From positions 1-44,483 of the IMG/VR virus record IMGVR_UViG_3300031673_000123: a DNA stretch of 44,483 bases; one strand, given 5' to 3'. Of this stretch, positions 1 to 44,483 are shown piece by piece (position 1 is the first letter of the stretch; every line of letters starts with the position of its first letter). The notes under the pieces were generated by a model. It searched no databases. It was not told where the DNA came from and saw nothing but the letters and a program-made list of their open reading frames with translations. Both the position numbers and the translations under genes were made by a program. Origin of the DNA: a virus.

Positions 1-29
1 CTTGCACACACGTTTAGCGCAGAAATTTC

Positions 30-75
30 GTTAACCATGTTTACACATTTGGTTAACAGTGTAAACAAAGTTTAC
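30..75. promoter_or_regulatory. Nested palindromes, operator-like, upstream of first gene
   Basis: Three inverted repeats interlock here. GTTAACC (30-36) faces GGTTAAC (51-57), TGTTTACAC (38-46) faces GTGTAAACA (59-67), and GTAAAC-AAA-GTTTAC (61-75) is a perfect palindrome. They end 19 bases before the first start codon. Such clustered half-sites are typical of a repressor or activator operator, but no cognate regulator can be named and no clear -35/-10 pair is seen. Confidence 0.5.
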
Positions 76-94
76 AGAAAAGGGGGTACACGAC

Positions 95-316
95 GTGAAA
101 TGGCCACGATTGAAGAGGGATCGTATCGGTATGAAAGTCCGGACAACAAGGAATATTGCAAACGGATATTGTCAAGCACCAGCCGGGACACGTGCCATAA
201 TCACACACTGGCACGGCGGCGCACACATCCAAACTGACCCTTGTCCGACATGCGGCGTTGAATTGTTTTTCTCAAAAGTTTCCGAGAAGAGCATAGAGCC
301 GTGCGAGGACAAATGA
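95..316 (+). CDS. Small CxxC-containing protein
   Basis: This 73-residue protein has no firm family assignment. It contains a CPTC pair near residues 49-52, suggesting a half zinc ribbon, and a GTRAIITHWHGGAHIQT stretch rich in His. The GTG start at 95 is chosen because AGGGGG (81-86) lies 8 bases upstream. An alternative frame beginning at ATG 37 has no such site and is not protein-like. The stop overlaps the next start as ATGA at 313-316, so the two are probably translationally coupled and lie under the palindromic region at 30-75. Function unknown. Confidence 0.55.
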   Translation: MKWPRLKRDRIGMKVRTTRNIANGYCQAPAGTRAIITHWHGGAHIQTDPCPTCGVELFFSKVSEKSIEPCEDK

Positions 317-825
317 AAATCAAAATCGGGGCCGATCAGGTAACCGTTCTTGACGAAAAGTGTCAATACAGGGATTGTTTCCAATTATTCCGCGATCAGG
401 GGACGTTTGTCCAAGGGCGCGGCTACACGCGATATCACGCAAACCCGGTTTGGGTTTGCGGTCAAAACCATCTGCATGGGTGTCCATACCAAAAACCGGA
501 GCCGCTTCCGGAAAATTATCGTTGCTGCCCGTTCCCGGATTATCCCAAAAAACGGGCGCGTTCCCAGAGATGCCGGACATGCGGGATTCGGTTGTCCGGA
601 GACGCCCTTGACATTTGCAGGGCGCTTCCCGATTTGCCAGGCCATTCGAAATGTCGCCACGAAAACAAAATACCCGATTCTTTTTTGGATCGCAAATACT
701 GGGTCTGTTCGGATTGCGGGGGGTATGTTCTGGACCCGTCGCCATTTTCCGAAACTGTCGATTTTGATTTCATTTTGGCGGAAGGCCGGAGAAAATTGGA
801 AAAAAATTACTGCCAGACCCCTTGA
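313..825 (+). CDS. Cysteine-rich Zn-ribbon protein, unknown function
   Basis: This 170-residue protein begins at the ATGA overlap with the upstream gene. It is rich in Cys and His and contains CRTC (about residue 87) and CSDC (about residue 130) knuckles that look like one zinc ribbon, plus further Cys residues in the N-terminal half. I do not recognise a family. Its 3' end contains the -35 box of the promoter at 822-850, so the next transcription unit starts right after it. A structural zinc role in DNA or RNA binding is inference only. Confidence 0.6.
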   Translation: MKIKIGADQVTVLDEKCQYRDCFQLFRDQGTFVQGRGYTRYHANPVWVCGQNHLHGCPYQKPEPLPENYRCCPFPDYPKKRARSQRCRTCGIRLSGDALDICRALPDLPGHSKCRHENKIPDSFLDRKYWVCSDCGGYVLDPSPFSETVDFDFILAEGRRKLEKNYCQTP

Positions 826-850
826 CAAACGATATATAACGATATATAAT
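822..850 (+). promoter_or_regulatory. Consensus sigma70-type promoter with tandem operator-like repeat
   Basis: TTGACA (822-827) and TATAAT (845-850) are both perfect consensus boxes, separated by exactly 17 bases. The spacer and -10 region contain the direct repeat ACGATATATA (829-838 and 839-848), which a repressor could cover. It reads into the HTH/terminase genes at 892 and downstream. This is the best promoter in the window. Confidence 0.85.
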
Positions 851-891
851 ACGATTATGAAAAACGTTTTTGAATGAAAAATAGGGTGAAC

Positions 892-1065
892 ATGGAAAAA
901 AAATACTACTCGGTTATGGAATACGCGGATCAGCTTGGGATTTCTCCGTTGACTGTCCGGCTGTGGATCAGGGACAAAAAAATCGTGGCGATCAAAAATC
1001 CCGGCGGCAGAGCCTGGCAGATTCCCGCGTCGGAACTTGTACCTGATTTGGAGGCGAAGAAATGA
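892..1065 (+). CDS. MerR/excisionase-type helix-turn-helix protein
   Basis: The 57-residue protein reads YYSVMEYADQLGISPLTV and continues into a basic helix and wing, the pattern of small winged HTH proteins of the MerR/Xis superfamily (helix-turn-helix_17 type). I chose ATG 892 because AGGGTG lies just upstream and the family usually starts close to the Y-S/T-x-x-E-x-A motif; ATG 874 is an alternative adding six residues. It is the first gene after the promoter at 822-850 and overlaps the terminase small subunit by ATGA. It may be an autoregulator or a DNA-bending accessory for packaging. No integrase is present, which argues against a classical excisionase. Confidence 0.75.
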   Translation: MEKKYYSVMEYADQLGISPLTVRLWIRDKKIVAIKNPGGRAWQIPASELVPDLEAKK

Positions 1066-1517
1066 AAACAAGACAGATACGGGGCCAAAAAAACATCGCC
1101 TACAATCAATACGGGCCAAAAAAAACGCCCACGACAATAAAAAATTCGGAAATAGCACCGATTGAACTCCCTAAAAACATCATCGGCCACGCGCGGGAGT
1201 ATTATTGGATTCATATTGAGCGCCTTTGCAAGGAAAAAGTTGTCGGCGAAAACAACTGGCATCTGTTCCTTGCATTGTGCGAGGCTTACGGCGACTGGCA
1301 GGACTGGCGCGGGCTTGTGGCCGAGCAAAGGGCGGCAAGTCCGAAGATGAAAGGTTTTTTCGTGGTTGAGGGCGGAAAGGTCAAGATTTCCGTGATGCAG
1401 GGTCAAAAACAAAAGGCCGAAAAGCACTTTCAGCAAATGCACAAACAATTTTTCAAGTCGGCTCTCGAATTTTTCGGGAACGCGCCGGAGGAGGATGATG
1501 GATATGGAGACGACTAA
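1062..1517 (+). CDS. terS: Phage terminase small subunit, P27 family (probable)
   Basis: This 151-residue protein follows the P27 small terminase plan. It has a basic N-terminus, a helical segment (IIGHAREYYWIHIERL) with the LALCEAYGDWQDW core around residues 65-80, and a C-terminal helix (KHFQQMHKQFFKSALEFFG) corresponding to the conserved amphipathic end of the family. Small terminases recognise the packaging site and hand DNA to the large subunit. It starts at an ATGA overlap with the HTH gene. The large subunit is 4 kb away, with DNA-processing genes between. The C-terminal P-x-S-R signature of many P27 proteins is not present, so the call is by overall pattern. Confidence 0.7.
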   Translation: MKTRQIRGQKNIAYNQYGPKKTPTTIKNSEIAPIELPKNIIGHAREYYWIHIERLCKEKVVGENNWHLFLALCEAYGDWQDWRGLVAEQRAASPKMKGFFVVEGGKVKISVMQGQKQKAEKHFQQMHKQFFKSALEFFGNAPEEDDGYGDD

Positions 1518-1746
1518 ACACATGATAATGCCGTCGGGAAAATTCAGGGGCAAGGATATGTCCGAAATTCCATCCCCGTATCTCCGATGGGTTGCCGAAA
1601 ACTGGAAAGAGGACGAAATCGCGGAAGCTGCGGACAAGGAATACGCATACCGGGAAATATGGGGAAAGCATTTTTCGGATGCGGAACCCGAAAAAAAACA
1701 CGCAAAATGTCCTAATTGCGGGATGGTGTTTGAGGTGGGAAAATGA
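1504..1746 (+). CDS. DUF3820-like small protein
   Basis: The N-terminal half (MPSGKFRGKDMSEIPSPYLRW) matches the motif of DUF3820-type phage proteins, in which a [MP]-x-GK-[FY]-x-G-x-x-x-x-x-[IV]-P-x-x-YL-x-W core is typical. A C-terminal CPNC pair adds half a zinc ribbon. ATG 1504 is preferred over ATG 1495 and 1498 because GGAGGAGG (1487-1494) is then 9 bases upstream; the earlier ATGs touch it. It overlaps the small terminase by 14 bases and the next gene by ATGA. Its molecular function is not known. Confidence 0.65.
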   Translation: METTKHMIMPSGKFRGKDMSEIPSPYLRWVAENWKEDEIAEAADKEYAYREIWGKHFSDAEPEKKHAKCPNCGMVFEVGK

Positions 1747-2372
1747 TTAACAACAAATCATCCGCACCGGCAACCAGGCGCCTACAATCGGAGGAGAGTT
1801 TCCGGACAGCGGCGGACTGCATCGGGGAAATAACTCCTGGCAAGTCACTTTTTGCGATAACGCGCGGACAATTTTCAATGATCGACGCTATTTTGTATTG
1901 CCTTGATCAGTGCGGTCGGTCAAAACTATCGCTCTGGACGTGGACAATTGCCGAATATGAGGTTCAGTGCCTGGAGCGCCTGATGATCGATGGGCGTCTT
2001 GTGTCGGCGTCCCTGATAATCGACAAGGGTGCGCAACGGAAAAACGCGGAGATAATAAAGGGGTGGGTTGGCAAATTCGGCCCCAAAAGCGTCAGATTTG
2101 CCCTTAACCATGCGAAAATCGCGACAGTCGAGTCCGAAAAGTTTCGTATCCTCCTTCGCGGGTCCATGAACCTGAATTTCAATCCACGCTTTGAGCAATT
2201 TGATCTTACCGAGGGCGGAGAGGACTTCGATCTTGTCCGAAAAATCGAAAACGAGCTGCCGTACATGGAAAATCCGACGCAGCGTGAGCTTTACGCTGCA
2301 ACTAAGGTCGGACATGCGTTTTCGAAAGAACAGCTTTCGCTTTTTGACGGGATCAGGACATGGAAAAAATAG
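1743..2372 (+). CDS. PLD-like nuclease domain protein (single HKD motif)
   Basis: In this 209-residue protein, H123-x-K125 in NHAKIATVE is followed about 15 residues later by GSMNLN (140-145), reproducing the HxK...GSxN active-site layout of the phospholipase D superfamily. The segment before it (SKLSLWTWTIAEYEV then an LIID strand) fits the alternating strands of that fold. Single-HKD members work as dimers and are often nucleases of the Nuc/BfiL type. The Asp of the strict HxK(x)4D motif is not at its usual place; E130 or E132 may replace it. It sits in a tightly overlapping run between two P27-like genes, consistent with a packaging or DNA-cleavage role. Substrate unknown. Confidence 0.7.
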   Translation: MINNKSSAPATRRLQSEESFRTAADCIGEITPGKSLFAITRGQFSMIDAILYCLDQCGRSKLSLWTWTIAEYEVQCLERLMIDGRLVSASLIIDKGAQRKNAEIIKGWVGKFGPKSVRFALNHAKIATVESEKFRILLRGSMNLNFNPRFEQFDLTEGGEDFDLVRKIENELPYMENPTQRELYAATKVGHAFSKEQLSLFDGIRTWKK

Positions 2373-2605
2373 GCATTGACGACATATACAGGGACGCCTC
2401 GGAGGTCTACAGGGAGGCGGTGGAGAATGTCAAAAAAAACGGAGCCGTGTGCGCCCATCCGCGAACAGGCACCCCGATTGAGAATCCATATTTAAAAATC
2501 ATGGCCCAATACGGGGCGCTGCTTGCAAAACTTGGGCCTCTTCTTTCAACAACAACGATGGTTGCAAAGGCCGAAGGTGACCCGTACGGGTGGATGAAGG
2601 AGTAG
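2360..2605 (+). CDS. Second, short P27-like terminase small subunit-related protein
   Basis: This 81-residue protein contains NPYLKIMAQYGALLAKLG, which resembles the conserved C-terminal part of P27 family small terminases (NP-x-[LV]-x-[IV]-x-N/Q-x-x-x-x-[LM]). The N-terminal helix (DIYRDASEVYREAVENVKK) could be the family's central helix. It is only about half normal length. It overlaps the PLD-like gene by 13 bases. Either it is the true small terminase of a short type, or it is a paralogue or partner of the protein at 1062-1517. The two cannot be separated by sequence reading alone. Confidence 0.5.
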   Translation: MEKIGIDDIYRDASEVYREAVENVKKNGAVCAHPRTGTPIENPYLKIMAQYGALLAKLGPLLSTTTMVAKAEGDPYGWMKE

Positions 2606-2610
2606 CGGAA

Positions 2611-2877
2611 ATGGATATCAGTGAAATAATCAAGGCCGCTTTTGCATTCAATTTCTGTTGTGGCGAGTTGAGGCCATTCGCCAAAATGTGCGGGCAAATC
2701 GAGGCGCTCAGGACGCGGTGCGAAATCCTTGGAGTCCCGGTGTCCGAGGAGGAGATGGATCGCATAAAAGAATATGCGTCAACGCTTCCTGCTCCGAATA
2801 TAGATACAATTGTAGGCGCACTCGAAAAAATAATTTCAAACGCAATGAAAGGGGAACAAAATGCAAAAGAAATTTGA
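2611..2877 (+). CDS. Hypothetical helical protein
   Basis: This 88-residue acidic, probably helical protein is of unrecognised family. ATG 2611 is chosen because AAGGAG (2597-2602) lies 8 bases upstream; the longer reading from 2590 would place the start inside the preceding gene without a ribosome site. It ends inside the next gene (17-base overlap), so it belongs to the same operon. No motif allows a functional statement. Confidence 0.6.
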   Translation: MDISEIIKAAFAFNFCCGELRPFAKMCGQIEALRTRCEILGVPVSEEEMDRIKEYASTLPAPNIDTIVGALEKIISNAMKGEQNAKEI

Positions 2878-3214
2878 AAACCTGAGCGTGAAGTTCGAGC
2901 TGACAGATCATGACCGGATCAAGATTGGCCAGATTGTCGCCGAGGCCACGGAGAATTTGGAGCGGATCGATGATCGCCTGAAGGAGGTCAAGGCGCAGTT
3001 TAAGCAGGAGGTCGAAATGGAAACCGCTAAACAAAAATATGCGTCCCGATGCCTCACGAACGGCTATGAGTACAGGGATGTCGAATGCGAGGTCGTCAAG
3101 GATTTTGACGATTTCAGGATCGTCTGGACAGATGCGAAAACAGGCGATGAAGTAAAATCCCGGGAAATGACGGCGAGGGAAAAACAGATGGACATTGAGG
3201 ACGTACAAACATGA
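2861..3214 (+). CDS. Hypothetical coiled-coil protein
   Basis: The N-terminal half (about residues 15-55, VAEATENLERIDDRLKEVKAQFKQEVEME) is a heptad-like coiled coil. The C-terminal half (YRDVECEVVKDFDDFRIVWTD) resembles small phage proteins of unknown function that pair a coiled coil with a short beta domain. AAAGGGG lies just ahead of ATG 2861. It overlaps the genes on both sides, by 17 bases and by ATGA. Function unknown. Confidence 0.6.
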   Translation: MQKKFENLSVKFELTDHDRIKIGQIVAEATENLERIDDRLKEVKAQFKQEVEMETAKQKYASRCLTNGYEYRDVECEVVKDFDDFRIVWTDAKTGDEVKSREMTAREKQMDIEDVQT

Positions 3215-3753
3215 AAACATACTGTGAATGCTGTGGACAGACATACCCGAATGACGACGAACTGGCCTTCCACTTTTGGTGTGTCGAGGCGAGAAAATTC
3301 GGCTATATCGGGGCGTGGATTTACCAATCGCCCACTTTTCCGCTCTCCGAAAAACGAACGCGGACCGTCGAAAAAAGGCTGAAAACAAAAACAAAAACAG
3401 TTGAAAGGGTTGTTTTGCGCGGTCACTCATACACGTCGGATTTCACGATTGTCGGACCGTGCCCGGAACTCTGCAGGCTGCCTGAGTTCGCGGGAAAAAA
3501 ACCGCCTGTGTATCCGGACAATTATATCGACGTAAAGCCAAAATTCGAGCCTCGCCACTCCAGGACAGAGGCGTTTAGGATCAATCAAAAATGGGTGGCT
3601 GACAAGCACGGTGTTCTTGTCCATGCCGTTGTCCCGTCGGAATTTTTTTCGCGGACGTGGGTGCCGGAAAAGATCGCGTTCAAAAAAAATGGCGGGAGGC
3701 GCAAACCGTATTCCGGATGTTGGCTTGTCGATGAAATGGGATGGCGAGTATGA
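3211..3753 (+). CDS. PD-(D/E)XK nuclease-like protein with N-terminal Cys knuckle
   Basis: In this 180-residue protein, SYTSDFTIV puts D77 on one strand and NYIDVK puts D107-x-K109 on the next, the spacing expected for the D...DxK core of PD-(D/E)XK phage endonucleases (T7 endonuclease I or DUF1064 type). An upstream Glu (E17 or E26) could be the first catalytic acid. The C-terminal half (FRINQKWV...GVLVHAVVPSEFF) looks like the conserved end of these proteins. The N-terminus YCECCGQTYP plus later His/Cys suggests a C2H2-like knuckle. A junction-resolving or packaging-linked role is inferred from its position before the terminase and methyltransferase genes. Confidence 0.6.
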   Translation: MKTYCECCGQTYPNDDELAFHFWCVEARKFGYIGAWIYQSPTFPLSEKRTRTVEKRLKTKTKTVERVVLRGHSYTSDFTIVGPCPELCRLPEFAGKKPPVYPDNYIDVKPKFEPRHSRTEAFRINQKWVADKHGVLVHAVVPSEFFSRTWVPEKIAFKKNGGRRKPYSGCWLVDEMGWRV

Positions 3754-3775
3754 ACGAACGAGGAGAGGAAAAAAC

Positions 3776-4663
3776 ATGCCTTACAGAACAAAAATCAACC
3801 CGATTATTGGCTGCTCAAAGATCAGTCCGGGTTGCGCCAACTGTTACGCAGAGCGCATGGCGAAACGTCAGAAGGCGATGGGGACTCGGGGTTATGCCGA
3901 CGTTGTTGACGAAAACGGGTGGACCGGGAAAACGGCGTTCGTTCCATCTGAATTGAAAAAGCCGTACCGTTGGAAAAAGCCGAGAAAAATCTTTACATGC
4001 TCCATGACTGATCTTTTTCATGAATCCGTGCCGGTTGAATGGCTTGACACAATTTTCAGGGTTGCCGAAGAAAACAAACGACACACTTTTCAGATACTCA
4101 CAAAACGAATATTGAGGATGGCCGAATATATCGAAGATTACAATTACGCGGTTGGTTATGACAACCGCACATGGCTTGACAATGTATGGCTTGGTGCAAC
4201 TGTCGCAACCCAGGAAGAGGTCGACCGGATTGCTCCCACCCTCGTCAAAATCAAGAATATGACCGGCTGCATTGTTTTTTTGTCAATTGAGCCGATGCTT
4301 GGGGAAATTGATCTTCGCGCATACATTCATGGGGGATTGTTCGCGGATCCAAGAGAAATAGGGAGCTTTTACAGGCCGCTTGATTGGGTTATCTGTGGCG
4401 GAGAGTCCGGACCTGGTGCAAGACCGATGCATCCCGAATGGGTTCGGGGTTTGCGGTATCAGTGCCAAAGCGCCAGTGTTCCGTTTTTTTTCAAGCAATG
4501 GGGGGAATGGGGATTTGCAAAACCCGGCGAAAAATATTACGATTGGCGAGATGATATCGGATTTCGGAAGATTGGCAAGCAAAAAGCCGGTCGTATCTTG
4601 GACGGGCGAACATGGGACGAATTTCCGACTGCCGAGGATGTCCGGAACAGGAGAAAAAAATGA
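3776..4663 (+). CDS. DUF5131 (phage Gp37/Gp68) family protein
   Basis: The 295-residue protein starts with the family hallmark NPIIGCSKISPGCANCYAE, with Cys 13, 20 and 23 in a CX6CX2C arrangement. Further family blocks follow: FTCSMTDLFHESVP (about 78-91), a SIEPMLGEI strand, and WVICGGESGPGARPMHPEWVR (about 203-223). The fold is related to radical-SAM TIM barrels, and the Cys triad could bind an Fe-S cluster; the reaction is unknown. ATG 3776 has AGGAGAGGA just upstream, while the in-frame start at 3611 would overlap the previous gene by 140 bases. It is adjacent to a methyltransferase-like gene, which hints at nucleic-acid modification. Confidence 0.85.
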   Translation: MPYRTKINPIIGCSKISPGCANCYAERMAKRQKAMGTRGYADVVDENGWTGKTAFVPSELKKPYRWKKPRKIFTCSMTDLFHESVPVEWLDTIFRVAEENKRHTFQILTKRILRMAEYIEDYNYAVGYDNRTWLDNVWLGATVATQEEVDRIAPTLVKIKNMTGCIVFLSIEPMLGEIDLRAYIHGGLFADPREIGSFYRPLDWVICGGESGPGARPMHPEWVRGLRYQCQSASVPFFFKQWGEWGFAKPGEKYYDWRDDIGFRKIGKQKAGRILDGRTWDEFPTAEDVRNRRKK

Positions 4664-4971
4664 GCCTTGATGGCAGTGACCAATATTATTACGGTCCGGA
4701 CAATTTCCGGATATTGGAAACAACGCGCCGGAAACGTTGCCGGAGTTGCGGGGTATTGATCGATATCGGTGCCCGGTGTCTCGAATTCACGCGGGCACGG
4801 GGGCCGCGCAATGATATCGAAGAAAATATTTATCCCGAAGAGGTCCCGCTCGCGTCTCAATATGCGTGCGAGCAATGCGGAGAGATTTATTTCAATCTCA
4901 CAGATGCCGGCTGCTGCCTCATCCTGGGCGAAGATTGGCGGTGTAAAAATGGCGATCCTGATTGCGTGTGA
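4660..4971 (+). CDS. Small zinc-binding protein
   Basis: This 103-residue protein contains RKRCRSC (about residues 20-26) and YACEQC (about 74-79), a split pair of CxxC knuckles about 50 residues apart, most simply one zinc site. CC and C...C at the end add further Cys. It starts at an ATGA overlap with the DUF5131 gene and ends 23 bases inside the methyltransferase gene, so the three are co-translated. No named family; a DNA-binding accessory role is a guess. Confidence 0.6.
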   Translation: MSLDGSDQYYYGPDNFRILETTRRKRCRSCGVLIDIGARCLEFTRARGPRNDIEENIYPEEVPLASQYACEQCGEIYFNLTDAGCCLILGEDWRCKNGDPDCV

Positions 4972-5635
4972 GGAATCTCAGGCCGTGACATCGGCTTTCC
5001 GGCGTCACGGCATAGAGGCGTATTCGTGCGATACCGAGGATTGCTCGGGAGTCCATCCGGAATGGCACATCAGGCGCGATGTCCGGGAAATACTGCATGA
5101 CAAATGGGATGCGATTATCGCCTTCCCTTCATGCACGTATTTGACTGTTGCCGGCAACCGCTGGTTTTCCGAGGCCAGATACGGAGAGGCGGCGGTCGAA
5201 AGAAAGCGTCTGCGCATTGAGGCCGTTGAGTTCGTCCGGATGATATGGGATTCAAATGACCGGGTCTGCATCGAGAATCCGCTCGGGTGCCTTGGCCGAT
5301 TATGGCGGAGGTCCACCCAGACGGTCCACCCCTATTTTTTTGGTGACGCGGATTCGAAAAGAACATGCCTCTGGCTTAAAAATCTTCCTAGGCTGAAAAG
5401 AACCCATTTTGACGTGAAACCCAAAATCTACGGATATCTTGAAAAAGGCAAACATGCAGGAAACCCAATTTATTTCCATGATTCAAAATTGCCCGATGCC
5501 GACCGGGCAAAAATCAGGTCCGCAACTTTTCCCGGAGTGGCGGAGGCCATGGCCGCGCAGTGGGCGGAGTGGATAACGGCCGGAAATCGAAACGAGAGGC
5601 AGCTGTCGCTTGATTTTAACCAAATCCCTCATTAA
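4949..5635 (+). CDS. DNA cytosine-5 methyltransferase-like protein
   Basis: The 228-residue protein begins LIACEESQAVTSAFRRHG, the phage version of C5-methyltransferase motif I. It then has WDAIIAFPSCTYLTV (motif IV, about residues 54-68) and CIENP (motif VI, about 109-113). In relatives the catalytic loop reads PPCTYL; here it is PSCTYL, so the catalytic Cys is kept but the preceding Pro is replaced by Ser. It is shorter than host C5-MTases and lacks a separate target-recognition domain, as is usual for these phage forms. It could methylate phage DNA against host restriction or mark packaging sites. The ATG at 4949 lies inside the preceding gene; the large terminase start overlaps its end. 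Confidence 0.8.
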   Translation: MAILIACEESQAVTSAFRRHGIEAYSCDTEDCSGVHPEWHIRRDVREILHDKWDAIIAFPSCTYLTVAGNRWFSEARYGEAAVERKRLRIEAVEFVRMIWDSNDRVCIENPLGCLGRLWRRSTQTVHPYFFGDADSKRTCLWLKNLPRLKRTHFDVKPKIYGYLEKGKHAGNPIYFHDSKLPDADRAKIRSATFPGVAEAMAAQWAEWITAGNRNERQLSLDFNQIPH

Positions 5636-7355
5636 AAAATACGGTCTCTCCGTTCCGAAAACGGTTGACCCGTCAAAAATGGCGGATGTCAACTCTCCGG
5701 AAACGGCCGCGCGGTATATCAGTCTCTTCCAGAAATATTTCTGCATTCCCGCCGATTCGGTGGGCGGTTTCAAAAAGGGGTCTCCGTTCAACCTGATCGG
5801 ATGGCAGTTCAATCTTTCATGGAAACTTTTTGGGACACTCCGGGCGAACGGAACAAGGCAGTTTCGGAAAGTTTTCATTTTCATCCCGAAAAAGAACGGC
5901 AAAAGCCCGTTTTTCGCGGCGTGTTCGGTCATATTTTGCGCGTTTGACGGTGATTCGGAAGCGCTTGTCGTCAACGTTTCAAACGACCGGGAACAGGCCG
6001 GAAACATGTACGAACCGATCCTGTACGCCGTGGAAAATCATCCGATTCTAAGCAAAAAACGGTGGAAGGCGTTTAAATCCGCCCACAAAATCGAGTACTG
6101 GAACCCGAAAAACGGCCATCACGGGGTGATCCTGAGGGCAACCGGGGACGCGAATTTCAAGCAGGGCAAAGGTCCCTCGTCGGTCATGCTTGACGAAATC
6201 GAGGAAATGAAGGGCGAAAAGGGCCGGGCGCTGTTCAACACACACACGAAATTCAACCAGGGGGCGCGGCGCAATCCGATAATCATGATGGCAGCAACCG
6301 CCGACTCTTACGAGGAGGGCTCTGTCGTCAACGACATGATCCGGATTGGGAAAGAGGCAACCGCGGACCCTGACCGGCACCCCGCATTTTTGCCGTGCAT
6401 GTATTTCCCGACTCCAGAGCAGGAAGATTTACTGAAGAAAAAAATTTGGCCGGGGGACGATCTTATTTTGGCGGTCAACCCGGCAATCGGGGAAATTCTG
6501 GACCTTGACCGGGAAAAAGAAGAGCTTCGGGAGGCGTTCGAGTCGCCGACGCTTTCAGACTGGCTCCAGGCTCTTTGCCGGCGTTTCAATGTTTTTGTCA
6601 ATGCGATATCCGTATGGATGCCGGCGGAAATCTGGAACGCCTGCGATTCAACGCGGATCGATCTGGAGGCTATGGCCGGGCGCGAATGTTTTGTTGGGAT
6701 CGATCTTGGCGGAGTCGAAGACCCATCGGCGGTTTGCTGGCTTTTCCTGCCGGAAACGGAAGGGGAAAACGTCAAAGCGATTGTCAAAACGTATTTGCCG
6801 GCTGGCCGGATCGCGATCCATTCAAAACAGGTTGCGGCGGAAAAGGGAAAACCGGTCAGGCGTGAGGACGCGCTGTACACCCAATGGCGCGATGACGGAT
6901 GGCTGACCGAGACTCCGGGGAAGGTTCTGGATGTTGCGTTTATTATCAGGGACATCGCGGAAATGGGCGAAAAGGTCACAGTCCTGCTTTACGCATATGA
7001 CCCATACGCCGCGCTGCTGATGATGCGGACGCTTGATGAGCAGTACGGAATAACGAACGTGATCGCAATCCAAAACACCCCGAAATATTTTAACGAGGTT
7101 TTGCGCCGGGTAATGGAGCTTGCTATTCGCGGCGAGATTTCCCAAGAGGGAAATCCGGTGTTGGCATGGTGCATGCAGAATCTGACGATAATAAAGGACG
7201 CAAACGGTCACGCCAAGCCGTACAAAGGTGAAAAAAACCGGGCGAACCGGAACGACGCGGCAATCGCGTTTTTGACTGCGTGGGCGGCGTGGATGGCAGA
7301 AAACGATCCGTGGGCCGGTTCGTCCGGGGAAGATTTGGGAAAAAAGGACGATTGA
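5610..7355 (+). CDS. terL: Terminase large subunit (Terminase_1 type)
   Basis: This 581-residue packaging motor and nuclease has an ATPase domain with FIPKKNGKS as Walker A (about 91-99) and VMLDEIEEM as Walker B with the catalytic Glu (about 192-200), followed by a MMAATAD coupling segment (226-232). The nuclease domain has three metal-binding acidic positions: GIDLGG (D365), YAYDP (D464) and NRNDA (D549). The start is a TTG at 5610 with GAGAGG (5594-5599) 10 bases upstream, overlapping the methyltransferase by 26 bases; no ATG lies before the conserved part except M24. Length is normal for the family. It works with a P27-type small subunit and the portal at 7634. Confidence 0.95.
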   Translation: MILTKSLIKKYGLSVPKTVDPSKMADVNSPETAARYISLFQKYFCIPADSVGGFKKGSPFNLIGWQFNLSWKLFGTLRANGTRQFRKVFIFIPKKNGKSPFFAACSVIFCAFDGDSEALVVNVSNDREQAGNMYEPILYAVENHPILSKKRWKAFKSAHKIEYWNPKNGHHGVILRATGDANFKQGKGPSSVMLDEIEEMKGEKGRALFNTHTKFNQGARRNPIIMMAATADSYEEGSVVNDMIRIGKEATADPDRHPAFLPCMYFPTPEQEDLLKKKIWPGDDLILAVNPAIGEILDLDREKEELREAFESPTLSDWLQALCRRFNVFVNAISVWMPAEIWNACDSTRIDLEAMAGRECFVGIDLGGVEDPSAVCWLFLPETEGENVKAIVKTYLPAGRIAIHSKQVAAEKGKPVRREDALYTQWRDDGWLTETPGKVLDVAFIIRDIAEMGEKVTVLLYAYDPYAALLMMRTLDEQYGITNVIAIQNTPKYFNEVLRRVMELAIRGEISQEGNPVLAWCMQNLTIIKDANGHAKPYKGEKNRANRNDAAIAFLTAWAAWMAENDPWAGSSGEDLGKKDD

Positions 7356-7416
7356 CATCCAAAGTGTCAACATCGTTTACTTTTTTGTTGACAACCATTC
7401 TTTTATGGTGTATTTG
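7352..7416 (+). promoter_or_regulatory. TGTCA/TGACA repeats and candidate promoter
   Basis: TTGACA (7352-7357) and TGTCAA (7365-7370) form an inverted repeat. A further TTGACA (7388-7393) sits 17 bases before TATTTG (7411-7416), a -35 consensus with a weak -10. The gap between terminase and the next gene (7356-7424) is one of few in the rightward region, so a structural-gene promoter here is plausible. The same TGACA/TGTCA half-sites recur at 32614-32641. Confidence 0.35.
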
Positions 7417-7424
7417 GGGTCATT

Positions 7425-7637
7425 ATGCCCCAAAACGACCAAAATAAGCCCGATTTTGGGCAATACCTACCCGTAATAACCTTCTGGACAACCGCGTTTT
7501 TGCTTGGCCTTGGCGTGTTTCTTGAATCCGGGCGTGTCGGATTGTCGATTATCGTTTTCGCCTCCGTGTCATGGATCGGTCTGTTTCTCGGTTGGCTGAA
7601 ATCCGTTCTTGCGCTGAAATACGGGAGGACGGAATGA
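7425..7637 (+). CDS. Small two-helix membrane protein
   Basis: This 70-residue protein has two hydrophobic segments, about residues 15-33 (LPVITFWTTAFLLGLGVFL) and 38-58 (VGLSIIVFASVSWIGLFLGW), joined by a short ESGR turn, and a polar C-terminus. GGGG lies 7 bases before ATG 7425. It ends at an ATGA overlap with the portal gene. Two-TM proteins of this size can be holins, but the position between terminase and portal does not particularly support lysis. Confidence 0.65.
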   Translation: MPQNDQNKPDFGQYLPVITFWTTAFLLGLGVFLESGRVGLSIIVFASVSWIGLFLGWLKSVLALKYGRTE

Positions 7638-8971
7638 TTGATTCCATGTTCCCGCAAAAACGCAATGTCACCACGTTCTCAACCGACGAAATCTCAAAAT
7701 TTTTCCGACTCGATTCAGGATTCGGCTCATCCCGCACAAAGTCAGGAACATATATTGGGCCCATGTCAGCGCTGGAAGTTGGGGCGCACGGGGCCTGTAT
7801 CCGGCTGCTGGCAAAGATTATGTCAATGATTCCGTGCAATGTCCGCCGACGCCGCAAATCGGGCGGGTCCGATATCGCGCATGATCATCCCCTTCATGGC
7901 GTCCTCAATCTCAAAGCAAACAAGGACACGAAAGCCTTTCAGTGGCAAACGTCCCGCGTCTATAATCGGGCGGTGTGGGGCAACTCATACGACGTGATTG
8001 ACCGGGACGCACTCGGCCGGACGATTGCGCTTTGGCCGTCGCTGTCGCCGAATGTTGAAGTCACGCGGTGGGATGGTATCCAGACACTTACCCAGTATGA
8101 TGACATGATGCCCGGCGATATTGCGTATGTTGTGACAAAAAACTGGCCAACTGCATCAACAACCACGTGGCCGGCGAACCGTATTTTGCACATACCCGGA
8201 ATGACGACGATAAACGGAATTATAGGCAAATCGCCAACAGACATGCTTCGGAACACGCTCGGTATTGCGGCGGCGCTCAGGATGTTCGAGGGAGAGTATT
8301 ACGGTGAGGGCATCAGACCGGCGCTTATCGGAAAACTGAGCGAGAACAAAAATCCGACGAAAACAAAAGAAATGGTTGCGGCGTTTTTGGAACAGTACGC
8401 GGGATGGAGGTCCGGAAACAAATTGATCGTTCCGGATTTTGGTCTTGACCTTACTCCTCACGAATTCCGGCTGGACTATGCGAATCTAAAAGACGGTGAG
8501 CGCTCCGTCGTATCCGAAATTTGCGGTTTTTGGGGGTTTCATCCGACCCTTATCGGTCATTCCGGAGTTGAGTACGGGGCAACGTACAACAACGCCTACC
8601 AGTACCAGCTACAAGCGTATACGTTTGCAATACAGCCACAGATTGCAAACGATCAAAACCACTTCAACGCGGACCTGTTGACTCCAAGGGAATATCAAAA
8701 ATACTTTTGCGAATACGACGCGACACCGCTCTTGCGCATGGACCCGGAATCGTTTTCGAAAATGATTCGGGAAGAATTTTTCGCCGGTGCGCTCAGCCCT
8801 GACGAAATCCGGGAAATGCGCGGGCGAAATCCCCTTGAAGACGGGAAGGGCAAAGATACTTATATCCAGTCGTCAATGATCAAGGTCGGAGATGATCCGG
8901 ACGAAACAGAAACCGAACAACCGGCGGGCCTAAAACTTGTCGAACAAATTGGAATTGCGGAAAATGAATAG
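7634..8971 (+). CDS. Portal protein (HK97 type)
   Basis: The 445-residue protein has the HK97 portal pattern: ALEVGAHGACIRLLAKIMSMIPC (about 45-67), HPLHGVLN (about 82-89), then WGNSYDVIDRDALGRTIALWPSLSPNV (about 114-140), ILHIPGM and the DERS/GEYYGEG region. The C-terminal ALSPDEIREMRGRNPLEDGKG corresponds to the family's LTxNExR..xGLxPxxGG tail motif. It forms the dodecameric entry ring for DNA. ATG 7634 with GGAGG (7624-7628) is preferred to the in-frame upstream start at 7571. Confidence 0.93.
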   Translation: MIDSMFPQKRNVTTFSTDEISKFFRLDSGFGSSRTKSGTYIGPMSALEVGAHGACIRLLAKIMSMIPCNVRRRRKSGGSDIAHDHPLHGVLNLKANKDTKAFQWQTSRVYNRAVWGNSYDVIDRDALGRTIALWPSLSPNVEVTRWDGIQTLTQYDDMMPGDIAYVVTKNWPTASTTTWPANRILHIPGMTTINGIIGKSPTDMLRNTLGIAAALRMFEGEYYGEGIRPALIGKLSENKNPTKTKEMVAAFLEQYAGWRSGNKLIVPDFGLDLTPHEFRLDYANLKDGERSVVSEICGFWGFHPTLIGHSGVEYGATYNNAYQYQLQAYTFAIQPQIANDQNHFNADLLTPREYQKYFCEYDATPLLRMDPESFSKMIREEFFAGALSPDEIREMRGRNPLEDGKGKDTYIQSSMIKVGDDPDETETEQPAGLKLVEQIGIAENE

Positions 8972-9572
8972 ACTCCAACGCAGATACATAACTCTCGATG
9001 CCAGCGAATGCGCGGTAGAGGCCAAGGGCGACGAAACGATATTGAGGGGATACGCGGCTAAATTCGACAGTCTTTCGGGTTCGCTGTTCGAAAAGGCTTC
9101 CGGAATCCGTGAAATCATCAGGAAGGGTTTTTTCCGGTCCGCGCTTGACGCTCCTGGCCGAATTTTGGCGCTTTTCAACCACAACGAAAACTTCATTCTT
9201 GGGGAACGCACTGCCGGGACCCTGATTGTCGATGAGGACAAAACCGGTTTGGTCTATGAGGTCAGTCTTTCCGACTCACAAACGGTTCGGGATATGGTAG
9301 TCAAACCGATACAGCGTGGCGAAATTCGCGGATGCTCGTTTTCCGCGTTCATTGACTATTCAAGCGTCGAGTATGACCGAAGCGCCGATGTCTGGCAGTT
9401 GATGCCGGGCGGGTGTGAAATGCTTGCAGATGTGGGGCCGGTTACATATCCGGCGTATGAGGACACCGAAATCCAGGCGCGGGCTGCGCTTTACAGGCGC
9501 ATGAAGACACCGGCAAGAAACGAACGGGAACTGATTGAGCTGTTTAAATATAAACTTGAAATAGGAGTATAA
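8964..9572 (+). CDS. Prohead maturation protease (HK97 / U35 family)
   Basis: The 202-residue serine protease processes the scaffold or delta-domain during head maturation. LRGYAAKFDSLS (about 27-38) is the conserved N-terminal block, H73 in LFNHN and S125 in RGCSFSAF are the expected catalytic pair, and LADVGPVTYPAYEDT (about 160-174) is the family's exit motif. ATG 8964 overlaps the portal stop; a TTG at 8937 would add nine residues without support from the family. The gene ends three bases before the capsid gene, the standard portal-protease-capsid order. Confidence 0.93.
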   Translation: MNRLQRRYITLDASECAVEAKGDETILRGYAAKFDSLSGSLFEKASGIREIIRKGFFRSALDAPGRILALFNHNENFILGERTAGTLIVDEDKTGLVYEVSLSDSQTVRDMVVKPIQRGEIRGCSFSAFIDYSSVEYDRSADVWQLMPGGCEMLADVGPVTYPAYEDTEIQARAALYRRMKTPARNERELIELFKYKLEIGV

Positions 9573-9575
9573 CAA

Positions 9576-10967
9576 ATGAGCCAGATTGACAAAATCAATG
9601 CCGAAATCGCGGAAAAGCTGACGGAATATGAAAAACACGTCGGCGATCTTCCGTCGGTCGAAAGCCGGTCGGTAGAGCAGGAAACCGGAAGGCGCAAGAT
9701 GTGGGATGTCCTACAGGAGCTGAAAGAAAAAAAGAACATGATCGAACGCGCAATTAAGGACGCTTCGGAATTTGAGGCAATGCGGGCCGAATTAGCCAAG
9801 CCGAAATCCGGCGAGGTTTCCGGGGCCACAACGCGAGACGTGATCAAGGGTAGCGGAATCCAGGTGGAACGGAACGAAAAACCGTTCCGTGACTTCGGGG
9901 CGCAGCTTTCGGCCATCGTTGCGGTGACAACCGCGAATGTCAGAGGAACGGAAGGCGGATCGAAAGTGGCCGAATACCGGAACATGCTTGCCGACGTTGA
10001 AAAACGCGGCGGGGCAACCGGTGTCAGCGCGAACGTGGACTCCGAGGCCGGGTTTATGATCCAGACCGATTTTGCAGGAGCGATGTGGGATACGGCGGTG
10101 GCAGATTCGGGGATCATTTCCCGATGCGATTCCTACAACTGCTCGGCGGACTCAAACGCCGTCGAATGGATGAGGCCAAAAGAGACTGATATTTCCGCGG
10201 ATGCCATATACGACGGGATCAAGATGTATCGTGCGGCGGAAGCCGAGTCGGTTACGGCGACAAAAGGATTTCTTGAGCGGTATCGGCTCGAGCTTGAAAA
10301 AAGCATGGGCCTCGCCTACTGGTCAGGCGAGGCGGTAAAACACGCCGCGTTCCTCGGTCAGTTCTATCAGCGCGGGTTTACGCTGGCCATTATGCGCCAG
10401 ATGGAAAACGAGATCATATCCGGAACCGGCGTTGGGCAGTGCAAGGGTATTTTGAATTCCGGAAACGCCGTGCAGTCAAAGTCGATTGAGACCGGTCAGA
10501 CGCTCGTGCAGCCGTATTTGTATCCGAACATAACCGGCATGTGGAACATTCTGCACACAGAGGACCGGGCGAACGCCATATGGATGGGCCACCCTGACAC
10601 GGAGGAGAAACTGATGCACGTCACGTTCCCGGTCGGCACTGGCGGTGTTCCGGTATTCCTCGCACCAGGTGGAGGCATCGGTCCTGGCGTGAGCACGCTG
10701 TACCAAAGGCCGGTTGTTCCAACAGACCACTGCTCGGCGGTTGGAACACCGGGGGACCTGATTCTCGCAAATCTGAACAAATACATGATCATCCGGAAAG
10801 GCACGGCTGACATGAACACAAGCATCCACGTCCGCTTTCTGTATGACGAAGAGGTTTTTCGGGTCATCATCTATTACAACGGGATCGTGAAAAATCCCAA
10901 TGCGTTGACAATCAAGAACAGCAACATCAAACGCGCCTCGTTTGTGACGTTGGCCGCGAGGGTATAA
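9576..10967 (+). CDS. Major capsid protein (HK97 fold)
   Basis: The 463-residue precursor starts with a charged coiled-coil delta domain (about residues 1-85, NAEIAEKLTEYEKHV...ELKEKKNMIERAIKDASEFEAM), which acts as scaffold and is normally removed by the adjacent protease. The capsid core follows: GVSANVDSEAGFMIQTDFA, then a long E-loop and P-domain with IISGTGVGQCKGILNSGNAV (about 285-305), and a LANLNKYMIIRKG...VRFLYDEEVFRVIIYYNG end. These are the usual landmarks of HK97-type major capsid proteins. Confidence 0.93.
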   Translation: MSQIDKINAEIAEKLTEYEKHVGDLPSVESRSVEQETGRRKMWDVLQELKEKKNMIERAIKDASEFEAMRAELAKPKSGEVSGATTRDVIKGSGIQVERNEKPFRDFGAQLSAIVAVTTANVRGTEGGSKVAEYRNMLADVEKRGGATGVSANVDSEAGFMIQTDFAGAMWDTAVADSGIISRCDSYNCSADSNAVEWMRPKETDISADAIYDGIKMYRAAEAESVTATKGFLERYRLELEKSMGLAYWSGEAVKHAAFLGQFYQRGFTLAIMRQMENEIISGTGVGQCKGILNSGNAVQSKSIETGQTLVQPYLYPNITGMWNILHTEDRANAIWMGHPDTEEKLMHVTFPVGTGGVPVFLAPGGGIGPGVSTLYQRPVVPTDHCSAVGTPGDLILANLNKYMIIRKGTADMNTSIHVRFLYDEEVFRVIIYYNGIVKNPNALTIKNSNIKRASFVTLAARV

Positions 10968-10981
10968 GGAGACCAGAGAAT

Positions 10982-11464
10982 ATGATTACTGTATCCCCAG
11001 AGGTAACGAAACCGATCCAGATGCTCAATCCCGTTACAACCGACGGCGGGGCCGACACGGACTGGATCAGTATGAAGGACATCAACCGGCTGATGATCTG
11101 CGTTGAACTGACGCAGGCGGTAGGCCACGCAACCGTTTTGACGCTGAAACAGGCAACCGCGGTGGCCGGAACAGGGACCAAGGTGATGACGGTAGCGTCA
11201 AAACTGTGGGCCAACGAGGCGACCGCAACCAGCGACACGAACGTCAGGCAGACTGACGCAAAAAATTTCACGGTCAACAACTCGATCAGCAACAAACAGG
11301 TGACTTTCGTTGTCGAACCACAAGAGTTTGACGTAAACAACGGCTTTGACTGCGTCTCCGTCAATATTTCCGACTCCTCGCAGGCAACAAATTTCGTTTC
11401 CGTGGTCGGCATCGCGTACAAGAAAACGCAGGGCGTGACGCCACCGACAGACATAACCGACTAA
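10982..11464 (+). CDS. Probable capsid decoration protein
   Basis: This 160-residue Thr/Val-rich beta protein (TVLTLKQATAVAGTGTKVMTVASKLWANE, later SNKQVTFVVEPQEFDV) lacks signal or membrane segments. Small beta-rich proteins immediately after the major capsid gene are commonly capsid cement proteins; that is the basis of the call, together with the SD-led start GGAGACCAGAGAAT ahead of ATG 10982. No family was recognised by motif. It is followed by a GC-rich hairpin, so abundance could be set separately from the genes further down. Confidence 0.55.
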   Translation: MITVSPEVTKPIQMLNPVTTDGGADTDWISMKDINRLMICVELTQAVGHATVLTLKQATAVAGTGTKVMTVASKLWANEATATSDTNVRQTDAKNFTVNNSISNKQVTFVVEPQEFDVNNGFDCVSVNISDSSQATNFVSVVGIAYKKTQGVTPPTDITD

Positions 11465-11471
11465 ACATCAC

Positions 11472-11490
11472 GGGGCGCTTAATGCGCCCC
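11472..11490 (+). terminator. GC-rich hairpin between structural genes
   Basis: GGGGCGC (11472-11478) pairs perfectly with GCGCCCC (11484-11490) around a TTAAT loop, followed by only TTT. The short T-run makes a weak or leaky terminator. The hairpin is also immediately followed by the SD GGGAG of the next gene, like several other hairpin-plus-SD junctions in this window. Confidence 0.55.
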
Positions 11491-11505
11491 TTTCGGGAGA
11501 ATATT

Positions 11506-11715
11506 ATGAGGGTCAGGCTGACAAAAAAAATTCAGGGACTTGGCACGGTCGGGGATGAAATATCCGTATCCGACGCAAGGGGAGCGCATCTGGTCATGTC
11601 CAGGCTCGCCGAATATATCGACAAAAATCCGGTTACGGAAGAGACGCAAAATCAGGAACCGGAACCGGAAGTTAGGATTCGAAAAAAGGCGGTGAAAAAT
11701 GCTGACGAAATGTGA
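11506..11715 (+). CDS. Small structural-region protein
   Basis: This 69-residue protein opens MRVRLTKKIQGLGTVGDEISVSD, a short beta motif found in small proteins near phage capsid genes, and ends in a charged EPEPEVRIRKK tail. ATG 11506 has GGGAG (11495-11499) 6 bases upstream; an in-frame ATG at 11482 lies inside the hairpin and is rejected. It overlaps the next gene by 17 bases. Role unknown. Confidence 0.6.
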   Translation: MRVRLTKKIQGLGTVGDEISVSDARGAHLVMSRLAEYIDKNPVTEETQNQEPEPEVRIRKKAVKNADEM

Positions 11716-12439
11716 TTATGACTGGCACAAAACAGGCAGACAGGCGTTTTATGACGGAGTGACGTTTGAAACCCTCGCCGCGATGTACCCGGTCGCGTTT
11801 TATGATGATTTTGTCGGGTCGGATGTCGTGATCCCGGCTTCTGGATCGCCTGAATCCGGCTGTAAGTGGACAAAGAAAATCGTCGGGGCCGCACCTCCGA
11901 CGGTAGCGAAAACAGCTGACGGCGTAAACGGTTTTGTGGCCGGGTCATTGACGGCGGACGACCAGAAACAGGACGCGGCGTTACATTTTAATGATGAACT
12001 CATGCTCTCGATTGCTCAGGGCGCGATTTTCGAAACCCGCCTTGCTCTTACGACACTTCCCACCCTGCTCGCGGTTGCGTCGTTCGGCCTGCATGGGGCA
12101 TGGGCGGACGGCGGAAGCTCATACCGGGTCGGTTTTGAAGTCCCGGCCGGCGGTCTTGTGGCATGTGAGAGTGACGACAACGCGACCGACACAAGCGCAT
12201 CAAGCGGGATAACGCTTGTCGCCGGGGCCTACCGCATATTCCGGATTGACTGCACGGTCCAGAGCAGCATTAAATTTTACATCGATGGAAACCGGGTAGC
12301 CGGGACAACGACATTCGCAAACGCGGCAAGCGCGGCAAATTCCAAAGCGCAACCGCACGTCGGACTTTACAAGGCGTCCGGGGCCGGGCTTGGGGTTCTG
12401 TCTGTGGATTATGTGAAAGTATGGCAGAATAGGAGCTAG
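11699..12439 (+). CDS. Lectin-like (LamG/ConA-type) virion protein
   Basis: The 246-residue protein contains a beta-sandwich-like region from about residue 35: FYDDFVGSDVV, later IFETRLALTTLP, GGSSYRVGFEVPAGG, YRIFRIDCTVQSSIKFYIDGNRVAG and LGVLSVDYVKVW. The run of strands ending in SIKFYIDGNRVA and a closing VDYVKVW is characteristic of LamG/concanavalin-like folds. This suggests carbohydrate or surface binding on the capsid exterior. It is the first of four fibre-like genes placed unusually between capsid and connector genes. Confidence 0.6.
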   Translation: MLTKCDYDWHKTGRQAFYDGVTFETLAAMYPVAFYDDFVGSDVVIPASGSPESGCKWTKKIVGAAPPTVAKTADGVNGFVAGSLTADDQKQDAALHFNDELMLSIAQGAIFETRLALTTLPTLLAVASFGLHGAWADGGSSYRVGFEVPAGGLVACESDDNATDTSASSGITLVAGAYRIFRIDCTVQSSIKFYIDGNRVAGTTTFANAASAANSKAQPHVGLYKASGAGLGVLSVDYVKVWQNRS

Positions 12440-12442
12440 GCC

Positions 12443-12925
12443 ATGAAAAAACTTGCGCTCATCACAATGATTTTTGCGCTTTTCACGGGTTCCGCATTCG
12501 GGCAGGGAGCGGCGACACAGACCGGGTATTATCTCGGATCGTCGGCAAACGGCGTGTTTGTGATCAAGTTTGCCTGTGTTGCCAGTGCCGTTGACGGAAG
12601 TTTTCCGGCAATCGCTTTTGAGTCCCAATGGCTGGACGCTATCAAAGGATGGCACTGCTACAGGGCCAAAACAGACCCCGGAGCAGTGGCCCCAACCGCG
12701 AACTACGATATTGCGATAACCGAATCGGGCGGGGATGTGTTCGGCGGGAATCTTGGCAACCGTTCGGCAACCGCTACCGAGTTTGCCGCCCCGTACATTC
12801 CGGGGGCCGTGGCGTCGGCTGTAGGCATGGTGACGATGGAAACCACATGGAGCCTCGTAATCACCAACAACGCCGTGAACAGCGCGACGCTTGATCTTTG
12901 GCTGTTTTTCAAGAGGGTTGGCTAA
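12443..12925 (+). CDS. Secreted-type structural protein with Sec signal peptide
   Basis: Residues 1-20 (MKKLALITMIFALFTGSAFG) are a textbook Sec signal peptide with an AFG cleavage site. The mature 140 residues (YYLGSSANGVFVIKFACVA, YDIAITESGGDVFGG, NRSATATE, TLDLWLFFKRVG) form a beta-rich domain like those of small phage structural proteins. Virion proteins normally have no signal peptide, so this product would be exported by the host unless translation starts downstream. The gene is 3 bases from its neighbours and clearly part of the structural operon. Confidence 0.65.
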   Translation: MKKLALITMIFALFTGSAFGQGAATQTGYYLGSSANGVFVIKFACVASAVDGSFPAIAFESQWLDAIKGWHCYRAKTDPGAVAPTANYDIAITESGGDVFGGNLGNRSATATEFAAPYIPGAVASAVGMVTMETTWSLVITNNAVNSATLDLWLFFKRVG

Positions 12926-12927
12926 TT

Positions 12928-13899
12928 ATGCGAAAAACATTTTTTGCGGCGGCGGTTTTTGTCCTGTTGTGCTCAGGGCATGTTTCGGCGCAATGGGCAT
13001 TTTACGGCGGGGGCGGCGGAGGCGGAGGCGGAGACATGCTTGAATCCGTATATGACCCTGCCGGCGGTGCGGCACAAGTGGCGTTTGCGTCTGAGCTTCC
13101 GGCAGACGGAACGGAGGCCGGGCAGTTTCTTGTATGGTCAACGGCATGGTTGCCTGTTCCCACATCGGATTTGTTTTTCGATTCTGCGACCGGGCGTGTT
13201 GGAATCAACCAAACAAGCCCGGAAAGGATGCTACACATCACCACTGATGACAGCAGCAACAACCAAATTTTTCTTTCATCAGACGGCGGCGGAGCCAGTA
13301 CGGGTTCGGCTGGTATTGTCATGAGAAACAGCGCAGTCGGGGCGTCTCGGATGAGTCTGTCGATTTTTGACCCAAGCCATCCCACATACGCAAACACTGG
13401 CGGTTTTTTGATATCCGACGGGATTAATTTCGTATTGGGAAATATCGTCAACGGCGTGGAGAGAATGGTCGTTTCCCCTACCAATATAACACTTTTCGGG
13501 GGAGTGGCAGCAACGGATTATAGACTGATTTTCAACGGGGCCACATCTGATGGCGGTTTTATTTGGCGACAGGCGGATGACAGGCTTGAGACCGACGCAA
13601 ACACGACGGTCATAAACGGTCTGATCACGGACGCGCGCGCGGTGGTATTGGCCGACGAGGCGTTTTATAACCTTGCCGACGCCACATCCGGATGGGGAAA
13701 CTGCTCAATAGGCGACTCCCAGGAGTGGGCAACTTTCACATGGAATTCGTCAGGGGAAGCTTTTATAATTTCATCGAGTGCTAATGTTGCGAATTCCTCC
13801 GTCGACGGCAATTTATGTATTATTGACGCCGGATCATTCGCGCGGATTATCAACAGGCTTGGCAGTTCGTTAACGCTGAAATTAGAGGCGAAATATTAA
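12928..13899 (+). CDS. Fibre-like exported protein with signal peptide and poly-Gly linker
   Basis: The 323-residue protein has a Sec signal peptide (residues 1-21, FFAAAVFVLLCSGHVSA then QW) and a run of nine glycines at about 27-35. A fibre-like beta domain follows, with FFDSATGRVGINQTSPERMLHIT, the chaperone-domain-adjacent motif frequent in tail fibres (GxVGIGTxxPxxxLHV). The C-terminal domain (FYNLADATSGWGNCSIGDSQEWATFTW...LCIIDAGSFARIINRLG) is another beta module. ATG 12928 has AGAGGG 10 bases upstream; the earlier in-frame ATG at 12898 lies inside the previous gene. It is likely a surface adhesin or fibre, but the export signal is unexpected for a virion protein. Confidence 0.65.
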   Translation: MRKTFFAAAVFVLLCSGHVSAQWAFYGGGGGGGGGDMLESVYDPAGGAAQVAFASELPADGTEAGQFLVWSTAWLPVPTSDLFFDSATGRVGINQTSPERMLHITTDDSSNNQIFLSSDGGGASTGSAGIVMRNSAVGASRMSLSIFDPSHPTYANTGGFLISDGINFVLGNIVNGVERMVVSPTNITLFGGVAATDYRLIFNGATSDGGFIWRQADDRLETDANTTVINGLITDARAVVLADEAFYNLADATSGWGNCSIGDSQEWATFTWNSSGEAFIISSSANVANSSVDGNLCIIDAGSFARIINRLGSSLTLKLEAKY

Positions 13900-13900
13900 A

Positions 13901-15913
13901 ATGAAACGAATCATATCGATATTTTTGTTGTTGCTTGTCACATCGGCAAGCGCTTCCGATGACATGTATCTCGGTGACAAAACTTTTAGAATCGACGGAA
14001 GCGGAAGCATTCGTGGAAGTAGTGCAACATCCGATGGAAGTGTTGCAAAAATTCCATCCGTTCCGGATATCATTTTGGGGTTTTATAATTTCGAAAGCAC
14101 GACCACCGGGGATGTTTCCGAATACGGTTTTGACGGGGTGGAAATAGGCACGCCTACACTTTCCGCCGGCTGGCTAAGTCTGAACGGGACAACGGATGCA
14201 ATCGATTTGACATCCCATTTGTTCCAGTGGTCGGGACAAGACGCGTTTTCATTTTCCGCCAAAGTCAAAACTTCGGCAGGGTCCGGAACGCACGCAATTG
14301 TCAATTTTTCAGACCGTGGCACAACCGCAACACATTGTCTGATGTTTTTGAATTCGTCCGGTTATCCGGTTTTTCAAATAGCAATATCCGGGGTCTACAA
14401 ATTCCGATGGGAATATCAGGTTAATATACGGGATGGCGCGGAACACCACATCATTGCAAGCATGGGCCCGTCCGGTTCGAAGTTTTGGGTTGACAACACC
14501 CTTGTCACAAACCTGATCGCTGGATCTTCATCCGATCCGACAAGTTTGTCGGGAGTCAAACTGACAAACTCCTCGATAGGGTGCAACGTCTACAGTTCAG
14601 GGAATCGGTACTTTTTTTCAGGGTTACTTGATGACATCGTATTTTTGAACCGGGAACTGACGAACGCTGACGCGGACATGATGTACGCAAACGGGCGTTA
14701 TGCCATGGCTACCGTCATGCTTGCCGGTCAATCCAATATGATAGGCTATCCGGATATTCGACCTGGCATCGATGATGATTACACGACGATTGCCGGGAAA
14801 GTTTTTCAGTTCGGATTTTATACCCAGACTGTAACGCCCGCTACCAACCCATTGCATCATCCCGATGAAACGGCGGGGCGGATGGGATTGTGGTTGGAAT
14901 TCGCAAATGCTTACATAGCGGATTTGCCATACGGGTGGGGCATTCTTTTGGTTCCGGTTGCAGAGGGCGGAACAGGTTTTGTGGACAACGAGTGGAACCG
15001 GGGAGACCCGGCGTATTCCAGCGCAGTGGCCCGGATGAATTCGGCGCTGGCTGCTTTTTCAATGACAAAAACCACTGGGGTGTTTTGGCATCAGGGAGAG
15101 AAGGACGCACAAAACGGGGGCGTCAATTACTATAAAAACATTTCTGCAATGCACTCCGGATTCAAAAACGACATCAACGGATTTGGCGACAACACTCCGT
15201 TTGTCAGCGCGGCTTTGATAAGCACATGTCCGCTTCTCGGATCGGCAATAAATGCGGATCAGGAACGATTCGCGAACAGCATCCAGGCCGGCGGTTTTTA
15301 CAATTCAACGGAATTGGCCGGAGTTGATTTTTTGCACTATTCGGCGGCGTCATTGGCGACCATGGGCGAAAACTATTACAGGCTTTTTAAAGCGGCGCAA
15401 AACCAGATAAACTTTGGAAACGTTTTGAAAATCGATCCTTACGGAACAACCATTGTCGGGAAGTTTTTGCAACAAGGTATTTATGGCGGGGTGCATTTTC
15501 ATGACGCATCCGCGCCACAAACAATCCCAGTCGGTTTAACATACACAAAAATCACGCCATATACGGACAATAGTTTTTCTTCAAATGTCACGCCCAATGC
15601 GGCAAATGACAAAACAACCATCACGGTCAAAGGTCGCTACCGGGTGGAGGGGAGCCTGAGCTTTGCATCAGGAGTGGATAAAATAGACTGGTGGGGAGCC
15701 CCTTTTTTAGACGGAGTGGAACAAGACCAAATCCATTTTAACGAAGCTGCGGTAAAGGATATTCTGCTGTCCCCGAGTTTCACGGGATTCATAAACGTGC
15801 CCACCGTTCCCGTTGACATTGATTTTCGTGTCAGACATTCGCATACTGCCGATGTCGATATGTCGCCGACATATGGAAATATAAATGTCCAATACATAGG
15901 GGAAATTCCGTAA
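13901..15913 (+). CDS. Exported LamG + SASA-type carbohydrate esterase, tailspike-like
   Basis: The 670-residue protein starts with a Sec signal peptide (residues 1-18, FLLLLVTSASA). A LamG-like lectin domain follows at about 55-260 (ILGFYNFESTTTGDVSEYGFDGVEIG ... GLLDDIVFLNRELT). Then comes an SGNH-type esterase of the SASA/sialate O-acetylesterase family: VMLAGQSNM carries the nucleophile Ser (about 280), VFWHQGEKDA is the Gln/Glu block (about 394-403) and GVDFLHYS holds the Asp-x-x-His pair (about 476-479). The C-terminal domain (about 520-670) looks like a TNF/C1q-like fibre head (YTKITPYTDNSFSSN...ITVKGRYRVEGSLSF). It probably deacetylates host surface polysaccharide. A signal peptide on such a protein is unusual. 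Confidence 0.8.
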   Translation: MKRIISIFLLLLVTSASASDDMYLGDKTFRIDGSGSIRGSSATSDGSVAKIPSVPDIILGFYNFESTTTGDVSEYGFDGVEIGTPTLSAGWLSLNGTTDAIDLTSHLFQWSGQDAFSFSAKVKTSAGSGTHAIVNFSDRGTTATHCLMFLNSSGYPVFQIAISGVYKFRWEYQVNIRDGAEHHIIASMGPSGSKFWVDNTLVTNLIAGSSSDPTSLSGVKLTNSSIGCNVYSSGNRYFFSGLLDDIVFLNRELTNADADMMYANGRYAMATVMLAGQSNMIGYPDIRPGIDDDYTTIAGKVFQFGFYTQTVTPATNPLHHPDETAGRMGLWLEFANAYIADLPYGWGILLVPVAEGGTGFVDNEWNRGDPAYSSAVARMNSALAAFSMTKTTGVFWHQGEKDAQNGGVNYYKNISAMHSGFKNDINGFGDNTPFVSAALISTCPLLGSAINADQERFANSIQAGGFYNSTELAGVDFLHYSAASLATMGENYYRLFKAAQNQINFGNVLKIDPYGTTIVGKFLQQGIYGGVHFHDASAPQTIPVGLTYTKITPYTDNSFSSNVTPNAANDKTTITVKGRYRVEGSLSFASGVDKIDWWGAPFLDGVEQDQIHFNEAAVKDILLSPSFTGFINVPTVPVDIDFRVRHSHTADVDMSPTYGNINVQYIGEIP

Positions 15914-15972
15914 TGCTTACGATAACAAACAACAGCGCAAACGCAATAGCGTTGCTGCCATAGGGACCATGC

Positions 15973-16317
15973 ATGGACCCCAAAAATCTACAAATATGGA
16001 TTGCGGTTCTGGTCGGAGTCTTGTCGCTCCTGACCACTTCCGTTGTATGCATCCGGCAGATCGGAAAGTTGATCGCAAAAGTAAATTCGGCGTCAAAAAA
16101 AGTCGATGAACTGAAAACGATGCTATGGACTCCGGAAGGAAAACAGCGGTTTGTCGACACATCCGACTGCAAGCTGCATCGGGAGTCGATTGAAACAATA
16201 ATCGAGAGGTCGGTTGAAATGGCGACGCTGAAAATGACAAAACAGATTGAACAGGATTTCAAATCGACGATTGACCGGCTTCACGACAAAATTGACGAGG
16301 TTCTTAAGAAAAAATGA
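15973..16317 (+). CDS. Membrane-anchored coiled-coil protein
   Basis: The 114-residue protein has one N-terminal membrane segment (about 8-28, IWIAVLVGVLSLLTTSVVCI) and a long polar, helical remainder with heptads near the end (IEQDFKSTIDRLHDKIDEVLKKK). LWTPEGKQRFVDTSDCKLHRESIE is a block seen in small phage membrane proteins encoded near lysis genes. It overlaps the next gene by ATGA. A holin-like or spanin-like role is possible but not shown. A 16-codon ORF (15913-15963) in the preceding 60 bases is not annotated. Confidence 0.6.
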   Translation: MDPKNLQIWIAVLVGVLSLLTTSVVCIRQIGKLIAKVNSASKKVDELKTMLWTPEGKQRFVDTSDCKLHRESIETIIERSVEMATLKMTKQIEQDFKSTIDRLHDKIDEVLKKK

Positions 16318-16586
16318 CGGCAACCGCATACATTTTGACGCTTGTCCTTGTTTCGATCTCCGTATCGGTTCCGGTTTTGTGGTGGTGTTTTCGGCTGTTG
16401 AGAAGTCTGAGGCAAAGCATAGAGAGAAAGATCGACCATGCCACGGACATGCGGAAAAACGGATTTGAGAAACGGATCCGGGATTTGCAGACAGATGTCA
16501 ACGAAATCAAAAGGGAATTAAAAACACTCAGACAGGTAGCGGCTTTTGTCAACAAAACACCGCTACCGGATTGCATGAAGGATTAA
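16314..16586 (+). CDS. Membrane-anchored coiled-coil protein, i-spanin-like
   Basis: This 90-residue protein has an N-terminal membrane segment (about 5-27) and a continuous basic/acidic coiled coil (LRSLRQSIERKIDHATDMRKNGFEKRIRDLQTDVNEIKRELKTLRQ). An inner-membrane anchor with a periplasmic coiled coil is the architecture of Rz-type i-spanins, and the following gene encodes a tiny exported Pro/Cys-containing protein. This pairing is only suggestive, because Rz/Rz1 families share no strong motifs. Confidence 0.55.
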   Translation: MTATAYILTLVLVSISVSVPVLWWCFRLLRSLRQSIERKIDHATDMRKNGFEKRIRDLQTDVNEIKRELKTLRQVAAFVNKTPLPDCMKD

Positions 16587-16589
16587 AAA

Positions 16590-16748
16590 ATGAAGAAACT
16601 GTTTATCGCCATCGTGGCACTGCTTATTTCGTCGGGTGCCTGTGACCCGATCATGGCAAAAGACCCCGGATATCTCGGAGGTCCGTCGTCATCCACTTGC
16701 AGGACCGATCCGCCAGGTCCGGCGTGCCCAAACCCGGTAGGCAAATAG
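16590..16748 (+). CDS. 52-residue exported or lipoprotein-like peptide, o-spanin candidate
   Basis: The peptide starts MKKLFIAIVALLISSGACDP, a signal sequence ending in SGAC that resembles a lipobox (position -3 is Ser, so weak). The mature part is short and rich in Pro, Gly and Ser (GYLGGPSSSTCRTDPPGPACPNPVGK). Size, Pro content and possible lipidation match Rz1-type outer-membrane spanins. It begins 3 bases after the i-spanin-like gene and ends 3 bases before the connector gene. An alternative is a disulfide-bonded periplasmic peptide cleaved after IMA (residue 23). Confidence 0.55.
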   Translation: MKKLFIAIVALLISSGACDPIMAKDPGYLGGPSSSTCRTDPPGPACPNPVGK

Positions 16749-16751
16749 ATC

Positions 16752-17552
16752 ATGCTTCGCTACACAACCATACGCGGGCCGCGATACCTGCCGTTAACTC
16801 CGACAGAAGTCAAGCAATGGATCTACCGGCATCCGACGTTTACCGACGACGACGACCGGATATCATGGCTGATTGCCTCAGCAACGGAGGCCATCCAACT
16901 GGAAACCGGGGCGATGGTATGCAACCAGCGGATCAAGTGGCACCCTTGGCGTTTTGGCAGCCAGAATCCGGAGGTTTGCGCGGGACGTGAAATGTACATG
17001 CCATTCGGAAACAATTCGGAAATCGTTGTCATGTATGTCGATTCCGATGGCGTCACGCAGACCATGCCGGCGACCGACTACAGGGTGATTGAGTCGGAAA
17101 ACAGCAACTATATCCTTGCGCTGGAATTCGAAAAGGACTGGCCTACCGACATCGACGGAACTGCGATTGATTCGATATCGATAACATTCGATTGCGGATG
17201 GCATGTCGGAGATATTTGGACCGCGTCAACCTCCTACAATATCGGCGACATCATGCTCCCGACATCCCAAAAACGGCTTGGATTGGCTTACGAATGCCAG
17301 TTTGCCGGGACATCTGGGACAGCGGAGCCGGTGCTCACAACCGAAATCGGGGCGGCGTATCCGGAGGGGCCGGACACGCTCGTATGGGAGTGCATCGGGA
17401 AAACAATCCCGGGCGACATCCGGAGCGCGATGTTCGCGTATTGCGGAGAGAAAATGCGGGAAACCGGGATGTACAAAGAATATCCGAACCTAAATTTGTT
17501 GCCGGAGGCATGGAAAACAATCGTGGGAAACAGGAGACTCTATTTTGGATAA
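16752..17552 (+). CDS. Head-tail connector protein with inserted beta module
   Basis: The N-terminal region (LTPTEVKQWIYRHPTFTDDDDRISWLIASATEAIQLETG, about 16-54) is the helical core of gp6/PhiE125 gp8-like head-tail connectors that dock on the portal. The C-terminal helix (IPGDIRSAMFAYCGEKMRETG) completes that fold. Between them, about residues 155-215 (WTASTSYNIGDIMLPTSQKR...YECQFAGTSGTAEPV...LVWECIG) is a self-contained W-to-W module common in phage fibre and tail proteins, here inserted into a connector. The protein is therefore longer (266 residues) than usual. Confidence 0.8.
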   Translation: MLRYTTIRGPRYLPLTPTEVKQWIYRHPTFTDDDDRISWLIASATEAIQLETGAMVCNQRIKWHPWRFGSQNPEVCAGREMYMPFGNNSEIVVMYVDSDGVTQTMPATDYRVIESENSNYILALEFEKDWPTDIDGTAIDSISITFDCGWHVGDIWTASTSYNIGDIMLPTSQKRLGLAYECQFAGTSGTAEPVLTTEIGAAYPEGPDTLVWECIGKTIPGDIRSAMFAYCGEKMRETGMYKEYPNLNLLPEAWKTIVGNRRLYFG

Positions 17553-17742
17553 TAAAATGACAATGCCGGCGGTGACGAACGCCGACGAGCTCGCGTGGTT
17601 CAGGCGGGCGCTTGGTCTGCCGAAAGATGCCACATTTCTTGACTGCGTGAAGTCGATTCGGGAACTCCAGCTTTCCCGTGTTCCGGCAAATCGGGACATG
17701 ACCGAAAAGTTCAACGGGCGGATTCACGGTCCGGATGATTAG
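17545..17742 (+). CDS. Small hypothetical protein in head-tail module
   Basis: This 65-residue mostly helical protein (NADELAWFRRALGLPKDATFLDCVKSIRELQLSRV) is of unknown family. The TTG at 17545 is chosen because AGGAG (17532-17536) is 8 bases upstream, whereas ATG 17557 would be 20 bases away. It overlaps the connector gene by 8 bases and the head-closure gene by 8. Confidence 0.55.
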   Translation: MDNKMTMPAVTNADELAWFRRALGLPKDATFLDCVKSIRELQLSRVPANRDMTEKFNGRIHGPDD

Positions 17743-18100
17743 ACCCTACCATTTCCGGCACGTCGCCAAAATCACGCGACCGGTAATAACGCAGACGAAT
17801 CCCGGAGACGAACCGGAAACGACGTTTGTCGACGTGATTCCTGCAATGCGCGTCCGGATAGTGTCCAAGCGCTCAGAGGCGACACTTGTGGCCGGGGCGT
17901 TTCGAGCGTTGGATTTCTGGGAGGTTTGGTTTCAGAATCCGGGATACCAGACACAGATTTTGCAGGGCTACCACATTACGATTTTTGGTTTTCGTGGACA
18001 TGACCGGGAATTTATCATCGACGGATTTTATCCGCCAAACAGCGACGCGGACGACTTTCATGTCGTTTGCAGCCAGGAGGTTGAAAGGGAACCATGCTGA
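17735..18100 (+). CDS. Head closure / head-tail adaptor protein
   Basis: This 121-residue beta-rich protein resembles SPP1 gp16-like head closure proteins. It opens with an RHVAKITRPV strand, then VIPAMRVRIVSKRSEATLVAGAFRALDFWEVWF and a REFIIDGFYPPNSDADDFHVVCSQE end, which matches the conserved finish (I-x-G-V-x-D-x-x-x-R-xx-x-L-x-x-x-A-E) in general plan. The position directly after the connector is typical. It would close the DNA channel after packaging and provide the tail-docking face. Confidence 0.65.
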   Translation: MIRPYHFRHVAKITRPVITQTNPGDEPETTFVDVIPAMRVRIVSKRSEATLVAGAFRALDFWEVWFQNPGYQTQILQGYHITIFGFRGHDREFIIDGFYPPNSDADDFHVVCSQEVEREPC

Positions 18101-18270
18101 AAGATGAAAATATAATGACCGACAGGAGCGTAGAGATGGGGTTTGCCATTTCGGAGGGCGTAAAGCTGGTTTTGCTGGTGCTTTTGCCGGCGATAAAGGA
18201 CGCGGCGGAGAAATCTGAAAACAAGATTGACGACGCGCTCGTAAAAATTCTGGAGGTGCTGCTCAAATGA
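18094..18270 (+). CDS. 58-residue hypothetical protein
   Basis: The peptide begins MLKDENIMTDRSVEMGF and contains a hydrophobic stretch (VKLVLLVLLPAI) flanked by charged helices. GAAAGGGA lies just upstream of ATG 18094; it overlaps the head-closure gene by 7 bases and the next gene by ATGA at 18267-18270, which supports translation. It could be a membrane-associated or simply amphipathic small protein. Function unknown. Confidence 0.5.
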   Translation: MLKDENIMTDRSVEMGFAISEGVKLVLLVLLPAIKDAAEKSENKIDDALVKILEVLLK

Positions 18271-18479
18271 AACATATTGCTGATGAGTTTGCGGAAAAAA
18301 TGCCGTTTCTGTCAGAGAAAATTGACTCTCAGTCCTTGATAACATGCATAAACAAAGATTGCATCCACAATAATTATAATGCGTGCAACTGCAAGCACGT
18401 GACAATCCGTGATGCAAAATGCATCAATTTCTGTAGCATCAACGAGTTTGTCCCGGAAGAAATGTGGGTTGAATCGTGA
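18267..18479 (+). CDS. DUF1540-like Cys-rich protein
   Basis: The 70-residue protein has ITCINKDCIHNNYNACNCKHVTI followed by KCINFC, matching the C-x5-C-x2-N-x5-C-x-C...C spacing of DUF1540-type small metal-binding proteins. ATG 18267 overlaps the upstream stop. Its codon use is more AT-rich than that of neighbours such as the terminator gene, consistent with recent acquisition. Its stop overlaps the first, vestigial copy of the repeat at 18476. Confidence 0.6.
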   Translation: MKHIADEFAEKMPFLSEKIDSQSLITCINKDCIHNNYNACNCKHVTIRDAKCINFCSINEFVPEEMWVES

Positions 18480-18499
18480 TCCTGACCGAACTCAAAAAC
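18476..18499 (+). repeat. 24-bp direct repeat, left copy: vestigial gene start
   Basis: This copy is identical to 18773-18796. It begins with GTG overlapping the TGA of the DUF1540-like gene and would encode MILTELKN before diverging and stopping four codons later. The right copy is the true start of the tail gene at 18773, overlapping the TGA of the gene at 18534-18776 in exactly the same way. Confidence 0.9.
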
Positions 18500-18533
18500 C
18501 ATACTGATGACTGACAGGGGAGGGGGTATGAAA

Positions 18534-18776
18534 ATGCAAGATTACCAAAAAAGAGTTATCGAAGAAAAAGCGGAGCTTGATAAAAAAATTTCGAAACTTG
18601 GAAATTTTTTCGATTCGGAAATTTTTAGTGGGCTGCGAAATCACGAAAAAACATTGATGCATATCCAATACGCTTCAATGCTGACCTATTCTGCCACTTT
18701 GGAAAAAAGAATGCAGTGTTTTAAAAGTGACGATTATCGAAGCAACTATATTCGTTCCAGGAGCGAAAATCAGTGA
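18534..18776 (+). CDS. Small coiled-coil phage protein, probable inserted cargo gene
   Basis: The 80-residue protein (QDYQKRVIEEKAELDKKISKLGNFFDSEIFSGL...) matches a widespread small phage family with a VxEKxELxxKIxKLxxF core, related to proteins labelled crAss001_48-like. ATG 18534 is chosen because AGGGGG (18521-18526) is 7 bases upstream; ATG 18528 is too close. It is AT-rich relative to the surrounding tail genes and lies between the two 24-bp repeats, so it seems to be an insertion into the tail operon. Confidence 0.65.
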   Translation: MQDYQKRVIEEKAELDKKISKLGNFFDSEIFSGLRNHEKTLMHIQYASMLTYSATLEKRMQCFKSDDYRSNYIRSRSENQ

Positions 18777-18796
18777 TCCTGACCGAACTCAAAAAC
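18773..18796 (+). repeat. 24-bp direct repeat, right copy: true gene start
   Basis: This copy is identical to 18476-18499. It contains the GTG start codon and first seven further codons of the tail gene at 18773. Confidence 0.9.
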
Positions 18797-19240
18797 ATAA
18801 TTTTTGCCTATGCCGACACCTATGGCGCGGGCTGGCTCGCCAAAATCAGCGGCGGGATTTATCCGGGCCGTGCTCCGGACTGCGCGGCTGGGCAGACTCC
18901 GAAAGTCCCTTACTGTGTTTGGAGTTGGATTGACGTCATGGACATCCGGACGGCGACCAACCTGCGCGACAGGATAGGAATACAGTTTCTTTTTTACGGG
19001 TCTGATATGGATACCGTCAACGACCTAACAGAAAATTGTTCGTGCCTTTTCGGGGCGTCATTCGAGGGATTGAAAGACTTGTCCCCGCTCTATCCCGATT
19101 TGCGGATGCGTGTCGGCGAGCCTCCGTATGTCCCGGCCACGTATGACGACACCGACAAAAGCCGATTTGCGAGGTGGGTCGGGATGTCACAATTTTATAT
19201 TGATGTGACAAAAAACGAGACAACAACTTGTTGCTGGTAA
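18773..19240 (+). CDS. Probable tail terminator / tail completion protein
   Basis: This 155-residue protein has the layout of tail terminators: an N-terminal helix (ILTELKNIIFAYADTYG), an RDRIGIQFLFYGSDMDTVNDLTENC strand-helix unit and a long tail. Its place, after head closure and immediately before the major tail protein, is where tail terminator genes are found. The GTG start lies in the 24-bp repeat and overlaps the upstream TGA. The assignment rests mainly on synteny. Confidence 0.55.
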   Translation: MILTELKNIIFAYADTYGAGWLAKISGGIYPGRAPDCAAGQTPKVPYCVWSWIDVMDIRTATNLRDRIGIQFLFYGSDMDTVNDLTENCSCLFGASFEGLKDLSPLYPDLRMRVGEPPYVPATYDDTDKSRFARWVGMSQFYIDVTKNETTTCCW

Positions 19241-19270
19241 CTTTTGAAACAATAAATAGGAGAAACAATC

Positions 19271-20035
19271 ATGGGTACAACTTGCACAATCGACAGGGGT
19301 GAGGCGCTTTCGTCTCACGAGATGGCTCTCCAGATGTATACTGATCTGGCAATCGGAAGCCGCAAATTCGTCATCGGGCTTACCGGGATCAAGCCCCCTG
19401 TAGGATATCAGCGGGGGAATGTGGCTGTTGACCAGGCCGGGACACTGGGATTCGACATCCCGACGTTACCGAGATTTCAGCCGATCACGGCCAAACTGGA
19501 CTACCAGTACAACGACACGGAGCACGCGGAACTGAGTAACCGGGGGCTTTGCGCGCAGGATTACAAGCAGGATATGTGGATATACGCACGCCGGGACAAG
19601 GTAAACTCGGCAAATGACATCATTTGGATCCCGAACCATATCCAGTTTCCGAACGGCGGGTTCAGCGTCCAAAACTTCAACCTTGGCGAGCAGTCGGTAA
19701 ACGGCAAATGGGCCGTTGACGTCACGCTTCTGTCAAACATTCAGTGCATCACGGCGTTTATCCACATCGAGGATGCCGCGGTGCCGACCATAACGTTCAC
19801 GACCGGAGCCAACGACACCATCGCCCGCAGCGCCGGCAGCTTTGTTACTGACGGGATTATCGCCGGGATGAAAGTTTTCATTGACGACGAGGCGGCGGCG
19901 CTTACCAACTACCGGAAAATCGTAACCGTCCAGACAGTGGCGGCCCTTACGCTGACGCTTGAGGACTCCGGAGTTCTGGCGGCGGATGCTGTCGGAAGTG
20001 CAACAACCGTTCTTCGCGCCGGGTGGCAACTGTAA
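19271..20035 (+). CDS. Major tail protein with C-terminal Ig-like module
   Basis: This is a 254-residue protein. The N-terminal about 175 residues include GTLGFDIPTLPRFQPITAKLDYQYND and a VNGKWAVDVTLLSN strand, consistent with tail-tube proteins by size and order. The C-terminal part (TITFTTGANDTIARSAGSFVTDGIIAGMKVFI... LTLTLEDSG) is the domain often appended to phage tail-tube subunits, projecting from the tail surface. A good SD (AGGAG) precedes ATG 19271. It is followed by two hairpins and the tail chaperone pair, the standard order for siphovirus tails. Confidence 0.8.
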   Translation: MGTTCTIDRGEALSSHEMALQMYTDLAIGSRKFVIGLTGIKPPVGYQRGNVAVDQAGTLGFDIPTLPRFQPITAKLDYQYNDTEHAELSNRGLCAQDYKQDMWIYARRDKVNSANDIIWIPNHIQFPNGGFSVQNFNLGEQSVNGKWAVDVTLLSNIQCITAFIHIEDAAVPTITFTTGANDTIARSAGSFVTDGIIAGMKVFIDDEAAALTNYRKIVTVQTVAALTLTLEDSGVLAADAVGSATTVLRAGWQL

Positions 20036-20039
20036 AATA

Positions 20040-20125
20040 GCGCCGAGGTTTGGCGCGGGCCGGGGCTGGCTTTCCCTTTCAACGCCCCGGCCCAAAAATA
20101 AACTTGAAAGGGGATGAAAGGGAAA
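20040..20125 (+). promoter_or_regulatory. Double hairpin whose loop is complementary to the next SD
   Basis: GCGCC (20040-20044) pairs with GGCGC (20052-20056). Then GGGCCGGGGC (20057-20066) pairs perfectly over 10 bp with GCCCCGGCCC (20084-20093). The 17-base loop contains TTTCCCTTTCA (20071-20081), the exact complement of TGAAAGGGAAA (20115-20125), which holds the SD of the chaperone gene. There is no T-run, so a simple terminator is unlikely. A pseudoknot-type block of translation is possible. Confidence 0.6.
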
Positions 20126-20128
20126 ACA

Positions 20129-20647
20129 ATGAGACTCACCAAGAAAATCAGCGAAGTGGTAGCAATCCCGGAAGTTTTCGAATGGAATCCGAAAAAAGAG
20201 GACGGAACCCCGATGCTTGAAAAACCCGTCAAGTACGAGCTCGGCGGGGGAAAAATCAAAGTTTTCAGCATCTCACCGGAAGAGATCGGGAAAATCCGGT
20301 CCAGGTTTATCATCATGTCAATCCGGGGAGGGGAAACCGTTCAGCAGTTCGACGCCTCCGGCTTTCAGGTCGCCCAATTCGTCGCCAGGTGTGGAGGGCC
20401 GGATGGATACTGGGAGGGTTTTTTCGGTCCGGATGGGAATGAGCTAAACTGCACAACCGAAAACCAGAAAGCATTTTCGTGGAATGACGGGTTGCGGGTT
20501 TTTGTCTGCAGCTATGTCGGGGAAATGTTGGACAATGAGGCAACCGGCAAGGCGACGGATGAGGAAAAAAACTTGCTGCGCTCGCTGGCTGGTACACCGG
20601 TCGGCGGGAAAGGTTTAACGCCAATTGCCGGCGTTGTGCGGAAATAG
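20129..20647 (+). CDS. Tail assembly chaperone, short (G-type) product
   Basis: This 172-residue protein is encoded between major tail protein and tape measure genes, where the lambda G/GT-type chaperones lie. ATG 20129 has GAAAGGG (20116-20122) 6 bases upstream; ATG 20114 is too close to its own AAGGGG. The mRNA contains the slippery heptamer A-AAA-AAC at 20566-20572 in this frame, followed by a stem-loop, and the -1 frame is open from there to 21006. This product is therefore the unshifted, abundant form that binds tape measure protein. Confidence 0.8.
   Translation: MRLTKKISEVVAIPEVFEWNPKKEDGTPMLEKPVKYELGGGKIKVFSISPEEIGKIRSRFIIMSIRGGETVQQFDASGFQVAQFVARCGGPDGYWEGFFGPDGNELNCTTENQKAFSWNDGLRVFVCSYVGEMLDNEATGKATDEEKNLLRSLAGTPVGGKGLTPIAGVVRK
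20566..20605 (+). promoter_or_regulatory. -1 programmed frameshift site (slippery heptamer + stem-loop)
   Basis: A-AAA-AAC occupies 20566-20572 in the zero frame of the G-type gene. Eleven bases later GCTGGCTG (20584-20591) can pair with CGGTCGGC (20598-20605) through eight pairs including G-U wobbles, with a GTACAC loop. The -1 frame is closed by TGA at 20560-20562 just before the site and open after it, exactly what a shift here requires. Confidence 0.75.
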
Positions 20648-21006
20648 TCGCCGAGAGGCTGGAGTGGGGGCACCCTGTATCGAACCGGACAGTATGGCTG
20701 TCCGAGGGTGTCCCCGTTGAAATCATCGACGGTCTCGGAAAAGACCCGGATGCAGACTACAACGGAATGATGGATTTTTTCTGCAACCGGTGGGAGGGGC
20801 GTTCCGGTACCCTGACCGGGTGCGCGGTCCATGCGATGCCTGAAAATGGCGACGCGATTCATGTGTTCAATTTTCTGGGCGGGGATTTTAAAAACCAATC
20901 GATTGAATCCGCAATCAGGATGCTGAAAATTGAACCGGTCCGGGAAACGTTCGAAAAGGTCCGTATTTTGGCAGATAAAATCATGACGGAAGTGAACAAA
21001 AAGTAA
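20573..21006 (+). CDS. Tail assembly chaperone T-domain (read by -1 frameshift)
   Basis: The -1 frame after the heptamer encodes about 144 residues (after the slip: LAALAGWYTGRR..., then CAEIVAERLEWGHPVSNRTVWLS, DFFCNRWEGRSG, later SIESAIRMLKIEPVRETFEKVR), joined to the first 148 residues of the G-type protein to give a fusion of about 292 residues. The T-domain normally recruits major tail subunits to the tape measure. No good start codon or SD lies near its beginning; the ATG at 20767 is internal. It is therefore annotated as a fusion part, not an independent gene. Confidence 0.75.
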
Positions 21007-21015
21007 GGGGGATTA

Positions 21016-21201
21016 ATGGCGACAACCGAAATTGAAATCGACAAAAAAGAGTTTGTCAAAAAAATTGTGGAACGTGCCGAAAAACAGTTTCCGGATGATT
21101 ATGTGATGCAAGAACACATGATCCAGCAACAAATTGAGGCGCTTGAACGTGTTCAAAAAATAAGGATGTCTTTCGGAAAGCCGGTCGATGGGAGCAATTG
21201 A
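21016..21201 (+). CDS. Hypothetical small helical protein
   Basis: This 61-residue, charged, helical protein (KKEFVKKIVERAEKQFPDDYVMQEHMIQQQIEALERVQKIR) has a clear SD (AAGGGGG) before ATG 21016. It follows the chaperone T-frame by 9 bases. No family recognised. Its end overlaps the left copy of the 14-bp repeat at 21194. Confidence 0.55.
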   Translation: MATTEIEIDKKEFVKKIVERAEKQFPDDYVMQEHMIQQQIEALERVQKIRMSFGKPVDGSN

Positions 21202-21207
21202 CCGAAA
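21194..21207 (+). repeat. 14-bp direct repeat, left copy (vestigial start)
   Basis: GCAATTGACCGAAA is identical to 21390-21403. Both copies overlap the ...AAT-TGA end of the preceding gene and follow an ATG-x-x-x start, encoding M-x-AIDRN in both cases. The right copy belongs to a real gene, while the left one merges into the reading frame of the Cys-rich gene. Confidence 0.8.
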
Positions 21208-21232
21208 TCATGAACCAAAAAACGGTGACGGT

Positions 21233-21397
21233 ATGTGCAAGGACTGTGTTTTCTGGGACCAAAGCAGGCCGGATTTAAACAGCCAAACCGGAACATGTAG
21301 GCGGTATCCGCCGGTCATCGCCGGTAGGCAGTCGATCTCGCCGGAAACACATAAAATGGACTGGTGCGGGGAATTCAAGGGGGATGAACGCAATTGA
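21233..21397 (+). CDS. Cys-rich small metal-binding protein, probable inserted cargo
   Basis: The 54-residue protein MCKDCVFWDQS...TGTCRRYPPV...MDWCGEF has the C-x2-C...C-R-x-x-P...WCGE pattern of a common small phage/bacterial Cys family that binds a metal centre. In-frame ATG 21188 would add 15 residues (MGAIDRNHEPKNGDG), but those match the start of the next gene and are best read as a duplicated remnant. ATG 21233 with GGTGA upstream is therefore preferred. It lies between the two 14-bp repeats. Confidence 0.65.
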   Translation: MCKDCVFWDQSRPDLNSQTGTCRRYPPVIAGRQSISPETHKMDWCGEFKGDERN

Positions 21398-21524
21398 CCG
21401 AAACGGGATAGTGATAGCTCTCGCAACGATAGCCACGCTGTCCATTTTTTTTCTGACGCCGGAGGTTTCCGAAAAAATAGTCTGCGTCATTGTTGGCGTT
21501 TTGGGAGGGGCTTTGACTAAATGA
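21384..21524 (+). CDS. 46-residue two-helix membrane protein
   Basis: The peptide MNAIDRNGIVIALATIATLSIF... has two hydrophobic segments (about 8-24 and 31-43) split by TPEVSEK. Very small two-TM proteins ahead of tape measure genes occur in many siphoviruses; some are holins, most are uncharacterised. Its start lies in the right copy of the 14-bp repeat and its stop overlaps the next gene as ATGA. The AAGGGGG directly abuts ATG 21384, so the in-frame GTG at 21411 is an alternative start. Confidence 0.5.
   Translation: MNAIDRNGIVIALATIATLSIFFLTPEVSEKIVCVIVGVLGGALTK
21390..21403 (+). repeat. 14-bp direct repeat, right copy
   Basis: Identical to 21194-21207. This copy encodes AIDRN at the N-terminus of the small membrane protein. 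Confidence 0.8.
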
Positions 21525-21847
21525 GCGCGGCAACCGACACAATCGTCGAATGGTTTGGGAAACAGCTTGAAGAGGCTGTAATAGATTCCCTTAAATTGGC
21601 AGTCAACGAATCGACGGACATGATTCTCGATGACGCCGATTCTGCCGTCCCGGTGTTGACCGGCCACCTGAAATCGACGGGCATGAAACGTGATGCAAGG
21701 GTTTTCAAAAACGAGGTTGTGGGAGAGGTGACCTACAACGCCAAATACGCCCAGATCGTCGAATACAAACGGATATATTTAAGGCGCTCACTGACCAAAA
21801 ACGCACACACAAGCCTCGCGAGTTTCGAGGGGAAATTGAAGAGATAA
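21521..21847 (+). CDS. HK97 gp10-like tail component
   Basis: This 108-residue protein has the family core: an N-terminal helix, DDADSAVPVLTGHLKSTGMKRDARV (P-V-x-T-G-x-L-[KR]-x-S/T) and VGEVTYNAKYAQIVEY (Y-A-x-x-V-E-[YF]-G). These match HK97 gp10-like putative tail-component proteins. It is usually encoded between head closure and tail terminator; here it lies between the chaperone and tape measure genes, an atypical placement. Confidence 0.8.
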   Translation: MSAATDTIVEWFGKQLEEAVIDSLKLAVNESTDMILDDADSAVPVLTGHLKSTGMKRDARVFKNEVVGEVTYNAKYAQIVEYKRIYLRRSLTKNAHTSLASFEGKLKR

Positions 21848-21850
21848 AAA

Positions 21851-24800
21851 ATGCCGGTACTTGGGTCCGCAACAGTCATCTACAAGTCGGTTGGGTTGTC
21901 TGTCCTGAAAGAGGACATCAGGAGTACTGAGTCCCTGTTCAAGGGCGCCCGTTCACACGCGCTTGAATTTACGGCGGCGATTGCCGGGATTGGTCTGACA
22001 ATGAAATCGTTTGTTGATACCGCGTCAACATTCGAGCGCATGAAAATTTCCATGGACTCGCTCATGGGTTCGGTCGCCGGCGGAAAACAGGCGACGGCAT
22101 GGATAGTTGAATTTGGCAGGACAACATCCCTTTCGATAGAAGAAGCGACAAAGGGCTTTATCAAGCTGAAAGGATTCGGCCTTGACCCGATGGATGGAAG
22201 CTTCAAAGCCATCACGGACTCAATGGCAAAATTCGGCGGAAACGCGGCAAGCGTTTCCGGGGTCATCACGCAGATGGGCCAGGCATGGGGCAAGGGAAAG
22301 CTCCAGATGGCCGACATGAAGGTGATGATCGAAAACGGCCTCCCCGTCATCAACCTCCTCGAAAAAGCTCTTGGAAAAAATACCGCCGAAATCCTGAAAA
22401 TGTCCGAGGCCGGCACAATCGGCCATGCGGAAATGCAAAAACTTTTTGCGGCGATGAGGGCCGATTCCGCCGATTCCGCCGGGCTGATGCTCAAAACATG
22501 GGACGTCATGCTCAGTAACCTGGGCGACGTTTGGACGATTTTCCAGAAAGACGTCATGGCTACCGGGCTTTTCCGTGACATGAAAAAGTCCCTTGCGGAT
22601 CTCCTTGAAACCATTGACCGGATGTCAAAAACCGGGGAACTCCGCAAATGGGCCAACGACATAGGCGAGGGGATGCGCTCCGCAAAGGCCGCAATCGTTC
22701 CGATGGTCGAAATTCTCGGGGTCGGCGGTGGTCTGATACTCGGCATGAAAGCCATCGCCGTTGTTGCGCCTCCCGTGGTTGGAGCGCTCAAAAATTTGGG
22801 TGGGGTGCTTGGCGATTATGCGGCAAGTGGCATTGGATTTGGCGACACCACGTCAAAAATGACGTCGGCAAGCGATGTCTTAAACAAACAGTTGTGGGGA
22901 ACCTCTCTTTCGGCCCGTGCCGCAACCGGTGCGCTTGGCGTGATGGGAATAGCCGCCGGGAGCATTTTCGCCGCGTTCGCAGGGTTCAAACTCGGCCAGT
23001 ATTTGTATGACGAGTTTGAGTTTGCTCGGGTTTGGGGCGTCCATTTTGTAAGCACCATCCAGCGCGGCTTCATTGAGCTGCAGTTCGCCGGGGAGTATAT
23101 GTGGATGGCGATCAAAAACGCATCCATAGCCCCGATGAAATTCATGCTGGAATCATTCGGGAAACTTACCGATATCGCCACGTCAACAATGGGCGCGCTT
23201 GGGCAGACCGAAGAGCAGGCCGGGTTTGCCAAGATGTCGATGGACATCAAGATGGCCGTTCGCGAAATGGGCGAGTGGGCCGGGTCGATCGACGACGTGT
23301 CGAATCGCAGGAAGGCGGCTCTGAAAATCCATGATGCAACCGTCGACGCAATCTATAAAGAGGCAATAGCCGGCGTAACGTGGGCCGAACAGTGGAAGGG
23401 TCACAACGACGACACAGCCAAGGCGTCAAAAAATGCTGCGGCGGAAATAAGAAAAAACATCGGGCAGGCATATCAGGATCAGGCGCTCGCAGAGGAAAAG
23501 AAGAAAATCCTTGTGGCACTGGCATTGGCCGAAGAAACAGAGAAGCGGAAGGCCGCTCTGGAAAAACAGGCGGCGGACCGGGAAAAACACGAAGCCAAAA
23601 CATCGAAACTTATTGACGCGGCGCTCAAAGCCGAATTCGGTTTTCTTGACAAGCGCGAAAAGGCCATTGACAAGGCGTACAAAGAGACCGTCAAAGAGCA
23701 CGAGGCGATGCTCAAAGAGATCGCCAAGCTCGAAGAAAGCCAGATCAAAGAATTTGAAAAAACGCTTGGCGACTCGCAGAAAGCCTATGAGGATTTTCTA
23801 AAAGACAAGCTCGGCGTCAAAGAACTTTCAGCCGAATCACTGGCCGAAATAGACCGGGAATATGCCCGCATTTTCGAGGATGTAAGCCGGGGCGAGGTCG
23901 ATTCGTTCGACGCGGCGATGACGGACATTCTTGACGCGAAATTCGAAAACATCGAGGCGCTCAAAGAAAACGACGCGCTTTATTCGGCGTACCTGCGCGA
24001 ACAGGAAGCCGCGAACAAGGACATACGTCTCGAATTCTACTCCGGGGCCGGGCAGTTTTCCGAGGAGTACTACGCCTCGGAAATCGAGCGGATAAACGCC
24101 TATACCGAAAAGCTCCGGAGCGCCGGCGTTGACGCGGTGGACATTGAAAAAGAAAAAACCGCCCAACTCCTGGAACTGGACATCAAAAAACTGGAATCGT
24201 CGGACAGGTTTTTCGACGGATTCAGACTGCAGCTGCTGAAAGCCAAGCAGGACGCAATGACGTTTGCGGATGTGGGCCGGGAGGTCGCCAATATTTTTCA
24301 GGAAGGGCTTTCCGACGCAATAAGTCAGTCAATCACGTCCATTTTCGAAGGCCCGGACACGTCGGCAATGGAAGCCGAGCTTGGCAACTTGAAAAAATCG
24401 TACGCCGACATTGAGGAGCAAATCAGGAATGTTGACGCGGAAATCGCGGAGGCTTTTTCAGATGCCGACGACGCGGTTCGTGAAACATTCTCGTCTTTCA
24501 GTGGGCTACGGGGCCAGTTTGACGCCTTGGGATTGTCGGCAATGTCCCTTGGCAAAAAAACAGAAACCGCGCTCGCAAAATCCCCGGCGGTTTTGGCGGA
24601 GATGACGGGTGGGGCGTCCGAATTACAAAAACAAATCGCAAAAATCAACATGGCGGCTGCGTTCGGGGATGCGTCGAAAGTCAAGGCTGCCGCAAAAGTG
24701 GTGCTCGACGGCTACGGAGACATCTACGAAGCCGGCAAGGACAGCCTGGCCGGTTTAATGTCGGAGTGGGAGGGCTACTACAAAAAAATCGAGGGCGTAA

Positions 24801-27442
24801 ACGACAAAATCGCCGGGATAAACCTGAGCACCGAGGAAAAAATCCGTGAGCTTCGGCGCGACACGATGTCTGATGAGGAGCGCTGGCTGGATGAGCGCAT
24901 GGAATACGAGGAGCAATACGCCGCCGCAGTTAATGAAATGAACCTCGGCAACTACGAATATGCGGCGGAGCTTTTTGAAAAATCCATCGGGCTTGCCGAG
25001 GAGCTTGCAACGTCGGCAACCGGAGACCTGGAAGGGACAACCGCAACCGCAATCGAGCTTATGAGCCAGGCGTCAACCGGGGCGGCATCGGCACTGGAAG
25101 CGTACAACACGCAACTCGGAACATCGTTAACGGGGATAGAGTCGTCAATCGGGGCAACCGTTACGGCGCTTGACGGAGTGGCCGAGACTATGACTGGGCT
25201 GGAGACTTCGAGCGGGGAAGTTTTGACAACCGTCGGAACGAACGCGGCGGATTCCATAGAGTTGATGTCGGAAACCGGGTCCGGAGCGGTAGACGCGCTT
25301 GAACTGGAACGTCAGGCGCTCGAAACCGAACTGGCAAACGCGGCGACAAAAATTTCCGAAATGGCCGGGAACATCAGCAACGCTTCATCGGACATGGGCG
25401 ATGTCTGGGATACAGTATGGTCCACGATGCTGACCACCCTTGCCGAGACAATCACAAAGATGGTCGCGAAAATGGCGGCTGAACAAATCACGACCGGGGC
25501 CATTGCGCTTGCGGATTGGCTGATATCGGCAGAGGACGGAGTTTTCGATGTTGCGCCAAAGCCCGGAACGCCACAGGCACCAGGCGGCGGCTTTTTCGCC
25601 ATGTTGCACCCCGGTGAATCAGTACTCCCTGCCGGCCTGACCCAGCAGTTCAGGGATGCGGTGGGTTGGGAGGACGCGCAATCGACGGTACTTGGCTATT
25701 TCGGCATCACCCCTGAACAGAACACGCCGGGGATATTCGACACGGTTGGCGACTACAGCGCATCCGGGGTGGCGCTGTACAACGCATGGCAGGCATTTCG
25801 GGACGGCGACAACACATCCGGAAGCATCGCCCTTGCCAACGCGTTCGAATCGGCTTTTTCGACGTATGCGGCAAACGCGGGATCGAAGTCGGCGGCGAAT
25901 ATTGCCGGCGGACTGGGCGGGGTAGCCGGCGCGATAGGTTCCGGGATCGGAGCGTGGCAGAGTTTCCAAAATGAGGACTACGCGCAGGGAATAACCCAAT
26001 CCGTCCAGACGGTCCAGCAGGCGGCGGCGGCATATGAGGCGTTTACGGCAAGCACAATCAACGCAACGTCAACGGCAAGCGTAACGGCGGCTGAAAATGC
26101 GGCGGCAGGGAGTGTTGCTTCGTCAATTGGCGATACCCTTGAGGGGGCAGGCTGGGGCGGTATGCTGTGGTCTGTATTCAATATGATCGTTGGTGACGAG
26201 CACATGCAATCGTCACTTGCAACGACCGGGGCGACAATCGGGGCATATATCGGAGCGGCAGCAACGGCTGGGCCGTATTCTTGGGCCGGTGGTCTTATTG
26301 GAGCCGCTGTCGGAGGCATGGTCGGAACGGTTGTCGACGTTGCACAGGGCCCGGATGCAAGATTCGAGGTTGACGATCTCAATGATCAGATAAACGCCGC
26401 GAGAACATGGACGCCGGACGGATGGACGGGAAATCTTAACCCGGTCGTGGGAGACACCGGAAGCGCCCACGGGAACGCCAGAAACGCCTATATTGCGGCA
26501 ACACAGGCATCTATGGACATGGCCACGGCGGTAGTCGCGACTGTCAACGAAATGTTCGGTCCGGAAATCGGGGAACAATTCTCAAACGCGTTTGCAGCAA
26601 ATATCGACCCCGTGGCCGCATCGGGGGACAACTGGCAAATAGGCGAGGAGGGCTACGGAGCGAGCACTGCCACCCGTCTTGCGGCAACATACTGGAATGA
26701 TATCTCGGATGCGCTTGCGACTGCCGCGTATGCAGTGGCTCCGAATCTCGGCTGGCAAGAACAGGCTGGGAGCGTTTCAAACCCGCTCGCGCAACTTGGA
26801 GTGTGGGCGAGAGACAGCATGGTCCCGTCCGACATCCTGATCGATCCTACCGGTCAGGCCCAACAGGAAGAGCGAGCACAGACAACCGCGGCGTGGACGG
26901 CAGAGCAAGACCGGCAAAGGATATCCGGCGAAATAGGGGGCGCGGCACTTGGCGGAGTAACCCTTCCGCCAAACGAGGACGGTTTTCTCCCCGTCCAACA
27001 GGGTGAGGGTATCCTACCCATCCCCGCTCTCAAATGGGCCGAGGAAATCGGGAAGCAGATCCAGTCCGGAGGAATATTCGGCGGATCGTTCGCCGAGTTC
27101 GACCGGGCACCTGAACCCCAACAAATCACGGTCACGTTTCCGGAGGATGTGGGGCGGTCGGATGTTTTTTCAGAGCTTTATCTTTCGGATGTCGTCACGA
27201 ACACAACCGGGGCCAACGAGCGGATGGATCGACTCATAGGCTTGGTTGAGCAGCTTCTCGGAGTCAACCAGAGCATCGCGGCCAAGCCGGTCCCGCACAT
27301 ATCGCCGGACGGTCTTGTAAATATGGTCGCCGGTCCTTTGCAGGACGGGGCGCAACGGGGGCGGTACGATTTTGAAAGTCCGCAAGCAAAACTGGCCGAT
27401 CGTTATACAATTCAACAATTCCAAGGATTTTTCGGGAATTAG
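21851..27442 (+). CDS. Tail tape measure protein
   Basis: This is the largest gene, 1863 residues. Residues about 55-240 form the conserved tape-measure domain (FERMKISMDSLMGSVAGG...FGRTTSLSIEEATKGFIKLKGFGLDP...GKLQMADMKVMIENGLPVINLLEKALG). Long coiled coils follow (about 520-720 and 820-1010). Residues about 1060-1175 contain an internal repeat (TATAIELMSQASTGAASALE and NAADSIELMSETGSGAVDALE). An Ala/Gly-rich hydrophobic region at about 1440-1500 (GATIGAYIGAAATAG...GGLIGAAVGGMVG) could insert in membranes. By the usual 0.15 nm per residue the tail would be near 280 nm (inference). No muralytic motif was noticed. Confidence 0.92.
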   Translation: MPVLGSATVIYKSVGLSVLKEDIRSTESLFKGARSHALEFTAAIAGIGLTMKSFVDTASTFERMKISMDSLMGSVAGGKQATAWIVEFGRTTSLSIEEATKGFIKLKGFGLDPMDGSFKAITDSMAKFGGNAASVSGVITQMGQAWGKGKLQMADMKVMIENGLPVINLLEKALGKNTAEILKMSEAGTIGHAEMQKLFAAMRADSADSAGLMLKTWDVMLSNLGDVWTIFQKDVMATGLFRDMKKSLADLLETIDRMSKTGELRKWANDIGEGMRSAKAAIVPMVEILGVGGGLILGMKAIAVVAPPVVGALKNLGGVLGDYAASGIGFGDTTSKMTSASDVLNKQLWGTSLSARAATGALGVMGIAAGSIFAAFAGFKLGQYLYDEFEFARVWGVHFVSTIQRGFIELQFAGEYMWMAIKNASIAPMKFMLESFGKLTDIATSTMGALGQTEEQAGFAKMSMDIKMAVREMGEWAGSIDDVSNRRKAALKIHDATVDAIYKEAIAGVTWAEQWKGHNDDTAKASKNAAAEIRKNIGQAYQDQALAEEKKKILVALALAEETEKRKAALEKQAADREKHEAKTSKLIDAALKAEFGFLDKREKAIDKAYKETVKEHEAMLKEIAKLEESQIKEFEKTLGDSQKAYEDFLKDKLGVKELSAESLAEIDREYARIFEDVSRGEVDSFDAAMTDILDAKFENIEALKENDALYSAYLREQEAANKDIRLEFYSGAGQFSEEYYASEIERINAYTEKLRSAGVDAVDIEKEKTAQLLELDIKKLESSDRFFDGFRLQLLKAKQDAMTFADVGREVANIFQEGLSDAISQSITSIFEGPDTSAMEAELGNLKKSYADIEEQIRNVDAEIAEAFSDADDAVRETFSSFSGLRGQFDALGLSAMSLGKKTETALAKSPAVLAEMTGGASELQKQIAKINMAAAFGDASKVKAAAKVVLDGYGDIYEAGKDSLAGLMSEWEGYYKKIEGVNDKIAGINLSTEEKIRELRRDTMSDEERWLDERMEYEEQYAAAVNEMNLGNYEYAAELFEKSIGLAEELATSATGDLEGTTATAIELMSQASTGAASALEAYNTQLGTSLTGIESSIGATVTALDGVAETMTGLETSSGEVLTTVGTNAADSIELMSETGSGAVDALELERQALETELANAATKISEMAGNISNASSDMGDVWDTVWSTMLTTLAETITKMVAKMAAEQITTGAIALADWLISAEDGVFDVAPKPGTPQAPGGGFFAMLHPGESVLPAGLTQQFRDAVGWEDAQSTVLGYFGITPEQNTPGIFDTVGDYSASGVALYNAWQAFRDGDNTSGSIALANAFESAFSTYAANAGSKSAANIAGGLGGVAGAIGSGIGAWQSFQNEDYAQGITQSVQTVQQAAAAYEAFTASTINATSTASVTAAENAAAGSVASSIGDTLEGAGWGGMLWSVFNMIVGDEHMQSSLATTGATIGAYIGAAATAGPYSWAGGLIGAAVGGMVGTVVDVAQGPDARFEVDDLNDQINAARTWTPDGWTGNLNPVVGDTGSAHGNARNAYIAATQASMDMATAVVATVNEMFGPEIGEQFSNAFAANIDPVAASGDNWQIGEEGYGASTATRLAATYWNDISDALATAAYAVAPNLGWQEQAGSVSNPLAQLGVWARDSMVPSDILIDPTGQAQQEERAQTTAAWTAEQDRQRISGEIGGAALGGVTLPPNEDGFLPVQQGEGILPIPALKWAEEIGKQIQSGGIFGGSFAEFDRAPEPQQITVTFPEDVGRSDVFSELYLSDVVTNTTGANERMDRLIGLVEQLLGVNQSIAAKPVPHISPDGLVNMVAGPLQDGAQRGRYDFESPQAKLADRYTIQQFQGFFGN

Positions 27443-27445
27443 GAA

Positions 27446-29008
27446 ATGACAAAACGCGCAACAACGATGGCCGAATTCCGGCGCAAACCGGATACCGAAA
27501 AACGGTCGCTGATGATTTTGACGGCCAAGGACGCGGCCACGTCATTGGTAACGAGATTCTTTTACTTCTCGGACATCGCCGGGGAGCTTTCCGGAATATA
27601 CTGGCATCCGATGATCGAAAAAATCCCGGACCTGACATACAACTCCCGCGAAATCGGAGGCAACCCCACCCCCACATGGTCGGACGCGAGGCTCAGGACA
27701 GAGGACGGATATGACATTTCGCACGACCGGTCCGGGATATATATTGAGGACCTCGGTGTGACATGGATCATACAGGATCAGCCGATTTACTGCTATTTCG
27801 GAGGCGATGATCTTCCCTTATCGGAGTATGCGCAGGTTTTCGCGGGGACGGTAAACGGAGTCAGGCGCAACGACAACGGTATCACGTTTGACATATCCGG
27901 CCTTGAAAACAAAATCAAACGGTTGACAATCGGCAAAAACAAAATCACGACGGCAGCATATCCAAACTGTGGGGCAAACGTCGGGAAATCAAAACCGGTC
28001 TGTATCGGATACTGCCCCAACATGGAGCCGGTCCTTGTCGATACCGTGGCATACCGCTACATGTATCACGAGGGGGCCGGGGCCGGTTTTTTCTTCGTCT
28101 ATCAGGACGGAGTTACGCTAACCACCCCGGCCCAATATACCGACAACCTTGACGGAACGTTTACGCTCGTGGCCGCTCCTACTGGCCGAATAACCTGCTT
28201 CGTCGCCGGCCCGTACTACAACGCTGCCGGTTTTGGGTCGGTTTTGTCCGGGGTGCTCCAGACGTGGGGAGGCATCCTGCCGGCGCAGATCGACGCGGCG
28301 GCGATTGCGGCGGCGGATGTTGCGCTTCCGTGGCAGGTCGCAATCGCGGTCATGAAAGAGACTTCGGTATCCAATGTGATCGCGCAGCTTGCGGACGGTG
28401 TGCCGGCGTGGTATGGATTCCGCAAAGATGGCAAATTTTCGCTCCGGGAGGTTACCGATCCGGCATCCGGGACGGCCAACTGGACAATCGAGGAGTCGGT
28501 TTCGTCGGAGTATCCGATAGCGTTTCTTGACGGCTCGTTGACGATCAACCAGGCGTCGATCCCGACCTACAGGGTCAACGTGAACTACTACCGCAACCAG
28601 TCGCCAACCACGTCAAACCAGCTAAATCCGGCGCTTACGGAGGCGCAAAAACTTTCATTCACGCTCCCGTTTCGTTTGGACTACTATCAGGACACGGCGA
28701 CCCTGACCAAATACCCGCTCGCCGGCGAGGAAACGAAAACGCTTAATTCGATTATTGCGGCCCGGGCGGTTTCTGCGGCGACAAAGTGGGTGACCCTGCT
28801 CAAAGTCCCCCGCGTTCTTTTGCGCTTGACGGTCAAGGCAATGGAACTGCGGTATGAGATCGGTGACATTGTGGCCGTCACCTACCAGACCGAGCTTGCA
28901 GACGGGAGCGCATGGTATCGGCACGGCCTGAACGCCAAAAAGTTTTTGATAACCGGGTTGCGTGAAAACTATGGAAACGCTACAATAACAATCGATTTGT
29001 GGGGATAG
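27446..29008 (+). CDS. Tail-tip / baseplate hub-type protein
   Basis: This 520-residue protein follows the tape measure. It opens with strands about ATSLVTRFFYFSDIAGELSGIYWHPMI, contains an FAGTVNGVRRNDNGITFDISGLENKIKRL segment typical of tail-tip/Dit-hub proteins that map position to receptor, a Cys pair region (NCGANVGKSKPVCIGYCPN), and a C-terminal YEIGDIVAVTYQTE...FLITGLRENYGNATITIDLW end similar to tail-hub proteins. Synteny and these patterns support a structural role at the tail tip; precise family not resolved. Confidence 0.65.
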   Translation: MTKRATTMAEFRRKPDTEKRSLMILTAKDAATSLVTRFFYFSDIAGELSGIYWHPMIEKIPDLTYNSREIGGNPTPTWSDARLRTEDGYDISHDRSGIYIEDLGVTWIIQDQPIYCYFGGDDLPLSEYAQVFAGTVNGVRRNDNGITFDISGLENKIKRLTIGKNKITTAAYPNCGANVGKSKPVCIGYCPNMEPVLVDTVAYRYMYHEGAGAGFFFVYQDGVTLTTPAQYTDNLDGTFTLVAAPTGRITCFVAGPYYNAAGFGSVLSGVLQTWGGILPAQIDAAAIAAADVALPWQVAIAVMKETSVSNVIAQLADGVPAWYGFRKDGKFSLREVTDPASGTANWTIEESVSSEYPIAFLDGSLTINQASIPTYRVNVNYYRNQSPTTSNQLNPALTEAQKLSFTLPFRLDYYQDTATLTKYPLAGEETKTLNSIIAARAVSAATKWVTLLKVPRVLLRLTVKAMELRYEIGDIVAVTYQTELADGSAWYRHGLNAKKFLITGLRENYGNATITIDLWG

Positions 29009-29009
29009 T

Positions 29010-29897
29010 ATGGAATGTGTAAGCAAAAAAAAAATTGTTTTTATATACCAGAACGATCCAGTTGATAGATGGGCGCTGTCAGCATCAAGCGCGGCCGTGA
29101 ATCACCCAGTCACAGAACTGACAAATGAAAGCCCGACATTGACCTGGCGCTCAACTGCAGGGGCAGGACCGCAGTGGGTTGAGGGTATTTCACCAGGTGC
29201 CACATCGGATCAGATTATCGACTCAATCGCAATCGTCAACCACAACTGCTCAGACCTCGCAACGGTCCAAATCCAAATGTGGGAAATTGGCGGCGCATCT
29301 GTATATAACCAGACGTTTTCGATGGTCAACTACAGTGTGGCTGCCGGGTCCAAAACAATAAACAAAATCCGGCCATACAAGACGCGCGTGCTTTATCCGG
29401 TTACGTCGGGTCCGATCCCCCACAGATGGAGACTCACTTTTTTCGATCCATCTGGAACCGGAACGACGTTTTTTGAAATAGGCAGGCTGATTATCGGAAC
29501 AAAATTTCAACCGTCAAATGATTTTGTAGATGGCAGTGGGGACATCTATCCCATTGACGGCAGCCGTATCAGCGAGTCATACGGCGGCAACCAGTTTTCC
29601 GACAACCGGCCAAAAAAGAGGGGATGCACGATACAGCCGTCCGTGTCATTAAATCCGCTTGATGTTCCGGAGTGGTTCAATCTTCTCCATGCGGTCGGCA
29701 AGAGGGGTGTGATAGTTGTCGACCCTTGGCCAAAATTCGATAATTCAAGCTGGCTCCTTGCGTCGGATGCACCTGCCGCATTTTTTAACCTGGCATCACA
29801 AATTTATGGCCGACAGATCGGAAACGTCACCATCGCAAAAATTAATGACCAAACATCAAAAATGAATGGGAAAATCGATATTGTCGAGGCGTTATAG
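29010..29897 (+). CDS. Minor tail protein, galactose-binding-like
   Basis: The 295-residue beta-rich protein (NDPVDRWALSASSAAVNHPVTELTNESPTLTWRS...IDSIAIVNHNCSDLATVQIQMW) resembles phage tail proteins with a jelly-roll carbohydrate-binding domain in the N-terminal half. The C-terminal half (SYGGNQFSDNRPKKRGCTIQPSVSLNPLDVPEWFNLL...GVIVVDPWP) is typical of tail-tip minor proteins. It is the last rightward structural gene and is followed by a strong inverted repeat. Confidence 0.6.
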   Translation: MECVSKKKIVFIYQNDPVDRWALSASSAAVNHPVTELTNESPTLTWRSTAGAGPQWVEGISPGATSDQIIDSIAIVNHNCSDLATVQIQMWEIGGASVYNQTFSMVNYSVAAGSKTINKIRPYKTRVLYPVTSGPIPHRWRLTFFDPSGTGTTFFEIGRLIIGTKFQPSNDFVDGSGDIYPIDGSRISESYGGNQFSDNRPKKRGCTIQPSVSLNPLDVPEWFNLLHAVGKRGVIVVDPWPKFDNSSWLLASDAPAAFFNLASQIYGRQIGNVTIAKINDQTSKMNGKIDIVEAL

Positions 29898-29986
29898 ACT
29901 CGCCGGGCGATACCCGCGTAAGTTGCCAGTTTCCGCGATTACGGGTCGAAACGCCGGGGGGTGTATCTGGAACCCCCGGCGAGTCT
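29896..29986. terminator. Inverted repeat with two mutually exclusive hairpins at convergent gene ends
   Basis: AGACTCGCCGGG (29896-29907) is the perfect complement of CCCGGCGAGTCT (29975-29986), a 12-bp outer stem. A competing 9-bp hairpin forms from CGCCGGGGG (29952-29960) and CCCCCGGCG (29973-29981). Inside is ACCCG-cg-TAA (29912-29921) facing TTACGGGT (29939-29946). It lies between the end of the rightward tail genes and the end of the leftward accessory operon, so bidirectional termination is likely, but neither side has a T-run. Confidence 0.55.
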
Positions 29987-30037
29987 CGTAACGCAGAGCG
30001 ACATATCATATTGGATGTATCTGATCCAGTGTTTCCG

Positions 30038-30196
30038 TCATTTGCAATTCTCCCTGGTCACGAAATTTTTGATTATAAAAGTGATTTCCTGCCTCATTGA
30101 GCGACAGTTTGCCTTTGCCGATTTTTCGATTTCCTTCAGCGTTTCCGGATCAAGATTGATCCAGAATCCCCCCTTGTGTTTTTTTGCCGATTTCAT
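30038..30196 (-). CDS. Ribbon-helix-helix (Arc/CopG-type) protein
   Basis: The 52-residue protein has a basic N-terminus, the strand GGFWINLDP and two helices (ETLKEIEKSAKANCR and SMRQEITFIIKNFV), the RHH fold of Arc/CopG regulators, which bind DNA as dimers. The start at 30196 has GAGAGG 6 bases upstream on the minus strand; the extended frame to 30247 lacks this. It is the last gene of the leftward operon, two bases after the preceding gene, and could be an operon autoregulator. Confidence 0.75.
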   Translation of the reverse strand: MKSAKKHKGGFWINLDPETLKEIEKSAKANCRSMRQEITFIIKNFVTRENCK

Positions 30197-30198
30197 AA

Positions 30199-30516
30199 CT
30201 ATCCTCTCATAAAATTTCCATCCCCCGGGAGACGGACGGCCAACCAACGCTTGGCGAGGCTTTCGCGAGGGGCGGTGTCCTTCCGGTCATTTAGATAGCT
30301 CCATTTTTTGTATTTTCTTCTTGCTTCGATCAGCAATCTGATGATTCTTTTTTTTCTGCGTTCCGGAATATCAGCATCGAATACGATGTCCCTAAGTCTC
30401 CAGCAAAATTTGGGGACATCACCATCAAATTCCTTCCCCATCCCGAAGATTTCCGAACCGGATACAACCCCGGATTCGCAAATCTTATCGATGGCAAGCG
30501 TCAGTTTTGTGTTCAT
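30199..30516 (-). CDS. Hypothetical protein of leftward operon
   Basis: This 105-residue basic protein has an acidic/hydrophobic N-terminus and an ERRKKRIIRLLIEARRKYKKW helix. GGGGAA lies upstream of ATG 30516, itself just after a GNRA-type hairpin. No family recognised; the basic helix might bind nucleic acid. Confidence 0.6.
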   Translation of the reverse strand: MNTKLTLAIDKICESGVVSGSEIFGMGKEFDGDVPKFCWRLRDIVFDADIPERRKKRIIRLLIEARRKYKKWSYLNDRKDTAPRESLAKRWLAVRLPGDGNFMRG

Positions 30517-30531
30517 GATATTCCCCTTTCA

Positions 30532-30549
30532 GCCCGCCTTTCGGCGGGC
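30532..30549 (-). promoter_or_regulatory. GC hairpin with GAAA loop just upstream of an SD
   Basis: On the minus strand GCCCGCC-GAAA-GGCGGGC is a perfect 7-bp hairpin with a GNRA tetraloop, followed directly by the SD of the gene ending at 30199. An identical hairpin occurs at 30942-30959. There is no T-run in the direction of transcription, so it is more likely an mRNA processing or stability element than a terminator. Confidence 0.6.
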
Positions 30550-30557
30550 GTTTGGTG

Positions 30558-30923
30558 TCAATCGGCAACATCCGACAGATCGATTTCCGCTTCAATCGTC
30601 CGCGCTTTTATTTTTATTTTTTTAATAAACGTCGACGCCGGGATACATACATGCGTATCGGCATCGTTCCACAAATCGGCTATCATCCAAGGCGTTGACC
30701 CAAAGGGGACAAGGAAATAGGCGTAATTTTGCATTTTGTTTGGCAATAAGCCTTCCGGCTCGAAACCGGTATACTGGCCGATCTCTCCCCCGTCAAATTC
30801 GTAAACCAATAGCGTTCGCTCCCAAAATTTTTTTTTGAGCACATCCAGAACGTCGGCCTCTGTCGAAGCCGGGAAACTTTCAATCCAGCCACCATTGTCT
30901 TTTCTAATAATGATCCATTGCAT
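30558..30923 (-). CDS. Hypothetical protein of leftward operon
   Basis: The 121-residue protein opens MQWIIIRKDNGGWIESFPASTEADVLDVLKKKF and has further strands (LLVYEFDGGEIGQYTGFEP, NYAYFLVPFGSTPWMIADLW). ATG 30923 with GGAAAGG 5 bases upstream is chosen; the open frame extends to 31121 only across the hairpin and the neighbouring gene. Fold looks alpha/beta. Function unknown. Confidence 0.6.
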   Translation of the reverse strand: MQWIIIRKDNGGWIESFPASTEADVLDVLKKKFWERTLLVYEFDGGEIGQYTGFEPEGLLPNKMQNYAYFLVPFGSTPWMIADLWNDADTHVCIPASTFIKKIKIKARTIEAEIDLSDVAD

Positions 30924-30941
30924 TTTGACCTTTCCTTTCGT

Positions 30942-30959
30942 GCCCGCCTTTCGGCGGGC
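30942..30959 (-). promoter_or_regulatory. Second copy of GC hairpin with GAAA loop
   Basis: Identical to 30532-30549 in stem and loop, and again immediately 5' (on the minus strand) of an SD, here GAAAGGAAAGG for the gene starting at 30923. Confidence 0.6.
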
Positions 30960-30966
30960 TTTGGCT

Positions 30967-31179
30967 TTATGTGAAAACCTTACGGAATTTTTTGTAGATG
31001 CCGCTTTTTGACATCCCGTTGACCGAAAACTGACATGTGCCAGAAACCTGCTGGCCGTTGACCCACAGGCCCTCGCCGTTGCCATTAGTGCGGATGTACC
31101 TCTCATGCCCCTCCTCGTCAACTATCGTAGCGGATGCGCGAAGACCGTCGATCTCAAGACTTTTTACTTTGTATTCCAT
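30967..31179 (-). CDS. Hypothetical 70-residue beta-rich protein
   Basis: The protein reads as alternating strands (YKVKSLEIDGLRASATIVDEEGHERYIRTNGNGEGLWVNGQQVSG). A strong SD (GGAAGGGGGG on the minus strand) precedes ATG 31179. It overlaps the NTase-like gene by 16 bases. No family recognised. Confidence 0.6.
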   Translation of the reverse strand: MEYKVKSLEIDGLRASATIVDEEGHERYIRTNGNGEGLWVNGQQVSGTCQFSVNGMSKSGIYKKFRKVFT

Positions 31180-31592
31180 GATGTCCCCCCTTCCTTTTTT
31201 ACGTTGTCAATTATTCCGTTTATTTCATTTGCCTGTCCAGTTGTCATGTATTTGTGAGCGATTTCAAGACGCCCCGCTCCGAGCCGAACCAAAAATTTGA
31301 TGTCGTATTCACAGTCGTCGGCCTTCTGGAAAAAACCGTTTTGACAGTGCTCGACGAGCGCGAACGCCTTGAGTTCGAGCAGGCTTTGCGTTCCGGCCAT
31401 TTCGTTCCCCGTTTCCAACTTCCAGATTTCCGCGAAAAATTTCGATTTCGCGGCGTTCAGTAAATCATCCCCGGTATCGCTTTTCGAAAAAAGCGGAAGA
31501 TTCTTTTCGTTAATCAGATAGTCGAAATCGTCGGTGCTTCTTTTGCTACCCATCATTCTGAGCGCCTGCCCGCCTATTAAGATTTTTTCCAT
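31164..31592 (-). CDS. Nucleotidyltransferase-like protein
   Basis: The 142-residue protein begins ILIGGQALRMMGSKRSTDDFDYLI, matching the hGG-(x)n-R-x-T-x-D-[IF]-D signature of polymerase-beta-type nucleotidyltransferases, with the two Asp (about 21-24) as metal ligands; AbiEii-type toxins and related phage proteins share it. The downstream part (LLELKAFALVEHC...YDIKFLVRLG) has the Lys/acidic residues expected in the second half. It may modify nucleotides, tRNA or protein in defence or host takeover. No obvious antitoxin partner is adjacent. SD GAAAGGGAAA follows the hairpin at 31608. Confidence 0.65.
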   Translation of the reverse strand: MEKILIGGQALRMMGSKRSTDDFDYLINEKNLPLFSKSDTGDDLLNAAKSKFFAEIWKLETGNEMAGTQSLLELKAFALVEHCQNGFFQKADDCEYDIKFLVRLGAGRLEIAHKYMTTGQANEINGIIDNVKKEGGTSWNTK

Positions 31593-31607
31593 TGTTTTTT
31601 CCCTTTC

Positions 31608-31625
31608 CGCCCCGTTGCCGGGGCG
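31608..31625 (-). promoter_or_regulatory. GC hairpin upstream of NTase-like gene
   Basis: CGCCCCG (31608-31614) pairs with CGGGGCG (31619-31625) around a 4-base loop. On the minus strand it comes directly before the SD GAAAGGGAAA of the gene starting at 31592, the same arrangement as at 30532 and 30942 but with a different stem sequence. Confidence 0.55.
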
Positions 31626-31635
31626 TATTTTTTTG

Positions 31636-31809
31636 CTACTCGTATTCTTGCGGATATTCTTTTTTGTCGATTTCCAGCTGGGCGGGTCTATAATCCGGAT
31701 GGTCCTCGCGCACGCGACGATTATAGAACTTCAGCAATTCAAGCTGATCCGCGCGGGTTTTTGGAATTCGTCGTATGCCAGATTTAGCCATTTTTTCGTA
31801 GTAATCCAT
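31636..31809 (-). CDS. Hypothetical 57-residue basic protein
   Basis: MDYYEKMAKSGIRRIPKTRADQLELLKFYNRRVREDHPDYRP... is a charged helical protein without a recognised family. ATG 31809 has GAGAGG 7 bases upstream on the minus strand. The last hydrophobic residues are few, so it is soluble. Function unknown. Confidence 0.55.
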   Translation of the reverse strand: MDYYEKMAKSGIRRIPKTRADQLELLKFYNRRVREDHPDYRPAQLEIDKKEYPQEYE

Positions 31810-31871
31810 GCTTTTTCCTCTCAATTTGTTTCCTGATTAAAAACACGATAAACAGCATTCTTGCGGTTGGT

Positions 31872-32114
31872 TTACTCACCCTGGATACTTTTATAAAAAT
31901 CATCAATGTGACTCTTCACTTCCTGCCACTCCGAATCTGAGCGATCGGAGGCATACAAAACCCCTGAAATCCATAATGCGACAGCTATGAAACTGTCAAA
32001 TTCTGCGCCGGCCACAAATGCGTCCAGCACGTCGACAAAGCCAAACCTGGCCGCCTTGAGAAGGGCCTTTGAAATATTTGAGTCAATGTCGAATCTGTCG
32101 TTCATATTTTTCAT
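31872..32114 (-). CDS. Hypothetical acidic protein, first gene of leftward operon
   Basis: The 80-residue acidic protein has ISKALLKAARFGFVDVLDAFVAGAEFDSFIAVALWISGVLYAS, a hydrophobic helical core of the ankyrin-like or membrane-associated sort, and an acidic C-terminus. SD GAAAGGA lies about 8 bases before ATG 32114, and a second copy (ATGAAAGGAAA) is found 27 bases further upstream. No family recognised. Confidence 0.55.
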   Translation of the reverse strand: MKNMNDRFDIDSNISKALLKAARFGFVDVLDAFVAGAEFDSFIAVALWISGVLYASDRSDSEWQEVKSHIDDFYKSIQGE

Positions 32115-32742
32115 ATCCGGTTTCCTTTCATCGTTGTTTGCATGTCATTTCCTTTCATATGTTTCGTTTCCGTTTTTTGTCCAGTTGGCTCCGTTCCGCC
32201 CCGTCCGAACTCTCTCGGAGGCTCCCTTGCGCCTTTCGCTTGCCCCGGTTCCCCTATGGCTTGCTTCGGATTTTCCGGCTATCCGCTTCCGTTTCGGGAG
32301 TGTTTGAGGTACTTGCTCCGGCCATCCTTGCCGGTCCCGATCTCAATTTTTCAAACAACCAACCAACTGTCTATGTATAATGCAATCGATGTGCCATGAT
32401 ATAACAAAAAGCTATATTTTTCTACAAAAAGCCTGTAGAACCGCATGGATAAAGGAAAAAATAATTTTCGCGGTGCCGCTTTTTTGATTTTGCGCTCCTG
32501 AAATTGCCACAAATCGCCGGGAAAAGTGCCAATTCTCGTCGCGCCATTACCAAGGCTTTACAGAGACGCATACCGCAAAGCCGCAATTGACAAGGCTTTA
32601 CAGACACAAAAAATTGTCAAAAAAGTGACAATAAATGTCACATTTTCCTATATTGCAAAACAAAAACATGAACTTTGTGTTCCGATAGGAACTTTTTGTT
32701 CTTATATAAAAAATGCCAGTTAAATCAATAGGTCGCTGGTAT
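32115..32742. other. 628-base region between divergent gene sets; no convincing gene
   Basis: The part 32170-32340 is GC-rich and, as a minus-strand leader, can form hairpins such as CCGGC/GCCGG (32318-32334). TTTCCTTTCAT occurs twice (32121-32131 and 32148-32158), duplicating an SD on the minus strand. CAAGGCTTTACAGA is repeated exactly 40 bases apart (32551-32564 and 32591-32604). Inverted repeats follow at 32614-32641. The open frames here (for example 32526-32723) lack start sites and look accidental. Probably promoters and regulatory sites for both directions. Confidence 0.5.
32614..32641. promoter_or_regulatory. Overlapping TGTCA/TGACA palindromes
   Basis: TTGTCA (32614-32619) faces TGACAA (32626-32631), and GTGACA (32625-32630) faces TGTCAC (32636-32641). 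The central half-site is shared, so two dimers could compete. The same half-sites occur at 7352-7393 upstream of the structural genes, suggesting one regulator. Confidence 0.5.
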
Positions 32743-32771
32743 ATGTCAAAAAAACTGGAACTCTGGGTTCC
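32679..32771. promoter_or_regulatory. GGAAC/GTTCC operator-like cluster
   Basis: GTTCC-gata-GGAAC (32679-32692) overlaps GGAAC-ttttt-GTTCT (32688-32702), and GGAAC-tctgg-GTTCC follows at 32757-32771. TATATAAA (32703-32710) lies beside the first pair and could be a -10 region. The third site lies within the small ORF at 32743. Confidence 0.4.
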
Positions 32772-32841
32772 TGTTTTGTTTTTCCAGATGGCCGGATATG
32801 CATTTTTATGGGGTTGGCACGAGGATTGCAGGAGGTATTGA
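32743..32841 (+). CDS. 32-residue membrane peptide (tentative)
   Basis: MSKKLELWVPVLFFQMAGYA followed by FLWGWHEDCRRY has a charged start, one hydrophobic segment and a basic end, typical of a small single-span peptide. The SD is weak (AGGT about 10 bases upstream). The stop lies inside the 22-bp palindrome at 32832. It may be a leader to the membrane protein at 32902. Confidence 0.4.
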   Translation: MSKKLELWVPVLFFQMAGYAFLWGWHEDCRRY

Positions 32842-32853
32842 ATTCAATACCTC
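32832..32853. repeat. 22-bp perfect palindrome
   Basis: The palindrome is GAGGTATTGAA followed by its exact reverse complement. A half copy (AATACCTC) lies at 33173-33180 and an imperfect whole copy at 33426-33446, each in the spacer before the next gene. It could be an operator or, as RNA, a hairpin that hides a GGAGG-like SD. Confidence 0.7.
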
Positions 32854-32901
32854 AGTCAAGAATGCTCACAAGGGACCGTTTAACGAAAGGATTTTGGAAA
32901 C

Positions 32902-33174
32902 ATGAAGGCAATTGTATCAATCGGGTTTGTTTTTCTGAGCTTGGCGCTTAACGCAGGGGCCATAGCATTTTCATGGACATGGTTCATTTCTCCTCTGGGC
33001 GTCCCTGAAATAGGTTATGCCCACGCGCTTGGAATAGGTGGGCTTGTCAGCTACATGACAAACCCGACAAATGTAAAAACAGAAAAAAAAGAACATTGGG
33101 AAACTATTGCGATTATTGTTCTTAGACCTGTTATTTTTTTGGCCGTTGCGTATTTGATAAAATGTTTTATGTAA
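32902..33174 (+). CDS. Small membrane protein, three helices
   Basis: The 90-residue protein has hydrophobic segments at about 3-30 (with SWTWFISPLGVPEIGYAHALGI, a pattern seen in a family of small phage inner-membrane proteins), 42-52 and 69-88. GAAAGG (32885-32890) lies 11 bases upstream in the same GAAAGGATTTTG context as the RecT-like gene. Function unknown; superinfection immunity or holin-like roles are only possibilities. Confidence 0.6.
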   Translation: MKAIVSIGFVFLSLALNAGAIAFSWTWFISPLGVPEIGYAHALGIGGLVSYMTNPTNVKTEKKEHWETIAIIVLRPVIFLAVAYLIKCFM

Positions 33175-33215
33175 TACCTCATTCGTGGATGAATCCTTAG
33201 AAAGGAAATGCAACG

Positions 33216-33401
33216 ATGATTACGGAATATCTTCCAAAAACCGACGATGATGTCTTCGAGAAATTCAAAGAGTATGAAAATGATCTGTTGTCGAAAACCT
33301 TGGCCGCAATATATCGATACCGGAGAAGCATGGGTGACGAAGTTTTGGTGGCATATGAATATACTTTGAAAGCGCACATAGATCATGTGACAGGTCCATG
33401 A
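33216..33401 (+). CDS. Hypothetical 61-residue protein
   Basis: A charged, helical protein (KTDDDVFEKFKEYENDLLSKTLAAIYRYRRSMGDEVLVAYEYTLKAHI) with SD AAAGGAAA before ATG 33216. No family recognised. It lies between the AATACCTC half-site and the tRNA-like gene. Confidence 0.5.
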   Translation: MITEYLPKTDDDVFEKFKEYENDLLSKTLAAIYRYRRSMGDEVLVAYEYTLKAHIDHVTGP

Positions 33402-33425
33402 TTCTGGCGGGCTGATAAGATTTTT

Positions 33426-33446
33426 GAAGTATTGAATCCAATATCC
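33426..33446. repeat. Imperfect copy of the 22-bp palindrome, directly 5' of tRNA
   Basis: GAAGTATTGAATCCAATATCC matches the palindrome at 32832-32853 with about four changes and abuts the first base of the tRNA acceptor stem. Confidence 0.55.
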
Positions 33447-33523
33447 GGGGCGGTAAGTTAATTGGATAAACGGCGCGTCTAATTCCCGGAGGAATACGGG
33501 TTCGAATCCCGTCCGCTCCACCA
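33447..33523 (+). tRNA. tRNA-like gene with encoded CCA and irregular anticodon arm
   Basis: GGGGCGG (33447-33453) pairs with CCGCTCC (33513-33519) with one G-U, followed by discriminator A and an encoded CCA (33521-33523). The T-arm ACGGG-TTCGAAT-CCCGT is perfect, and TAAGTTAATTGGATA is a normal D-arm start with three pairs. The anticodon stem, however, does not pair properly in any register. The loop region GCGTCTAATTC would give TCT (Arg, like phage tRNA-Arg in the D-arm) or CTA. It may be a decaying tRNA, an unusual decoy, or an attachment-site relic; there is no integrase. Confidence 0.7.
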
Positions 33524-33552
33524 AAAATAACCCAGAAAGGATTTTGAAAAAA

Positions 33553-34467
33553 ATGGCAAGCGAACTCGTTCAAATTGACAAAAATTTCGAATCGCAGTGG
33601 CAAATCGCCCAGGTGTTCGCGGCGAGCGACCTTGTGCCGGCGCATTTCAAAAAACCGGAAAACGCATGGATCGCGCTCAATTTGGCAGGGAGAATGGGGA
33701 TTGATCCGTTCATGCTCATGCAAAATTTGTATGTAGTGCATGGCAAACCGGGCATTGAGGCAAAACTCGCCATTGCCCTGATCAACGACTCCGGGCGGTT
33801 TTCACCGCTGGAATACGAGATGTCCGGAGGAGAGGGGGATGAGAAAACCTGTGTCGCCTCGGCAAGCCGGATCAATTCCGACGGTACAGCCGGGGCCAAA
33901 ATTTTCGGCCCACCGGTGTCGATCAAAATGGCGAAGGACGAGGGATGGCTTTCGAAATCCGGGTCAAAATGGAAAACGATGCCGGATATGATGCTCAGAT
34001 ACCGCGCGGCAACTTTTTTTGCGCGGGTCTCATGCCCGGAAATGCTTTTCGGAATGCAAACTAAAGACGAAATCGTTGACGCATCGGATGCCGTACCAGT
34101 TGACGACGCCGGCCCGCGCATCGCCGCGTCCGAACCCGCATACACGCTTGAAAAAAAATCCCCACCCGCCACCACGGGACCGTATGGCGACAATTTCCCG
34201 GTGATTTGCGGGAATGCGGAATGCAAAAGATATTCCCCTGACGTCCCGTCACACTGCTGCGAGACGCGTATTTGTATTGACGGTCATATTATTGCCCAAT
34301 GCAAGGCGCTGTCCCGCATGTCGGCGACCCAGGTGCTTTTGGAAATCAGAGATTCTGCGTCAGGGGAGGCTATGATCGGGGAGGCAAAAATCAAACTCGG
34401 AATTGATAAAGCTGACACGGATGAAACAAAGTGGAAACTCGTGGAAGAAATTATGTGGGGGGTGTAG
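33553..34467 (+). CDS. RecT-like single-strand annealing protein
   Basis: This 304-residue protein has ASDLVPAHFKKPENAWIALNLAGRMGIDPFMLMQNLYVVHGKPGIEAKLAIALINDSGRFSPLEYE at about 27-92, the conserved core of RecT-related phage recombinases that anneal complementary single strands. Variation lies in the C-terminal half: a Pro-rich linker (about 195-215), then a Cys cluster (CGNAECKRYSPDVPSHCCETRIC) that may bind zinc, and a helical end. ATG 33553 is chosen over TTG 33544, both downstream of AGAAAGGA. It pairs functionally with the RecE-like exonuclease at 36101, 1.6 kb downstream with cargo genes between. Confidence 0.85.
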   Translation: MASELVQIDKNFESQWQIAQVFAASDLVPAHFKKPENAWIALNLAGRMGIDPFMLMQNLYVVHGKPGIEAKLAIALINDSGRFSPLEYEMSGGEGDEKTCVASASRINSDGTAGAKIFGPPVSIKMAKDEGWLSKSGSKWKTMPDMMLRYRAATFFARVSCPEMLFGMQTKDEIVDASDAVPVDDAGPRIAASEPAYTLEKKSPPATTGPYGDNFPVICGNAECKRYSPDVPSHCCETRICIDGHIIAQCKALSRMSATQVLLEIRDSASGEAMIGEAKIKLGIDKADTDETKWKLVEEIMWGV

Positions 34468-34504
34468 GTTACTCTATGATTATGGCGACATCTGAGCGTT
34501 AACA

Positions 34505-34558
34505 GCCATCCGCCCGCTCCGCCGCCCAGGTGGGCACAGGAAAGCGCGGGCGGATGGC
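34505..34558 (+). terminator. Strong inverted repeat, probable terminator
   Basis: GCCATCCGCCCGC (34505-34517) pairs perfectly with GCGGGCGGATGGC (34546-34558), with an inner GCCCA-gg-TGGGC hairpin, forming a cruciform-like structure. TTTTATTTTTA follows after a few bases. It would end transcription from the RecT gene and insulate the AT-rich cargo gene at 34601. Confidence 0.6.
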
Positions 34559-34600
34559 AGGAATTTTATTTTTACAATCAATCGATAAAAGGATTAAAAA

Positions 34601-35674
34601 ATGAAAAAGCAAATAGTTAAAGGATTCAAAAATGGACGAAGAACAGCAACCGGTTTTATATGTAAGGATTTTGAATTTAAAGTTGGCGAAACTTATAAAT
34701 GTGATGGCAGCAGAATTAAATTGTGTATGAACGGATTCCATTTTCATAGGAATCCGTTCGATTTGTTTACGTATTACGATATGGACATTGATATTACAGT
34801 TGCAGAAATTCAAGCGTCTGGTTTTGTTATAGATGGAGAAAATAAATCTGTTTGTTCAGAAATTAAAATCATTAAAATATTGAATGAAGAAGAGTTATCT
34901 ATTTTGGGAAATACTGCAAATAATTTTGGGTGGGCCAATACAGGGAACAGTAATACAGGGTACAGGAATACAGGAAACAGGAATACAGGGTACAGGAATA
35001 CAGGGTACAGGAATACAGGAAACAGGAATACAGGAAACAGGAATACAGGGAACTGGAATACAGGGGACTGGAATACAGGAAACAGTAATACAGGGGACAG
35101 TAATACAGGGGACAGTAATACAGGGAACAGTAATACAGGGGACAGTAATACAGGGAACAGTAATACAGGGTACAGTAATACAGGGTACAGGAATACAGGG
35201 GACAGTAATACAGGGAACAGTAATACAGGGTACAGTAATACAGGGGACAGTAATACAGGGGACAGTAATACAGGGGACAGTAATACAGGGGACAGTAATA
35301 CAGGGTACAGTAATACAGGGGACTGGAATACAGGGGACAGTAATACAGGGAACAGGAATACAGGGTACAGGAATACAGGGGACAGTAATACAGGGAACTG
35401 GAATAAGACAAACAGATCATCTGGTTTTTTTAACACATTTGAATGTATTAGCGTGTTTAACAAACCGTGCGATATAAGTGTATGGAATAAAACAATAATT
35501 CCGAATTTTTTGTATTCTTCAAGTGACTGGAATGAAAATATTAGAAATATTACTATAAAAGAAATCGAGTTATTGTGTGATATTCCTAATTTTGATCCTG
35601 AAATTTTCTATGAGATTTCAGGATTAAGTATTGACGATTTGTATTATTATGAAATACTTTTTAGGAAGTTTTAA
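34601..35674 (+). CDS. NTG pentapeptide-repeat protein with DUF7666-like N-terminus
   Basis: The 357-residue protein has three parts. Residues about 1-105 (KGFKNGRRTATGFICKDFEFKVGETYKC...MNGFHFHRNPFDLFTYYD...EIKIIKIL) resemble DUF7666, a domain found at the start of phage repeat proteins. Residues about 113-267 are 31 tandem pentapeptides N-T-G-[N/Y/D]-[S/R/W], of the Pentapeptide_2 (xNxGx) type that folds as a beta-helix. Residues 268-357 form a unique helical cap. The gene is strikingly AT-rich and has other codon usage than its neighbours, is preceded by a terminator, and looks acquired. Possible roles are DNA mimicry or surface binding; none is shown. Confidence 0.8.
   Translation: MKKQIVKGFKNGRRTATGFICKDFEFKVGETYKCDGSRIKLCMNGFHFHRNPFDLFTYYDMDIDITVAEIQASGFVIDGENKSVCSEIKIIKILNEEELSILGNTANNFGWANTGNSNTGYRNTGNRNTGYRNTGYRNTGNRNTGNRNTGNWNTGDWNTGNSNTGDSNTGDSNTGNSNTGDSNTGNSNTGYSNTGYRNTGDSNTGNSNTGYSNTGDSNTGDSNTGDSNTGDSNTGYSNTGDWNTGDSNTGNRNTGYRNTGDSNTGNWNKTNRSSGFFNTFECISVFNKPCDISVWNKTIIPNFLYSSSDWNENIRNITIKEIELLCDIPNFDPEIFYEISGLSIDDLYYYEILFRKF
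34937..35401 (+). repeat. 31 tandem 15-bp repeats
   Basis: Each unit begins AATACAGG and varies only at the codons for positions 4 and 5 (AAC/TAC/GAC and AGT/AGG/TGG). Because 15 is a multiple of 3, all other frames of the array are also open, producing long false ORFs on both strands. Copy number is likely to change by slippage without shifting frame. Confidence 0.95.
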
Positions 35675-35707
35675 ATCAAAAATCATCCCGACGCTTTGGA
35701 GTGAGAA

Positions 35708-35881
35708 ATGAGATTTTGGCAAATGACCGGATACCGGGTAGTTTTGGCTAACAGGGCGCTTGACATCTACGCCCACGGGATGCTCAGAATGGGCGGGATA
35801 AACGGGTTTGGGACACATATGCTCTGCAGCAACGGGATGAAATTGCAGAGGGTTGTGTGTCCAATGGTGGGGAGAAATTGA
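35708..35881 (+). CDS. 57-residue hypothetical protein
   Basis: The ORF MRFWQMTGYRVVLANRALDI... has SD GGAGTGAG before ATG 35708 and ends ...MVGRN with a stop in GTGGGGAGAAATTGA. It contains no family motif but is Met- and Gly-rich (AHGMLRMGGINGFGTHM). Its last 15 bases are nearly repeated at 36087-36101. Confidence 0.45.
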   Translation: MRFWQMTGYRVVLANRALDIYAHGMLRMGGINGFGTHMLCSNGMKLQRVVCPMVGRN

Positions 35882-36101
35882 AATGAAAAAACTGTACGAA
35901 TTTGTCGCGCTTTTGGAATGCGGTTACGTTGTAGCCGCCGACAGTGAGGAGTCTGCAAGGAAAGCGGTCAAAACCTACGAGCGGTTGTGGTTTGAAAGCG
36001 GCGATTTTGTTGGAGTCAGTGACGTCGATCTTGTTGATGTCAGGGAGGCCGACCAGGACTGCCTGGAAGATTTGGCGCATGAGATTGTGGGGAGAAACTG
36101 A
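35867..36101 (+). repeat. 15-bp near-identical repeats flanking a small gene
   Basis: GTGGGGAGAAATTGA (35867-35881) and GTGGGGAGAAACTGA (36087-36101) differ by one base. Both contain the SD plus the stop codon of one gene and lead into the start of the next. They bracket the gene at 35883-36101. Confidence 0.7.
35883..36101 (+). CDS. Hypothetical acidic protein
   Basis: This 72-residue protein (KKLYEFVALLECGYVVAADSEESARKAVKTYERLW...DVDLVDVREADQDCLEDLAHEIV) resembles small alpha/beta phage proteins with an EF-xx-LxC-x-Y-VVxAxxEExA core. ATG 35883 follows a GGGGAGAA SD. It ends as TGATG, one base overlapping the exonuclease start. Function unknown. Confidence 0.55.
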   Translation: MKKLYEFVALLECGYVVAADSEESARKAVKTYERLWFESGDFVGVSDVDLVDVREADQDCLEDLAHEIVGRN

Positions 36102-36985
36102 TGGAGCATCCATACTTTGCAAAGCCCGGCCAGTCGTCGGGCAAATTGTCCAGATTCTGGAATGGCGGTGATTATTCGCCGGACATTGCACTGCGGCAAA
36201 TCGACTGGAAATACGATTTTGAAAAAGGCCATGCTTTTGAGGCCGTCGTAATGGACACAGCAACCGGTTCGGGCGAGTTCGGGAAAAAATACTACGTCAG
36301 CGAGATTGACAACGAACCCCCGGATGAAATCGCCGAGGCCATAAAAGACGGCAGGCCTCTTGCCGGTCTGGAAATACTGACGCAGAAAGGGGAGCGCAAC
36401 AAGACCTACTCAAAGCGCCATGCGTATATCGATGAGGCAATCGGTTTTCCTGGGCTGATCCCGGTTTGCCAGAAAGACTATGGGGCGATGAGGACGCTCG
36501 CAAAATCGATCATGGGGCTTGAATTCCCGGAATGGCACCCGCTGAAGGGCCACAAAATAGGCGAGTACCTGGCAGTCTGTGAGTGGCAGACCGAACACTA
36601 CTGGACAGACGGCGGCATGATCCAAAAAAAGGCGCTCGCCGACTGCCTGTACATCGATCAGGGCATGGCCTTCCCGGTCGATCTGAAATGGACCGGGGCG
36701 TTTTCACAGTTCCGGTCTGCGATGCGCTCCCATCACTGGATACAGGCATTGCACTACGAGATGGGCATCAGGGCGACGCGGGGGGTCAAATGCGCCCCCA
36801 TGCTGTTTGTGGTCGGATGCGCGGCCGAACCGCCGCTTGCCCAGACGTGGGGCGTTGACCAGCGAAACGTGTCTGATTTACTTGTCGAATATGACCGGCT
36901 TTGCATGGCCTGGCACACATGGGAGCTTGCGGGGTCGCCTAAAACGGGAACGCTACCGGCAAAGGAAGTTAAAATATGGATATAA
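36101..36985 (+). CDS. RecE-like PD-(D/E)XK exonuclease
   Basis: The 294-residue protein has an EKGHAFEAVV segment (first acidic residue, about E47), KALADCLYID (D181) and FPVDLKWTGAF (D194-x-K196), followed by HHWIQALHYEMGI (Q215). This E/D...DxK...Q-x-x-x-Y order is the exonuclease core of the RecE/exonuclease VIII and YqaJ-like PD-(D/E)XK groups. It would resect double-stranded ends to give 3' single strands for the RecT-like protein at 33553. It starts at TGATG and overlaps the next gene by 10 bases. Confidence 0.85.
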   Translation: MEHPYFAKPGQSSGKLSRFWNGGDYSPDIALRQIDWKYDFEKGHAFEAVVMDTATGSGEFGKKYYVSEIDNEPPDEIAEAIKDGRPLAGLEILTQKGERNKTYSKRHAYIDEAIGFPGLIPVCQKDYGAMRTLAKSIMGLEFPEWHPLKGHKIGEYLAVCEWQTEHYWTDGGMIQKKALADCLYIDQGMAFPVDLKWTGAFSQFRSAMRSHHWIQALHYEMGIRATRGVKCAPMLFVVGCAAEPPLAQTWGVDQRNVSDLLVEYDRLCMAWHTWELAGSPKTGTLPAKEVKIWI

Positions 36986-37707
36986 CGACGCATATTATAG
37001 CTCTGTCGGGGGGAAAGGACTCGACTGCCATGGCTCTCCGGATGATGGAATTGGAGCCTGAACGAAATTACAGGTTTCTCGTGACTCCGACAGGCGATGA
37101 GTTGCCGGAAATGGCGGCGCATTGGGAGCGACTTGGAACGATGCTCGGAGGGTTGACCGTACGGCATGACGCAGAGTATCCGACGATTTATGATTTGATT
37201 TCCCATTTCAGGGCGCTGCCAAATTTTAGACAGAGATGGTGCACCAGGCTACTGAAAATAGAGGTAGCACAAAAATTTTACGCGGAAAATATGCCGGCAG
37301 TGGTATATGTGGGGCTTCGGGCGGATGAGGCCAAGCGGCGCGGAAACAAAATATTCGACGGGAACATTGAGCAGCGATTCCCGCTTCGTGAATGGGGGTG
37401 GGGTCTGGCTGATGTCCTTGGATATCTGGAAAGGCGAGGAGTCAATATCCCGCGCCGAACAGACTGCGCGATGTGCTTTTGGCAGCGGATTGACGAATGG
37501 TGGACACTTTGGAAAGAATACCCGAAAATTTTCAATCGTCTGGTTGGGCTGGAAAACGAATTAAACAAAACCCTGCTGACCCCTGGAAAATTTGGAACGA
37601 CGTGGCCGCATCGCCTATCTGGATTGGCGGAAGAATTTTCCAGGGGCAGAATGCCTAAAAAAATAATCGCAGAGCAGTCCGGCAAATGCCGGATTTGCAG
37701 CTTATAA
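36976..37707 (+). CDS. PAPS reductase-like PP-loop protein
   Basis: SGGKDSTAM at residues 11-19 is the PP-loop for ATP or PAPS binding. WCTRLLKI (about 89-96), VGLRADEAKRRGN, FPLREWGWGLADVLGYLERRGV and RTDCAMCFWQ then follow the phosphoadenosine phosphosulfate reductase/DndC-type pattern. The CAMC (about 158-161) and CRIC (about 239-242) pairs may bind a metal or Fe-S centre. Related phage proteins are widespread; sulfur transfer to nucleic acids (as with DndC) or to tRNA is possible. AAAGGAAG precedes ATG 36976. Confidence 0.8.
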   Translation: MDITTHIIALSGGKDSTAMALRMMELEPERNYRFLVTPTGDELPEMAAHWERLGTMLGGLTVRHDAEYPTIYDLISHFRALPNFRQRWCTRLLKIEVAQKFYAENMPAVVYVGLRADEAKRRGNKIFDGNIEQRFPLREWGWGLADVLGYLERRGVNIPRRTDCAMCFWQRIDEWWTLWKEYPKIFNRLVGLENELNKTLLTPGKFGTTWPHRLSGLAEEFSRGRMPKKIIAEQSGKCRICSL

Positions 37708-37761
37708 ATAGCGATTTGGTAAACTTGATAAAATTTGGGTATAGACGAAGGGGGATAATTT

Positions 37762-37989
37762 ATGGCTGTTTTTGTACTGACGCCGAATCAGATTTGCGAT
37801 GTCGAGCTGGAACTAAACAAACTCTTTCTTCAGGATCGCGAAAAACCCGGAATTATTTTTGCCCATATAGGGCATCCGGAATACCTGAACGTGAAAGGGC
37901 ATCCGGAGAACACGATTCTCTGCCGTGCGCATTATCTCGATCATGTAAAGGCAAAAAAAATTGCCGCAATTCTTGCGGGGAAGGAGTGA
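37762..37989 (+). CDS. Hypothetical 75-residue protein
   Basis: MAVFVLTPNQICDVELELNKLFLQDREKPGII...ILCRAHYLDHVKAKKIAAIL is a small alpha/beta protein with no family recognised. AGGGGG lies 8 bases before ATG 37762; the 54-base gap upstream includes TTGGTA-N18-TATAGA (37716-37745), a weak promoter candidate. Confidence 0.55.
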   Translation: MAVFVLTPNQICDVELELNKLFLQDREKPGIIFAHIGHPEYLNVKGHPENTILCRAHYLDHVKAKKIAAILAGKE

Positions 37990-37995
37990 AAAACA

Positions 37996-38385
37996 ATGAA
38001 CACACTTTCAGCAAGGCAGGCCTGCGTCGAATTCGGCGTCAATCTCAGGCTTATCCGTCAGGCGCTCAAAAATTGCGCGTTCGTCTCCAAGATACGCAAA
38101 GAAAAATTTTACACCCGGCAAACAATTAAAACGGCGATCTCCGACCATGCCCGTGGCTACGAGTATAGGCGGTATGACTGTTACAGATACTCAGAGTGCC
38201 TTGACCTGGCGGCGCGGGAAAATCTAAAAAACATGCCATGCAAAAACTGTGTCAAATTTGAGCGGGATAGGCTTGGCGAATTTGAGTTTCTGCGCGATTT
38301 GGCCGGATGCTACATGCTGCTCGTGGCAATATGCGGGGAGAGGGGCAAAAAAGTGGACGGGGAAAGGGGCGGGGGCGAAAGATGA
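37996..38385 (+). CDS. HTH-containing Cys protein
   Basis: Residues 1-45 (TLSARQACVEFGVNLRLIRQALKNCAFVSKIRKEKFYTRQTIKTAI) read as an HTH of the MerR/excisionase type. Then come YRRYDCYRYSECLDLAARENLKNMPCKNC and a KFERD segment, a C...C...CxxC set that may bind zinc; this combination occurs in phage regulators. SD GGAAGGAG precedes ATG 37996. It ends at an ATGA that begins the vestigial copy of the 34-bp repeat. Confidence 0.6.
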   Translation: MNTLSARQACVEFGVNLRLIRQALKNCAFVSKIRKEKFYTRQTIKTAISDHARGYEYRRYDCYRYSECLDLAARENLKNMPCKNCVKFERDRLGEFEFLRDLAGCYMLLVAICGERGKKVDGERGGGER

Positions 38386-38415
38386 TTGACGCAATGTTCG
38401 ATATTTTGATGATGG
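38382..38415 (+). repeat. 34-bp repeat, left copy: vestigial gene start
   Basis: It matches 39098-39131 at 32 of 34 bases. It encodes MIDAMFDILMM, then runs into the methyltransferase frame. The copy at 39098 (MTDAMLDILMM) is the start of a small membrane peptide. In both, the ATG overlaps the TGA of the preceding gene. Confidence 0.9.
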
Positions 38416-38444
38416 GCGCACGATGTTCTGGAGGAGTTGGGAAG

Positions 38445-39101
38445 ATGAATCTAAAATGTGGGGATTGCATAGACCAAATAAAAACACTTCCTGAAAATTG
38501 TGCGGACTTGATTTTGATTGACCCTCCGTATTCAACCCCTACAGTTGCAAGTTTTGGCCGGAAGGTATCAAAAAGACTGTCCGACCTTGCAATCCAGGAA
38601 CACTATTTTTCAACCCTTAAAACAGACATCGAACGAATCTTAAAGCCTGATGCTCCTATTTTTATCTTCTGTGATGATATTTATTATGCCGTTTTGGTGG
38701 GATTGTTTTATGACTGGAAACAAATCAACCTCCTTGTGTGGGACAAGAAAAGAATAGGTATGGGTAAGCCTTTTCGCAAACGGCATGAACTTATTTTTTA
38801 TGCGAATAGAGGCACGCCGAAAGTCAACAAAACAATGAGCCATATCCCGACTATTCTTGAATACCCATTGAAAAAGAAATTTCATGGTGCCGAAAAACCG
38901 GTTGATCTGTGCCGAATGATCATCAAGGAGTTTACCCCGGAATCAGGGGTTGTCGTTGACTTATTTATGGGCAGTGGGTCTGTGGGCGTGGCAGCAATGG
39001 CCGAGCGTAGACATTTCATCGGAGTGGAACTTGACCCAGAATACTTTAAAATCGCAAAACAGAGAATTGAAGAGGAGTATGAGAAATGGCGCAAAAAATG
39101 A
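38445..39101 (+). CDS. N4/N6 DNA methyltransferase (beta-type order), inserted cargo
   Basis: The 218-residue protein opens LKCGDCIDQIKTLPENCADLILIDPPYS, with the DPPY catalytic motif IV at about 25-28, and ends with GVVVDLFMGSGSVGVAA, the FxGxG SAM-binding motif I at about 172-176. This IV-before-I order marks beta-class N4-cytosine/N6-adenine methyltransferases (N6_N4_Mtase). ATG 38445 has GGAGTTGGGAAG upstream and begins at the usual family start; the in-frame ATG 38382 adds 21 residues that are the duplicated start of another gene. Codon usage is AT-richer than flanking genes. It likely protects phage DNA from restriction. Confidence 0.85.
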   Translation: MNLKCGDCIDQIKTLPENCADLILIDPPYSTPTVASFGRKVSKRLSDLAIQEHYFSTLKTDIERILKPDAPIFIFCDDIYYAVLVGLFYDWKQINLLVWDKKRIGMGKPFRKRHELIFYANRGTPKVNKTMSHIPTILEYPLKKKFHGAEKPVDLCRMIIKEFTPESGVVVDLFMGSGSVGVAAMAERRHFIGVELDPEYFKIAKQRIEEEYEKWRKK

Positions 39102-39131
39102 CTGACGCAATGCTCGATATTTTGATGATGG
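39098..39131 (+). repeat. 34-bp repeat, right copy: true start of next gene
   Basis: The partner of 38382-38415 (32/34 identical). It is the start codon and first ten codons of the small membrane peptide at 39098. Confidence 0.9.
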
Positions 39132-39184
39132 CACTGATTGTCGCCGGATGTGCGTTTTTGTTGATGATCGTTGGCAGAATGTAG
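39098..39184 (+). CDS. 28-residue membrane peptide
   Basis: MTDAMLDILMMALIVAGCAF followed by LLMIVGRM has one membrane span. The ATG overlaps the methyltransferase stop as ATGA; no SD is close, so translation would depend on coupling. That its start was duplicated by an insertion supports its being a real gene. Confidence 0.5.
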   Translation: MTDAMLDILMMALIVAGCAFLLMIVGRM

Positions 39185-39215
39185 GAGCAAAAGAGATGAA
39201 GATGAGGTTGAAGAA

Positions 39216-39476
39216 ATGAAGTCAAATAAACTGTCAAAATCAAAATTGCAAAATGCGCTCGATGGACTTGCAAATGCTCATGATAGAGTACGCAAATGGC
39301 GTACAATAATACACGAGCACTGCATAGAGGTTTATGGCGTTGATCCGGGGGATGTCGACAATGATGATTTTATTGATTCTTGTGACGGCGGATGCGGTTA
39401 TTGTTGCGGAATGACTGCCATCGATTTCGAAAAAAGCATGGAACAGGCCATAGAACAGGCAGGTATCGAAACATGA
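39216..39476 (+). CDS. Hypothetical protein with Cys-rich centre
   Basis: This 86-residue protein is helical (SKSKLQNALDGLANAHDRVRKWRTIIHEHCIEVYGVDP) followed by DDFIDSCDGGCGYCCGMTAIDF, a Gly/Cys-rich patch seen in small phage proteins that carry a DxxIDxxxxGxG pattern. ATG 39216 follows GAGG with an 8-base gap. A mini-ORF MKMRLKK begins at 39196 behind GGAG and may be a vestigial start. Function unknown. Confidence 0.55.
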   Translation: MKSNKLSKSKLQNALDGLANAHDRVRKWRTIIHEHCIEVYGVDPGDVDNDDFIDSCDGGCGYCCGMTAIDFEKSMEQAIEQAGIET

Positions 39477-39579
39477 AGAAACGCCTTGCCGGCTAAACAT
39501 GGGCAGGCGATTCTTAAAGTGAAGGCAGCAAAGGTCAATCTCGACGTGGCAAGCGGGCGGGATGTGAAAGGGGAATCCA

Positions 39580-39660
39580 ATGATAGTAAGGAAGATAACG
39601 CTGAAATCGGAAACAACCGACAAGACGTATCGGGAATTAATTGAAACGGCAGAGGCATAG
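39580..39660 (+). CDS. 26-residue peptide (tentative)
   Basis: The ORF MIVRKITLKSETTDKTYREL plus EAETA-like end follows a good SD (AAAGGGGAA) and resembles a beta strand plus helix of a truncated RHH protein. The 103 bases before it (39477-39579) show no gene. Very short, so uncertain. Confidence 0.35.
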   Translation: MIVRKITLKSETTDKTYRELIETAEA

Positions 39661-39685
39661 GGAATTTCGCGGAAATGGAGCAAGC

Positions 39686-39814
39686 ATGAAAAAGATGTTC
39701 ATAATCACAAAAAAACAGGCCGATTGCCTGCGGAGGGAGGCGCACAGGCGGCGCGTCTCCATGTCGCAGATCATCCGGGAACTGCTCAATGACCGGTACG
39801 GGGACAAAAAATGA
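39686..39814 (+). CDS. Ribbon-helix-helix regulator, 42 residues
   Basis: MFIITKKQADCLRREAHRRRVSMSQIIRELLNDRY shows the strand-helix-helix pattern of CopG/Arc proteins: a strand, a first helix, and a second helix that begins at SMSQIIREL. GGAG lies 6 bases before ATG 39686. It is the second of three RHH genes in this window and may regulate the early operon. Confidence 0.7.
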   Translation: MKKMFIITKKQADCLRREAHRRRVSMSQIIRELLNDRYGDKK

Positions 39815-39995
39815 AGGCGGATACGACACGGAGTACACTAATCTTGTAGATGCCGGGTGGACGACAGAGGCCTGGAAGGCACAAGGGGGTTATTCCAATG
39901 TCGGGAAGGTGAAAAACGGAAACAAACACCGGGAAACGCTGTTTATATCCCCCCACTGCTTTTCGGTTGGCATGAAACAAAACGAACTTTTTTGA
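39789..39995 (+). CDS. Small protein like the C-terminus of phage Dam methylases (remnant?)
   Basis: The 68-residue frame has YTNLVDAGWTTEAWKAQGGYSN followed by GNKHRETLFISPHCF, which resembles the closing AQGGY...RE-x-[IL]-W-F-S-P-x-C segment of phage DNA N6-adenine methyltransferases (Dam, PF05869). No DPPY-bearing part precedes it, so it would be catalytically empty: a degraded gene or a separate small protein. The start ATG 39789 lies inside the RHH gene (26-base overlap). Confidence 0.45.
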   Translation: MTGTGTKNEGGYDTEYTNLVDAGWTTEAWKAQGGYSNVGKVKNGNKHRETLFISPHCFSVGMKQNELF

Positions 39996-40002
39996 GGGAA
40001 AA

Positions 40003-40275
40003 ATGGACGACTGTTGGCTATGCACAATTTGCGGATGGTATGGCGAGTGCGACCCGGATGGTCTCGGTCGTGAATGCGTCGGATGCGGCGGGAACGACGA
40101 AGACCAGGCGGGCGACTGCTCGGCTTGTGGCGAGGACACGGCCTTTGTTTGCCCAAATTGCGGAAAAAACGAATGGACGGATAACACAACGTCGGGCTTC
40201 GGGCCTGTCGAATGCTACGATCCGGCAATTTTGGAAAAGAGGAAAAAGAAGCCGAACTCTTTTGAGGAGAAATAA
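40003..40275 (+). CDS. Multi-zinc-knuckle protein
   Basis: The 90-residue protein contains CTIC (about 7-10), CVGC (about 25-28), CSAC (about 39-42) and CPNC (about 50-53), enough for two zinc ribbons. GAGGGAAAA precedes ATG 40003. It overlaps the next gene by TAATG. Zinc-ribbon proteins in early phage regions often bind RNA polymerase or DNA; here the role is unknown. Confidence 0.65.
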   Translation: MDDCWLCTICGWYGECDPDGLGRECVGCGGNDEDQAGDCSACGEDTAFVCPNCGKNEWTDNTTSGFGPVECYDPAILEKRKKKPNSFEEK

Positions 40276-40619
40276 TGAAACGAAAACCAAAATGGCAGCC
40301 ATATTGCGCGTCGCTCAGGCGATTTCCGACGCGATGGCTTATCGACAGGCCAAAACAGAAACCTGTATCCATCGATGACGTGTTCCCGCTTGTCGTGTGC
40401 GTCGAGCATGGCCGCGTACGTCCCGAAAGCGTCTACCGAAACTCGCTTGAGGTCAAAATCCGGCCTGGTATTTTCAGCCGTTTTTTAATGCTGCCGCCAC
40501 GCTACCGGTGTCCGGTATGTGGCCGGGACTGCATGGAAACAAACAAAAAGGAGACAACACAACATGACACGCGCAATCATATTGACAATCTTGGTTTTTT
40601 TTATGGCGGGATGTCCTGA
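40275..40619 (+). CDS. Hypothetical protein with C-terminal zinc pair
   Basis: The 114-residue protein has a basic N-terminus (KRKPKWQPYCASLRRFPTRW), DVFPLVVCVEHGRVRPESVYRNSLEVKIRPGI and YRCPVCGRDCME near residue 78. The final 20 residues lie over the lipoprotein gene at 40564 and are less protein-like. Family unrecognised. Confidence 0.55.
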   Translation: MKRKPKWQPYCASLRRFPTRWLIDRPKQKPVSIDDVFPLVVCVEHGRVRPESVYRNSLEVKIRPGIFSRFLMLPPRYRCPVCGRDCMETNKKETTQHDTRNHIDNLGFFYGGMS

Positions 40620-40686
40620 CGACTCGGAAAAAAATGGCTATGCCGATCTTGAGAACACAAACCCCGAACCGACTCTTGAACCATGA
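40564..40686 (+). CDS. 40-residue lipoprotein
   Basis: MTRAIILTILVFFMAGC is a signal sequence with lipobox FMAGC; Cys17 would be lipidated and the mature part PDDSEKNGYADLENTNPEPTLEP is an acidic, Pro-containing 23-residue tail. AAGGAG (40547-40552) precedes ATG 40564. It overlaps the upstream ORF by 56 bases and the next start by ATGA. Small phage lipoproteins include spanins (Rz1) and superinfection-exclusion proteins that block receptors (Llp, Cor); its location among early genes favours exclusion. Confidence 0.65.
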   Translation: MTRAIILTILVFFMAGCPDDSEKNGYADLENTNPEPTLEP

Positions 40687-41006
40687 CCGGAAACCTCTGC
40701 AACGGATGCGATTTTCTCCATACCGTCGAATGCTCTGCAAAGAACGTGCCGACACGAATCATGTACGTCTGCTATTTCGGCGGCGGGGCGAAGATCGTCA
40801 AAGTCCGCAAAAAAATATCGATAAGCGAACATCCCCCAAGAAATTTTCAGATGGTCAGCGAGCTTGAGGCCATGATCGAAATCGTTGACGTCGCGATGTC
40901 CGGGTGGGCAAAAACCGAGACGAAACCGCAATGGGTGGAAGCCTGGCGGAGGCTCAAACAGAGGTTGGGAGAGGTTGAAAGGCCGGGATGGTGCGAAAGG
41001 ATATGA
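40683..41006 (+). CDS. Hypothetical protein with N-terminal Cys cluster
   Basis: The 107-residue protein begins NLCNGCDFLHTVECSAKNVPTRIMYVCYFGGG, possibly one zinc site, and continues with a helical charged part (VSELEAMIEIVDVAMSGW...WVEAWRRLKQRLGEVERPGW). It starts in ATGA overlap with the lipoprotein and ends in ATGA with the next gene. Function unknown. Confidence 0.55.
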   Translation: MTGNLCNGCDFLHTVECSAKNVPTRIMYVCYFGGGAKIVKVRKKISISEHPPRNFQMVSELEAMIEIVDVAMSGWAKTETKPQWVEAWRRLKQRLGEVERPGWCERI

Positions 41007-41344
41007 TGACCCCAAAATGGGAAACAACCGGAATCGTTGACTGTTTCGATTTGGAAAATGGCACGATTACGTTTTGGCTGGGCGACTTTGACGAATTGCA
41101 GACAACCCCAATTACCAGGGAGATGCCGGCCTGGTTGTTCGGGGAAGAAGTCTATTTCCGCGCAAAAATACTGCGGTCGTGTGTCCGTTCCGCCCGCATT
41201 GGGGGCAAACTTTATGGCCCGATTATCGATTTTGAGTTCAGGGGCTCATCGATGAGCGAGGCTGAACTGTTCGAAGAGATCGGGAAAGCGTTGACTCCGT
41301 ACACAGACAGGCGTCAATTGGCATGCGAAAAGCCAACCTTTTGA
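41003..41344 (+). CDS. Hypothetical beta-rich protein
   Basis: The 113-residue protein (WETTGIVDCFDLENGTITFWLGDFDELQTTPITREMP...VYFRAKILRSC...YGPIIDFEF) appears to be an OB- or PilZ-like beta barrel. ATG 41003 overlaps the upstream TGA; ATG 41006 with AAAGG is equally possible. Its last codons contain the first iteron (41332-41339). Function unknown. Confidence 0.5.
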   Translation: MMTPKWETTGIVDCFDLENGTITFWLGDFDELQTTPITREMPAWLFGEEVYFRAKILRSCVRSARIGGKLYGPIIDFEFRGSSMSEAELFEEIGKALTPYTDRRQLACEKPTF

Positions 41345-41598
41345 CAAAAAAGCCAACCTTTGCCAACCTGCAGGCAGTAAAAAACCCTAATGGAAATGGC
41401 ATTCTAGCCAACCTAGCCAACCTTTGCCAACCTAGAGAATACTAAAGTATTTTTTTTATAAAAAACGCGCGTGAGGGACGGGTTGACAAAACACTCATAA
41501 GAAAACAGGTTGGTTAGGTTGGTTAGGTTGGCAATTATCAATAAAAACAATGCGTTATATGTTTTGAGGTTGGTTGGCAGGTTGGTTGGCAGGTTGGC
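41332..41598. repeat. Mirror-symmetric iteron array, candidate replication origin or partition site
   Basis: Six GCCAACCT copies on the plus strand (starts 41332, 41352, 41362, 41407, 41416, 41426) are followed by six copies in reverse orientation, AGGTTGG[T/C] (starts 41507, 41516, 41525, 41567, 41579, 41591). They form 3+3 then 3+3, with gaps of 45 and 42 bases inside each half, around an AT-rich centre (41434-41506, including a T-run and ACTAAAGTATT). The RHH and VapE-helicase genes follow directly. This is the only gene-free stretch over 300 bases in the right half. Confidence 0.85.
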
Positions 41599-41621
41599 AG
41601 TCGGGGAAAGTCAAAACCATG

Positions 41622-41665
41622 TTGACATTCGGAAACGGTCCGTGATATCAGCTTCATTACTGATA
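41622..41665 (+). promoter_or_regulatory. Candidate promoter and operator for RHH-helicase genes
   Basis: TTGACA (41622-41627) lies 18 bases before TATCAG (41646-41651), a modest -10. TATCAG also forms the palindrome TATCAG-N8-CTGATA (41646-41665), directly ahead of the SD GGGAGGTGA of the RHH gene, which suggests autoregulation by that protein. Confidence 0.45.
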
Positions 41666-41680
41666 AAAGGGAGGTGAGTG

Positions 41681-41818
41681 ATGAAACGAAAAATATTCCA
41701 GATCGCCGAAGAAGACGATAAAAAGCTGAAGGATGCGGCGTGGAAGTCCAGAATGTACGAATCCGAATATATCCGGAAGGCAATTCGCGAAAAAATGGAG
41801 CGGGACTCCCGCAAATGA
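41681..41818 (+). CDS. Ribbon-helix-helix protein beside the iterons, 45 residues
   Basis: KRKIFQIAEEDDKKLKDAAWKSRMYESEYIRKAIREKME fits the RHH pattern: a strand, a helix, and a second helix starting at SEYIRKAI. GGGAGGTGA (41670-41678) precedes ATG 41681. It overlaps the helicase start by ATGA. RHH proteins often bind short repeats cooperatively (CopG, Omega, ParG), so it is a natural candidate to bind the array at 41332-41598 or the palindrome at 41646. Confidence 0.7.
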   Translation: MKRKIFQIAEEDDKKLKDAAWKSRMYESEYIRKAIREKMERDSRK

Positions 41819-43059
41819 CAACTCCCAAAAAAAAACCGACACCAAAACCGTCCCAGGTGATGGCCATGATGGAAAATGCGGGCTACAAATTTCGATTCAA
41901 CGTCGCCAATGATGAAATAGAGTGCAACGGGCGTATAATGTCGGACAGCCAGGCGGCAAAAATCAGATGCTGGGCCAAGGAAAACGAAATCGGGGTTTAC
42001 GGGAGGGACGCCCTCGGGGACATCATGACACTGTCGGCGATGCAAAATGAATATCATCCGCTTGGCGAGTATCTTTCTGGAATCACATGGGACGGCCAGG
42101 ACCACATAACGAACCTTTGTGAAAAATTCGAAAGCCCGGACCGGCCAATAAAATATGTCAACGATATCGAGACCCGGATCCCGGAACTCTATATCAGAAA
42201 ATTCCTTGTAGGGGCCATCGCAAAGGCCCTTCACGGCGAACAGAACAACGTGCTTGTGATAGAGGGCCCGCAAAACTGCGGCAAATCCAACTTCTCAAAA
42301 TGGCTGTGCTCCGGAATGCCAGAATATTTCATTGAGTCACCGCTCTACGGGAACATGAAAGACATGGACATGAGCCTGATATCCAATTTTATCTGGGAGA
42401 TATCTGAGCTTGACGCGACAACGGCAAAAAAGGACATCGCATCGATAAAGGCTTTCGTAACAAAGCACATGGTTGAGACAAGGCCGGCATATGGCAGATT
42501 CAGGATCAAAAAGCCAAGCATGGCGTCTTTCATCGGGACAGTGAATCCGGGAACCGGATTCCTCGCCGACGAATCCGGGAACAGGCGTTTCATGTGCATG
42601 CGAATATCATCGATCAACTGGGATTATGCCAAGGAATCCCCCCACCAGGTGTGGGCGCAGGCCTACCGCCTGTATATGACCGGGGAAAAATGGACACTTT
42701 CAGCGCACGAAAAGGCGTATCAGGCAGAGCACAACAAAAGCTTTGACATCGAAAACCCTGTCGAGGATTTCATACGGAAATATTTTGACATCACCGGAGA
42801 CCGGTCGGATTTTGTGGCGACGACAGAAATAATCGACACACTCAGAAAAAAAGACGTTTTACTCAGTCCGAGTCGGTCAACGTCAATGGAAATTTCCCGC
42901 GCCATGTCACGGATCGGATCAAAAAAGGCGCGGGACGGGGCCACCAGGGGATATTCCGGAATCAGGAACAACGAATTTTCGTATCAGCCAAAACCCTACG
43001 AGCCGACAAGAAATGATCCGGAGTATGAAAAAAAATTTGAGCAGCAACCTTTAAACTGA
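41815..43059 (+). CDS. VapE/VirE-type helicase (P-loop ATPase)
   Basis: This 414-residue protein has the family's HPLGEYLSGITWDGQDHI block (about 81-98), Walker A EGPQNCGKSN (150-159), Walker B FIWEISELD (192-200) and FIGTVNPGTGFLADESGNRRF (239-259), the last typical of virulence-associated E and related superfamily-3-like replicative helicases with the NRR arginine finger. It likely unwinds the phage origin, which is presumed to be the adjacent iteron array. A primase domain is absent, so a host primase or DnaG-like partner would be needed. The ATG overlaps the RHH stop. Confidence 0.85.
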   Translation: MTTPKKKPTPKPSQVMAMMENAGYKFRFNVANDEIECNGRIMSDSQAAKIRCWAKENEIGVYGRDALGDIMTLSAMQNEYHPLGEYLSGITWDGQDHITNLCEKFESPDRPIKYVNDIETRIPELYIRKFLVGAIAKALHGEQNNVLVIEGPQNCGKSNFSKWLCSGMPEYFIESPLYGNMKDMDMSLISNFIWEISELDATTAKKDIASIKAFVTKHMVETRPAYGRFRIKKPSMASFIGTVNPGTGFLADESGNRRFMCMRISSINWDYAKESPHQVWAQAYRLYMTGEKWTLSAHEKAYQAEHNKSFDIENPVEDFIRKYFDITGDRSDFVATTEIIDTLRKKDVLLSPSRSTSMEISRAMSRIGSKKARDGATRGYSGIRNNEFSYQPKPYEPTRNDPEYEKKFEQQPLN

Positions 43060-43070
43060 TGAGGAAAACG

Positions 43071-43562
43071 ATGAGAGAATGCGAAAAATGCGGGGCTTTC
43101 GGCGTGCTGGAAAAAGAACATTATTCGGAGTGCATCGTCTGTCATTCCGTTTCCGAAAAAACAATCCCCCATGCCCGAACGCTTACAAAACATCGGATAG
43201 AGCAGGCTTATGGGTGCGAATGCGGCGGGGACATAACGCTCGTTGACGGGAAATGGGAATGTGACGAATGCAAGATCAAATTTGACATTGACGTAAGTCA
43301 TGATGTGCCATGCCGAGCCGACCTTTTGAATTTCTTCGGAATCCCCGATGTGATCTTTGAGTGGGAACTCCCATCAGACCATCCGAATTTTACTGGAGCG
43401 GACGATCTCCCGGAAAAATTTCGGGTGATCGAAAATGTGGAAGCGTCTGGTGGGATCGTCATTGAGGCCAGGGTCGGTGGAATTTGGGGGCGGCCATGGA
43501 ATATCCGCCCCCTGGTACGTGAATTGCTTAGGCTTTTGGGGGACAAACCACATGATTCTTGA
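43071..43562 (+). CDS. Zinc-ribbon protein
   Basis: The 163-residue protein has CEKCG (about 4-8) with CIVC (about 21-24), then CECGG (about 49-53) with CDEC (about 65-68), two zinc ribbons, and a long C-terminal part (LLNFFGIPDVIFEWELPSDHPNFTGADDLPEKFRVIENVEASGGIVIEARV). ATG 43071 follows GAGGA; the earlier ATG 43059 overlaps the helicase stop. It may assist replication or transcription but has no named family. Confidence 0.6.
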   Translation: MRECEKCGAFGVLEKEHYSECIVCHSVSEKTIPHARTLTKHRIEQAYGCECGGDITLVDGKWECDECKIKFDIDVSHDVPCRADLLNFFGIPDVIFEWELPSDHPNFTGADDLPEKFRVIENVEASGGIVIEARVGGIWGRPWNIRPLVRELLRLLGDKPHDS

Positions 43563-43815
43563 AAAATTCAAACGCGGCGGAGAAATGCATCCACCGCTTC
43601 CCACAATGGCCCAGATTTCGAAGATCGTAATCGGGGCATATGTTACGGTTGGGATAAAAAGAACATCCGGCTATGACGTTGTCGACGTGCGTGTAACTGG
43701 TTTTACAAAGAGCTTCTCAAAATCCGCCCGTTCCAGATTCACGGGTATCATTCTGGGACAGAGTTCAACGCCGATTGAATTCGGGCCGGAAAACATAAGG
43801 GAGATAGAGCCATGA
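43552..43815 (+). CDS. Hypothetical beta-rich protein
   Basis: This 87-residue protein has VIGAYVTVGIKRTSGYDVVDVRVTGFTKSF...ARSRFTGIILGQSSTPIEFGPENI, a small beta barrel. It overlaps the upstream gene by 11 bases. Its stop is embedded in the first copy of the triple repeat at 43799. Function unknown. Confidence 0.55.
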   Translation: MILEKFKRGGEMHPPLPTMAQISKIVIGAYVTVGIKRTSGYDVVDVRVTGFTKSFSKSARSRFTGIILGQSSTPIEFGPENIREIEP

Positions 43816-43880
43816 CAAATATTCTTGAGGGAGATAGAGCCATGACAGAGGGAGATAGAGCCATGACAAATATTCTTGAG
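43799..43880 (+). repeat. Three copies of an SD-plus-start unit
   Basis: GGGAGATAGAGCCATGACA occurs at 43799-43817, 43829-43847 and 43850-43868, all in one frame. Copies one and three extend identically through AATATTCTTGAG. Each carries its own GGGAG SD and ATG (43812, 43842, 43863), giving one gene three usable starts. Confidence 0.95.
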
Positions 43881-44081
43881 GTGACATATACCGAGATATT
43901 GTTGGACATTGTATATTTCGTAGCGCGCATCAAAGGGCTGTCCAAATGGATTGCATGTGGCTACTCCATCCGGCTGGCCGAGCATTGCGTTTACATTGGC
44001 GACGACTCGCCTGAATGGGCAAGAGTCAATGACAGGTACAGGGACGGGAACATAAATAAGTATGGATACACTGGCCCATGA
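43863..44081 (+). CDS. Hypothetical protein with triple start
   Basis: From ATG 43863 the product is 72 residues (TNILEVTYTEILLDIVYFVARIKGLSKWIACGYSIRLAEHCVYIG...). Starts at 43812 and 43842 would add 17 or 7 residues made from the repeated SD region (MTNILEGDRAMTEGDRA). Family unrecognised. It overlaps the HNH gene by ATGA. Confidence 0.55.
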   Translation: MTNILEVTYTEILLDIVYFVARIKGLSKWIACGYSIRLAEHCVYIGDDSPEWARVNDRYRDGNINKYGYTGP

Positions 44082-44362
44082 AGCCCTGCGCCCATTGTCA
44101 ACGGGCATACTCCGGCCCGCATTGCCCGCGATGTGCCGGGCGCAATGCATCGATACGGCAACTGCGCGACTCGAACAGATGGGAGAGGCTGTCAAGGCGG
44201 ATCAGGATCGACCGACCGACGTGCGAGGCATGTGGTATCAGGGCGTCAAGGGAGGTGCATCACATTGTGTCAGGGGTCAGGTGGTTCTTTGATCCTGACA
44301 ATCTGCGGGCGCTTTGCATTGACTGTCACAATGTACAACACAAGGATCGGAGTAATGGATAG
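44078..44362 (+). CDS. HNH endonuclease
   Basis: This 94-residue protein has an N-terminal CAHCQRAYSGPHCPRC zinc pair, CEACG (about 49-53), then REVHHIVSG (H61-H62) and NLRALCIDCHNVQHK (about 75-89), the H-H-N core with CxxC knuckles. HNH nucleases adjacent to the terminase genes take part in DNA packaging in many siphoviruses. Its location at the right end places it next to the small terminase if the genome is circularly joined to position 1. Confidence 0.88.
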   Translation: MKPCAHCQRAYSGPHCPRCAGRNASIRQLRDSNRWERLSRRIRIDRPTCEACGIRASREVHHIVSGVRWFFDPDNLRALCIDCHNVQHKDRSNG

Positions 44363-44444
44363 GCTTGGCTTGTCAACGCTTTGTATCGTTGGCTTTGCGC
44401 GTGTTATGCTTGTGATTGCGCTGTACACGGGGCGTCGTGGGTAG
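44355..44444 (+). CDS. 29-residue peptide (tentative)
   Basis: MDRLGLSTLCIVGFARVMLV plus IALYTGRRG is a short, hydrophobic ORF starting inside the HNH gene end (8-base overlap). No SD is obvious. The last 39 bases of the window contain a GGGGGGG run and no gene, perhaps part of a terminus or packaging site. Confidence 0.3.
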   Translation: MDRLGLSTLCIVGFARVMLVIALYTGRRG

Positions 44445-44483
44445 GGGGGGTGTCCACGCTACAGCATCAAGGCCTTGCAGCAT

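Follow-up and report, generated by a model that had tools for sequence, protein, structure and literature searches.

What does the array of short repeats that lies just ahead of a helicase gene in this phage do, and which protein reads it? The window, i.e., the whole analysed record of 44,483 bases, is that of a tailed phage: a terminase large subunit, a portal and a tape measure are present, along with a RecT-like gene and further genes of DNA metabolism, and no tyrosine integrase was found in the record. The helicase belongs to the VapE family, a widespread group of phage proteins annotated mostly as 'virulence-associated' or 'primase'. An open-access literature search returned no paper containing both 'iterons' and 'vapE'.

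Organisation of the array and of the adjoining operon

The array spans 41332–41598 and consists of six GCCAACCT copies on the plus strand followed by six reverse copies, AGGTTGG(C/T), two of them exact AGGTTGGC (41525, 41591) and four AGGTTGGT (41507, 41516, 41567, 41579). The features of the region are:

41332–41369, plus strand: outer left iteron triplet, exact GCCAACCT at 41332, 41352 and 41362
41407–41433, plus strand: inner left iteron triplet, exact GCCAACCT at 41407, 41416 and 41426
41434–41506, no strand: AT-rich centre, proposed from its AT content as a DNA unwinding element
41507–41532, minus strand: inner right iteron triplet, AGGTTGGT at 41507 and 41516, AGGTTGGC at 41525
41567–41598, minus strand: outer right iteron triplet, at 41567, 41579 (AGGTTGGTTGGC) and 41591 (AGGTTGGC)
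41622–41651, plus strand: possible promoter of the RHH-vapE operon, TTGACA-N18-TATCAG, a weak candidate read from the sequence
41681–41818, plus strand: 45-aa ribbon-helix-helix (RHH)-like protein (RHH_3), putative autorepressor
41815–43059, plus strand: VapE-family SF3/AAA+ helicase, 414 aa (PF05272, E = 2.8e-43), proposed initiator

The exact positions bear out what an earlier, sequence-only reading had described: six forward and six reverse copies, laid out as triplet, gap, triplet and then the mirror image. The start-to-start distances (20, 10, 45, 9 and 10 on the left; 9, 9, 42, 12 and 12 on the right) agree with the spacing it gave (9–12, one 20, gaps of 45 and 42). The mirror axis lies at about 41470 and the two halves agree within a few bases, the left copies being 40.5, 50.5, 59.5, 104.5, 114.5 and 134.5 bases from 41470 and the right copies 40.5, 49.5, 58.5, 100.5, 112.5 and 124.5. 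The copies at 41567 and 41579 both read AGGTTGGTTGGC, each with a second, overlapping near-copy, TGGTTGGC. The centre (41434–41506) had been called AT-rich, and its AT content is indeed 66% against 49% for the phage; its most AT-rich 40-mer (77.5% AT) is in the phage's top 0.5%. The 12 copies in 267 bp compare with a maximum of two when the whole phage was Markov-shuffled 200 times, and the array is the sole mixed-orientation 8-mer cluster within the record. The GC skew of the phage shows no turn at the array, a point against an origin there. The first GCCAACCT copy had been placed inside the end of the upstream coding sequence; it overlaps the final codons of ORF 40988–41344 (AAG CCA ACC TTT TGA), if this ORF is a real gene.

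The array is upstream of the RHH-vapE operon, with the vapE start 217 bp past the array end. The earlier reading had an RHH gene at 41681 and a helicase at 41815 following the array: the helicase stands, and the match of the 41681 protein to RHH_3 is weak (E = 0.012, under the cut-off). The stop of the 41681 gene overlaps the vapE start (ATGA). A consensus promoter scan, in itself uninformative, did not have the candidate at 41622–41651 among its matches. Elsewhere in the window, a second small RHH protein (39641–39814; RHH_1 just at the cut-off) is encoded about 1.5 kb before the array. At 43800–43880, GAGGGAGATAGAGCCATGACA(AATATTCTT) is repeated, a tandem duplication of the ribosome site and start of a small gene, and the gene at 34601–35674 is made of tandem NTG-type repeats (SNTGYRNTGN), with a TAATACA word repeated around 35146–35450.

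A profile of VapE relatives matches PDB 7pds (E 8.4e-81). The structure predicted for the window's VapE (model pLDDT 87.9) has as its best fold match the same entry, 'PriRep1 with dsDNA' (8.3e-19), followed by the helicase part of the NrS-1 polymerase and poxvirus D5-type helicases. The window's VapE is homologous to PriRep1, which was solved as a hexamer with dsDNA (PDB 7pds). In the model, the structural elements of residues 315–392 follow one another as in a winged helix, and this part may bind DNA.

Arrays beside VapE genes in other genomes

We scanned viral contigs for two close copies of the motif and then, more narrowly, for three copies; the loci were sorted by script, and nearby VapE genes were identified with a profile built in this analysis. 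In these blind scans, mixed-orientation GCCAACCT arrays repeatedly adjoin VapE-family (PF05272) genes. When the mirrored layout itself was scanned for, again blind, five new loci emerged: four have VapE nearby, and in three of these VapE is directly at the array. Two more motif loci come from records that each contain a VapE gene: in G001 the gene is just ahead of the array, and the array of G002 sits at the far end of its record, which would be upstream of vapE if the record were circular or permuted. The scan of bacterial genome contigs returned a single VapE locus (L359) among repeats that were mostly unrelated, and a direct search of viral contigs for close VapE relatives gave no match. 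Some candidates were set aside. A wide three-copy scan, dropped for the narrower one, yielded mostly repeats of 15-bp period, read as coding (GCC AAC CTN, Ala-Asn-Leu); three loci (L106, L060, L118) were read as chance or coding matches; and the priming site of the NrS-1 polymerase, TTTGGTTA, was rejected as the same motif, being present as two single copies of a different word.

The association was also found when the helicase, and not the motif, led the search. We fetched 80 VapE loci by protein pattern, collapsed them at 60% identity into 37 groups, and searched them for clusters in which one 8-mer occurs four or more times, in both orientations, in no more than 300 bp. Such clusters are present in 21 of the 37 groups, against 0–3 of 37 in ten Markov controls. 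The best cluster lies between -150 and +350 bp of the vapE stop in 18 of these 21 (1.43 expected, p about 1e-18), and the repeat orientations are blocked (52 runs vs 64.6 by permutation, p = 0.0008). The other 16 groups have no exact-8-mer cluster, a method that misses degenerate arrays.

A further 80 VapE loci were chosen for their closeness to the clade of the window. Among them, most of the 11 helicases at 32–39% identity to the window's VapE have a cluster beside the vapE stop, and the window's own AGGTTGGC is found there in the arrays of L498 and L503. The array of L499 is at the other end of the record, the top clusters of L506 and L507 are elsewhere than at the vapE stop, and L505 has no cluster. 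In cultured phages, the array follows vapE within about 550 bp (Marinobacter phage PS3, 3A, Flavobacterium phage FPSV-S1, pippi8-1, Alexa) or at about 2.1 kb (Persinger, ECO1230-10); four other cultured phages that we checked have no array near vapE. The array is downstream of vapE in most relatives, whereas that of the window is upstream of the operon. The earlier reading had suggested looking in related phages for the array upstream of VapE genes: the link to vapE is there, mostly with the array downstream.

The exact layout varies among the loci. On our reading of the locus maps, GCCAACCT precedes and AGGTTGGC follows the widest gap between exact copies in the window and in L063/L254, L247, L359, L082 and L088; by eye, the same arrangement is seen in L241/L262, L014/L260 and L030/L397 when one-mismatch copies are counted. 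L259, L113 and L270 differ from the mirrored layout of the window, and the array of L108 is truncated where its contig stops. A two-sided core is therefore common but not invariant. Conservation in relatives, which the sequence-only reading had set as a test, is found beside VapE genes, with an exact layout that varies. The array centres of L247 (about 4160–4230) and L030 (about 10820–10850) contain alternating CG/TG tracts, prone to form Z-DNA, and are not AT-rich.

Octamers, helicases and the reader of the array

The octamers beside the vapE stop of the nearest helicases include AGGTTGGC, AGGTTGCA, AGGGTGTC, GTTACAGA and ATGGTGCA, a variety that would follow if every helicase had sites of its own to read. 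VapE lineages appear often to have their own 8-mer, a tendency read from the cluster lists. The octamer tends to be common to close helicases: the window, L108, L254 and L359 form one clade (support 99) in a tree made by a quick method from rows partly chosen by motif. On this tree GCCAACCT requires at least five changes, and it is thus not limited to one clade.

These patterns bear on who reads the array. It could be an origin read by a host initiator or by another phage protein, with VapE merely recruited. A 12-site mixed-orientation AGGTTGGC array at 457–750 of L102 (record G004, 58,413 bases) fits this idea: no VapE was detected in that record, the gene beside the array starts MNTTMLALDLGTTTGWALSS, and the array is possibly an origin read by another protein. 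The same octamer is also arrayed, in a different layout, beside DUF5906 helicases that are VapE-like only distantly (L113, 6250–6498; L270, 1288–1511). Yet VapE lineages differ in their octamer, which close helicases tend to share, and we find a reader other than VapE very unlikely.

The variety of octamers also weighs on a structural explanation, in which replication or transcription is controlled by two-layer G-quadruplexes formed by the G-rich strand (GGTTGGTTAGGTTGG and similar stretches). The pattern GGTTGG-N3-GGTTGG is similar to the thrombin-binding aptamer, and the spacing of the right inner triplet permits a quadruplex. However, arrays at the same place in other VapE phages (GTTACAGA, GAGTAACA, TGACTACA) are without such G pairs, and the octamer's GC/A flanking bases are kept; this explanation seems to us highly improbable.

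RHH proteins bind short repeats cooperatively, and an RHH-like gene adjoins the array. Its product might coat the octamers, the array being an operator for repression of the operon or a centromere for partition of a plasmid-like prophage; an RHH/ParG-type partition site with iterons was proposed in phage B83 (PMC6669507). The relatives argue otherwise. No gene similar to that at 41681 was found, in weak similarity searches, at their octamer arrays beside VapE, and L499 has a small unrelated HTH-type gene (37–279) upstream of vapE, in the slot held by the RHH gene in the window. Of 13 relatives with an array, one has a Pfam RHH_1 match, and there it is distant from vapE; this is weak evidence because this family search also misses the 41681 protein. 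Arrays mostly downstream of vapE are not at its promoter, contrary to what an operator would suggest. As for partition, a search covering ParA-type ATPases (AAA_31) found none in the phage record. The relatives lend no support to the centromere-like site that the earlier reading had considered. A role of the array as RHH operator or centromere is thus unlikely, and the RHH protein is probably not the reader, given the relatives' arrays and the L499 slot.

A putative origin and its known counterparts

With good confidence, we read the array as the replication origin of the phage and the adjoining VapE helicase as its initiator, based on the conserved link between arrays and VapE and on published PICI and SaPI origins of the same layout (PMC6092414, PMC9894130). 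Both lines support the origin, with iterons flanking a melting region, that was suggested earlier; the accompanying statement that ordinary iteron origins are one-directional is true of many plasmids but does not apply to the VapE helicase class.

SaPI Rep and SCCmec Cch2 each bind their origin repeats through a C-terminal domain, Rep apparently as two hexamers (PMC7581432), and the C-terminal domain of VapE would recognise the AGGTTGGC octamers. SaPI origins are described as mirroring that of SV40, opposed repeats loading two head-to-head hexamers (PMC9894130). From this precedent and the symmetry of the array, we infer that the two opposed six-site sets would position two VapE hexamers face to face across the centre. 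The hexamers would then melt the AT-rich centre and depart as divergent forks. Translational coupling links the RHH-like protein to vapE, and, by analogy with Orf56 of pRN1, this protein probably serves to repress or time the operon; that it is an autorepressor is our guess.

We lean towards the broader view that two-sided iteron origins of the PICI kind are common in VapE phages and that their octamer varies from one helicase lineage to the next. If true, PICIs would not be alone in having this origin layout, contrary to a 2018 statement; origins would be readable from the sequence, and a code could be derived by which helicases recognise their octamers. The helicase-octamer pairs are raw material for finding the residues of the C-terminal domain that choose the octamer.

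Similar devices are known in several replicons. The helicase initiator of phage P4, alpha, reads short iterons through its C-terminal domain, as proposed here for VapE; unlike in the window, the P4 iterons (GGTGAACA) are in two separate regions, ori and crr. The product of orf56 in plasmid pRN1 is an RHH protein, and the position of the window array, upstream of an RHH-helicase operon, recalls the arrangement in that plasmid. There, the small repressor gene is directly upstream of, and cotranscribed with, the replication helicase (orf904), and its product controls copy number; but pRN1 is archaeal, and its candidate origin is a stem-loop downstream of orf904 with no iteron array (PMC4234260). 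In the SCCmec Cch2 origin, the helicase C-terminal domain binds short repeats beside its own gene, as we propose for the window, but these are three AAGTG repeats, downstream of the gene, and no mirrored array is described there (PMC7581432).

The PICI/SaPI rep-ori modules (EcCICFT073, SaPIs) have in common with the window an initiator helicase of SF3 type, which belongs with PriRep1 (7pds) in one family, and opposed iteron sets around an AT-rich region in an array adjoining the initiator gene. In PICIs, the oppositely oriented sets flanking the AT-rich region are located 3' of the initiator (PMC6092414), whereas the window array is upstream of the initiator operon. The octamer is also different, the window operon includes an RHH gene, and the replicon, unlike a satellite, is a complete phage that encodes terminase, portal and tape measure. 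The simplest reading of this comparison is that the array is a PICI/SaPI-type origin device carried by a phage.
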